DNA of 41,146 nt from Candidatus Dormiibacterota bacterium (GTDB taxonomy: Bacteria > Chloroflexota > Dormibacteria > Aeolococcales > Aeolococcaceae). The DNA is taken from the NCBI GenBank assembly GCA_003141695.1, contig PLNE01000067.1, positions 1 through 41,146 on the forward strand. Direction: 5' to 3'. Each line of letters starts with the position of its first letter. Positions within the stretch are counted from its first letter, which is position 1. Shown here piece after piece: positions 1-41,146 of the stretch. The position numbers were made by a program, and so were the translations under genes. Under the pieces are notes generated by a model. It was not told the origin of the DNA. It did no database searches and saw only the letters and a program-made list of their open reading frames with translations.

Positions 1-671
1 AGGAGCAGCCCGGCGAAGCCGGCGGTGGCGCCGGTGAGATGGACGACGCCCGATCCGGCGAAGTCCTGGACGCCGAGGCCGGCCCCCAGCCAACCGCCGC
101 CCCACACCCAGTGGGCGATCAGGGGGTAGATGAAGCCGGCGAAGGGGATGGCGAAGAGGACGTAGACGATGAACTTGGTCCGCTCCAGCATCGTCCCCCA
201 GACGATCGCGAGGGAGATGGCGCAGAAGACGAACTCAAAGAAGAATTTGGCCGCCGCGGGGACGTCCGACCCGTGAAGGGCGGGGAGATCCAGCGTCGAA
301 CCCGGTGTGAACGAGGGGAAGAAGCCGGCGCCGGCGCCGCCGCCGATCAGGTGGCCGAGAAAACCGCTCCCGGCGCCGAAGGCGAGGGCAAAGCCGACGC
401 CCCACCACATGATCGAACTGATCGAAAGGTTGACGATGATCTTGGCCACCACGGTGCCGACGTTCTTCATCCGTGAGAAGCCGACCTCGAGCATGGCGAA
501 GCCGGCCTGCATGAAGAGGACCAGCATCCCGGCGAGGATCACCCAGACGGTGTCGACGGCGACGCCCGCGCTCTGGGCCGCGGTCTGGGTGGCGGCATGG
601 GTGACGAGCGGGAAGGTGGCTCCGGCGATGGCCAAGCTGCCGCCGGCGCGGACGCGCGCAATTAGTCGCAA
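1..671 (-). CDS. amt: Ammonium transporter (Amt family), C-terminus beyond window
   Basis: Integral membrane channel for ammonium/ammonia uptake. About 223 N-terminal residues are visible; the remainder lies outside the window. The translation contains the hydrophobic Amt helices, including MQAGFAMLEVGFSRMKN, the segment IMWWGVGFALAFG, and the family signature DFAGSGVVHLTGA. The N-terminus is Arg-rich followed by a hydrophobic stretch ending in THAA, which suits an Amt signal sequence. I chose a TTG start at 671 because GGAG sits 8 nt upstream and no ATG/GTG precedes the first helix. It is on the same strand as glnA and the PucR-type regulator, about 320 bp downstream of the latter, and that gap carries paired palindromes suggesting nitrogen control. 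Family assignment is secure; the exact start is less so. Confidence 0.93.
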   Translation of the reverse strand, partial: MRLIARVRAGGSLAIAGATFPLVTHAATQTAAQSAGVAVDTVWVILAGMLVLFMQAGFAMLEVGFSRMKNVGTVVAKIIVNLSISSIMWWGVGFALAFGAGSGFLGHLIGGGAGAGFFPSFTPGSTLDLPALHGSDVPAAAKFFFEFVFCAISLAIVWGTMLERTKFIVYVLFAIPFAGFIYPLIAHWVWGGGWLGAGLGVQDFAGSGVVHLTGATAGFAGLL

Positions 672-992
672 GGGAAGATCTCCGTGCCAGACCTGATCCT
701 GCGGCGCCAACCTATCCGAGTTGGCCCGCGGAGGAGAGGGTGCGCGGCGCACCAAAAGAGTGCCGGATTTCTTGTGCGCGGCGCACGAGGACCGCCCCCC
801 GCCCCCCTGATCAAACGGGGGGGGCCAGGAGAACGGCCGTGAGGAGGAGAAGCGTGGGGCGCTCGCCGGCCCCCTCGGGTTACGAGGCGATGGCCGACGG
901 GTGGGGGTGCTGGGCTGGGCGTCCGACCGGGGGATGTCCCGGGATGGGCGCAATGCCTAACGCCCGCAGGACGACCGGCTTGCCCGCGCCGG
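672..992. other. Intergenic region upstream of amt
   Basis: This 321-bp stretch between the pucR-type gene and amt has no convincing gene. It holds two copies of the palindrome GTGCGCGGCGCAC (740-752 and 774-786) and a nearby CGCACC-AAAAGA-GTGC element (748-763). It also has a G-run near 820. I see no consensus sigma-70 promoter for amt, which would fit activator-dependent transcription. Confidence 0.6.
739..786. promoter_or_regulatory. Paired palindromic operator candidate upstream of amt
   Basis: GGTGCGC-G-GCGCACC (739-753) is a perfect 7-bp-arm palindrome, and GTGCGC-G-GCGCAC recurs at 774-786, with 34 bp between centres (about three helical turns). They lie 68-115 bp upstream of the amt start. 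Two identical 13-mers in a regulatory gap suggest a dimeric regulator binding twice. The neighbouring PucR-type protein is the obvious candidate, but this is inference. Confidence 0.5.
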
Positions 993-2615
993 TCATGCCG
1001 AAGCCTGGAGGACGTCCCGAATGCGCAGGCAGAGCTGAAGATTGAGCCGCGTATCGGGGTCGCTCAGGCGGAGATGTCCCACCTCCTCGATGCGCCGGAG
1101 CCGGTAGAGGACGGTGTTGCGATGCAGCTTGAGCCGCTGAGCGGTCTCGGTGGGAGAGCCGTGGCACCGGAAGAAGGCGTCGAGGGTGCGCAGCAGGTCC
1201 CCTCCCCCCTTCTCGTCGTAGTCCATCAGGGCGCCGATGCTGTCCCGATAGAACTCGTGCACCTCGGGGTGCTGGGCCATCGAGTAGAGGAGACGGTGGA
1301 GGCCGAGGTCGGCGAAGGACACCACACTCGTCGCGCCGTCGAGCTTGAGCCCCATGCCCAGTGCCTGTTCGGCCTCGCGGTGGGAGGTGCGGATGCCGCC
1401 GAGCCCGTGCTTGGGCCGGCCGATGCCGACCGCGAGCGGGACTCCCCCGACCGCCGAGCGGCAATCGGCGGCGAGCTCCGCGGCCGCCCGCCGGAGGTCG
1501 CCGAGGCCGGCGCCGGCGATCACGACCACCGCGCCCTGGTGAGCAGCGGCGAGCACCGGCAGCTCGCGCCGCTGCGCCCAGCGCTGGACCGAGCGGACGC
1601 CGCTCTCGGGCCAACCCTGGGGGGCGGGAACAGCGGGGCGCGCCGACGGCCGCACCACCATGACGACCGAGTCGTCACCCAGCGACGCGCCGACCCGGCG
1701 CGCCCGCTCCAGCATAGACGCCTCGGAGCCGTACGCGCCGGTGAGGAGCGCGGTAGCGAACTCACCCTCGAGATCGTCACGGGCGGCGAGGACGGCCCGC
1801 TCGCGGTCCAGTTCGATGGCGCAGGCCGATGCCCCCCGAGCGCAACCGAGCCGGGCGAGCTGGCCCAGGTCCCCCTCCGCTCCCAGGACCGAGATGAAGC
1901 CGCCGATGCCGTCGCGGAGAGGGATGGGCGCCACCACCCGGGCAAATCCCGGAGCGCCCACCGCGAACTCGCGGACGGGAGGGTTGGCGGCGAGGACCAC
2001 CGAGGAGTCCGCGAAGCGGCGCACGGCCGACATCTCAAAGGTCCACGGATCCGCCGGGACGGCCGCGGGAAGCGCCCCGGCCTCATGGCGGAGCTCGCCC
2101 GACTCGTCCTGCCAGGCGGCGGGGAGCTCCAGCAGCTGCGAGAGACGGCCGACGATCCCGGCCGGCCCTGCACCATTGAGCGCCAGCTCCATGAGCTCGG
2201 ACTGCAGCTCCTGGGCACGGTCGTGGAGGGCGGTCCGCTGGTCCAGGATGAACCGTGTCGTGGCCTGGTGCACGTCGGCGAGATGGCACTGCTCAGGCAG
2301 CAGCAGGAGGGGGAGCATCAGGCGATCGGCCAGCTCGATCGACGCGGCGGCCACGTCGCCGACGACGGCCGCAGCCACCCCGCCCTTCTCGGCGAAGCTC
2401 TCCAGGACCCGGGTGAGGTCGAGGCGCTCGTCGAGCAGCTTGATCGAGCGCACCGCGATGAAGGCTATCTCCCCGCCTTTGATCGCCTCGAAGGCGGGAG
2501 GACGAGTGCGCAGCGAGGTGGCCCAGTCGACCTGCCGCTCCAGACCCGCCCGTCCCCCGAGCAGGTCGGTGCCCGCGGGCAGAGCGCCTCGCCAGAGGTC
2601 CATCACCGTGATCAC
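993..2615 (-). CDS. PucR-family transcriptional regulator (CdaR/PucR type)
   Basis: DNA-binding regulator of about 540 aa. The N-terminus (MITVMDLWRGALPAGTDLLG) matches the PucR N-terminal ligand-binding domain, and the middle resembles the CdaR GGDEF-like domain. The C-terminal 60 residues contain a PucR-type helix-turn-helix, with TAQRLKLHRNTVLYRLRRIE and then LRLSDPDTRLNLQLCLRI. I prefer the GTG start at 2615, with GGAG 6 nt upstream and a family-like N-terminus; ATG at 2603 is an alternative. It starts 40 nt after glnA on the same strand and precedes amt. PucR proteins in other bacteria control purine, proline or other nitrogen-source catabolism, so control of glnA/amt is plausible but unproven. 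The effector is unknown. Confidence 0.88.
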   Translation of the reverse strand: MITVMDLWRGALPAGTDLLGGRAGLERQVDWATSLRTRPPAFEAIKGGEIAFIAVRSIKLLDERLDLTRVLESFAEKGGVAAAVVGDVAAASIELADRLMLPLLLLPEQCHLADVHQATTRFILDQRTALHDRAQELQSELMELALNGAGPAGIVGRLSQLLELPAAWQDESGELRHEAGALPAAVPADPWTFEMSAVRRFADSSVVLAANPPVREFAVGAPGFARVVAPIPLRDGIGGFISVLGAEGDLGQLARLGCARGASACAIELDRERAVLAARDDLEGEFATALLTGAYGSEASMLERARRVGASLGDDSVVMVVRPSARPAVPAPQGWPESGVRSVQRWAQRRELPVLAAAHQGAVVVIAGAGLGDLRRAAAELAADCRSAVGGVPLAVGIGRPKHGLGGIRTSHREAEQALGMGLKLDGATSVVSFADLGLHRLLYSMAQHPEVHEFYRDSIGALMDYDEKGGGDLLRTLDAFFRCHGSPTETAQRLKLHRNTVLYRLRRIEEVGHLRLSDPDTRLNLQLCLRIRDVLQASA

Positions 2616-2655
2616 CTGAATCTCCGAATCGGGTGACCGCCACCCCGATCGTTCA

Positions 2656-3996
2656 TCAGGCCCGCTCCAGGTACTGCTCCTGCTCCCAGGGGGTGACCTG
2701 GGTGCGGTACTCCTTCCACTCCAAGGCCTTGACCTCAAGGAAGCGCTCCGACAGCGTGTCTCCGAGGGCGTCGAGCACGACCTCGTCCGCTTCGAGGGCG
2801 GTGATGGCGTCCTTGAGGTTGTCGGGCAGGAGCCCGACGTTGCGGCGCTCCAGCTCGACGTCGTCGAAACCGTAGAGGGACTCCTCGACCGGCGGTGGCA
2901 GCGGAAGGTGCCGCTCGATACCGTCGAGGCCGCAACGGAGCATCACCGCGAATGCGAGGTAGGGGTTGCAGGACGGATCCGGGGAGCGGAGCTCGACACG
3001 GGTGACCTCCGAGCGGCCCACGTGGGGCACCCGGACCAGGGCCCCGCGGTTGGTGCGGGCCCAGGAGACGAACACCGGGGCCTCGAACCCGCGCACCAGC
3101 CGCTTGTAGGAGTTGATGAGCGGCGCCAGAACGAGGCACATCCCCGCGGCGTGGTGGAGCTGGCCAGCAATGAAGTGCTTGGCGACGTCGCTCAGCCCGT
3201 AGTCGTCGTCGCCCGCGAAGGCGTTGCCGCCGTCGCCGGCTCGGGCCAGGGATTGGTGGACGTGCATTCCGCTCCCGGGCTGTCCCTGAAAGGGCTTGGG
3301 CATGAAGGTGGCGGTGAGGCCGTGCTGCTGCGCGATCGCCCGGAGCGTGTAGCGGAAGGTGACCACGTCGTCCGCAGCCTTGAGCGCCTCCTGAGCGCCC
3401 ACGTCGATCTCGTGCTGCCCGCACCCCACCTCGTGGTGGAGGGTGTTGACCTCGAGCCCCATCGCCCGCAGCTGCTCGGCCATGATCTGGCGAACCGCCA
3501 CCGTCGGGTCGGTGGCGAAGTCGAAGTAGCTGCCCCGGTCATGGCGTGGCTGCACAGGACGGCCCAACTCGTCGCGCTCGAGCAGGTAGAACTCGATCTC
3601 CGGCCCCACCCGGTATTCGTAGCCGAGCCCCGCCGCGCGCTCGGTAGCCCGCCGCAGCGCTCGCCGCGGATCGCCCGGGTAGGCCTCGCCCTCCGGGGTC
3701 GTCAGCCAGCAGATCATCCGGCCGGTCGGCGCCTCCGCCCACGGCAGGACGGCGAAGGTGGCCGGGTCGGGCACCAGGTACATGTCCGACTCGGCAGTGC
3801 GGGCGACCGACTCCACCGACGACCCGTCGAACCAGACCCCGTGCTCCAGCGCCGAGGCCAGCTGGTCGGCGGGGATGGTCACCGTCTTCACCGAGCCGGT
3901 GACGTCAGTGAACTGGAGATCGAGGTGGCGGATGCCGGCCGCCTGGGCCGCTGCGGCTGCGTCGGGAATCTCGGGGCGGTGGCGGGGAGAGGCCAT
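2656..3996 (-). CDS. glnA: Glutamine synthetase type I
   Basis: Cytoplasmic ATP-dependent ligase making glutamine from glutamate and ammonium. The 446-aa product has the GS beta-grasp (FTDVTGSVKTVTIP, with FDGSS) and the catalytic motifs GPEIEFYLL, HHEVGCGQHEID, GSGMHVHQSL, NRGALVRVP and RSPDPSCNPYLAF. The C-terminal region has SLYGFDDVE where GSI-beta enzymes carry the adenylylated NLYDLPP loop, so control by GlnE adenylylation looks unlikely and the enzyme resembles GSI-alpha. The ATG at 3996 is supported by GAGG 5 nt upstream and by the expected N-terminus; the open frame extends further but without GS similarity. A promoter candidate lies at 4055-4084. It is co-oriented with the PucR-type gene (40-nt gap) and amt. 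Confidence 0.95.
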   Translation of the reverse strand: MASPRHRPEIPDAAAAAQAAGIRHLDLQFTDVTGSVKTVTIPADQLASALEHGVWFDGSSVESVARTAESDMYLVPDPATFAVLPWAEAPTGRMICWLTTPEGEAYPGDPRRALRRATERAAGLGYEYRVGPEIEFYLLERDELGRPVQPRHDRGSYFDFATDPTVAVRQIMAEQLRAMGLEVNTLHHEVGCGQHEIDVGAQEALKAADDVVTFRYTLRAIAQQHGLTATFMPKPFQGQPGSGMHVHQSLARAGDGGNAFAGDDDYGLSDVAKHFIAGQLHHAAGMCLVLAPLINSYKRLVRGFEAPVFVSWARTNRGALVRVPHVGRSEVTRVELRSPDPSCNPYLAFAVMLRCGLDGIERHLPLPPPVEESLYGFDDVELERRNVGLLPDNLKDAITALEADEVVLDALGDTLSERFLEVKALEWKEYRTQVTPWEQEQYLERA

Positions 3997-4054
3997 GGGC
4001 ACCTCGGATGGCGGAGACTCTGACAGAAGCCTCCGAGTTCGTACGCTGCGCCTA

Positions 4055-4084
4055 AGGATATCGGACGCAAGAGTGACATGTCTA
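4055..4084 (-). promoter_or_regulatory. Candidate sigma-70-type promoter of glnA
   Basis: On the minus strand TAGACA (4084-4079) and TATCCT (4060-4055) are separated by 18 bp. This predicts a transcript start near 4048 and a leader of about 50 nt before the glnA ATG. The same TATCCT -10 hexamer is used in the promoter predicted for the ArsR-ino1 operon. Confidence 0.4.
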
Positions 4085-4132
4085 GGGGAGACCGGCTCGT
4101 TCGCTCCATCTCGCGCGACGGCTGAGACTGAA

Positions 4133-4145
4133 CGCACAATGTGCG
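4133..4145. promoter_or_regulatory. Palindrome CGCACAATGTGCG upstream of glnA
   Basis: Perfect 6-bp-arm palindrome with a single central base, about 50 bp upstream of the proposed glnA -35, a position typical of activators. Its right flank (TGTGCGCG) repeats the left arm of the second amt palindrome (773-780). Arm order is inverted relative to the amt sites, so binding by the same protein is only a suggestion. Confidence 0.4.
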
Positions 4146-4341
4146 CGAACCATCCCCCGGGGCGGTGGGCGTGATGGCGATGAGGGCGTGGGCCCAGGGG
4201 ACGAGGGCGCCCCGCGCCTCTGACCGGCCGCTGGGGCGTCCGGCGCGACCTTGCCGGCAGCCTGCCGCGCGGACCGCGGAGAGGTTGATGCGACGGCCCG
4301 ACAGCCACCCGGTGACGGCCGGAAACTGCGGTGTGACAGAT

Positions 4342-4356
4342 CGCACCAAAGGGTGC
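4342..4356. promoter_or_regulatory. Inverted repeat CGCACCAAAGGGTGC
   Basis: Short inverted repeat about 100 bp upstream of the GGDEF-EAL start. It closely resembles the amt-upstream element at 748-763 (CGCACCAAAAGAGTGC): both read CGCACC, an A-rich centre, then GTGC. Two similar elements at two nitrogen-locus promoters suggest a shared operator. Confidence 0.4.
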
Positions 4357-4457
4357 AAGTGTACTACCGAACATTGGCGTCCGTTGCTCTTGGGGGCCCT
4401 CGACCGGCACCCGAGAATGAACTCATCCCACCACCGCTCCACGAAAGAACGAAAAAC

Positions 4458-6542
4458 GTGAGCCGTCCCCGTCCGACCCTCCTCAGCCCCCCACTCTCCC
4501 CGCCCTGCGCGCGCCCCCTCAGATCAGGGCGCGCCAGGGCGGCATCCCTCTCCCTGATGGTGGCCGCAGCGGGACTAGTGGCCGCATACCTCCTCGCAAC
4601 CAGCCACGGACCCCTCGCTGCCGACAGCCTGGTGGCCAGCCGCGCCGCGGCACTGGCTATGACCATCGCGGCGGTCGGCGCTGTCGTCGCCGCCGCCGGT
4701 GCGCTGGTCCGGCGCGGCGATGGCATCGCGCCACGCCGCGCCGCCCGTCGCCGGGCGGGTCAGCTGGGGCGGCTCGGTGGGAGCACGAGCCCTCGAGGCT
4801 CCCATCACGGCAACCGCCTGGACCGGATCCTGGAGGCGATGACCCGGATCAGCGCAGAGCGGGATGTCGACTCGGTGATGGCGGCTGCAGGCGAAGCCGT
4901 CGTCGAACTCCTCGAGACTCGCACAGCGTCCCCGGTGATCGCCCGGGTGTACAGGATTGAACGCGACCGGATGGTGGTCGTCAGCGAGCACGGCGCAGCA
5001 GCTGGTGCCACCACCGTCGGGGAGAGCAGTCTCCTCAGCGCCGATCCCCTCATCCTGGCTGCGGTCGCCGGGGACCACACCCTCGCTGAAGCGGGGTCCG
5101 ACCCGCGCCGGATCGCCAGCCCTATCCACGCCGGCACCGCGATCCGGGCGGTGGTGCTCGTCGAGCGTCGCGACCGGGCGTTCCGGGACTCCGAGGTCAC
5201 CATGGTCGAGGGGCTGAGCGGGATCGCCACCCTGGCGGTCTCCAACCTGGTCCGCGCCCGCGGGGTCGCGGGGGCGCAGGCGGAGCCAACCGATAGGCTC
5301 ACCGGCCTGATCGGCCGCGCTGCCTTCGAGAAGCGCTGCCGGGAGGTCCGCGAGTCCTACGCGATCATCTCAGTGGACGTCGACCATCTCAACCAGCTCA
5401 ACAACGCCCTGGGCCGGGAGGCGGGCGATGACGCCCTCCGCTCGGTGGCCCGGGCCCTCCAGTCAGCGACGAGAGAGCGTGACGTCGTCAGCCGCAGCGG
5501 CGACGATGAGTTCACGATCCTCACCATTGGGGCGGCCACCGCCGTAGTTGGCAGCGTTGCCGAGCGCATACGTGCCGCCGTGTCCGAGCTCGTCAGCGGA
5601 TCCTTCCCGGCTCGGGTCAGCGTCGGCTGGGCGGTGGGCGCCGCCGGCGAGGACTCGGCCGACGTGTGGGTTCGTGCGGACGAAGCGCTCGGCCGCGCCA
5701 AGCGCGAGGGACGCAACCGGGTGGCCGGGTCGATCACCGGCCGCCCGTCCGCCGCCCCCGGGCGCGGATGGACGACGCTGCTCAGCCGTACCCTGGCCTC
5801 CCAGCAGATCCACCCCGTCTACCAGCCGATCGTCACCCTCCCGGAGGCGCACATCGTCGCCTACGAGGGGCTGGCGCGGCCCATCAACCTGGACGGGGCC
5901 GACAGCGTCGAGGAGTTCTTCGCCACGGCCCAGCGGCTGGGCGTCACCAACGAGCTGGACTGGATCTGCAGGCGCGCCGTCGTCCGCGGTGCCGAGGGCA
6001 TCCGCAGCGACGCCCAGCTCTACCTCAACATCGACCTCTCCGCGGTCTCCGACGTTGACGAGGACGTCGAGCAGATGCGCAGCCTGCTGCGCTGGATCGG
6101 CAGGCCCCCCGCCAACGTCGTCCTCGAGATCGCCGACGCCGACCGCTTCACCAATCTTGGCCAGCTCTCCGCCCGAGTCGATGTCTACCGCCGGGCGGGG
6201 TTCAAGATCGGCATCGACGACACCGGCCGTCCGGGGATCGGTGTCGACCTCCTCTACGCGGCCCGCCCTGAGGTCATCAAGATCGACTCCAGCGTCACCA
6301 ACCGCTGCCAGGAAGTCGAGGCCAAGGCTCTCATCTTCGAGTGCATCGCGCTCGCGGAGCAGATCGGCGCCGACGTCGTGGCAGAGGGCATCGAGCAGCT
6401 GAGCGTCGCCGCCGAGTTGATGAAGCTGGGAGTCAACCGGGCGCAGGGCTTCCTGTTCGGCAAGCCCGAGTCGATCACCGGTCCAAGCCGCGAGCTCGAA
6501 GGGGAGCCCGCGGTCCTCCGGGCGATCGCCGCCACGCGCTGA
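4458..6542 (+). CDS. Membrane-anchored GAF-GGDEF-EAL protein, probable c-di-GMP phosphodiesterase
   Basis: Predicted regulator of cyclic di-GMP. From a GTG start at 4458 (about 694 aa) there are two membrane segments near residues 32-48 and 63-84, a GAF domain at about 121-266, a GGDEF domain at about 280-420 and an EAL domain at about 440-680. The GGDEF signature reads GDDEF (about 348-352), losing the second glycine, so cyclase activity is doubtful. The EAL domain keeps EGL (about 470), the LNIDLS Asn, LEIADAD, IDD, VIKID, VAEGIE and the QGFLFGKP Gln, the set expected for an active phosphodiesterase. The ribosome site is weak, so the start is uncertain; Met at 4557 would remove part of the first membrane segment. 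It is divergent from glnA, with no operon partner. Confidence 0.87.
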   Translation: MSRPRPTLLSPPLSPPCARPLRSGRARAASLSLMVAAAGLVAAYLLATSHGPLAADSLVASRAAALAMTIAAVGAVVAAAGALVRRGDGIAPRRAARRRAGQLGRLGGSTSPRGSHHGNRLDRILEAMTRISAERDVDSVMAAAGEAVVELLETRTASPVIARVYRIERDRMVVVSEHGAAAGATTVGESSLLSADPLILAAVAGDHTLAEAGSDPRRIASPIHAGTAIRAVVLVERRDRAFRDSEVTMVEGLSGIATLAVSNLVRARGVAGAQAEPTDRLTGLIGRAAFEKRCREVRESYAIISVDVDHLNQLNNALGREAGDDALRSVARALQSATRERDVVSRSGDDEFTILTIGAATAVVGSVAERIRAAVSELVSGSFPARVSVGWAVGAAGEDSADVWVRADEALGRAKREGRNRVAGSITGRPSAAPGRGWTTLLSRTLASQQIHPVYQPIVTLPEAHIVAYEGLARPINLDGADSVEEFFATAQRLGVTNELDWICRRAVVRGAEGIRSDAQLYLNIDLSAVSDVDEDVEQMRSLLRWIGRPPANVVLEIADADRFTNLGQLSARVDVYRRAGFKIGIDDTGRPGIGVDLLYAARPEVIKIDSSVTNRCQEVEAKALIFECIALAEQIGADVVAEGIEQLSVAAELMKLGVNRAQGFLFGKPESITGPSRELEGEPAVLRAIAATR

Positions 6543-6630
6543 GGCAGGTCCGGGGCGGGGCCGCGGAGCGACGGTCCCGCCCGGATGAGCGGTGACCGCC
6601 GGAGCACCGGTGACCAGCGCCGCGGCGGGC

Positions 6631-8058
6631 CTAGCCGCTCAGCCGCCTGCCGCGTGCGTGCTGCCCTCGCGCGGGCAGTGGGGCCCGGCCGGGCGAGTTG
6701 GGCTCCGGGATCACCCCTGTCCTGCATAGGCCGGCAAAGACCTCGGCGCTCGGCTTGGGGCGGCGCTCCAAGGTGACGCGGTCGACCGCCACCAGGCCAA
6801 ACTTCGCCCCGTACCCCTCGAGCCACTCGAAGTTGTCGAAACCGGTCCAGTGCAGGTAGCCGCGCACGTCGGCCCCATCTCCGATCGCCTGGACCACCGC
6901 CCGCAAGTGGTCGACGAGGAACCGCGAGCGGAGCTCGTCGTCCTCGTCCGCGACACCGTTCTCGGTGACCAGGATCGGCAACCGGAACTCCTCACTGAGC
7001 GAGACCAGTGCCCGCCGCAGGCCCCCGGCGTCGATGCTCCAGCCGAGGCTGCTGCGCGGGAGGGACGGATCCGGATCGGGGCTGACGAAGAGTCGGGAGG
7101 ACGCGCGCCAGTCGAAGCGAACCCGCTCATCGGCGTAGTAGTTGAGCCCCAGGTAGTCGAGGGAGCCGAGCAGGCCGGGCACAGCCTGGCCGGTGCCGGC
7201 GGGGGGCAGGACGCGGCCGCGGACGCAGCTCCAGAGGAACCAGCGGTTGAAGAGGCGGTCCGGGACCCACGCGACGGAGCGGGTGGCGAACGAGCCCGGC
7301 CGGGACCGGAAGGGGCGTTCGTGATGGGCGAACGAGACCATGGCGGGCCATCCGTGGGAGGCGCCCACCTGGTGGAGAACGGTCGCTGCCGCGGCGTGCA
7401 TCCGGAGGAGTCCGGCCCCGGCCCGCAGGGCGAGCGCCGGCTTCCGGCGGTGAGGCGGCCACGCCCCCTCCGCGTAGGCGAGGGCCATGAGGACGTTGGG
7501 CTCGTTGACGGTCACCCACCAGTGCACGTCCCGGCCGAAGGCCTCGGCGCACGCGGCCGCGTAACGGGCAAAGAGGCGGGGGGCCTCGGGGTCGAGCACG
7601 CCACCCCGATCCGCCAGCCAGACGGGCAGGGTGAAGTGGTGGAGAGTGACGATCGGCTCCATCCCCAGCTCGCGGCAGACGGCGACCACGCGGGCGTAAT
7701 GGCGAAGCGCCGAGAGGTCGAATTGGCCGGGATGGGGCTCGACCCGTGCCCACTCCACCGAGAACCGCTGGGCCGTGTGCCCCATGGCGGCGAGCAGCGC
7801 CAGGTCCGCGCGGTAACGGTGGAAATGGTCGATGGCGACCGCTGCGGAATCACCGCCCTTGATGCGCCAGGGCTCGTCCCGCTCCATGCGCGTCCAATCG
7901 TTCCAGAGTCCACCCTCGACCTGGTGGGCAGCGCTCGCGGTTCCGAGCAGGAAGCCCTCCGGGATGAGGAGCGGGCGATCGGCCGAGGCACCCTGAGCGC
8001 CGCGGCGCCGGGGGTGGGACGGTGTCCCGCGGTCGGATCGCGAACGAGCGTGGACCAC
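6631..8058 (-). CDS. GH1 family beta-glucosidase
   Basis: Retaining beta-glycosidase of 475 aa, probably hydrolysing cellobiose or aryl-beta-glucosides in the cytoplasm (no signal peptide). The N-terminal GH1 signature FLLGTASAAHQVEGG starts near residue 37. The acid/base motif TVNEPNV has Glu186, and the nucleophile motif VTENG has Glu366. LNYYAD, HWTGFDNFEW and GLVAVD are also conserved. The frame opens with GTG at 8058, 3 nt after the TusA-like gene, without a clear ribosome site; translational coupling may serve. About 30 Arg-rich residues precede the catalytic barrel, so the true N-terminus may differ. It is last in a rhodanese / TusA-like / GH1 run. The GH94 and GH3 genes nearby make a role in beta-glucoside use likely. 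Confidence 0.9.
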   Translation of the reverse strand: MVHARSRSDRGTPSHPRRRGAQGASADRPLLIPEGFLLGTASAAHQVEGGLWNDWTRMERDEPWRIKGGDSAAVAIDHFHRYRADLALLAAMGHTAQRFSVEWARVEPHPGQFDLSALRHYARVVAVCRELGMEPIVTLHHFTLPVWLADRGGVLDPEAPRLFARYAAACAEAFGRDVHWWVTVNEPNVLMALAYAEGAWPPHRRKPALALRAGAGLLRMHAAAATVLHQVGASHGWPAMVSFAHHERPFRSRPGSFATRSVAWVPDRLFNRWFLWSCVRGRVLPPAGTGQAVPGLLGSLDYLGLNYYADERVRFDWRASSRLFVSPDPDPSLPRSSLGWSIDAGGLRRALVSLSEEFRLPILVTENGVADEDDELRSRFLVDHLRAVVQAIGDGADVRGYLHWTGFDNFEWLEGYGAKFGLVAVDRVTLERRPKPSAEVFAGLCRTGVIPEPNSPGRAPLPARGQHARGRRLSG

Positions 8059-8061
8059 CGA

Positions 8062-8313
8062 TCAGGAGGCTGAGGGCGCGGGGCGCCGGAGGATCAGCCG
8101 GGTGGATCCGGGCTCCGTGCTCTCCTCGAGCACCTCGCCGCCCACCCTCCGGCTCCAGGCCCGGATACCGAAGACGTGCTCGGCCACGCCGGTGACCACC
8201 TCCAGCCGCTCGCCGGGCTCGAGGGTCGCATAGGCCCGTCGGACCCGACCCATGGCACTGTCGCCGCACTCCTCCTCCGCGCTGGTGAGGTCGAGGTGCC
8301 GCGCCTCCATCAT
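8062..8313 (-). CDS. TusA/SirA-like small sulfur-carrier protein
   Basis: 83-aa protein resembling the TusA fold. It has LDL near the N-terminus, a Cys at residue 16, the helix MGRVRRAYATLEPGERLEVV, the segment IRAWSRRVGGEVLEE and the C-terminal strand TRLILRR. TusA proteins carry the sulfur-transfer motif Cys-Pro; here it is Cys16-Gly, so persulfide transfer may be altered. It lies 20 nt after a rhodanese gene, a classic sulfurtransferase-TusA pairing, and 3 nt before the GH1 gene. Two ATGs (8313, 8310) are possible and neither has a strong ribosome site. The fold call rests on pattern matching only. Confidence 0.65.
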   Translation of the reverse strand: MMEARHLDLTSAEEECGDSAMGRVRRAYATLEPGERLEVVTGVAEHVFGIRAWSRRVGGEVLEESTEPGSTRLILRRPAPSAS

Positions 8314-8333
8314 CGGCTGAGTCTACGTCGGGG

Positions 8334-9212
8334 TCAGGCAGGAACCGACCCGGGTGCCTCCGTGGCGGGCTTCTCCACCGGCACACCCACAGAGTTGCCC
8401 CACTCACTCCACGAGCCGTCGTAGTTGGCCACCCGCGGGTAGCCGAGCAGGTAGGTGAGCACGAACCAGGTGTGGGAGGAGCGCTCCCCGATCCGGCAGT
8501 AGGTGACGATGGTCTTGTCCGGGGTCACCCCTCTGCTCTGGTACAGCTCGCGGAGCTGCTCCACCGGCTTGAACGTGTCGTCCTCCTGGATCGCCTGCGC
8601 CCAGGGGATGTTGACGGCGCCGGGGATGTGACCGCTGCGCTGCGCACCCTCGTTCTGGTACTCGGGAGGCGCGGAGATCGCCCCGCTGAACTCAGCCGGA
8701 GAGCGGACGTCGACCAGCCCATGATCGGAGCGGCCCAGGATGTCGCGGACCCCGGGAAGGAACTGGCGGAGGCCGGCGGTCGGCTCCTGAGGCGGGTACG
8801 TGGCGGCCGGGAAGGCGGGGACATCCTCGGTGACCGGTCGATCCTCCTCGAACCATTTCCGGCGGCCGCCGTTGACCAGCCGGATGTCCCGGTGCCCGTA
8901 GATGCGGAAGGTCCAGAAGGCAAAGGCCGCGAACCAGTTGCGCATATCGCCATAGAGCACGAGAGTGGTCTGAGGGGTCACGCCGAGCCGCTCCATGAGG
9001 CTCACGAACTGGTCCCGCGAGAGGATGTCGCGGCGCACGCTGTCGTTGATGTCCCTCTTCCAGTCCACCAGGACCGCACCCGGGAGATGCCCGAGCTCGT
9101 AGGCGGACGCGGGGTTCCAGTCGACCTCCAGGATGCGGACGGCGGGGTCCTCGAGGTGCTGCGCCAGCCACTCGGTGCTGGCGAGGACCTCCGGGTGGGC
9201 GTAGTCGGTCAC
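8334..9212 (-). CDS. Thiosulfate sulfurtransferase (tandem rhodanese)
   Basis: 292-aa protein with two rhodanese domains: an inactive N-terminal one (about 10-125) and a C-terminal catalytic one (about 150-280). It transfers sulfane sulfur from thiosulfate to an acceptor such as cyanide or a thiol. The active loop CRIGERSS begins with Cys239, and the CRxGxR form is typical of thiosulfate rather than mercaptopyruvate sulfurtransferases. Other rhodanese hallmarks are AYELGHLPGAV, LVNGG, LVDVRSPAEF and SGHIPGAVNIPW. The GTG start has AGGAG upstream at suitable spacing. It is the first gene of a minus-strand run with the TusA-like and GH1 genes. Confidence 0.93.
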   Translation of the reverse strand: MTDYAHPEVLASTEWLAQHLEDPAVRILEVDWNPASAYELGHLPGAVLVDWKRDINDSVRRDILSRDQFVSLMERLGVTPQTTLVLYGDMRNWFAAFAFWTFRIYGHRDIRLVNGGRRKWFEEDRPVTEDVPAFPAATYPPQEPTAGLRQFLPGVRDILGRSDHGLVDVRSPAEFSGAISAPPEYQNEGAQRSGHIPGAVNIPWAQAIQEDDTFKPVEQLRELYQSRGVTPDKTIVTYCRIGERSSHTWFVLTYLLGYPRVANYDGSWSEWGNSVGVPVEKPATEAPGSVPA

Positions 9213-9327
9213 CGTGGCTCTCCTCTGACAGTGCTCGTCACCATAATCCCGGGTATTTTAATCCGGTTTTCCGGAGCGACGGCCTGCACCGGCAAGGGGC
9301 GGCGAGCCCTGGTAAGAAGAAGAGGGG

Positions 9328-9351
9328 CCCCACGCCGCCTGCGGCGTGGGG
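9328..9351. repeat. Strong stem-loop
   Basis: Perfect 11-bp inverted repeat (CCCCACGCCGC / GCGGCGTGGGG) around a 2-nt centre, flanked by AAGAAG repeats on both sides. It sits between the divergent rhodanese and small membrane protein genes, in the leader of the latter. There is no U-tract, so a regulatory hairpin or an intergenic repeat element is as likely as a terminator. Confidence 0.6.
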
Positions 9352-9397
9352 AAGAAGCGTAGGATTGCGCGGCCCGCAGCGCTTGGGGAGAAGAGCG

Positions 9398-9646
9398 ATG
9401 GAGACGACGGCCGCGGCGGCGAGTGAGCCGCTCAAAGACTCGGCGGTGGGAGGCGTGGTCGATCTGGTCACCGAGCGACCGATCGTGCTTCCCCGTCAGG
9501 ACGGGCCGCGCGCCCGGATCGAGGAATTCCTGGAGCGCCGCCCGCTGCTGGTACCCGCGGTCCTTCTGGGCATCATCGCCCTCCTCCTGCTGTGGCGCGG
9601 CCCGCGGATCGCGGTGGTGCGCCCTCAGACACGGCGCGACGCGTAG
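9398..9646 (+). CDS. Small single-pass membrane protein, unknown function
   Basis: 82-aa protein that I do not recognise. Residues 1-47 are polar and include ERPIVLPRQDGPRARIEEFLERRP. A single hydrophobic segment (LLVPAVLLGIIALLLLW, about 50-66) is followed by a basic tail, which predicts a membrane anchor with a cytoplasmic C-terminus. The ATG at 9398 is preceded by GGGGAGA at 7-nt spacing, clearly better than the upstream in-frame start. It is isolated between the divergent rhodanese gene and the convergent hisC. Confidence 0.6.
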   Translation: METTAAAASEPLKDSAVGGVVDLVTERPIVLPRQDGPRARIEEFLERRPLLVPAVLLGIIALLLLWRGPRIAVVRPQTRRDA

Positions 9647-9692
9647 CCCGCGGCCTCGCAAACCCTCGACGCGGCCTTTGTCCTGACGGAAC

Positions 9693-10736
9693 TCAAGCCC
9701 CGATGCCGAGCGCCGCGAGCAGCGCGGTGTTCTGCTCCGGTGCCCCGAGAGTGATCCGGAGCCGGTCGCGGTGGTCACCGTCGGGGAAGTGGCGGACGAG
9801 GATGCGCTGCTGCCTCAGATCGGAGGCCACCCCGGCCGCGTCGCCGCCCGGGGGGCGGCCGAGGACGAAGTTGGCCTGTGACGGGACCAGGTCCCAACCC
9901 GCCCCCTCCAGCGCCGCGACGAGGCGCTCGCGCTCGCTGACCACCATCTCGACGATGCGGGCGTGGTGGGCCTGGTCGGCGAGAGCAGCGCCGGCGGCCG
10001 CGAGGGCCAGTCGGTCGACCGGGTAGATCTCGATCACCGCAGAGACGTCGGCGATCAGGTCGGGGTGCCCGAGCGCGTAACCGACCCGGAGGCCGGCCAG
10101 CCCGTAGCTCTTGGCGAAGGTGCGCAGCACCAGCCAGTTGTCGTTATCGGCGAGCAGCGGGACACACGACTCAGGGGCGAAATCGCAGTACGCCTCGTCG
10201 ATGACGACCACGGAGTCGACCGCGCCGACGACCGCGGCGACGGCGGCGGGCGGCGCCCAGCTCCCCGTCGGCGAGTTGGGGTTGCAGAGGACCCGCATCA
10301 CCCCCGGAGTGGTGGCGAACGCCTCGGGCAGTGTGCCTCCGCCGTCCATGGGCACGGTCACGACACGGGCTCCGCCGAGACGGGCGAGCAGAGGCAGGAG
10401 AGAGTACGTCGGCCGCGTGAGCACGACCGTGTCGCCGGGATCGGCAAAGGCCCGGAAGCAGCTCTCCAGAACCTGGTCGGCGCCGTTGCCGAGGACCACG
10501 GATTCCGGGCTCAGCCCATGGTGCCGAGCCAGGGCCGAGCGCAGCGGCTCGCCCTGGGGGTGCGGATAGCGGTGAAGCTCTACCACCGCCTCCTCCACCG
10601 CCGGGCCCACGCCGAGCGACGGGGGCAGGGGGGACTCGTTGGTGTTGAGCTTGATCCAGTGGGCACCGTCGGGCGGCTGCTCGCCAGGCACGTAGCCGGA
10701 CCCGGAGCCGAGGGACGCGCGCCGGTATCGGGACAT
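9693..10736 (-). CDS. hisC: Histidinol-phosphate aminotransferase-like PLP enzyme
   Basis: 347-aa fold-type I aminotransferase. It contains LNTNESPLPPS (substrate and PLP region), LGNGADQVLE, the CNPNSPTG motif, VVIDEAYCDF with the PLP-pairing Asp, and the PLP-lysine motif FAKSYGLAGLRVG. This pattern is characteristic of HisC, which exchanges the amino group between histidinol phosphate and 2-oxoglutarate in histidine synthesis. No other his genes are visible here, so a related aromatic amino-acid specificity cannot be excluded. The ATG start lacks a clear ribosome site. It lies 36 nt downstream of the GH94 gene on the same strand and could be read through from it. Confidence 0.88.
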   Translation of the reverse strand: MSRYRRASLGSGSGYVPGEQPPDGAHWIKLNTNESPLPPSLGVGPAVEEAVVELHRYPHPQGEPLRSALARHHGLSPESVVLGNGADQVLESCFRAFADPGDTVVLTRPTYSLLPLLARLGGARVVTVPMDGGGTLPEAFATTPGVMRVLCNPNSPTGSWAPPAAVAAVVGAVDSVVVIDEAYCDFAPESCVPLLADNDNWLVLRTFAKSYGLAGLRVGYALGHPDLIADVSAVIEIYPVDRLALAAAGAALADQAHHARIVEMVVSERERLVAALEGAGWDLVPSQANFVLGRPPGGDAAGVASDLRQQRILVRHFPDGDHRDRLRITLGAPEQNTALLAALGIGA

Positions 10737-10772
10737 GGTCGGAGTATGCGGAAGCCGGGGCCGCCCAGGCCC

Positions 10773-13223
10773 CTAGCCGGCGACGACCGCTTCGACGTCC
10801 ACGGTGGCACCGGCGGGGGCGAGGGGCACCAGGTTGCCCTCGACCCTGGCGCCGCCGACGATGAGATGGCCGACGCGGCCGGTGGTCCCGACCGGCTTGT
10901 GGACGGCGATCCGATAGGTGGCGCCCCGGAAGCGCCGGCTGGCGGTGAACCCCGGCCAGGCCGCCGGGATCACGGGGTCGATGCGGAGGCCCTCGAGCTC
11001 CGGCCTGATGCCCAGGATCCACTGGGTGATGGCCACGTAGTTCCAGGCTGCGGCGCCAGTCAGCCATGAGTTCTTGGCCTCACCGTGGGTGGGCGCGTCG
11101 CGGCCAGCGATCACCTGCGCGTAGACGTAGGGCTCGCAGCGATGCACCTCGCTGATCGCCTCGCGCGCGGAGGGATTGGTCCGCCGATAGCAGTCGAAGG
11201 CGCCGTCGCCGTCACCGGTCATCGCCTCGGCGATCATGATCCACGGGTTGGTGTGGCAGAAGATGCCGGCGTTCTCCTTGTACCCCGGCGGATACGAGGA
11301 GATCTCGCCGAGCTCGATCCGGTAGCTGCTGTAGGCGGGTTGCTGCAGCATCACGCCGTGCTCGGTGAGGAGCCGGTCGCGCACGCTGTCAAGAGCCTGG
11401 CGCGCCCGACCGTCCTCGATTCCGACCCCAGCCATGACGCACATCCCCTGAGACTCGACGAAGATCTGGCCCTCGTCGCAGGAGGCGGACCCGACCGGGT
11501 TGCCGAAGAAGTCATAGGCACGCCGGAACCACGCTCCGTCCCAGCCGTGCTCCGCGATGGTGGCTGCCATCGCCGCGGCCGCGGCGAGCAGCCGGGAGCC
11601 CTCGTCGCGCTCACCCCGCCGGTGAACGATGGCGGCCAGCTCTCGGGCGGCGAGCACAAACTGCCCGGCGATGAAGACGGACTCGGCAACCCCTCCGCTC
11701 CGGTTCTCGGTGGTCTGGAACGCCTCTCCGGGTGTGTCGGAGAAGCAGTTGAGGTTGAGACAGTCGTTCCAGTCGGCGCGGCCGATCAGCGGCAGTCCGT
11801 GCGGGCCGAGCCGGTCAAGAGTGTAGGCGACGCTGCGGCGAAGGTGGTCGAGGAGCGGAGCCTGGGAGCCCTCGGAGTTGTCGTATTCGGCCGGTGCGTC
11901 GAGGATGGAGTCATCGCCGGTCTCGCGCAGGTAGGCGGCGACTCCCAACACCAACCACAGCGGATCGTCGTTGAACCCCGAGCCGATTTCGTTGTTGCCC
12001 CGCTTGGTGAGTGGCTGGTACTGGTGGTAGGCGCCCCCGGTGGAGAGCTGGGTGGCGGCCATGTCCAGGATCCGCTGCCGGGCCCGCTCGGGGATCATCT
12101 GGACGCAGCCGAGCAGGTCCTGGTTGGAGTCGCGGAATCCCATCCCCCTGCCGATCCCCGACTCGAAGAACGAGGTCGAACGGCTCAGGTTGAAGGTGAC
12201 CATGCACTGGTAGGCGTTCCAGGCGTTGACCATCCGGTCGGTGTGCTCGTCGGGAGTGCTGACGCGGACCTGGGAGAGAAGCTCGTCCCAGCGCGCGCGC
12301 AGGCCGCGAAGGCCTTCCTCCACTGTCTCGGACCGTAGCCATCGCTCGATGACCGGTGTCACCGTCCGCTTGCTGACCACCTGGCTGCCGGGAGGGTCGA
12401 ACTTCTCAGCGACCGGGTTCTCCCAGTAGCCGAGGCAGAAGACGATCTCCCTCTCCTCATGCGGCCCGAGCTCGAGCCGGACGTGGTGGGAGCCGTGCGG
12501 GGCCCAGCCGTGAGCGATCGAGTTGCCGGCGCTTCCCCGCTCCACCGCGATGGGGCGATCGAAGCCGCGGTAGGGGCCGAGGAAGAGATCGCGGTCGGTG
12601 TCGAAGCCGGCCAGCGGCTCGGAGCAGGCGAAGTAGGCGAAGTGGTTGCGCCGCTCTCGGTACTCGGTCTTGTGGTAGATGACGCTCCCCTCAACCTCCA
12701 CCTCTCCGGTGGAGAAGTTCCTCTGGAAGTTGGTCGAATCGTCCTGCGCCTCCCAGAGGCAGAACTCCACCGACGAGAACACCGAGAGCGGCCGCCGCTC
12801 CCCGGTCATATTGGCGAGCCGCAGCCGCCAGACCTCGAGCGTCTCCCCCAGGGGGACGCAGTAGAGGGTCTCGGCCCTGACGCCCAGGTGGGTGGAGGCG
12901 ATCGTGGTGTAGGAGAGGCCGTGCCGGCACTCGTAGCCGTCGAGCGCGGTCTGAGTCGGCTGCCAGGACGGTGACCAGCTCTCGCCCGTCACGTCGTCGC
13001 GCAGGTAGAGATAGCGCCCACCCAGGTCGAAGGGGGCATTGTTGTAGCGGTAGCGACTCACCCGTCGCAGCCTGGCGTCGCGGAAGAACGAGTAGCCGCC
13101 GGCGGTGTTGGAGATGATCCCGAAGTACTCCTCCATGCCCAGATAGTTGATCCAGGGAAGGGGGGTGTCGGGACGGGAGATCACGTACTCCCGCCGCTCG
13201 TCATCGAAACGTCCGTACCGCAA
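10773..13223 (-). CDS. GH94 cellobiose phosphorylase
   Basis: Intracellular phosphorylase of about 816 aa that splits cellobiose with phosphate into glucose-1-phosphate and glucose, saving ATP. The N-terminus (RYGRFDDERREYVI, then DTPLPWINYLG and ISNTAGGYSF) and the core motifs GFRDSNQDLLG, YHQYQPLTKRGNNEIGSGFNDDP and GRADWNDCLNL (catalytic Asp) match cellobiose phosphorylases closely and are full length for the family. I chose TTG at 13223: GGAG is 6 nt upstream, whereas it directly abuts the ATG at 13229, and the resulting N-terminus fits the family. It is divergent from the GH3-PA14 gene and co-oriented with hisC. With the DPP-type importer it defines the beta-glucoside island. Other GH94 specificities such as cellodextrin or chitobiose phosphorylase are less likely. 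Confidence 0.92.
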   Translation of the reverse strand: MRYGRFDDERREYVISRPDTPLPWINYLGMEEYFGIISNTAGGYSFFRDARLRRVSRYRYNNAPFDLGGRYLYLRDDVTGESWSPSWQPTQTALDGYECRHGLSYTTIASTHLGVRAETLYCVPLGETLEVWRLRLANMTGERRPLSVFSSVEFCLWEAQDDSTNFQRNFSTGEVEVEGSVIYHKTEYRERRNHFAYFACSEPLAGFDTDRDLFLGPYRGFDRPIAVERGSAGNSIAHGWAPHGSHHVRLELGPHEEREIVFCLGYWENPVAEKFDPPGSQVVSKRTVTPVIERWLRSETVEEGLRGLRARWDELLSQVRVSTPDEHTDRMVNAWNAYQCMVTFNLSRSTSFFESGIGRGMGFRDSNQDLLGCVQMIPERARQRILDMAATQLSTGGAYHQYQPLTKRGNNEIGSGFNDDPLWLVLGVAAYLRETGDDSILDAPAEYDNSEGSQAPLLDHLRRSVAYTLDRLGPHGLPLIGRADWNDCLNLNCFSDTPGEAFQTTENRSGGVAESVFIAGQFVLAARELAAIVHRRGERDEGSRLLAAAAAMAATIAEHGWDGAWFRRAYDFFGNPVGSASCDEGQIFVESQGMCVMAGVGIEDGRARQALDSVRDRLLTEHGVMLQQPAYSSYRIELGEISSYPPGYKENAGIFCHTNPWIMIAEAMTGDGDGAFDCYRRTNPSAREAISEVHRCEPYVYAQVIAGRDAPTHGEAKNSWLTGAAAWNYVAITQWILGIRPELEGLRIDPVIPAAWPGFTASRRFRGATYRIAVHKPVGTTGRVGHLIVGGARVEGNLVPLAPAGATVDVEAVVAG

Positions 13224-13266
13224 CGTCATCTCCCATGACGCCCACGACTGCCTGCCCCGCGTGGAG

Positions 13267-13383
13267 CGTCAGACCGCATCAGGCGGCCCGTGGCCAAGTG
13301 ACACTACCACGCCAGTCTGAGAAGGGCGCTGCGCCATGCGGCCCTGATGGGGCGCCATCGGGACTGCGACCACGTCAGACCGC
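13267..13383. repeat. Direct repeat pair CGTCAGACCGC between GH94 and GH3
   Basis: The 11-mer CGTCAGACCGC occurs at 13267-13277 and 13373-13383, one copy toward each end of the 211-bp divergent promoter region. An imperfect palindrome GATGG-GGCG-CCATC lies at 13346-13359. These could be operators for coordinate control of the two glycoside genes; no function is proven. Confidence 0.35.
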
Positions 13384-13421
13384 TGGGGGCGTGGCCGGGC
13401 GGAAAAGCTCATCCGAGGCGG

Positions 13422-13427
13422 TAGAAT
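13422..13427 (+). promoter_or_regulatory. Candidate -10 element for a leaderless GH3 transcript
   Basis: TAGAAT ends 7 nt before the GTG start of the GH3 gene, which would place transcription initiation at or next to the start codon. No Shine-Dalgarno sequence lies at usable distance, consistent with a leaderless mRNA. No good -35 hexamer is visible. Confidence 0.4.
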
Positions 13428-13434
13428 CCCCACA

Positions 13435-16011
13435 GTGACGCAGTTGCAAGATGACGTCTTCGCCACCGAGAAGGTGCTGTTGGCGCAGCTCAGCCTCGAG
13501 CGAAAGATCCGTCTCCTCACCGGGGCCACCCACTGGTACTTCCATGGCGATGAGCAGGTCGGACTCCGACCAATAGTCGTCTCCGACGGTCCGGCCGGAG
13601 TCCGCGGCGTGCGCTTCCGGACCGACCGCCCCGTCTCCTCTCTGCCCGCCCCGATCGCGCTGGCCGCCACCTGGGACCCCGGGCTGGTCCACGACGTCGC
13701 AGCCGCCCTCGGCCGTGAGGCCCGCTCTCTCGACGTGGACGTCCTTCTGGCCCCCAACGTGAACCTGGTGCGCACGCCGCTTGGCGGGCGCGCCTTCGAG
13801 TGTTTCTCCGAGGATCCGTGGCTGACCGCGGGCATCGCCGTCGCCTACATCCGGGGAGTCCAGGAGGTCGGGGTCGCCGCCTGCCTCAAGCACTTCGTGG
13901 CCAACGACTCCGAGACCGAGCGCAAGACCTACGACGCCCGGATCGACGAGACGACGCTCCGGGAGCTGTACCTGGTTCCCTTCGAGGTCTGTGTCCGCGA
14001 GGCGGATCCGGCGATGATCATGGCCGGTTACAACTCGGTGAACGGATTCGCCATGACCGCCAACCGTCCACTGATTCGGGATCTGCTCAAGGACGAGTGG
14101 GGTTACGCCGGGGTGGTGCTGTCCGACTGGACCGCGACCCGGGACACCGAGGAGTCGGCGCTCGCGGGCCTAGACCTGGTGATGCCCGGCCCCGACGGCC
14201 CCTGGGGGGACCGCCTCGTGGCCGCCGTCGAGGCCGGTCGGGTGTCCGTGGCGGAGATCGACGACAAGGTACTGCGGCTGCTGCGCCTGGCGCGACGGGT
14301 GGGGGCTCTGAGCACCTCCGAGAGAGCGGCAGCAACGTCGCAGGGACCGACGCCCGCCCCGGGCGCGGGCTCATGGGCGCCCCACTGGGTGGACCCCGCC
14401 CTGCTGCGCCAAGTCGCCGGGCGCTCCTTCGTCCTGTTGCGCAACCGGGACGGAGCGCTGCCCCTCGAGGGCGACGCCCGCCGGCACATCGCCGTGGTGG
14501 GGCCGAACGCCGCCTGGCCCAGGATCCAGGGGGGGGGGAGCGCCATGGTCCTCCCGGTCAGGCGACCCGGCCTGGTCGACGCTCTGCGCTCCGCCGCCGG
14601 TGACGTGACGGTGGAGCTCCATCCCGGCTGCCGCCCCTGGTCCATGGTCCCGGAGGCGGAGGAGGGGACGCTGCACGACCCGGTGGGCGGGGAGCCCGGG
14701 GTGCGCCTCACCGTTCATGCCGAGGACGGAGCCCTCCTGTACGACGCGCGGTATGAGCGCAACGCCGTCACCTGGTGGGACGACCTGCCCGACACCGTCC
14801 ACGCCGGCGCGTCGAGCATTGTCATCCGCGGTCGCTACCGGCCTGCGATGAGCGGACCTCATCTCATCGGCGCGGCCGGCCTGGGCCGGATGGCGATCAG
14901 CGTGGACGGGCGGCGGGTCGCCGAGGCGACGACCCTGGCGCCCCCGGAGCTGGTGGGGCTGATCGCGCGACCTCCCGAGCTCCGCGTCCCCGTCGACCTG
15001 GAGGCCGGTCGGGAGGTCGAGGTCCGGATCGAGAACCATCTTCCGGCATCACTGGAGTCCGGCCGTGAGGTCGAGGCGCGGCCCGGGGCCCAGGGCCTCC
15101 CCACGACCCGCGTTCACAGCGCACGTCTGGTCATCTTCCGTCTCGGCATCGCGGCTGCCCCCGACGAGGAGGTCATGATCGCCGCGGCAGTCGAGGGCGC
15201 CAGTCGCGCGACCGCCGCGGTGGTCGTGGTGGGCTCGGCGGAGAGCAGCAACAGCGAGGGGTACGACCGCGATTCGCTGGCCCTGCCCGGTCGCCAGGAC
15301 GAGCTGGTCCGCCGGGTTTCCGCCGCAAACCCACGAACCGTGGTCGTCGTCAACTCTGGGTCGCCAGTGCTCATGCCCTGGGCGGACGAAGTCGCCGCGG
15401 TGCTCCAGATGTGGCTTCCCGGTCAGGCGATGGGCGAGGCGATCGCCGACGTCCTGTTGGGCATCGCGGAGCCGGGGGGACGGCTCCCGGTGACCGTGCC
15501 CCGGCGTGAAGCCGACTGCCCGGTCCTCGCCGCCGAGCCCCACTTTGGCAAGCTCGAATACTCGGAGGGGCTACTGGTCGGCTACCGCGGGTACGACCGT
15601 GCCGGCACCGAGCCACTCTTCTGCTTCGGTCATGGGCTCGGCTACACTGACTGGGAGTACGTGGCGATGCGGCCTGCCAGCGCCGAGCTCAGCGCGGGAG
15701 AGGACCTCCCGGTGGCGGTGACGGTGCGCAACATCGGCACACGCAGCGGGCGCGAGATCGTCCAGCTCTACCTGGAACCGGCCCCCGGTCGCGGCGACCC
15801 CGCCCGCCCGCAGCGGGCCTTGGCCGCCTTCGCTCCCGTCGATGCCGGCCCGGGCGAGGAGGTGACCGTCAGCCTCACCGTGCCATCCCGTGCCTTCGCT
15901 CGATTCGACGAGAGCTCACTGGGATGGACCTGGCCGGCGGCCGGGTGGCGGCTGCACGCGGGCCGCTCGTCGCGCGACCTGCTTCTCAGCGAACCGGTCC
16001 AGGTCAGCTGA
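13435..16011 (+). CDS. GH3 beta-glucosidase with PA14 insertion
   Basis: 858-aa retaining beta-glucosidase. The N-terminal barrel has VSDGPAGVRG, the conserved KHFVANDSE and RELYLVPFE, and the nucleophile loop GVVLSDW (Asp). The second sandwich domain has IQGGGSAMV and the acid/base region EGYDRDSLALPG. Between the two halves of the sandwich, about residues 420-560, is a PA14-type domain (IVIRGRYRPAMSGPHLIG and onward), followed by a C-terminal FnIII-like domain (about 755-850). There is no signal peptide, so it is probably cytoplasmic and acts on imported glucosides. The GTG start appears leaderless. A run of ten G near 14529-14538 encodes the GGG motif and is frameshift-prone, but the frame is intact. 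Confidence 0.92.
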   Translation: MTQLQDDVFATEKVLLAQLSLERKIRLLTGATHWYFHGDEQVGLRPIVVSDGPAGVRGVRFRTDRPVSSLPAPIALAATWDPGLVHDVAAALGREARSLDVDVLLAPNVNLVRTPLGGRAFECFSEDPWLTAGIAVAYIRGVQEVGVAACLKHFVANDSETERKTYDARIDETTLRELYLVPFEVCVREADPAMIMAGYNSVNGFAMTANRPLIRDLLKDEWGYAGVVLSDWTATRDTEESALAGLDLVMPGPDGPWGDRLVAAVEAGRVSVAEIDDKVLRLLRLARRVGALSTSERAAATSQGPTPAPGAGSWAPHWVDPALLRQVAGRSFVLLRNRDGALPLEGDARRHIAVVGPNAAWPRIQGGGSAMVLPVRRPGLVDALRSAAGDVTVELHPGCRPWSMVPEAEEGTLHDPVGGEPGVRLTVHAEDGALLYDARYERNAVTWWDDLPDTVHAGASSIVIRGRYRPAMSGPHLIGAAGLGRMAISVDGRRVAEATTLAPPELVGLIARPPELRVPVDLEAGREVEVRIENHLPASLESGREVEARPGAQGLPTTRVHSARLVIFRLGIAAAPDEEVMIAAAVEGASRATAAVVVVGSAESSNSEGYDRDSLALPGRQDELVRRVSAANPRTVVVVNSGSPVLMPWADEVAAVLQMWLPGQAMGEAIADVLLGIAEPGGRLPVTVPRREADCPVLAAEPHFGKLEYSEGLLVGYRGYDRAGTEPLFCFGHGLGYTDWEYVAMRPASAELSAGEDLPVAVTVRNIGTRSGREIVQLYLEPAPGRGDPARPQRALAAFAPVDAGPGEEVTVSLTVPSRAFARFDESSLGWTWPAAGWRLHAGRSSRDLLLSEPVQVS

Positions 16012-16193
16012 CGGCTCGACTGCCGGTCCAGCTCGGCTGAGCATCCGGGCGCCAGGCTGGCGGGCCGTTCACCCCGGCCCCCGCCGGGACCAAGGCCAGC
16101 AGCTGGGTTCGGCGGCGCTTGCGCACCACCGGACGCCGCGTCACGGGAGAGCTCCGACGTACCCCGCGGCGGTCGGGCCGCGGAACCGGGTAA

Positions 16194-16220
16194 GCCCGGC
16201 CGGCGCTGTGCCGGCCGGGC
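16194..16220. terminator. Hairpin downstream of GH3 (possible terminator)
   Basis: 11-bp perfect stem (GCCCGGCCGGC / GCCGGCCGGGC) with a 5-nt loop, about 180 bp after the GH3 stop and between convergent genes. There is no U-tract, so it would be a GC-rich non-canonical terminator. Confidence 0.4.
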
Positions 16221-16263
16221 CCTCTACCCGCCCACCCACCGGGGGTGGGGTTATTCAGTTGTT

Positions 16264-16288
16264 CTCCGCTCCGCTCGACGGAGCGGAG
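16264..16288. terminator. Hairpin just downstream of the binding-protein gene (possible terminator)
   Basis: 10-bp perfect stem (CTCCGCTCCG / CGGAGCGGAG) with loop CTCGA, only 13 nt beyond the stop of the minus-strand binding-protein gene. Its position at the end of the transporter operon fits termination or 3'-end protection, though no U-tract follows. Confidence 0.5.
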
Positions 16289-16301
16289 TGGTGGTGATTG
16301 G

Positions 16302-18131
16302 TCAGCCGCCCGCCACCGGCTTGAGCTGCATCAGGATGTACGGCATCTGAGGATCGCTCGGGCTGGGGTTCATGTAGGGGTGTGACTGGTTCGGCCAGCC
16401 GGTGTAGTTCGCGCTGCTGAACACGTTCCAGTCGGCTCCGTAGAGGAGTGGGACGTAGGGAACCTGGGTCGACATGATGGTCTCGAGCGACTGGACGGTC
16501 GTGTTGATCGTCGAGGTGTCGCTGGGGTTGGTGGAGGCGTACGTGGTCAGGGCTGTTGCCGCGGCCGCGTCACCAGAGAAGTCCTTCATTCCCGTGTAGG
16601 CAGCCGAGGTGCTGGATTGGGTGGCGTCGAACCAGTCCTCGTACTGGACGTAGGGGATGCTGCCGCCGTTGCCCCAGTGGATCAGGGTCTGCCAACCGGT
16701 GGCGCTCGCGGAGTATCCGGAGAACCAGTCAGAGTAGCCCTGGGCGGCCTTGGTGGTCACGTCCATGCCCACTGCCTGGAGCTCCGACGAGATGAGGGCA
16801 GCGTCTTCCCAGTAGTCAGAGAAGGCGATCGGGTCATAAACCGAGAAGCTGATGTCCTGACCGCCCTTTTCCCAGCAGTTGGTCGGGCTGTTGCTGGTGC
16901 AGTTGCCGCCCTTGGTGTACGTCCCCGTGCTGCTGTCGTAGCTGGAGCTGGTCGGAGCCGTGTAACCGTCCGCGGTGAGGATGTCGTAGACGTCATCGCC
17001 GGTGGGCAGGTTGTCAGCCTTGGCGGTCACCGCGTCCGGGACGTTCCCGGCGGTCGAGAGGTCGTTGGTTAGACTCCCGCTCGATGGAAGGTACGACTTC
17101 TGCGCGGGCAGGATCAACCCACTCGAGGAGCTCGCCGGCTGCTCGTATCCGGACTCACCCAGGAGGCCGAGGGCGTTGCGGTCGATGCCGTAGCTGACCG
17201 CCTTGCGCACCTGCGCGTCCCCGATCCCGGTGGCCCCGCCGTTACCCGTGTTCAGGTTGAACCAGAGGGTCACGGTGCTGCCGGCGGCGAACCAGGCGTT
17301 GTTGGTCTGGGGGTTGAGGTCGACGAAGGTCGAGTAGATGTTGGGGATGTCGTTACCGGCCCAATCGAGCTGGCCGCTCACCAGTGCGTCGCTCGCGGCG
17401 GCGTTGGTGGCGAGCGAGGGAGTCTCGATCTCGGACTCCGGCGGCTTACCGCCCCAGTAGTTGGGATTCGGCTTCCACTTGATGAGAGAGCTGGAGTAGC
17501 TGTCCAGCATGAAGGGCCCGGTGCCGATCGGGTCGGTGATCTTCACCGTCGGGTTGGAGGCGATCGAGTTAGCCTGCGCCGCCTGCAGCATGTACTCGTT
17601 GCCGAGGATGGTGTACAAGGCGGTGTACTGCGCCGTGGCGAAGGTGAGCGTCACGACGTTGCCCGAGGCGGTCGGGGCCGACGACTGGGCCGGCATGCCG
17701 TTGATGTTCGCCTTGGGGTTCATCAGCATCTTGTAGGTGGCGACAACGTCAGCCGGCCCGAAGGACGAGCCGTTGTTGAACTTGATGCCCGACTTGATGG
17801 TGATCGAGAGCTGGGTGCCAGTGCTGTTGAAGCTGTAGGCGCTGGCAAGCCAGTTGTGGGTCCCGCTCGAAGTCGGGTCGAGAACGTCGAACTCGATCAA
17901 CGGCTCGTTGACCAGCGTCCGGGTTCCCATCTGGGCCGCCACCGAGTTGCTGTCATAGGGGTTGAAGTCGTCCGAGAACGTCACCCCGGTGGTGGGCTCC
18001 GCGATGAGCGGCGGACCCGCCGTCGTGGTCGTCGACGACGACGACGACCCGGTGCTGGAGCTCCCGCAAGCGGCGACGGCCACGGTCAAGACCGCCGTCC
18101 CTAGCAGGCCTGTCAATGTTCTCCGATTCAT
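16302..18131 (-). CDS. Family-5 extracellular solute-binding lipoprotein (DPP-type ABC importer)
   Basis: 609-aa substrate-binding protein. It has a lipoprotein signal peptide (LLGTAVLTVAVAAC, lipobox Cys22) and a Ser/Thr linker (residues 23-40) encoded by a GAC/GTC-rich microsatellite. The SBP_bac_5 fold shows TRTLVNEPLIEF, IKSGIKFNNGSSFGPADVVATY, GTGPFMLDSY and RKAVSYGIDRNALG. It captures ligand outside the membrane for the permeases encoded upstream. Family 5 binds peptides, but members serve cellobiose and cello-oligosaccharides in Thermotoga and Pyrococcus, and the surrounding glycosidases favour that here. ATG 18131 overlaps the stop of a 60-codon frame as ATGA. It is the last gene of the lacI-permease-ATPase operon, separated by 220 bp carrying hairpins. 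Confidence 0.9.
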   Translation of the reverse strand: MNRRTLTGLLGTAVLTVAVAACGSSSTGSSSSSTTTTAGPPLIAEPTTGVTFSDDFNPYDSNSVAAQMGTRTLVNEPLIEFDVLDPTSSGTHNWLASAYSFNSTGTQLSITIKSGIKFNNGSSFGPADVVATYKMLMNPKANINGMPAQSSAPTASGNVVTLTFATAQYTALYTILGNEYMLQAAQANSIASNPTVKITDPIGTGPFMLDSYSSSLIKWKPNPNYWGGKPPESEIETPSLATNAAASDALVSGQLDWAGNDIPNIYSTFVDLNPQTNNAWFAAGSTVTLWFNLNTGNGGATGIGDAQVRKAVSYGIDRNALGLLGESGYEQPASSSSGLILPAQKSYLPSSGSLTNDLSTAGNVPDAVTAKADNLPTGDDVYDILTADGYTAPTSSSYDSSTGTYTKGGNCTSNSPTNCWEKGGQDISFSVYDPIAFSDYWEDAALISSELQAVGMDVTTKAAQGYSDWFSGYSASATGWQTLIHWGNGGSIPYVQYEDWFDATQSSTSAAYTGMKDFSGDAAAATALTTYASTNPSDTSTINTTVQSLETIMSTQVPYVPLLYGADWNVFSSANYTGWPNQSHPYMNPSPSDPQMPYILMQLKPVAGG

Positions 18132-18230
18132 AAGCTCGCAATCTCCGTAAGGCACAGCCCGAGGGGGGCGGTGCGCATTCTGCTGATAGATGCCGAGGTG
18201 AGGCACCGCCACCGAGAGCGGGCGCATCCG

Positions 18231-18250
18231 GGCTCACCGACCGGTGAGCC
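18231..18250. repeat. Intercistronic stem-loop
   Basis: GGCTCACC / GGTGAGCC, 8 bp with loop GACC, in the 220-bp gap before the binding-protein gene. With the neighbouring hairpin at 18275-18295 it could stabilise a processed binding-protein mRNA. Confidence 0.5.
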
Positions 18251-18274
18251 GCACGCGCCTCTCCACGATGCCTC

Positions 18275-18295
18275 CCGGGCTCCGGCGAAGCCCGG
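18275..18295. repeat. Second intercistronic stem-loop
   Basis: CCGGGCT / AGCCCGG, 7 bp with a 7-nt loop, lying just inside the 60-codon leader frame. Confidence 0.4.
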
Positions 18296-18318
18296 AACGC
18301 TGTAAGCCATGGTCCGGT

Positions 18319-18362
18319 CCTCCTCAGTCCTCCTTGGTCCTCCTTGCCCTCCTAGCCCTCCT
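18319..18362 (-). promoter_or_regulatory. Array of five tandem AGGAGG motifs
   Basis: On the minus strand five AGGAGG hexamers occur at 9-10 nt spacing (plus-strand CCTCCT starting at 18319, 18329, 18339, 18348 and 18357). They span the stop codon of the ATPase gene and end 8 nt before ATG 18310. A multi-copy Shine-Dalgarno array is highly unusual and could act as a ribosome-loading or standby region. Confidence 0.6.
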
Positions 18363-19491
18363 CGTGGATGGTGCTGCTCATCGGGTCGTGCTCACGATCA
18401 GGCGGCCCGCCGGCAGGGTCCGGTCGGTGCTGGGCGCCGTCTTCCGGCGGGGCCTCTCCACCATTGCTGCCCGCCCGGCGCTGGGCCGGGTCGACGTGCA
18501 GCCAGCAGGCGGCCACGTGCCCCGACGAGATCGGGACGTCGGGCGGGACCTCCCGCCTGCAGATCTCCATGGCGTGGGGGCAGCGGGGATGGAAGCGGCA
18601 TCCGCTCGGAGGGGAGATCAGGCTCGGCGGCGCACCGCTTCCGGCCAGGCTCGGCGGCTCCGCGCGGTCCGGGTCGGGAGCGGCCGAGAGCAGGAGCTGG
18701 GTGTAGGGGTGGGCCGGGCTGTCGGTGAGAGTCGCGCTCGGCGCCGACTCCACCAGCTTGCCGGCGTACATCACCATGATGGTGTCGGCAAGGTAGCGCG
18801 CCGAGCCGATATCGTGGGTGACGTAGAGGATCGCCAGCTGATCGCGATCGCGCAGGTCAGCCAGCAGGTTGAGCAAGCCCAGACGGACCGAGACGTCGAG
18901 CATCGAGACCGGCTCGTCGGCGAGAAGCACCCGCGGCCGGACCGCCAGCGCCCGAGCGATCGCCACTCGCTGCCGCTGGCCTCCGGAGAGCTCGTGGGGA
19001 AACTTGTTCGCGAAACGCTCGGGCGGCTCGAGCGCCACCCGGCGGAGCAGGTCACTCACGGCGGCGTCGATGTCGGTGGCACCATGGTGGATCCGCAAGG
19101 GGCGCACTAGGTCGTGGCGCACCCGGTACACCGGGTTGAGGGAGCTGAAGGGGTCCTGGAGGACCATCTGAACCTGAGCCGTGTAGAAGCGCGGACGCCC
19201 CCGCGGCGCCGGCTCACCATCGATGAACAGCTCGCCGAGGTCGGGCCTGATGACCTTGGCAAGCAGCCGGGCGACTGTCGTCTTCCCTGAGCCGCTCTCG
19301 CCCACCAAGCCGGTGACCGTCCCCGCGGAGAGAGCGATGGAGAAGTCCTCCACGGCGCAGAGGCGCGCCCGGCGGGCGAAGATGCCGTGACCGCCCTTCA
19401 CCGAGAAGTACTTGGTGAGGTTTCTCCCCTCCAGGGCCGGCTCCGCGGCGACAGATGTGGTGGTGGACGGGGCGCGCGCTGCGACGCTCAT
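18352..19491 (-). CDS. DPP-type ABC transporter ATPase (DppF-like)
   Basis: 379-aa cytoplasmic ATPase powering the importer. Walker [11 protein letters not shown]-loop [11 protein letters not shown], signature LSGGQRQRV, Walker [13 protein letters not shown] and switch His in VTHDIG are all present. The oligopeptide-transporter C-terminal domain has [15 protein letters not shown] with conserved cysteines. A hydrophilic Pro/Gly/Glu-rich tail follows. ATG 19491 overlaps the stop of the upstream ATPase gene (ATGA), indicating coupled translation and heterodimer stoichiometry. Its 3' end contains the first of the AGGAGG motifs. The sugar specificity is inferred from the locus, since these ATPases are otherwise labelled as dipeptide/nickel type. 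Confidence 0.93.
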
Positions 19492-20654
19492 CGCGAACTC
19501 CGGCGGAACTTGGGCGCAGCGGCCCCCATCGCTCCGGGTGCCGGCTGCAGCGGGTCGGGAAGGTCCAGATCCTGGGGTACGCTGACGTCGCCCGCGTGGA
19601 GCCAGCAGGCTGCCGTGCGACCCGACTCGGCGAGAGACACGAGCGTCGGCGTCTCCGACCGGCACCGCTCCATCGCCCACGGGCAGCGGGGGTGGAAGGC
19701 GCACCCATGAGGGAGGGCTCGCAGGTCGGGCGGCGAGCCCGGGATGCCCTCCATGGCCGCGCGCTCCCCGTGCATCGGCGGGAAGCAGTGGAGCAGGCCG
19801 TGGGTGTACGGCATCCGTGGGGCGCGGAAGAGGGAGACCGCCGGAGCCCTCTCGACGATGCGCCCCGCGTACATGACCGCGATCTCGTCGGCGAGCTCGA
19901 TGAGCAGGGAGAGGTCGTGGGTGATGAAAAGGGCAGCGAAACCCAGGCGGTCGCGCAGACTCATCAACTCCTCGAGGATCTCCCGCTGAGTCACGACGTC
20001 GAGGGCGGTCGTGGGCTCGTCCAGGATCATGACCTGGGGGTCGAGAGCCAGGGCCATGGCGATCATGACCCGCTGCCGCTGGCCGCCGGAGAGCTCGTGG
20101 GGATAGCTGCGGAGTCGGTCGGCGGTCAGCCCCACCATCTCCAAGAGCTCCACCGCCCGGTCCACCCTCTCCGCCGCGGAAAGGTTGCGACGGTGTACGC
20201 GGAGCAGGTCGTCGAACTGGGCACGTGTCGTGGCCACCGGATTGAGAGAGTTCAGGGCGCTCTGAGGGACCACCGAGATCTCGGACCAGCGCAGGGAGCG
20301 CAACTCCTCCTCGCCAGCCGACAGGACGTCCACGGTGCGCCTCTCCCCGGAGGCGGGTTTGGAGTGGAAGAGGACCTCGCCGGCGGTGATCACGCCCGGC
20401 CACCGGAGCAGGCGGATGGTTGCCATCGCCAGGGTCGACTTGCCGCTCCCGCTCTCGCCGGCGAGCCCCAGCACGTGTCCGCGCCGAAGGACCAGGTCGC
20501 AGTCCACGACGGGGTGAACAGCCTCGTCACCCAGGCCGTAATCCACGCAGAGCCCCCGGATCTCGAGGACCGGGTCCGCAACCCCGGCTGAGCCCGCCGC
20601 CGGGTCTGCGGGCACCTCCGCGTTCGGTGTGGGGTGCGCGTTGCCGAGCGTCAT
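19488..20654 (-). CDS. DPP-type ABC transporter ATPase (DppD-like)
   Basis: 388-aa partner ATPase of the importer. It has Walker A GESGSGKST, Q-loop VVPQSALNSLNP, signature LSGGQRQRV, Walker B VMILDEPTTALD, ITHDLS, and the C-terminal GCAFHPRCPWAMERC motif. Its start overlaps the stop of the second permease (20651-20654) and its stop overlaps the start of the DppF-like gene, so the three are translated in series. The N-terminal 28 residues are a low-complexity Ala/Pro stretch before the ABC domain; a start further in is possible. Confidence 0.93.
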   Translation of the reverse strand: MTLGNAHPTPNAEVPADPAAGSAGVADPVLEIRGLCVDYGLGDEAVHPVVDCDLVLRRGHVLGLAGESGSGKSTLAMATIRLLRWPGVITAGEVLFHSKPASGERRTVDVLSAGEEELRSLRWSEISVVPQSALNSLNPVATTRAQFDDLLRVHRRNLSAAERVDRAVELLEMVGLTADRLRSYPHELSGGQRQRVMIAMALALDPQVMILDEPTTALDVVTQREILEELMSLRDRLGFAALFITHDLSLLIELADEIAVMYAGRIVERAPAVSLFRAPRMPYTHGLLHCFPPMHGERAAMEGIPGSPPDLRALPHGCAFHPRCPWAMERCRSETPTLVSLAESGRTAACWLHAGDVSVPQDLDLPDPLQPAPGAMGAAAPKFRRSSR

Positions 20655-21763
20655 GGCGCGGCCACCTCACCGCCGGGCTCGGCCTTCCGCCGCACCACCG
20701 CGGTGACGCCGAAGCTCGGCCGGACGCGGATTCCCGCCCTCTTGGCGGCCCGGCGGGAGAGGCCGGCGACGCGCAGCCGGGGGTTGATGAACTCGTCGAT
20801 CCCGAAGTTGAGGAGTGCGAGCGAGGTGCCGAGCAGGGCGATGCAGAGGCCCGGAGGTGCCCACCACCACCACCACCCGCCGCGCACCGCATTGTTGGCG
20901 AAACCCTCGCGCAGCATCTCGCCCCAGTTCCAGAGCCCGGCGGGCGACGACGTGGGCGAACCGGCCAGACCCAGGAAGGCGAGGGCCACGTAAACCCCGA
21001 TGGCGTAGAGCGTGGTGAAGAGGAACGAAGCGGCCACGATCGGGACCAGGTTGGGAAGGACCTCGACCAAGATGATGCGCAGGCGTCCCTCCCCGGAGAT
21101 CCTCGCCGCCTCGACGAAATCGCGACTGCGCAGCGACAGAGTCTGAGCGCGCAGCACCCGAGCGGTGTACGCCCATGATGTGACGGCGATGATGGTGGCG
21201 ACCAAGAGGATGCTGGTCCCCGCGGACGGCACGTAGAAGGCCAGCACGATCAGCAGCGGAAGCCCGGGAATGGCGAGGAAGACGTTGGACAGCAGCGACA
21301 AGCTCTCGTCGGCGAAACCGCCGAGGTAGCCGGCGGTGACTCCGACGAGCACCGAAAGTACGGTTGCCATGGCGGCGGCGAGGAGGCCGACGAACAAGGT
21401 GGCACCGGTGGAGGCGAGCAGCTGGGAGAGGACGTCCTGGGCGAAGACGGTCGTCCCCAGCAGGTGGGAGGACGAGGGCGGCAGCGGGAGCGGGTAGTAA
21501 TGGGCTGGGACGCCGGTGCCAGGCCCGGTTCCAGGGACCAGAACGTGCCTCACCCACGTCGCGACGTTGGTCGCGTTGGGGGAGTAGGGGGCAGCCCACG
21601 TTCCGATGATGGCAACCACCACGAAGACGGCGAGTATCACGAGGCCGATGATCACCTTGGGGCCGTGCGGAAGGCGCAGCGCCCGGGGTCGCCCGGGAGG
21701 CCCCTCAGGTAGGGGGGCGCCGCCACCGGCGACTGCGGCCATGAGCGTGGTGTTCTGGGCCAT
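20651..21763 (-). CDS. DPP-type ABC permease (DppC-like)
   Basis: 370-aa inner-membrane permease. It has an N-terminal cytoplasmic stretch, a first helix (VIIGLVILAVFVVVAIIGTW), a periplasmic loop, then the BPD_transp_1 core with five helices and the EAA-type coupling motif RDFVEAARISGEGRLRIILVEVLPN. DppC proteins end with a motif like LPPGLAI; here it is WWWWWAPPGLCIALLGTSLALLNFG, with five consecutive Trp encoded by a CCA repeat on the plus strand (20861-20877). ATG 21763 was chosen because it begins just after the dppB-like stop (4-nt gap). Confidence 0.92.
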   Translation of the reverse strand: MAQNTTLMAAVAGGGAPLPEGPPGRPRALRLPHGPKVIIGLVILAVFVVVAIIGTWAAPYSPNATNVATWVRHVLVPGTGPGTGVPAHYYPLPLPPSSSHLLGTTVFAQDVLSQLLASTGATLFVGLLAAAMATVLSVLVGVTAGYLGGFADESLSLLSNVFLAIPGLPLLIVLAFYVPSAGTSILLVATIIAVTSWAYTARVLRAQTLSLRSRDFVEAARISGEGRLRIILVEVLPNLVPIVAASFLFTTLYAIGVYVALAFLGLAGSPTSSPAGLWNWGEMLREGFANNAVRGGWWWWWAPPGLCIALLGTSLALLNFGIDEFINPRLRVAGLSRRAAKRAGIRVRPSFGVTAVVRRKAEPGGEVAAP

Positions 21764-21767
21764 CAGC

Positions 21768-22760
21768 TCATCCCGCCTGCCGCGCCCGGGGGTCGATGAG
21801 CACGTAGACGACATCTGCCAGGAGGTTGGCGGCCAGCACCACCAGGGTGATGACCACGAAGATCCCCTGCACCAGGCTGTAATCGAGCTCGCTCAGGGCT
21901 TGGTAGAGGTGGTATCCGATCCCGGGGTAGTTGAAGACGATCTCGACGAGGATCTGGCCGGACACCACCAGGCTCAGGGCGAGCGTGAAGTTGGAGACGA
22001 CCGGCAAAAGGGCGTTGCGCGCCGCATACGTCACCACCCTACGCGTCGGCAGGCCCTTGGCCCGGGCCACCAGGACAAAGTCCTCGTCCATGGTGGTGAG
22101 CATGTTGTTACGCATGGTCAGGATGAAGCCACCCATCGAGGCCAGGACGACGGTCACCCCGGGCAGGATCGCGTGTTGGAGGATGCTCGCGATGTAGGGC
22201 CAGTTCGGACCCGGGGTCACCGTGTAGATGTCGTAGCCGAAGAGGCTCGGGAGCCACTTGAGCATGGTCCCTGTCTGCCCGAAGATCAGGACGATCACCA
22301 GGGCGAGGAAGAAGTAGGGGATCGCCTGGAAGAAGGCCGCCGCCGGCATCACCCATTCGACCCAGGAGCCGCGCCGCCAGGCCATCAGGACGCCGATCAG
22401 GGTGCCGGCGGCGAAGGCGATGACCGTCGCGACGACGAGCAGCCCGATGGTCCAGGGCAGGTAGGAGACGATGAGGCTGCCCACCGGCGCGTTCTCGGAC
22501 CATGAGAATCCGAGGTTCCCGTGGACGAGGTTTCCCCAGTACTGGAAATACTGGGTCCAGAGGGTTGTGTGGACGTTGAAGCCGAGCTGCAACTCGATGG
22601 CATGAACGCAGGCCGCATTGCACTGTCCCGATGTCTCGGCTCTGATGATCGCGGTCGCGACCGGGTTGCCGGGCACCACCCGTGGTATGAGGAAGCTGAA
22701 GGTGATGGCCGCCCAGGCGGCGACGAGGTAGAAGCCCAAGCGGCGGATCAGCAGACGCAT
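21768..22760 (-). CDS. DPP-type ABC permease (DppB-like)
   Basis: 330-aa inner-membrane permease that pairs with the DppC-like protein to form the translocation channel. The N-terminal DppB signature (RRLGFYLVAAWAAITFSFLIPRVVPGNP), about six helices and the coupling motif EDFVLVARAKGLPTRRV are present. The C-terminus DPRARQAG is typical of the family. The ATG lies 1 nt after the TAG stop of the LacI-family gene, so repressor and transporter are almost certainly on one mRNA. Confidence 0.93.
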   Translation of the reverse strand: MRLLIRRLGFYLVAAWAAITFSFLIPRVVPGNPVATAIIRAETSGQCNAACVHAIELQLGFNVHTTLWTQYFQYWGNLVHGNLGFSWSENAPVGSLIVSYLPWTIGLLVVATVIAFAAGTLIGVLMAWRRGSWVEWVMPAAAFFQAIPYFFLALVIVLIFGQTGTMLKWLPSLFGYDIYTVTPGPNWPYIASILQHAILPGVTVVLASMGGFILTMRNNMLTTMDEDFVLVARAKGLPTRRVVTYAARNALLPVVSNFTLALSLVVSGQILVEIVFNYPGIGYHLYQALSELDYSLVQGIFVVITLVVLAANLLADVVYVLIDPRARQAG

Positions 22761-22761
22761 G

Positions 22762-23814
22762 CTAGCCGACCTGCTCCGTGAGCTTCAGGGCCACGGGTGC
22801 CGAGGACTCGCGCACCTCGAGCCGGGTGCTGAGGATCACGTTGCGGGGCTGCCGGTCCGGCGAATGGATGCTGTCGATGAGCAACCGCGCCATCTCCCGG
22901 CCCATCTCCTCGATGGGCTGGCGCACGCTGCTGAGCGGCGGTTCCAGCGTGGCGGCCAGGGGGTGGTCGTCGAAGCCGATCACGGCCACATCCTCGGGCA
23001 CCCGGCGGCCTGCCTGGGCGAGCGTTTGGAGCGCCCCCTCGGCCATCATGTCCGAGGCCGCGAAGACGGCGTCGAGCCCGGGGTGCTTGATGAGCAGGAG
23101 CCGCATCGCCCGGGCCCCGCCCTCGCGGGTGAAGTCGCCCGTCTCGGTGAGGGTCTCGTCGTAGGCAATGCCGGCGGCCTGGAGCCCCTGCCGGTAGCCG
23201 ACCAGCCGATCGTGACCGGCGGGCATGTCCTGGCGACCGGTGACGGTGGCGATGGACCGCCTCCCCCCGGCGACGAGGTGGGCGACGGCGCGAGCGGCCC
23301 CGGCCACGTTGTCGACGTCGACGTGGCTGACGAGCTCGGAATCGGAGGGGGGGCCACTGGCCACGACCGGGATGCCGCGGGAGGCGAGCCGGCCCGCCAT
23401 CGGATGGGAGGTGGGCAGAGAGACCAGCAGCACCCCGTCGGCATGGCCGGCGGCCACGTAGCGCTCCACCCGATCGGCGTCGGCCGCCGACTGCGCCGTC
23501 AGCAGGACCAGCTGCATCTCGCGCGAGCTGAGAACGTCGTTGACGCCGCGGATGAGGCGCGTCATGAAGGGGTCGCCGAAGAGGAAGGTGGTGGGTGCGA
23601 CCAAGGCGACGGCGTCGCTTCGCCCGGTGGCGAGGGCGCGCCCGGCCTGGTTGGGAACGTAACCCAGCTTGCTCACGGCCCGTTCGACCGACCGCCGGGC
23701 GTGCGGGCTCACCCGGGGGTCGTAGCTGAGGGCCCGCGAGGCCGTCGAGCGCGAGACGCCGGCTACCTGTGCCACCTCGTCGAGGGTCGCCTTCGGGTCG
23801 CGGGAAACCTTCAT
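22762..23814 (-). CDS. LacI-family repressor, CebR-like, of the beta-glucoside operon
   Basis: 350-aa regulator. It has an N-terminal helix-turn-helix (TLDEVAQVAGVSRSTASRAL, residues 9-28), the hinge helix region NQAGRALATGRS and a periplasmic-binding-like sensor domain (about 65-340) with VLLVSLPT, FAASDMMAEGAL and VAVIGFDDHPLA. I chose ATG 23814: an ATG at 23853 would give 13 more residues, but it lies inside the predicted -35. The operator next to this gene is 13/14 identical to the CebR box of Streptomyces, where CebR represses cellobiose uptake and is released by cellobiose. It is first in the operon with the transporter, implying autoregulation. Confidence 0.9.
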   Translation of the reverse strand: MKVSRDPKATLDEVAQVAGVSRSTASRALSYDPRVSPHARRSVERAVSKLGYVPNQAGRALATGRSDAVALVAPTTFLFGDPFMTRLIRGVNDVLSSREMQLVLLTAQSAADADRVERYVAAGHADGVLLVSLPTSHPMAGRLASRGIPVVASGPPSDSELVSHVDVDNVAGAARAVAHLVAGGRRSIATVTGRQDMPAGHDRLVGYRQGLQAAGIAYDETLTETGDFTREGGARAMRLLLIKHPGLDAVFAASDMMAEGALQTLAQAGRRVPEDVAVIGFDDHPLAATLEPPLSSVRQPIEEMGREMARLLIDSIHSPDRQPRNVILSTRLEVRESSAPVALKLTEQVG

Positions 23815-23827
23815 GGGAGCGGTCCCA
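23814..23827. promoter_or_regulatory. CebR-like operator
   Basis: TGGGAGCGGTCCCA differs at one position from the published Streptomyces CebR box TGGGAGCGCTCCCA. It covers the predicted transcription start and touches the lacI-type start codon, an ideal repression site. The predicted ligand control is cellobiose or a related glucoside. Confidence 0.65.
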
Positions 23828-23828
23828 G

Positions 23829-23858
23829 ACTTTAGAGACGGCCTCAGTGGCATGTCAA
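23829..23858 (-). promoter_or_regulatory. Promoter of the lacI-transporter operon
   Basis: On the minus strand a perfect -35 TTGACA (23858-23853) and TAAAGT (23834-23829) are 18 bp apart. Initiation near 23822 would give a leader under 10 nt. Confidence 0.6.
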
Positions 23859-23875
23859 TCACCCCAACGGGTGAT
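23858..23875. promoter_or_regulatory. Inverted repeat abutting the -35 of the transporter operon
   Basis: ATCACCC-CAAC-GGGTGAT, perfect 7-bp arms, overlapping the first base of the -35. It could be a second operator or an activator site. Confidence 0.45.
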
Positions 23876-23953
23876 AGTGACGGAAATCCCCCGGGGCAAA
23901 GCCCCAGACGGCCGCTGGGAACCTCTCGGGGCCGCGATCCCAACGGAGCGGGA

Positions 23954-26110
23954 TCAGTCGAGCGGAACCGAGGCATCGAGCGGATCAGGGCTGCCGATAA
24001 CCTCGATCCTCACGGTGTGGGCAATCTGGGCCGAGGAGCGCCCCACGTGCACCTGATATGACCCGGGGTCGACATACCATCCCGCTTCCCGGCGGTGCAG
24101 ATGCACCTCACGAGGGGCCCATGAGACGGGGTGACGCTCCAGCAGCGCCGGCCAGTCCTCGTCGGCCACGTCGTAGTAGGCAAACGACCGTTCTCCCAGC
24201 TCGAAGCCGACAGCAGTGCTCTCACCCGGGCCCAACCGAACCTTGGCGAAGGCCTTGAGCTCCTTCACCGGTCGAAGCCGGCCGCCGGGCCGGGCCCTTC
24301 CGCCCCCGGGCGGGGCGACGTAGAGCTGGACGACCTCGGCTCCGCGCCGCGGACCCGTATTGGTCACCGTCACCGCGACGCGGACGCGCTGGCCGGCGGC
24401 CACCACGGTCTCCGACAGTCGCGGGGCCCCGATCTCGAAAGTCGTGTAGGAGAGGCCGTGGCCGAAAGGGAAGCGCACCGGCAGCTTGCGGGCTTCGTAC
24501 CACCGGTAGCCGATGAACAGCCCTTCGCCGTATCGGACCTGGCTGCTCTCGCCCGGGAAGTTGCCAAAGGCGGGGGTGTGCTCGAGCGCGAGCGGGAGCG
24601 TGGTGGGCAGCCGCCCACCGGGCTCGGCATCCCCGAAGAGGACGTCGACCAGGGCGTTGGCATACTCCTGGCCGGCAAACCACGCTTGGAGCACCGCGCC
24701 GGCCTCATCTGCCCACTCCATGGTGACCGGGGCCCCCGCATTGACCACCACCACGCTGGACGGGTTGGCCCGCAGGATTCGGCGAACGAGGTCGTCCTGC
24801 TGGCCGGGAAGGTCCATCGTCTCGCGGTCGTAATCCTCCGTCTCCCAACCCGGGTCGCTGCCGACGATGACGATCGCGGCGTCCGCGCCACGAGCCAGAT
24901 CGACAGCGCGCTGAACGCCCGCCTCGTCCGCACCCGTCTCGTGGACGATCTCGTGAGTGTCTCCGAAGCGCTCCCGGAGGGCGGTGAGCGGCGACAGAAG
25001 ATAGTGGGGGATGACGCCCGCGCTGCCACCGCCCATGATCACGGGGCGGTCCGCGTTGGGTCCGACCAGCGCGATGCGACGAAGGCCGCTCGGCGCCAGT
25101 GGGAGGACGCCGCGGTTGCTGAGGAGCACCAGAGCGTCGGCCGCCACCCGACGATTGAGGGCCCGGTCTTCGGGGCGATCGACCGGACGCTCGGGCTGCC
25201 CGACCGGGGCTTCCAGGGCGCCGACCCGATTCAGGACGGTGAGGAGCCGGCGGACCTTGGCATCGAGGAGCGATTCGTCAACATCGCCGGCGCGAACCGC
25301 GGTGGCGAGCGCGGCACCGAAAGAACGGGGCGGGCCGGGCATCTCCAGGTCGAGACCGGCGCGAGCCGCCTCGATGGTCCTCGCGAGGGCCCACCAGTCG
25401 GTCATGACCACGCCCCCAAAACCCCACTCGCTGCGGAGGATGTCGGTCAGAAGACGCGGGTCGTCGGAGGGGTGGCAACCGTTGACCCGGTTGTAGCTGG
25501 TCATCAGCGCCAGCACGTCAGCCACCTTGACCGCGTACTCGAAGGGCAGGAGGTACAGCTCGCGCAGCGTGCGCTCGTCGACGACCGAGGAGGAGGTGTT
25601 GCGCTCGAACTCGGTCTCATTGCCCACGAAGTGCTTCACGGTGGCCACCACACCCTGGGCCTGCACCCCCCGGATGTACCCGATCGCAAGCTTGGCGGTC
25701 AGGATCGGATCCTCAGAGAACGCCTCGAAGTTGCGCCCCCAGAGCGGGTGCCGGTGCAGGTTGACAGTGGGGGCGAGGAGCACCCGCGCCCCCTTGTCGC
25801 GAGCCTGGCGCGCGACCATCGCCGCGGTCTCTGCGACCAGATCGGGATCCCAGGTGGCGCCGAGAGCCGTCTGCGAGGGGATGCACACCGACGGCGTGAG
25901 GCTGAGGCCATCGCCCCGGGTCTCGCCCCGAGCCCCGTTGGGACCATCGGTGAGCTTCACCGCGGGGATGCCAAGTCGCGGCACCGAGCCGGTGTGCCAG
26001 CTGTCGACACCGGCGGTGAGGGACGCCTTCTCGTCGAGGGTCATGCGGCCGACGAGCGCATCGACGTCCCGGATCGCTGCGTCTGCCGGGATCGGCGGCG
26101 GCGACTCCAT
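23954..26110 (-). CDS. GH3 family beta-glucosidase (no PA14)
   Basis: 718-aa retaining glycosidase. The barrel domain has LTDGPNGARGE, KHFVGNETEFERNTSSS, RELYLLPFE and the nucleophile loop GGVVMTDWW. The sandwich domain has VIMGGGSAGVIP and the region ETEDYDRETMDLPGQQDDL with the candidate acid/base Glu. A C-terminal FnIII-like domain (VTVTNTGPRRGAEVVQLYV) follows. Unlike the other GH3 enzyme here it lacks the PA14 insertion, so the two are paralogues with probably different chain-length or linkage preferences. ATG 26110 follows GGAGGA at 9-10 nt; GTG 26113 is an alternative. No signal peptide is seen. It lies downstream of and convergent in layout with nothing, sharing the strand with the lacI operon that starts about 140 nt beyond its stop. 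Confidence 0.92.
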   Translation of the reverse strand: MESPPPIPADAAIRDVDALVGRMTLDEKASLTAGVDSWHTGSVPRLGIPAVKLTDGPNGARGETRGDGLSLTPSVCIPSQTALGATWDPDLVAETAAMVARQARDKGARVLLAPTVNLHRHPLWGRNFEAFSEDPILTAKLAIGYIRGVQAQGVVATVKHFVGNETEFERNTSSSVVDERTLRELYLLPFEYAVKVADVLALMTSYNRVNGCHPSDDPRLLTDILRSEWGFGGVVMTDWWALARTIEAARAGLDLEMPGPPRSFGAALATAVRAGDVDESLLDAKVRRLLTVLNRVGALEAPVGQPERPVDRPEDRALNRRVAADALVLLSNRGVLPLAPSGLRRIALVGPNADRPVIMGGGSAGVIPHYLLSPLTALRERFGDTHEIVHETGADEAGVQRAVDLARGADAAIVIVGSDPGWETEDYDRETMDLPGQQDDLVRRILRANPSSVVVVNAGAPVTMEWADEAGAVLQAWFAGQEYANALVDVLFGDAEPGGRLPTTLPLALEHTPAFGNFPGESSQVRYGEGLFIGYRWYEARKLPVRFPFGHGLSYTTFEIGAPRLSETVVAAGQRVRVAVTVTNTGPRRGAEVVQLYVAPPGGGRARPGGRLRPVKELKAFAKVRLGPGESTAVGFELGERSFAYYDVADEDWPALLERHPVSWAPREVHLHRREAGWYVDPGSYQVHVGRSSAQIAHTVRIEVIGSPDPLDASVPLD

Positions 26111-26228
26111 CACGCTGAGCTCCTCCGGGTGCGGCGCCGGTCCCACCCCGGCATCCGGCGCATCCTAACGTTCGAATCAATGCCCGTGACCGCGTCAGCG
26201 GTGGGGGGGCGAGATCACCGTGTCGATG

Positions 26229-26264
26229 TCGACGTCGGCGCGTCTCGACTCATGCCGACGTCGA
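26229..26264. repeat. 11-bp inverted repeat between MCP and GH3 genes
   Basis: TCGACGTCGGC (26229-26239) pairs perfectly with GCCGACGTCGA (26254-26264) around a 14-nt loop. It lies 20 nt after the MCP stop and 119 bp before the GH3 start, so it could be a terminator for the former or an operator for the latter. Confidence 0.45.
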
Positions 26265-26283
26265 GAACCTGGCGGCGACCGGG

Positions 26284-28245
26284 TCAGCGGCGAAGGTCAG
26301 CGCTCCCGCCGGTGGGCTGGTGGCGCCCGTTGCCTCCCGGGCGGGCGGGGACCATGCCCGAGGCCTGTTCGAGGTCACCGGCCATCGTCGCCTGGGCGCC
26401 CGAAGCCAGAGCCAGCTCCTGAGCGGTGGTCGAGACCTGCTGGCTCGCGATCCGCACCTGCACCATGGCCTCCACCACCTGCTCGGTGGCGGACTGCTGC
26501 TGCTGGGTGGCGAGCCGTATCCCCGAACTGGCCTCGGCGACCTGCTCCATGAGCACGAGGCCGTCCTTGAGCTGCTCTGCTCCCTTGTCCATCGCCAGCA
26601 CCGTGGCGTTGGTCTCGACCTGCACGTTCTCGGTGATCTGGGAGATGTCGGCGGCGAGCGTCTTCGAGCGATCGGCAAGCCGGCGCACCTCGTCGGCGAC
26701 GACCGCGAAGCCGCGCCCCGCCTCGCCGGCGCGAGCGGCCTCGATGGCGGCGTTCAGGGCGAGGAGGTTGGTCTGGTCGGCGAGATCGTTGATCATCGAG
26801 AGGATCTTCGTGATGTCGCGAACGCGATCGGTGAGGCTCAGGGTCCGCTCGCTGGAGGCGAGGATGTCCTCGCGGGCCCGTTCCAGCTTGTCCCGGGTCT
26901 CCGAGGCCTGGGCGGCGACCACGTCCACGGTCTCGGCGATCTGACCCGAGGTCCGCGCCAGCTCCTCCATGCTGGCCGACGTCTCGGTGGCGCTCGAGCT
27001 CTGCCGGGCGGTGGTGGCGGCGAGCTCGGTGGAGGCGGCCGCCAGGCGGATGGCCGAGTCGGAGAGGTCCCTGCTGGTGCCCTGCACCCGGCCGATCAGG
27101 GCTCCGAGGTGCTCGACCATCTGATTGAAGGCAGTGGCCAGGGTGGCCACCTCCACCGCCCCGGCCGGAGTCACCCGGGCGGTGAGGTCGCCGTCGGAGA
27201 CGCGGCGCGCCGCCCGCGAGAGAGCGCGGATGGGACGCACCTCGACCTGGGCCATCGCGAAGGAGAAGACAGCTGCGAGCACGAGCCCGATGCCGAGGAC
27301 GATGAACCCGGAGTTGCGCAGCGCGGCCACGCCGTTCAGCGCCTGGTTGGCGGGCTCGCTGACCAGGATCGCCCACTGCACGTCAGGGGCCTCGGCGTAC
27401 CCGGTGATGGAGTCGGTGCCGTTCATGACCATGCGGGCTGCGCCGGAGTGACCGCCCAGGGCGTCGACCACGGCGGGGTTGTCGATGCGAGTCCTGAGCG
27501 CCCCTTTGGCGAGCATCTGCACCGAGGTGAGCTTGGACGCACTCCCCATCGAGGTCGTGTACACGAGCCGGCCGGAGCTGTCCACGGCGGTGACCGAGGT
27601 CGACACGCCACCCGCGCCGCGGACGCCGGCAAAGAGGTTGGCGATCTGGTTGCTGCCTCCGCCGGGCCCGGTCCAGGGCTCCAAGCCGACGGCGCCGACC
27701 AGAAGACCGCTGAACTGCAGGTTGCTGGTGCTGGCCGGCACCGCCATCAGCCACTGGAGGTCATTGCCAGCGGCGTTCAAGGTGACGTCGCCGGCATAGG
27801 GCTGGCCGCTCTCGGTGATCCCCGTCACCCAAGTCTGATCGACGAGCGATACCTCTCCTCCGATGCCGGTGGCCGCGATGGGCTGACCGGTGGGGTCGAC
27901 CAGCTCCAGCTCGGCGAAGGGGTCGCTCGAGGTTGACTTCGCGATCAGGGCGATGGCGGACTTGGCGCCGGTGGCGTCGGAGCTCGAGATGATGCTGGCC
28001 AGCTGGGTCAGCTCGCGCTCACGGTCCTGGACCCACGAGTCGACCTGACTGGAGACCTCCTGGGCCACCGTCTGGACACCGTTGGAGGTGTCGGTGGAGA
28101 GGCTTCCAGCCGAGAGCTCGGTGAGGACGAGCACCATCGAACCCATCACCACGACGCAGATGGCGAGAACGCCCACTAAGAAGCGCGTGAAGTAATGACC
28201 ACCCCGGCGGTCGAAGCCGGAGAGCGCCCTCTTCAGGATGTCCAC
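26284..28245 (-). CDS. Methyl-accepting chemotaxis protein
   Basis: 653-aa transmembrane chemoreceptor. It has a first membrane helix (about 22-42), a periplasmic dCache-like sensor (about 43-310), a second helix (about 315-340), a HAMP domain ([19 protein letters not shown]) and a cytoplasmic signalling coiled coil. The hairpin tip [20 protein letters not shown] and following [18 protein letters not shown] are the conserved CheA/CheW-contact region. The GTG start at 28245 has only weak ribosome-site support. No che or flagellar genes are visible. Its position beside the beta-glucoside island, plus a LacI-type site and a palindrome upstream, suggests it may sense a plant-derived sugar or report on it, but the ligand is unknown. 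Confidence 0.92.
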
Positions 28246-28335
28246 ATCGCCGTGTCCGCACTCCGGCTGAGGTCAGGCCGGGCTCTCTGCGGCCGAACTC
28301 TGACCGCCGCATCATCCCCCCGGCCCCTGTGACAG

Positions 28336-28353
28336 CGGCAACGCGCGTTGCCG
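28336..28353. promoter_or_regulatory. 18-bp perfect palindrome upstream of MCP
   Basis: CGGCAACGCGCGTTGCCG is perfectly self-complementary with a central CG as in LacI-family operators, about 90 bp upstream of the chemoreceptor start. It is a probable binding site for a dimeric regulator. Confidence 0.5.
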
Positions 28354-28564
28354 AATATGGGTAACGGGGATAGACGGCGGCCGACCCGTGACGGACTGGA
28401 CCGCCGGCACGAAAGCGAGGGTCTCTGGGCACGCCGACCGCGGCCGGGCCCGGCCGGTGGGAGGGCTTTGCGACGAGGGCTGGTCTGCCGCGCAGCCCCC
28501 CCCGGCAGGGAATCGAGCCTCGAGCTCCTCCCGGCAGTCAACCGGCGTGCCGGCCCCAGACTGG

Positions 28565-28578
28565 TGAGAGCGTTCCCA
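28565..28578. promoter_or_regulatory. LacI/cre-type operator candidate
   Basis: TGAGAGCGTTCCCA matches 12 of 14 positions of the CebR box and 12 of 14 of the Bacillus cre consensus. It could link the chemoreceptor or the delta-prime gene to the sugar regulator. Chance is possible at this level of match. Confidence 0.35.
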
Positions 28579-28704
28579 CACTCTAGGGGCACCGTCTGGG
28601 GGTGTCAATGATCAGCGGCGACCTCTCCGGCCACCGCGCTCCGCGGAGCGAGGTGCCACCCCTCCGCCGAACTCCAGGCCCGACCCCGGGGCAGGCGCGC
28701 CTGA

Positions 28705-29706
28705 TCAGGCGACCGCAGGTGGGGCCGGGACCCCTCCGAACGTCTCCAGGAAGAGTGACTCCAGCAGCAGCCGCGGCTGGGCGTAGGAGGCGACCTGGGC
28801 GCTGGCCCGCAGCAGGAGGTCCAGGATCCGGCCGGCGCCCGCCGGAGAGAGCGCTCTCGCCCACGCATCCGCCTCCCGCCTCCGGCTTCGCAGGCGGGCT
28901 AGCTCCGGAGCTCCGGCCGCCCGGACCGCCGCGTCGCGCACGAATGCGGACCAGATTGAGAGGTTGAGCAGCAGCCGCTCTCGACCCTCGCCGCCGGCCG
29001 CGGGGGTCAGCTCGACCGCCGCCTCGAGGGCGGCGGAGCTCCCGCCCCCGCCGATGGCGAGGAAGCGGTCGAGCATCGCCAGCTCGCCACTCAGCGCCTC
29101 AGGGTCGCCCGCGAGACGCAGCGCCCGCCCCGGACGCCCGGCGCCCAGCTCTGCAGCCAGCAGCGCGGTCTCCGGCTGGACGTCATGGCGATCCCGGAGC
29201 CAGGCCTCGATGGCACCGCCCTCCACCAGGCCAAGGCTGAGCCGTCCACAGCGGGAGACGACGGTGGCGGGCAGGCGCTCGGGGCTGTGGGCGGTGAGCA
29301 GGAGATGGGTGCCGGGGGGTGGCTCCTCGATGGTCTTGAGCAGCGAGTTGGCCGCCTCCTCGGTCAGCCGATCGGCGCGAGCGATGATCGCCACTCGGGC
29401 CCCGCCCGCCCACGTGCGCAGGCCGAGAAACTCCTGGAGGCTCCCGGGGTCACCGCCGGCCCTCACCCGCCGGATCGAGATCCTCTCCTCCGGCGAGTCC
29501 TCCAGCCAGAGGTCGGGATGGGCGGCCGGATCCCCGGGCCAGAAGCCACGGGGCAGCAGCTCGGCGGCCAGGCTCAGCATCAGGGTGGTCTTGCCGACCT
29601 GGTCGGGGCCGGTGACGAGGAGGGCGTGTCCGAGCTGCCCCGAATCGAGGGCGTGGCGGAGCCCGGCGACGGCGCCGGGGTTGCCGAGGAGGTCACCGAG
29701 CGCCAC
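28705..29706 (-). CDS. holB: DNA polymerase III delta-prime subunit
   Basis: 333-aa clamp-loader subunit. It has an N-terminal AAA+ domain with HALLVTGPDQVGKTTL (P-loop), the motif EEAANSLLKTIEEPP and the sensor/SRC motif ATVVSRCGRL, then a C-terminal collar-like helical domain. The zinc-binding cysteines seen in many delta-prime proteins are absent; only the SRC cysteine is recognisable, so it is a divergent member. The GTG at 29706 (MALGDLLGNP) gives the expected start. The longer upstream extension would overlap the divergent protease gene and has no family similarity. Its start is 25 bp from the oppositely oriented CPBP gene. Confidence 0.87.
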   Translation of the reverse strand: MALGDLLGNPGAVAGLRHALDSGQLGHALLVTGPDQVGKTTLMLSLAAELLPRGFWPGDPAAHPDLWLEDSPEERISIRRVRAGGDPGSLQEFLGLRTWAGGARVAIIARADRLTEEAANSLLKTIEEPPPGTHLLLTAHSPERLPATVVSRCGRLSLGLVEGGAIEAWLRDRHDVQPETALLAAELGAGRPGRALRLAGDPEALSGELAMLDRFLAIGGGGSSAALEAAVELTPAAGGEGRERLLLNLSIWSAFVRDAAVRAAGAPELARLRSRRREADAWARALSPAGAGRILDLLLRASAQVASYAQPRLLLESLFLETFGGVPAPPAVA

Positions 29707-29731
29707 GCGGCCAGCTTGCCACAATGGCGCG

Positions 29732-30505
29732 ATGCGCCAGGGCTCGATGCGCCAGCTCGTCGCCACCCCCGCCGGCGGGACGGGCGGGGCCACCCCGCGG
29801 GTGCCCTGGGACTGGACCGACGTGGTCATCTTCTTCGGCGCTTACCTCCTGGGGGTCTCGGTGCTCTCGGAGATCTTCTACGCCCCGGGGGTCGAGCGAT
29901 TCGCGCGCGGGCTGACCCACGGGCTGAGCCCTCAGGTGCAGACGGCGCTCGCCAACTTCGCGGAGCAGACGGCGGTCTACGCGTTCGCGATCGCGGTGGT
30001 CGCGGGCCTCGTGCTCGGCCGCCGGCACGCCTCGCTGAGGGATCTCGGCTGGCGGTTGCCTCGCATCCGCTGGATCCCGGTCGCCGTCGTCTCCAGCATC
30101 GTCGCCCTGGTGGTGCTGAGCTGGCTCCTCAACCTGGAGGCGGGCCTGGTCCACGTCCAGAACGCCCAGGTTTCGACCGTGCAGGGCGAGTACGGCCATC
30201 AGGTCGGCATCGCCCTCCTGCTGCTCTCGGTCGAGGTTCCGCTCGCCGAGGAGACATTCTTCCGAGGCTTCGTCTACGGCTGGATGCGCCGCCACCTCAA
30301 CGTCCCGGCGGCAGCGGTGCTCTCCGGATGTTTCTTCGCCGCCGCCCATGTCGGCTGGGGAACGTCCACGGAGGAGATCCTCTTCCTCCCCCTGGCCCTG
30401 CTCGGGATCCTGCTGGCACTCCTCTATGAGTACTCGGGGTCCCTGCTCCCCGGGGCGATCGTCCACGGCATCTTCAACCTGGTGGAGACGCTGCAGATCC
30501 TCTGA
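29732..30505 (+). CDS. CPBP-family intramembrane metalloprotease (CAAX/Abi type)
   Basis: 257-aa polytopic membrane protein with about seven hydrophobic segments. The three CPBP motifs are in order: EETFFRGFVYGW (EExxxR), FFAAAH (FxxxH) and HGIFN (HxxxN). These form the zinc site of Rce1-like glutamic intramembrane proteases. The substrate is unknown; bacterial members act in immunity to peptides, protein maturation or scaffolding. I chose ATG 29732; CACAAT ends 6 nt upstream and could be a -10 for a leaderless transcript. ATG 29747 is an alternative. Confidence 0.9.
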   Translation: MRQGSMRQLVATPAGGTGGATPRVPWDWTDVVIFFGAYLLGVSVLSEIFYAPGVERFARGLTHGLSPQVQTALANFAEQTAVYAFAIAVVAGLVLGRRHASLRDLGWRLPRIRWIPVAVVSSIVALVVLSWLLNLEAGLVHVQNAQVSTVQGEYGHQVGIALLLLSVEVPLAEETFFRGFVYGWMRRHLNVPAAAVLSGCFFAAAHVGWGTSTEEILFLPLALLGILLALLYEYSGSLLPGAIVHGIFNLVETLQIL

Positions 30506-30519
30506 CCTGGATCGGGCCG

Positions 30520-32223
30520 TCAGCCTGCGGCGGCGGGGGCCGTGGCGGCGGCGACGGCGTCCCGGACCCCGTGGTGGACGTTGCCGGCCGGGACCAGCTC
30601 AAAGACCCCGTACCGCTGGAGTAGGTCGTGGATGTCCTCGACGTGGGCGAGGTGGATGTTCACCGAGCGCGTCCGGAGGTCGCGCAGGAGGGTGAGCAGC
30701 ACCTGACCGGCGGAGTAGTCGATGTCCGCGACCGGCGAGAGGTCGAGCACCACCCAGGTGACCGGGTGCGGGGCGGCGGCCACCAGGTCCAGCACCCGCT
30801 GCCGGAAACGGTCGGCGTTGGCGAAGAAGAGGGTGCCATCGAAGCGGTAGGCGATGCCGCCGGGGAGGGTCTCGACGCCGGGCCGGGCGGGTTCGGGGAT
30901 GAGGGCGTCGGCAGATCCCGCGAGGGGCACCATCACCGTGTCCCGGGGCCGGTAGGCGCGGCGGACGAAGTCGAGCACGGAGAGGGCGACGGCGAGCGCG
31001 ATCCCCTGCTCCACCCCGATCAGGACGACGACCAGCGCGGTGATGGCGGCCAGCGCCAGCTCGTCACGGCGCAGCCTCCAGAGCTGGCGCAGGTGGCCGA
31101 GGTCGACGAGCCGGATGCCGATGACGAAGACCACGGCGGCGAGGGTCGCGTCGGGCAGGAAGTGGAGCAGGGCGGTGGCGGCCACCAGCACCACGACGGC
31201 GATCACCGCCATCACCAGCTGGGCGAGCTGGGTGCGCCCCCCGGCGGCGTCCACCACGGCCGTCTTGGTCGGGCTGCCGTTGACGCAGAACGCGCCGGTG
31301 ACGCCGGCGGCCAGGTTGGCGACGGCGAGACCGACCAGGTCGCGGTTCTCGGAGAGGGGTTCCTCGCGCTTCTGGGCGAAGCTGCGCGCGGTGGCCGCGC
31401 TCTGGGCCAGGACCACCACGAAGATCGAGGCGGCGATCCCGGCCAGCCCGGGGACCTGGCCCCAGGTGACGTGGGGGAGGCCGATGGGCGGGAGCCCGGC
31501 CTTCACCGACCCGACGATGGCGACGCCGTGCTGGTCGAGCCGGAGGGTGGCGGCCACGATGATCGAGACGGCGACCACCACAAGGGTTGCAGGGATGCGC
31601 TTGGACACCCGCTCGAAGAGCAGGATCACGGCCACCGCCAGGATGGCCAGCACGGCGGCGGGGATCACGATGTGGCCGAGGGAGGTCAGCACCTTCCCCA
31701 TCTGGTTGACCACGTTGCCGCTGGCGTGGATACCCAGCATGCTGGGGAGCTGCGTGAGCGCCACCTGCACGCCGACGCCGCTCAGGAATCCGACCAGGGC
31801 GGTCCGGGAGAGGAAGTCGGCGAGGAAGCCGAGGCGGAGCAGGCGGGCCACCAACAGGTAGCCGGCGGCGAGCAGCGCGATGACCCCGGCGAGAGCGACG
31901 TACTCGGGGCTCTCCGGCTTGGCGATGCCGATCAGGGCCGCGAACATGATCGCGGCCGTCGCCGAGTCGGCGCCCACCACGAGATGCCGCGAGGAGCCGA
32001 TCAGGCCAAAGACGATCACCGGGAGCGCCAGGGTGTAGATGCCGGTGATCACCGGCATCCCGGCGATCTTGGTGTAGCCCATCGACTCGGGGATGGCCAC
32101 GGCCGCGAGCGTCGCCCCGGCGATGACGTCGGCGACGATCGTCGCCCGGGTGGTGCCGTCCAGTCCCTGGATGAAGGAGAGGGGATTCTTCCGCGCGGGG
32201 GAGGCGGTGGCGGCGTGGGTCAC
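30520..32223 (-). CDS. SulP-family anion transporter with STAS domain
   Basis: 567-aa inner-membrane transporter for sulfate, bicarbonate or dicarboxylates. The SulP domain begins with DVIAGATLAAVAIPESMGYTKIAGMPVITGIYT, has 12 or more hydrophobic segments and contains CVNGSPTKTAVVDAAGGRTQ. A cytoplasmic STAS domain (about 440-550) has TLFFANADRFRQRV and VLDLSPVADIDYSAGQVL. The substrate cannot be read from the sequence. It starts with GTG 32223 and follows the phosphatidyltransferase gene by 86 bp on the same strand, so read-through from the inositol operon is possible. It is convergent with the CPBP gene (14-bp gap). Confidence 0.92.
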   Translation of the reverse strand: MTHAATASPARKNPLSFIQGLDGTTRATIVADVIAGATLAAVAIPESMGYTKIAGMPVITGIYTLALPVIVFGLIGSSRHLVVGADSATAAIMFAALIGIAKPESPEYVALAGVIALLAAGYLLVARLLRLGFLADFLSRTALVGFLSGVGVQVALTQLPSMLGIHASGNVVNQMGKVLTSLGHIVIPAAVLAILAVAVILLFERVSKRIPATLVVVAVSIIVAATLRLDQHGVAIVGSVKAGLPPIGLPHVTWGQVPGLAGIAASIFVVVLAQSAATARSFAQKREEPLSENRDLVGLAVANLAAGVTGAFCVNGSPTKTAVVDAAGGRTQLAQLVMAVIAVVVLVAATALLHFLPDATLAAVVFVIGIRLVDLGHLRQLWRLRRDELALAAITALVVVLIGVEQGIALAVALSVLDFVRRAYRPRDTVMVPLAGSADALIPEPARPGVETLPGGIAYRFDGTLFFANADRFRQRVLDLVAAAPHPVTWVVLDLSPVADIDYSAGQVLLTLLRDLRTRSVNIHLAHVEDIHDLLQRYGVFELVPAGNVHHGVRDAVAAATAPAAAG

Positions 32224-32309
32224 GGCTCGGGGCAGTCTACCGCTGCGCCCGGATCGCCGCGGTCGTCGCTCCGTGCCCCGCGGTTGCCCAACGGCGCCCG
32301 CCCTCCGGG

Positions 32310-32912
32310 TCAGGAGTCCGAGGGGGCGGTTTGCCGAGCCTCCCGCCGGACCAGCCGGATGCGCTGGAGGGCGGTGAGGTTGGTGAGAACTGCGAGCACC
32401 CAGAGGGCGATGATGAGTAGCGGCGGTACCACCAGCCCGACGGCGGTGATCACCACCCGCTCCGGACGGGCGAGCAAGCCGCCGTCACAGGTGAAGCCGA
32501 GCGATTGCGCGCGGGCCCGCACGTAGGAGACCAGCAGAGAGCCTCCCAGGGCGACGATCACCAGCATCGCCGGGAGTTCGCCACCGCTCCGTGAGATGAA
32601 GTGGTAGAGCAGGGCGGCGTAGGTGACCACCTCGGCGTAGCGGTCGGTGGTCGAGTCCAGGAAGGCTCCATAAGGGTGCACCCGGTTGGTGACACGGGCC
32701 ACGGCTCCGTCCAGGATGTCGAAGAGTCCGGCGAAGAGGAGCACCAACCCGCCCGGGATGAGCCAGCCGAGGCCGATCAGGACGGCGGCGACGACGGTCA
32801 CCGCCAGCCCGGTCAGGGTGAGGGCATTGGGGGTGACCCCGCGGAGATGGATCGCTGTCACCAGCCGGCGCGCCGCTCCGCGCACCCAATCCTGGAATCG
32901 CTGCGTGAACAC
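32310..32912 (-). CDS. CDP-alcohol phosphatidyltransferase, probable phosphatidylinositol-phosphate synthase
   Basis: 200-aa integral membrane enzyme condensing CDP-diacylglycerol with a phosphorylated alcohol. The complete catalytic signature D-x2-DG-x2-AR-x8-G-x3-D-x3-D lies at residues 65-90 (DILDGAVAR, then GAFLD and D90). Ala/Leu-rich helices follow. Adjacency to ino1, the acyltransferase and the PimA-like gene indicates inositol-1-phosphate as the alcohol, as in mycobacterial PgsA1/PIPS; phosphatidylglycerol-phosphate synthase is the main alternative. The GTG at 32912 has a strong AGGAGG-type site immediately after the pimA stop (8-nt gap). It is the last biosynthetic gene of the operon. 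Confidence 0.87.
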   Translation of the reverse strand: MFTQRFQDWVRGAARRLVTAIHLRGVTPNALTLTGLAVTVVAAVLIGLGWLIPGGLVLLFAGLFDILDGAVARVTNRVHPYGAFLDSTTDRYAEVVTYAALLYHFISRSGGELPAMLVIVALGGSLLVSYVRARAQSLGFTCDGGLLARPERVVITAVGLVVPPLLIIALWVLAVLTNLTALQRIRLVRREARQTAPSDS

Positions 32913-32920
32913 CGCCCTCC

Positions 32921-34063
32921 TCAGCTCGACCAGGCGAGGAGAGCGCGTGCCCGCTCGCGTGCCTGCGCATAGACGTCGAGGATCTGGTCGCCGACCACCC
33001 GCCAGTCGTAGCGTTTCGACTTCTCGATCCCGCGTCCGCCCATGCTCCGCCGGAGGCCGGGGTCGGCGATCAGCGATTCGAGGGCGCGGGCAAACCCCTC
33101 CGGCTTGCCGGGAGGCACGAGCAGCCCATCGCCTCCCGCCTCGACGACCTGGCTGAATCCGGGGATGGCCGAGGCCACCACCGGAACCCCGCTGGCCATC
33201 GCCTCGAGCAGGACGATACCGAAGCTCTCCCCGCCGCTCGCCGGTGAGCAGAAGACGTCGGAGCTCGCGTAGATCCGGGGAAGGATGTCGGCCGCGACGT
33301 GTCCCAGGAACCGGACGTCGGGGACCCCGGTCGCCTCGCACTGTCTCTCGAACGCCCAGCGCATCGGCCCGTCGCCGACGATCACCAGCCGGCAGTCGTC
33401 GCGACGCTGCCGGAGCTGGGCGTAGGCCTGGAGGAGCACGGGAAGCCCCTTGCGATGCTCCATCCTGCCGACGAAGAGGATGGTCACCTGGCCGTCGCCG
33501 CGCAGCTCGGGGAGGGGCGGGAGGTCGGGGCGGAACCTCGCGCCGTCGATGCCGTTGGGCACGATGGTGTAGTCGCCCTCGAAGTAGCGGCTGATGAAGT
33601 CGCGCGCCGGCTGGCTGACCGCGATCAGGCCGTGGAGGCGCCGGAAGTAGCGGCCGAGGAAGGGGCGGCCGTAGTAGTAGCCCAGGTTGCGGCGCGCCAT
33701 GGCGTGAAAGGTGCCGACGTTGGCGCCGCGGTGGAAGCGGAGCGTGGTGATCGGCAGCCCGGGCACGAGCGGCTCGTGGTAGTGGACGACGTCGAAGTCC
33801 TCGCGGTCGAGCAGGGCGCGGACCCGCCGTACCAGGTGGAAGGAGAGGGCGATCCTGGCCACCGACCCGTTGCCCCGCACCGGCACGCTGCGGCCGATGC
33901 GGACGAAGCCGGGAATGCCGTGGTCGTCCGGCACCCGGGACGAGGGAGCCAGGACCGTGACGTCGTGGCCGCGGCGGCGCAGCTCTTCGGCCAGGTGACG
34001 GACGTGCTCAGTCACCCCACCCGGGTGGATGAAGTCGTAGGGAGAGACCAGGCAGACCTTCAC
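32921..34063 (-). CDS. pimA: GT4 glycosyltransferase, probable phosphatidylinositol mannosyltransferase PimA
   Basis: 380-aa cytoplasmic-face glycosyltransferase with the GT-B fold. The N-terminus (VSPYDFIHPGGVTEHVRHLA) and the segment VPVRGNGSVARIALS resemble actinobacterial PimA. The donor-side motifs are ILFVGRMEHRKG and the E-x7-E element in GESFGIVLLEAM. It would add the first mannose from GDP-mannose to phosphatidylinositol. The context (PIPS, LpxL/PatA-like acyltransferase, ino1) strongly supports this, though other GT4 specificities cannot be excluded by sequence alone. GTG start at 34063; 8 nt separate its stop from the next start. Confidence 0.85.
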   Translation of the reverse strand: MKVCLVSPYDFIHPGGVTEHVRHLAEELRRRGHDVTVLAPSSRVPDDHGIPGFVRIGRSVPVRGNGSVARIALSFHLVRRVRALLDREDFDVVHYHEPLVPGLPITTLRFHRGANVGTFHAMARRNLGYYYGRPFLGRYFRRLHGLIAVSQPARDFISRYFEGDYTIVPNGIDGARFRPDLPPLPELRGDGQVTILFVGRMEHRKGLPVLLQAYAQLRQRRDDCRLVIVGDGPMRWAFERQCEATGVPDVRFLGHVAADILPRIYASSDVFCSPASGGESFGIVLLEAMASGVPVVASAIPGFSQVVEAGGDGLLVPPGKPEGFARALESLIADPGLRRSMGGRGIEKSKRYDWRVVGDQILDVYAQARERARALLAWSS

Positions 34064-34124
34064 CGCCGCCCCGGGTATGGGGTGCGGCCGCCCGCGGTGC
34101 GACCGGTCGCCGCCGGCCCGCCGT

Positions 34125-35120
34125 TCATCCCCCCTCCTCCCAGACGGGGTCGAGCACGTGCCACTGCTCCGGGAACTCCCGGATCCACTCCTCGAAGACC
34201 TTGAGGATCTCCATGACCACCCGGCGGAGCTCCTCGTGGCGCGGCGCGCTGGGGTCGTACGGGATCTCCGGGTGGACGAAGACGCCCACGCCGCCGCTGA
34301 TCCGGGGGAGGACCACGGGCATGATCACCGACCCGGCGCGCATGGCGGCGTCGACCACCCCCACCGGGATGGGGGCCTTGGCCCCGAAGAAGGGGAAGAG
34401 CTCGCCGTTGCCGATCAGATCGCGGTCCATGGCCAGGGCGATGGCACCGCCGCTTTTGAGGATGCGCAGCACATCGCGCATCGCCGCGGCGCCGAGCCGC
34501 CGCGCGGTGACCTCGTCGGCGCCCTTGATGGCTGCGATGTCGATGGGGACGATCCGCACCCCCTGGGCACGCCGGGATCCCACCACCCGCTCAAAGAGCT
34601 GGGGCGGCCGGATGTACTCGGCGAGCAGGGCCATGGGGAAGCCGAGGCTGTTGCCGGCGGCGAGGCCCTTTTCCCAGGATCCGAGGTGAAGGGAGATCAC
34701 GGCGACACCGCGTCCGCTGGCGGCCGCCTCCGTGTAGCGCTCGAAGTGGTCGACGATCAGGCCGTCGCTGATGTCGTCGCCCTCGAAGCGCATCGCCATC
34801 ACGTCGACCCAGGCGCGGCCCAGGTCGCGCAGGTTGCGGCGGACCACCCGGTCGAGGGCCCGCGGCTCGAGGCCCGGGAGGACGTGGGCGAGGTTGGCCC
34901 GGAGACCGCGGACGGCCCTAGGCCGGACGGTTCGGAGGACCTCCGCGCAGCCGACGGCCAGACCGTAGGCGGCCCTCCGCGGCAGCACCCGGACCAGCGA
35001 CTCGGCAACCCGATAGGCGTAGTACGGCAGCATCGATCCGTCGCCGGGAACGACAGCGGCAGCCCCGGCGGGGACCTCTCCGCCGGGGCCGCGCTCGATC
35101 TGACTGCCGACGCTGGTCAT
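34125..35120 (-). CDS. LpxL/HtrB-type acyltransferase, probable PIM acyltransferase (PatA-like)
   Basis: 331-aa membrane-associated acyltransferase of the LPLAT family. It has the catalytic HLGSWE (H-x4-E), AMDRDLIGNGELFPFFG and GVVDAAMRAGSVIMPVV motifs, and a hydrophobic/basic N-terminal region (YRVAESLVRVLP). In actinobacteria the neighbour of pimA and pgsA is PatA, which acylates the mannose of PIM; the same role is inferred here. Without lipopolysaccharide genes nearby a lipid A role is unlikely. I chose ATG 35120, with GGGG 5 nt upstream, rather than GTG 35126. It follows ino1 by 39 nt. Confidence 0.85.
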   Translation of the reverse strand: MTSVGSQIERGPGGEVPAGAAAVVPGDGSMLPYYAYRVAESLVRVLPRRAAYGLAVGCAEVLRTVRPRAVRGLRANLAHVLPGLEPRALDRVVRRNLRDLGRAWVDVMAMRFEGDDISDGLIVDHFERYTEAAASGRGVAVISLHLGSWEKGLAAGNSLGFPMALLAEYIRPPQLFERVVGSRRAQGVRIVPIDIAAIKGADEVTARRLGAAAMRDVLRILKSGGAIALAMDRDLIGNGELFPFFGAKAPIPVGVVDAAMRAGSVIMPVVLPRISGGVGVFVHPEIPYDPSAPRHEELRRVVMEILKVFEEWIREFPEQWHVLDPVWEEGG

Positions 35121-35159
35121 CGCCACCCCGTGAGGGCTCCTGCTGCGGTGAGCAGGCTA

Positions 35160-36317
35160 TCAGGAGTGAGGAGGCTCGACTGCCTGCTGGGTGACCAGGG
35201 CCGCGGGGGCGGCGGGCTTGGCGTGCCCATTGCCGGCCGCGGGAGTGGTGCCGGCGATGAAGGCCTCGGTCAGCTCCCGGGCACGGTTGTCCGAGTACTG
35301 CTTGGGCGGCGACTTCATGAAGTAGGAGGACGGACCTTCCAGGGTGCCGGAGAGGCCACGGTCGAGCCCCAGCTTGCAGCAGCGGACGGCGTCGATCACG
35401 ATGCCCGCACTGTTCGGCGAGTCGACCACCTCGAGCTTCAGCTCCACGTTGATCGGGATGTCGCCGAAGGAGCGTCCCTCCATCCGGATGTAGCACCATT
35501 TGCGGTCGTCCAGCCAGCGCACGTAGTCGGACGGCCCGATGTGGATGTTGCGGTCGTCCAGCTTCTGGTCCAGCTGGGAGCGGACACTGTTGGTCTTGCT
35601 GATCTTCTTGCTGACCAGGCGCTCGCGCTCCAGCATGTTGAGGAAGTCGGTGTTGCCGCCGAAGTTGAGCTGGTAGGTGTTCTCGATCCTGACCCCGCGG
35701 TCCTGGAAGAGGCGGGTGAGCACCCGGTGGATGATGGTGGCGCCGAGCTGGGACTTGATGTCGTCGCCGATGACGGGCACCCCGGCCTTGCGGAAGCGGT
35801 CCTGCCAGTAGTCCTCACGGGCGATGAACACCGGCATGCAGTTGACCATGGCGCAGCCCGCGGCCAGGATCTGCTCGGTGTACCACTTGGTGGCCTCCTC
35901 GCTGCCCACCGGGAGGTAGTTGACCACCACGTCGGTGCCGCTCTCCTTGAGGACGCTCACGATGTCGGCGGTGGAGCCGGGCGCCTTGGTGATCACCTCT
36001 TTCAGGTACTTGCCGAGGCCGTCGTGGGTCATCCCCCGGACCACCTTGACGCCCTTGTTGGGGACGTCGGAGAACTTCACCGTGTTGTTCTGCCCGCTGA
36101 AGACGGCCTCGGAGAGGTCCTTGCCCACCTTCTCGACGTCGATGTCGATGGCCGCGGAGAACTCGATGTCGGAGATGTGGTAGCCGCCGAGATCCACGTG
36201 CATCAGGCCAGGGACCTGGTCTCCGGGCTCCGCGTGCTGGTAGTACTCGACGCCCTGCACCAGCGACGAAGCGCAGTTGCCGACGCCGATGATGGCGACC
36301 CGGACCTTGTTGCTCAT
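35160..36317 (-). CDS. ino1: Inositol-3-phosphate synthase (actinobacterial type)
   Basis: 385-aa NAD-dependent isomerase making myo-inositol-3-phosphate from glucose-6-phosphate. The Rossmann start [21 protein letters not shown], the catalytic regions [14 protein letters not shown] and [17 protein letters not shown], and [18 protein letters not shown] and [18 protein letters not shown] match the actinobacterial MIPS class. A C-terminal Ala/Pro-rich tail of about 30 residues is extra. ATG 36317 overlaps the stop of the ArsR gene (ATGA), giving coupled translation. It supplies the head group for the phosphatidylinositol genes that follow. Confidence 0.96.
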
Positions 36318-36727
36318 GAGACTCCCTCACTGATAGGCGCGGGCAGCGCCTCGCTGGTACGACCTGGCTCGGCGGCGCCCTTGGGATCAGCGGCCGCCCC
36401 GAGAATCTGGATAAAACTCCGCAGGTTGCGATCGATGGCCTCGCGATCGAGGCGGCAGAGGACCTCGCGACCGTCGCGCCGGGTGGAGACCACCTGGGCG
36501 TGGCGGAGGGTCCGGAGGTGCCAGCTCATCCTCGGCTGGCTGACCTTGCACAGCTCGGCCAGCTCGGAGACCCGCACCTCGCCCCGCCGGGCCAGGATCT
36601 CGACGATCGCCAGCCGGGTCGGATTGGCCAGCCCCTCGAAGTGGACCGAGAGGTCGAACGCCCCGGCGGCGATGGCTCCGGGGACGGCCCGGCGCGGGGG
36701 CCGCGAACGCATAACCGATTCTTTCAT
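36314..36727 (-). CDS. ArsR-family transcriptional regulator of the inositol-lipid operon
   Basis: 137-aa winged-helix regulator. The [24 protein letters not shown] and wing [16 protein letters not shown] are clear, preceded by [20 protein letters not shown]. Only one Cys lies in the recognition-helix region, so a classic ArsR metal site is absent and the effector is unknown. ATG 36727 has AAGGT 7 nt upstream. It is the first gene of the operon and is fused translationally to ino1 by a 4-bp overlap, implying direct control of inositol-lipid synthesis and autoregulation at the inverted repeat in its promoter. Confidence 0.87.
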
Positions 36728-36731
36728 AAAG

Positions 36732-36750
36732 ATACCTTGAATAAAGGATA
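36732..36750. promoter_or_regulatory. Candidate ArsR operator
   Basis: Imperfect inverted repeat ATACCTT-GAATA-AAGGATA, AT-rich in a GC-rich background, covering the -10 and start site of the ArsR-ino1 operon. Its position fits autorepression. Confidence 0.45.
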
Positions 36751-36773
36751 CGTTATACGTCCGGGATGTGCAA
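36745..36773 (-). promoter_or_regulatory. Promoter of the ArsR-ino1-PIM operon
   Basis: On the minus strand TTGCAC (36773-36768) and TATCCT (36750-36745) are 17 bp apart. Initiation near 36738 would give a leader of about 10 nt. Confidence 0.5.
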
Positions 36774-36874
36774 GCTCCGGGCCCGCCCTGGAGCTGTAGG
36801 CCGACGCGGCGGAGGGGTAGCCCCGAGCCCATCCGGGCTCCCGCCCCCCGGCTTGAGTATCCTTGCCGATCGAT

Positions 36875-36951
36875 CCCAGGGTAGCCAAGTTGGTCAAGGC
36901 AACGGTCTGTAAAACCGTGTATCGCTGGTTCGAGTCCAGCCCCTGGGACCA
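36875..36951 (+). tRNA. tRNA-Tyr (anticodon GUA), class I, archaeal/eukaryal-like
   Basis: A full cloverleaf can be drawn. The acceptor stem is CCCAGGG/CCCTGGG and the D-arm GCC..GGC with GG in the loop. The anticodon arm ACGGT-CTGTAAA-ACCGT has GTA at 36909-36911. The variable loop GTATC is only 5 nt, and the T-arm is GCTGG-TTCGAGT-CCAGC. The discriminator is A73 and CCA is encoded (36949-36951). Bacterial tRNA-Tyr is normally class II with a long variable arm and a G1:C72 pair. Here the variable loop is short and the first pair is C1:G72, the identity features of archaeal/eukaryal tRNA-Tyr. The next gene, 68 nt downstream, is an archaeal-type TyrRS, its natural partner. Confidence 0.95.
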
Positions 36952-37019
36952 CCCCCCCGGGGTGCTACGGTCTCCGTCCCCGGGTCGCCCGAGGCACCCG
37001 CCCGTCCCCGAGGCTCCAG

Positions 37020-38177
37020 ATGACCAGCCCCCCCTCCCCCACTCCTGACATCACCCGCCGGGCGGCGCTGATCCAGCGCAACCTGGCCGAGCTGCTGACC
37101 CCGGAGGAGCTGCAAGCACTGCTGGTCACCGGTCAGCGGCTCCAGCATTACATCGGCTACGAGATCTCCGGCCGCGTCCACCTGGGCGGCGGACTGGTGT
37201 TGATGGCCAAGGTCCGCGACTTCCAGGAGGCGGGCGTCGACTGCAGCGTCCTGCTCGCCGACTGGCACACCTGGATCAACGACAAGCTGGGCGGTGATCG
37301 CGATCGCATCCGGCGGCTCGCCGTCTCCTACTACGGCGAGGCGATGAAGGCGTCGCTGCTCTGCGTCGGCGGCGACCCGGGGGCGCTGCGCCTCATCCTC
37401 GCCTCGGATGTCTATGCCGACCCCGCGCGCGACTACTGGGCCACGGTCATCGAGGTCGCCAAGCACACCTCGGTGGCCCGGATGCAGCGGAGCATCACCA
37501 TCCTCGGCCGCAAGGAGGGGGAGCAGCACGACTTCGCCAAGCTCATCTACCCGGCGATGCAGGCGGCCGACATCTTCGCGCTCGGGGTCCACATCGCCCA
37601 CGCCGGGATGGACCAGCGCAAGGCCCACGTGGTCGCGCGCGACGTGGCCACCAAGATCAGGGTCAATACTCTCCGCGACGCCGCCGGCACCGCCATCAAG
37701 CCGCTGGCCGCGCACAGCCCGCTGCTCACCGGGCTGCTCAAGCCGGACCGCTGGCCGGTGCCACCGGAGGAGCGCGCCGACGCACTCGCGGCCATGAAGA
37801 TGAGCAAGTCCAAGCCGCGCTCCGCGGTGTTCGTGCACGACTCCCCCGACGAGATTCGGGCCAAACTGCGCGGCGCCTTCTGCCCGCCGGGAGAGGTGGA
37901 GCTCAACCCGGTGATGGACTGGATCGAGCGGCTCTGCTTCGGTCTGGGGGACCCGGAGCTGCGCGTCGAGCGGAAGCCGGAGAACGGCGGGCCGGTGACC
38001 TTCTCGTCGATCCAGGAGGTACGCGATGCCTACGCGACCGGGGCGCTCCACCCCATGGACGCCAAGGCCGCCCTGGCCGACCGGCTGATCGACCGGCTCG
38101 AGCCCGCCCGCAAGCACTTCGCCGACCCGGAGCGGGCGGCGGCGCTGGCCGAGATGGAGTCGCTGATCACGGTCTGA
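37020..38177 (+). CDS. tyrS: Tyrosyl-tRNA synthetase, archaeal/eukaryal type
   Basis: 385-aa class Ic aminoacyl-tRNA synthetase charging tRNA-Tyr. Motifs in order: Y44 in YIGYEISG, the HIGH-equivalent HLGG (54-57), LLADWHTWINDKLGG (80-92), tyrosine-pocket residues in IYPAMQAADIF (Y177, Q181, D184), GMDQRKAH (Q199) and KMSKS (260-264). The YIGYEISGRVH / AGMDQRKAH pattern is that of archaeal and eukaryal TyrRS, not of bacterial TyrRS with its S4-like C-terminal domain, which is absent here. It is longer than the 306-aa Methanocaldococcus enzyme. ATG 37020 has GAGG 6 nt upstream. It sits directly after a matching class I tRNA-Tyr, suggesting acquisition or retention of a synthetase-tRNA pair. 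Confidence 0.93.
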   Translation: MTSPPSPTPDITRRAALIQRNLAELLTPEELQALLVTGQRLQHYIGYEISGRVHLGGGLVLMAKVRDFQEAGVDCSVLLADWHTWINDKLGGDRDRIRRLAVSYYGEAMKASLLCVGGDPGALRLILASDVYADPARDYWATVIEVAKHTSVARMQRSITILGRKEGEQHDFAKLIYPAMQAADIFALGVHIAHAGMDQRKAHVVARDVATKIRVNTLRDAAGTAIKPLAAHSPLLTGLLKPDRWPVPPEERADALAAMKMSKSKPRSAVFVHDSPDEIRAKLRGAFCPPGEVELNPVMDWIERLCFGLGDPELRVERKPENGGPVTFSSIQEVRDAYATGALHPMDAKAALADRLIDRLEPARKHFADPERAAALAEMESLITV

Positions 38178-38241
38178 CCCGGCCGGATGCGTGCGGGGCA
38201 GGCGGGGATCCACCGGCTGCCGCGCGCCGTCCCCCGGTGAT

Positions 38242-39038
38242 TCAGCCTCCCAGCTGATACACGACGCTGACGCTGACGCTCAACTGCTCCGACCCCGCCT
38301 GCACGGGGACGGCCGAGCTCGCCTCGGGCGCGCCCACCGCGTACGAGATCGGCGGTGTGGTTGACGTCTGAGTGTTGTCCGTGATGGAGACGATGGGCCC
38401 GAGGGCGACCCCGGCGCCAGATGCGAGCTGCCCCGCCTTGGTCTTGGCATCGGCCATCGCTTGGGCGCGGGCCTGGGCCATGAGGGAGCTGGTGTCGCTG
38501 ATGGAGAGCGCCATCGACTCGATGCGGATGTCGTCGCCGACCGATCTTGCCGCGGCATCGAGGACGGTGCCGGCGGTGGTGAGGTCGCGGAGGGTCACCG
38601 CCACGGTCTCGTCCACCTGGTAGCCGGTGATCGACTGGCCGTCGCTCCCATAGACCGGGTCGATCGAGAGGCTCGCGGTCTGGATGTCGCTCTGGTTGAC
38701 GCCGCTGCCGCTCAGGGTCTGGATCAGAGAATTCGTCTCGCTCTCGTTCTGGCTGAGGGCATCGCTGGCGTGGGTCGCCTGGCTGGCAACGTCCATCTGG
38801 ACGTTGAGGGTGTCCGGGGTCCATAGACCTCGCCGGCGCCGGTGACGGTGATCTCCGGCGGGCCCACCTGGACAGCGGCGGAGGCGGTGTGCAGGTCGAG
38901 TGCCGCGGGCGGCGCCGTCGACCCGGACGAGCGGGTGAGGACGAGGGTGGCGACGACTGCGGCCACGCCGAGGAGGTAGACGAGCCGGGTGGCCAGCGGA
39001 CGCGAGATCGGCGAGGGGCGGGCGGCGGGGTCAGGCAT
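38242..39038 (-). pseudogene. SIMPL-domain (DUF541) protein, frameshifted
   Basis: Two overlapping minus-strand frames together make one SIMPL protein of about 265 aa. The N-terminal part (from ATG 39038, with GGAGAG upstream) has a signal-anchor helix (RLVYLLGVAAVVATLVLT) and the SIMPL opening ITVTGAGEVYG. The C-terminal part continues as TPDTLNVQMDVASQA, then NSLIQTLSGSGVNQSDIQT and a conserved body to 38242. The join near 38815-38830 requires one extra base. Either the gene is broken or the base call is wrong. SIMPL proteins are exported, of mostly unknown function. Confidence 0.75.
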
Positions 39039-39152
39039 GCGTGTCTCTCCGTGGAGGGCGTTCCCCCCGATGACGCCATCGAGCGCCCGGAGGTTCCCGG
39101 GGTCGCCACCACGCGCAGCCGCGGCAGCGCGGCGAGGCTGCTGACCCCGCTC

Positions 39153-40193
39153 TCAGTGGCGTGCCGGCGCCGGGCCCAGGGTGGCGGCCAGCGCGGTGAG
39201 CTGGTCTCGGGTGCCCATCGCCACCACGATGTCGTCGGGACGGAGCGCCTCGGCATCGCCGGGACCCACCCGCAGGGCACCGTCGCCCGAGCGGAGCGCG
39301 AGCAGCACGGCCCCGGACCGGCGCAGGTCGAGAGCGGTGAGCCGGCGACCGGCGTCGGCCCCGACGACCAGCTCCTCGACCCGCATCGAGGTGTCCGCGC
39401 CCCCCACCAGCAGGTCGAAGGTGTCGACCACCGCCGGTTGCATGGCGAGCGCCGCCATCCGCCGGCCGCTCAGCGTGTACGGGCTCACCACCCGGTCGGC
39501 GCCGGCGCGGCGCAGCTTCTCCGCGGAGTCGGGATGGGACGAGCGGGCCACGATGTAGAGGTCGGGACGGAGCGTGCGCGCTGTGAGCACGATGTAGACG
39601 TTGCGCTCGTCGGAGTCGACGGCGCTGATGAGCGCCCGGGCGCGGCGGATGCCCGCCCGCTCCAGCACCTCGTCACTGGAGGCGTCACCGAGGACGTGGA
39701 GCACCCGGTCCTGCTCGACGCTCGCGAGCCCGTCCGGGTTCCACTCGATGACCACGAACTGCTGCTGGGACTGGGTCAGCTCGAACACGGCCTGGCGCCC
39801 GGTGCGCCCGTACCCGCAGACGATGACGTGGTCGCGCAGGTCATCCAGCTGGCGCTGCACCCGACGGACCCTCCGGTGACGCTGCCACTCTCCGCTCGAC
39901 AATAGCTCGACCAGCACACCGAAGGTGTAGAGGAAACCGATCACCCCGAAAGCGATCACCGAGATGGTGAACTCCTCTCCGGCGGCGTCCAGCCGGTGAA
40001 CCTCCTCGAAGCCGACGGTGCTCACGGTGATGACGGTCATGAAGAGGGCGTCGAGGAAGCTGTAGCGCTCGAGCAGCATGTATCCGGCCGTTCCGTAGAC
40101 GAGCAGGGCGAGCAGGCCGGCCATGGCCACGGCCAGCCGGCGGAACGGCCCTCGCGGCTCGCGGACGCCGGCGGGTATCACGGGGTCAGGCAT
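39153..40193 (-). CDS. Two-helix potassium channel with RCK (TrkA-N/TrkA-C) domain
   Basis: 346-aa membrane protein. One helix (about 20-41), a pore helix with filter-like TVSTVGFEEV (56-65) and a second helix (about 77-99) make an Ion_trans_2 channel. A cytoplasmic RCK N domain begins HVIVCGYGRTGR (about 122-133), followed by VIEWNPDG and VLGDASSDEVLERAGI. A TrkA-C domain (about 265-340) completes the MthK-like layout. The filter is TVGF-E rather than TVGYGD, a variant whose selectivity cannot be judged here. ATG 40193 is used; its ribosome site is weak. Confidence 0.9.
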   Translation of the reverse strand: MPDPVIPAGVREPRGPFRRLAVAMAGLLALLVYGTAGYMLLERYSFLDALFMTVITVSTVGFEEVHRLDAAGEEFTISVIAFGVIGFLYTFGVLVELLSSGEWQRHRRVRRVQRQLDDLRDHVIVCGYGRTGRQAVFELTQSQQQFVVIEWNPDGLASVEQDRVLHVLGDASSDEVLERAGIRRARALISAVDSDERNVYIVLTARTLRPDLYIVARSSHPDSAEKLRRAGADRVVSPYTLSGRRMAALAMQPAVVDTFDLLVGGADTSMRVEELVVGADAGRRLTALDLRRSGAVLLALRSGDGALRVGPGDAEALRPDDIVVAMGTRDQLTALAATLGPAPARH

Positions 40194-40225
40194 GGATGGT
40201 GTCCGGCGGTGGCGGCCCCCACGTG

Positions 40226-40522
40226 TCAGCGATCGTCCTCGCCGGTGTGGCGCTGGGCGATGCGGTCACGGAGGGCGTCCTCCATCTCGCCCGAGCCACC
40301 CGCCTCCCTCCGGAGCCAGAAGGGGATCTTCTCGCCGCGCTTCTCCGCCTCGGCTGCGCGCCTCTCCGCCTCGAGATGGCGGCGGAGGGCGGCGTCGACG
40401 GCCGCGTCGAGCGAGGCCCCTCCGGCCGTGAGGCCGGCGACCAGGTCGTCCGCGATCACGGCCGTGTTGGGCGGGGAGGAGGCCGGCGGCCTGGACCCGA
40501 AGAGGCGTCCAAAGAGCGACAC
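40226..40522 (-). CDS. Hypothetical 98-aa protein
   Basis: I do not recognise this protein. It begins MSLFGRLFGSRPPASSPPN, has an Ala-rich helical segment (about 22-65, with LRRHLEAERRAAEAEKRGEK) that may form a coiled coil, and ends in an acidic/charged tail. There is no membrane segment. The GTG at 40522 has GAGGG 6 nt upstream, the main argument that it is real. It lies 32 nt upstream of the K+ channel gene on the same strand and may be co-transcribed with it. Confidence 0.6.
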   Translation of the reverse strand: MSLFGRLFGSRPPASSPPNTAVIADDLVAGLTAGGASLDAAVDAALRRHLEAERRAAEAEKRGEKIPFWLRREAGGSGEMEDALRDRIAQRHTGEDDR

Positions 40523-40784
40523 GCGAAACCCTCAGCGGTCCACGAGCGGCACTGCCGGCCGGCGTCCCGTGCCGGAAGGCGACCACCTGCTCGCAGGACG
40601 CATCATCTGGCCGAGTCTACCCGGCCGGCGGCGGGAAAGGCGGCGGCCCGGCGCGCGTCCCCCCGGACCGGTATCCCACACTGGTAGCGTCATGTTGGCG
40701 CCGGCCGGCGGCGGCTCCTCTGCGCACCCGCGGCGACTGGAGCGCTCTTCCTCCGGTCGCCCGCCGCCATAGAGGAGGCCGACC

Positions 40785-41146
40785 CTGCCTGCGCTCGAAC
40801 CCTACACCCGCCGGCTGCTGGGTCACGTGCGACCGATCGTCGTCGCCAACCGCGCCCCGCTGGTCCTGGAGGCAGCGGATCCGCTGCTCGGACGCCCGGA
40901 GCGGCTGGTCAAGGGTGGCGGTGGACTGGTGACCGCCCTCTCGTCGCTCGCCGCGGAGACCGGCGCCCTCTGGGTGGCGGCCGCGCGCGACGAGCAGGAC
41001 CGCGAGCTCGCCGCTCGAGGCGATCCCGCCCAGCTGCGGACGGCGGACGGGACCGACTACCGGGTGGCGTTCATCCAGCCCAGCGCCGAGGCCTACGACC
41101 TCTACTACAACGTGATCAGCAATCCGCTGCTCTGGTTCATCCAGCA
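40785..41146 (+). CDS. otsA: Trehalose-6-phosphate synthase (GT20), C-terminus beyond window
   Basis: About 120 N-terminal residues of an OtsA-type retaining glycosyltransferase making trehalose-6-phosphate from a nucleotide-glucose donor and glucose-6-phosphate. Visible motifs are PIVVANRAPL, the glycine-rich VKGGGGLVTAL, and YDLYYNVISNPLLWFIQ near the edge, which align with the N-terminal GT20 domain. An AGGAGG at 40773-40778 is 6 nt before CTG 40785, making CTG a serious start candidate; GTG 40827 (MRPIVVANR) is the conventional alternative, with a weak site. Whether a fused phosphatase domain follows cannot be seen. Confidence 0.88.
   Translation, partial: MPALEPYTRRLLGHVRPIVVANRAPLVLEAADPLLGRPERLVKGGGGLVTALSSLAAETGALWVAAARDEQDRELAARGDPAQLRTADGTDYRVAFIQPSAEAYDLYYNVISNPLLWFIQ

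Follow-up and report, generated by a model that had tools for sequence, protein, structure and literature searches.

The window, i.e., the whole stretch of 41,146 nucleotides of DNA that was analyzed, carries a tRNA-Tyr gene, which is followed 68 nt downstream and on the same strand by an open reading frame for an archaeal-type tyrosyl-tRNA synthetase (TyrRS) (Table 1). Both ARAGORN and Rfam identified tRNA-Tyr(gta) as the single tRNA in the window (RF00005, 68.9 bits, E 4e-13). Direct reading of the acceptor stem, CCCAGGG/CCCTGGG, yielded C1:G72, followed by A73 and the encoded CCA, while the variable loop is formed by the five nucleotides GTATC and the anticodon is GTA. The archaeal tRNA-Tyr identity set, whose rules have been reviewed (PMC9976931), consists of C1-G72, A73 and G34 U35 A36 without a long variable arm, and all of these are found in the window tRNA. 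No terminator-like site was detected by a consensus scan of the 68-nt spacer, and therefore co-transcription of tRNA-Tyr and TyrRS is possible.

Table 1. Coordinates of the tyrosine locus within the window.
Feature	Position	Strand	Remarks
tRNA-Tyr (GUA)	36875..36951	+	class I, 5-nt variable loop, C1:G72, A73, CCA encoded
tRNA-TyrRS spacer, 68 nt	36952..37019	+	terminator consensus scan
Tyrosyl-tRNA synthetase, archaeal type, 385 aa	37020..38177	+	no S4 domain found

The 385-aa TyrRS contains the motifs YIGYEISG, GMDQRKAH and KMSKS and reached 392.4 bits with NF006330 (archaeal TyrRS; PRK08560), for which the cut-off is 220, and 97.2 bits with TIGR00234 (bacterial tyrS), under the cut-off of 113.8. 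The sole Pfam match was tRNA-synt_1b (PF00579), the Pfam search revealing no S4 domain, and the closest solved structure is that of Pyrococcus horikoshii TyrRS (2cyc, E 5e-116). A preliminary description of this DNA had reported a GUA anticodon, a 5-nt variable loop, C1:G72 and A73 for the tRNA, and archaeal/eukaryal motifs without an S4-like domain for the synthetase. The former proved correct by direct reading, ARAGORN and Rfam, the latter by the motifs, NF006330 and Pfam. In addition, the ligand- and acceptor-contacting residues Y44, Y177, Q181, D184, Q199, R157 and R200 are conserved in the window enzyme; in Methanocaldococcus jannaschii (Mj) TyrRS they correspond to Mj Y32, Y151, Q155, D158, Q173, R132 and R174. 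These Mj residues take part in tyrosine binding and in contacts with the acceptor pair. An archaeal-type TyrRS from Dehalococcoidia (L115:3001-4149) displays KMAKS instead of KMSKS. Elsewhere in the window, on the minus strand at 38242-39038, a gene for a SIMPL-domain (DUF541) protein is apparently split into two overlapping open reading frames, possibly by a frameshift or an assembly error.

Host genome and distribution of the two tyrosine systems

The host is a soil bacterium of Ca. Dormiibacterota (a Dormibacterota/Chloroflexota relative) that is related to Ca. Changshengia. The nearest homologues of its TyrRS, at 91-97% identity, all stem from Dormiibacterota MAGs, one of them named Ca. 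Changshengia. As all genomes compared here, that of the host is a MAG, with a bin (G000) of 3.09 Mb, 79.6% completeness and 4.6% contamination. Within this bin PF00579, the family of class Ic synthetases, matched this TyrRS and TrpRS only, and of 42 distinct tRNA genes that were read one is a tRNA-Tyr; neither a bacterial TyrRS nor a second tRNA-Tyr was found in the 79.6% that the bin covers. Since the bin is no more complete than this, the absence of the bacterial system from the host bin alone is weak evidence. ARAGORN also called a tRNA-Pyl(cta) in the host bin at G000:C182:7124-7198 (L016, L269), which, judging from its sequence, is most likely a tRNA-Arg(UCU) misread through a one-position shift of the anticodon frame.

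The survey of the class comprised 60 relatives plus the host's own genome. In the window's family, 25 of 32 genomes (that of the host counted) possess archaeal-type TyrRS, in each case as the only type, four genomes from genera g9 and g12 possess solely the bacterial type, and three possess neither, G028 being discounted; none of the 32 truly holds both. All genomes from other families of the class (29/29) have bacterial-type TyrRS. The occurrence of the enzyme in 25 family genomes indicates that the presence of archaeal-type TyrRS is not due to chance. The tRNA could be typed as well in 39 class genomes, and its type agreed with that of the TyrRS in every one of them: tRNA-Tyr was class I with C1:G72 and devoid of the variable arm (V-arm) in the 22 family genomes with archaeal TyrRS, and it carried a long V-arm in the 17 class genomes with bacterial TyrRS, in 13 of which G1:C72 was directly read (Fisher test, about 2e-11, ignoring relatedness). 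Thus, the match between synthetase and tRNA, and their common departure from the bacterial norm, which the preliminary description had noticed at this locus, recur in the relatives. Among the bacterial-type tRNA-Tyr genes, those of family f4 (L232/L234/L235; G053, G051, G057) have an unusual D-arm region (start GGGTCGGC) and C for U at position 8.

In other Chloroflexota, a further 14 tRNA-Tyr with C1:G72 and no V-arm were identified in Dehalococcoidia-like, Anaerolineae and jk18 lineages that have archaeal TyrRS and no bacterial tyrS. Among genomes with archaeal TyrRS elsewhere, those of Omnitrophota and several from CPR retain the V-arm. Phylum-wide, the archaeal type was limited to 15 of 400 sampled genomes from three families, so that the pair is not common across the phylum; the preliminary description had stated that common occurrence would lower its novelty. 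The genes for tRNA-Tyr and TyrRS are adjacent in only some genera of the window's family, and also in an Anaerolineae MAG, Omnitrophota and Gottesmanbacteria. In several family genera (G009:C59, G011:C32, G020:C11, G024:C121, G012:C10 and others) TyrRS is located near an opposite-strand TrpRS-like gene, presumed to be trpS, the position beside tRNA-Tyr being that of the window's genus.

The archaeal type of the TyrRS could point to a contig of archaeal origin contaminating a bacterial bin, and cross-contamination of CPR/DPANN bins is known (PMC5370408). However, the TyrRS gene (GC 0.702, GC3 0.94) equals the rest of the window, the enzyme recurs in 25 bins of the family and its closest homologues are, as stated above, all Dormiibacterota; there is next to no probability of such contamination, which was rejected on the grounds of composition and recurrence. 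The pair could also be a second system beside a bacterial TyrRS/tRNA-Tyr that was missed in the incomplete bin, and both enzyme types do occur together in one Gottesmanbacteria MAG (G101). Against this, no family genome with archaeal TyrRS has bacterial tyrS, including those that are 98, 92, 91 and 91% complete, and none was present in the Chloroflexota relatives checked. The sole apparent mixing, that of bacterial tyrS with class I tRNA-Tyr in G028, arose from a short contig on which tyrS neighbors argH, a gene for a 3-methyladenine glycosylase and the first part of an rRNA operon. This gene order is an actinobacterial arrangement; the bin has 6% contamination, and the mixed state was rejected because the contig was read as an actinobacterial contaminant. 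A second system is thus extremely unlikely; the preliminary description had left it undecided whether the pair is the only or a second one, and neither the host bin nor near-complete relatives yielded more than one.

Phylogeny of TyrRS and the anticodon contact

In a TyrRS tree including archaeal PDB rows, all Chloroflexota-lineage sequences formed one clade (100/99; 98/97 without the PDB rows), inside which the window's family was supported by 100/96. The sampled sequences from DPANN, CPR, Omnitrophota and a Helarchaeota were placed outside this clade. In principle the tree has no root, and its archaeal sampling consists of the 80 nearest loci and three PDB sequences; on this basis the enzyme falls among archaeal-type sequences, in agreement with the assignment for which the preliminary description had proposed a phylogeny as a check. 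The Chloroflexota-lineage clade also holds one MAG labelled Planctomycetales (L125), in which no tRNA-Tyr was found by pattern search and which represents either a mislabelled bin or a further transfer. An rpoB tree supported the window's family (100/99) and did not reject the grouping of all archaeal-type genomes as one clade (AU p 0.23). A single replacement is compatible with this tree, and a reversal in g9 and g12 is also possible.

The enzymes of the clade have a common deviation at one putative anticodon contact. N322 of the window TyrRS occupies the position of Mj F261. In M. jannaschii, F261 stacks on the anticodon base G34. The position is non-aromatic (N, H, S, R or D) in all 54 rows of the Chloroflexota-lineage clade, whereas 43 of the 46 rows outside it have F, Y or W there, and judged by the alignment a changed anticodon contact appears to be common to the clade. 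As the equivalent of F261 is non-aromatic, anticodon recognition in the clade may differ from that in archaea. The change is a variation of the contact site and not a defining feature of the NF006330 family. The idea that an F261-to-N change adapts the enzyme to queuosine at G34 was tested by a search for tgt, which was present in most tested genera of the window's family, with no match in g13 or f78. There was also no match for tgt in any of the four genomes of the window's genus, g1 (G000, G002, G004 and G006).

Origin of the system

Transfer of an archaeal TyrRS, along with a tRNA-Tyr that was either switched or co-transferred, very probably replaced the bacterial system, leaving the pair as the single essential tyrosine system of the lineage. 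An ancestor within the Chloroflexota/Dormibacterota lineage would have gained a TyrRS of archaeal type, with relatives among the enzymes of DPANN and other archaea, after which the bacterial TyrRS present before would have been lost together with its tRNA-Tyr, which had a long arm and G1:C72; the tRNA gene may have come with the enzyme or may have been rebuilt from a bacterial tRNA. The TyrRS would charge class I tRNA-Tyr by archaeal rules (GUA, C1:G72, A73), with no need for a long variable arm. We infer, then, that the enzyme is active in charging, that the pair is essential and that the transfer ran from archaea to bacteria.

Replacement by transfer has a variant which concerns the origin of the tRNA only, namely that TyrRS alone was transferred, tRNA-Tyr being not imported but derived from a bacterial tRNA already present in the cell, through inversion of the acceptor pair and loss of the variable arm. 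Such a route exists, as the combination of C1:G72 with a retained bacterial V-arm in archaeal-TyrRS members of CPR and Omnitrophota shows (PMC5370408), and the core of the window tRNA is no less similar to resident tRNA-Cys (82%) and bacterial tRNA-Tyr (82%) than to Helarchaeota tRNA-Tyr (80%). However, the CCCAGGG acceptor, the class I form and related TyrRSs are common to the Dormibacterota family, the Dehalococcoidia-like and the jk18 lineages, and the tRNA and enzyme genes are neighbors in Dormibacterota genera as well as in an Anaerolineae MAG, Omnitrophota and Gottesmanbacteria; we regard rebuilding as plausible but less likely than not. A covariance model and patterns retrieved no DPANN tRNA-Tyr and returned other tRNAs, probably because introns are frequent in archaeal tRNA-Tyr. 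It is unlikely that the system constitutes a third form adapted to bacteria, in which an archaeal-derived TyrRS, its anticodon pocket remodelled by the clade-wide loss of the aromatic residue at the Mj F261 position, is combined with a class I tRNA-Tyr that descends from a rebuilt bacterial tRNA of the host, with a possible reversal to the bacterial system in g9 and g12. Finally, the fact that one TyrRS clade covers several Chloroflexota classes might suggest that the common ancestor of the phylum already had the archaeal-type system, which the other lineages then lost. Given the 15 of 400 genomes in three families, however, and the many independent regains of bacterial TyrRS and long-arm tRNA that would be needed, this is very unlikely.

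Relation to known systems

Tyrosine and tryptophan identity was long believed to be a barrier to interdomain transfer of synthetases (PMC5370408). CPR bacteria have since been found to possess archaeal/eukaryal-type TyrRS with C1-G72 tRNA-Tyr, the V-arm being retained in many of these tRNAs and missing from one in Roizmanbacteria (Mukai et al., 2017; PMC5370408). That bacteria can have archaeal tyrosine identity is therefore already known, and the 2017 report lowers the novelty of the window pair. A search of open-licence literature yielded no report of an archaeal-type pair in Chloroflexota/Dormibacterota. New here are the full replacement in a non-CPR lineage, the V-arm-free tRNA and the use of either system among close relatives. 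A basic component of the genetic code would accordingly be swappable between domains outside CPR, the only bacterial group known so far, and the archaeal identity set apparently serves as the sole tyrosine system across most of a non-CPR family whose close relatives keep the bacterial set. These genomes thereby offer a natural series in which the course of a tRNA identity switch can be tested. The pair is predicted, from known identity rules only, to be orthogonal to bacterial TyrRS/tRNA-Tyr, and the enzymes are bacterial-genome-derived candidates for orthogonal TyrRS/tRNA pairs.

With the archaeal TyrRS/tRNA-Tyr systems of P. horikoshii (2cyc) and M. jannaschii, the window pair shares the fold family, the motifs, the lack of an S4 domain and the tRNA identity elements, but it differs from them by residing in a bacterial genome, by N322 in place of the aromatic Mj F261 and by a tRNA gene that encodes the CCA. 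In the sister families f2, f3 and f4 and in genera g9 and g12, the same cellular role falls to bacterial TyrS and a class II tRNA-Tyr; in contrast to this system, the window enzyme is below the TIGR00234 cut-off and has no S4 domain detected, and the tRNA is without V-arm and G1:C72. The CPR system (PMC5370408) resembles that of the window in its bacterial host, archaeal-type TyrRS and C1:G72 tRNA-Tyr. However, here the host belongs to Chloroflexota/Dormibacterota, the variable arm is absent, the enzyme clade is apart from the sampled CPR sequences (100/99) and replacement of the bacterial system extends across most of a family.
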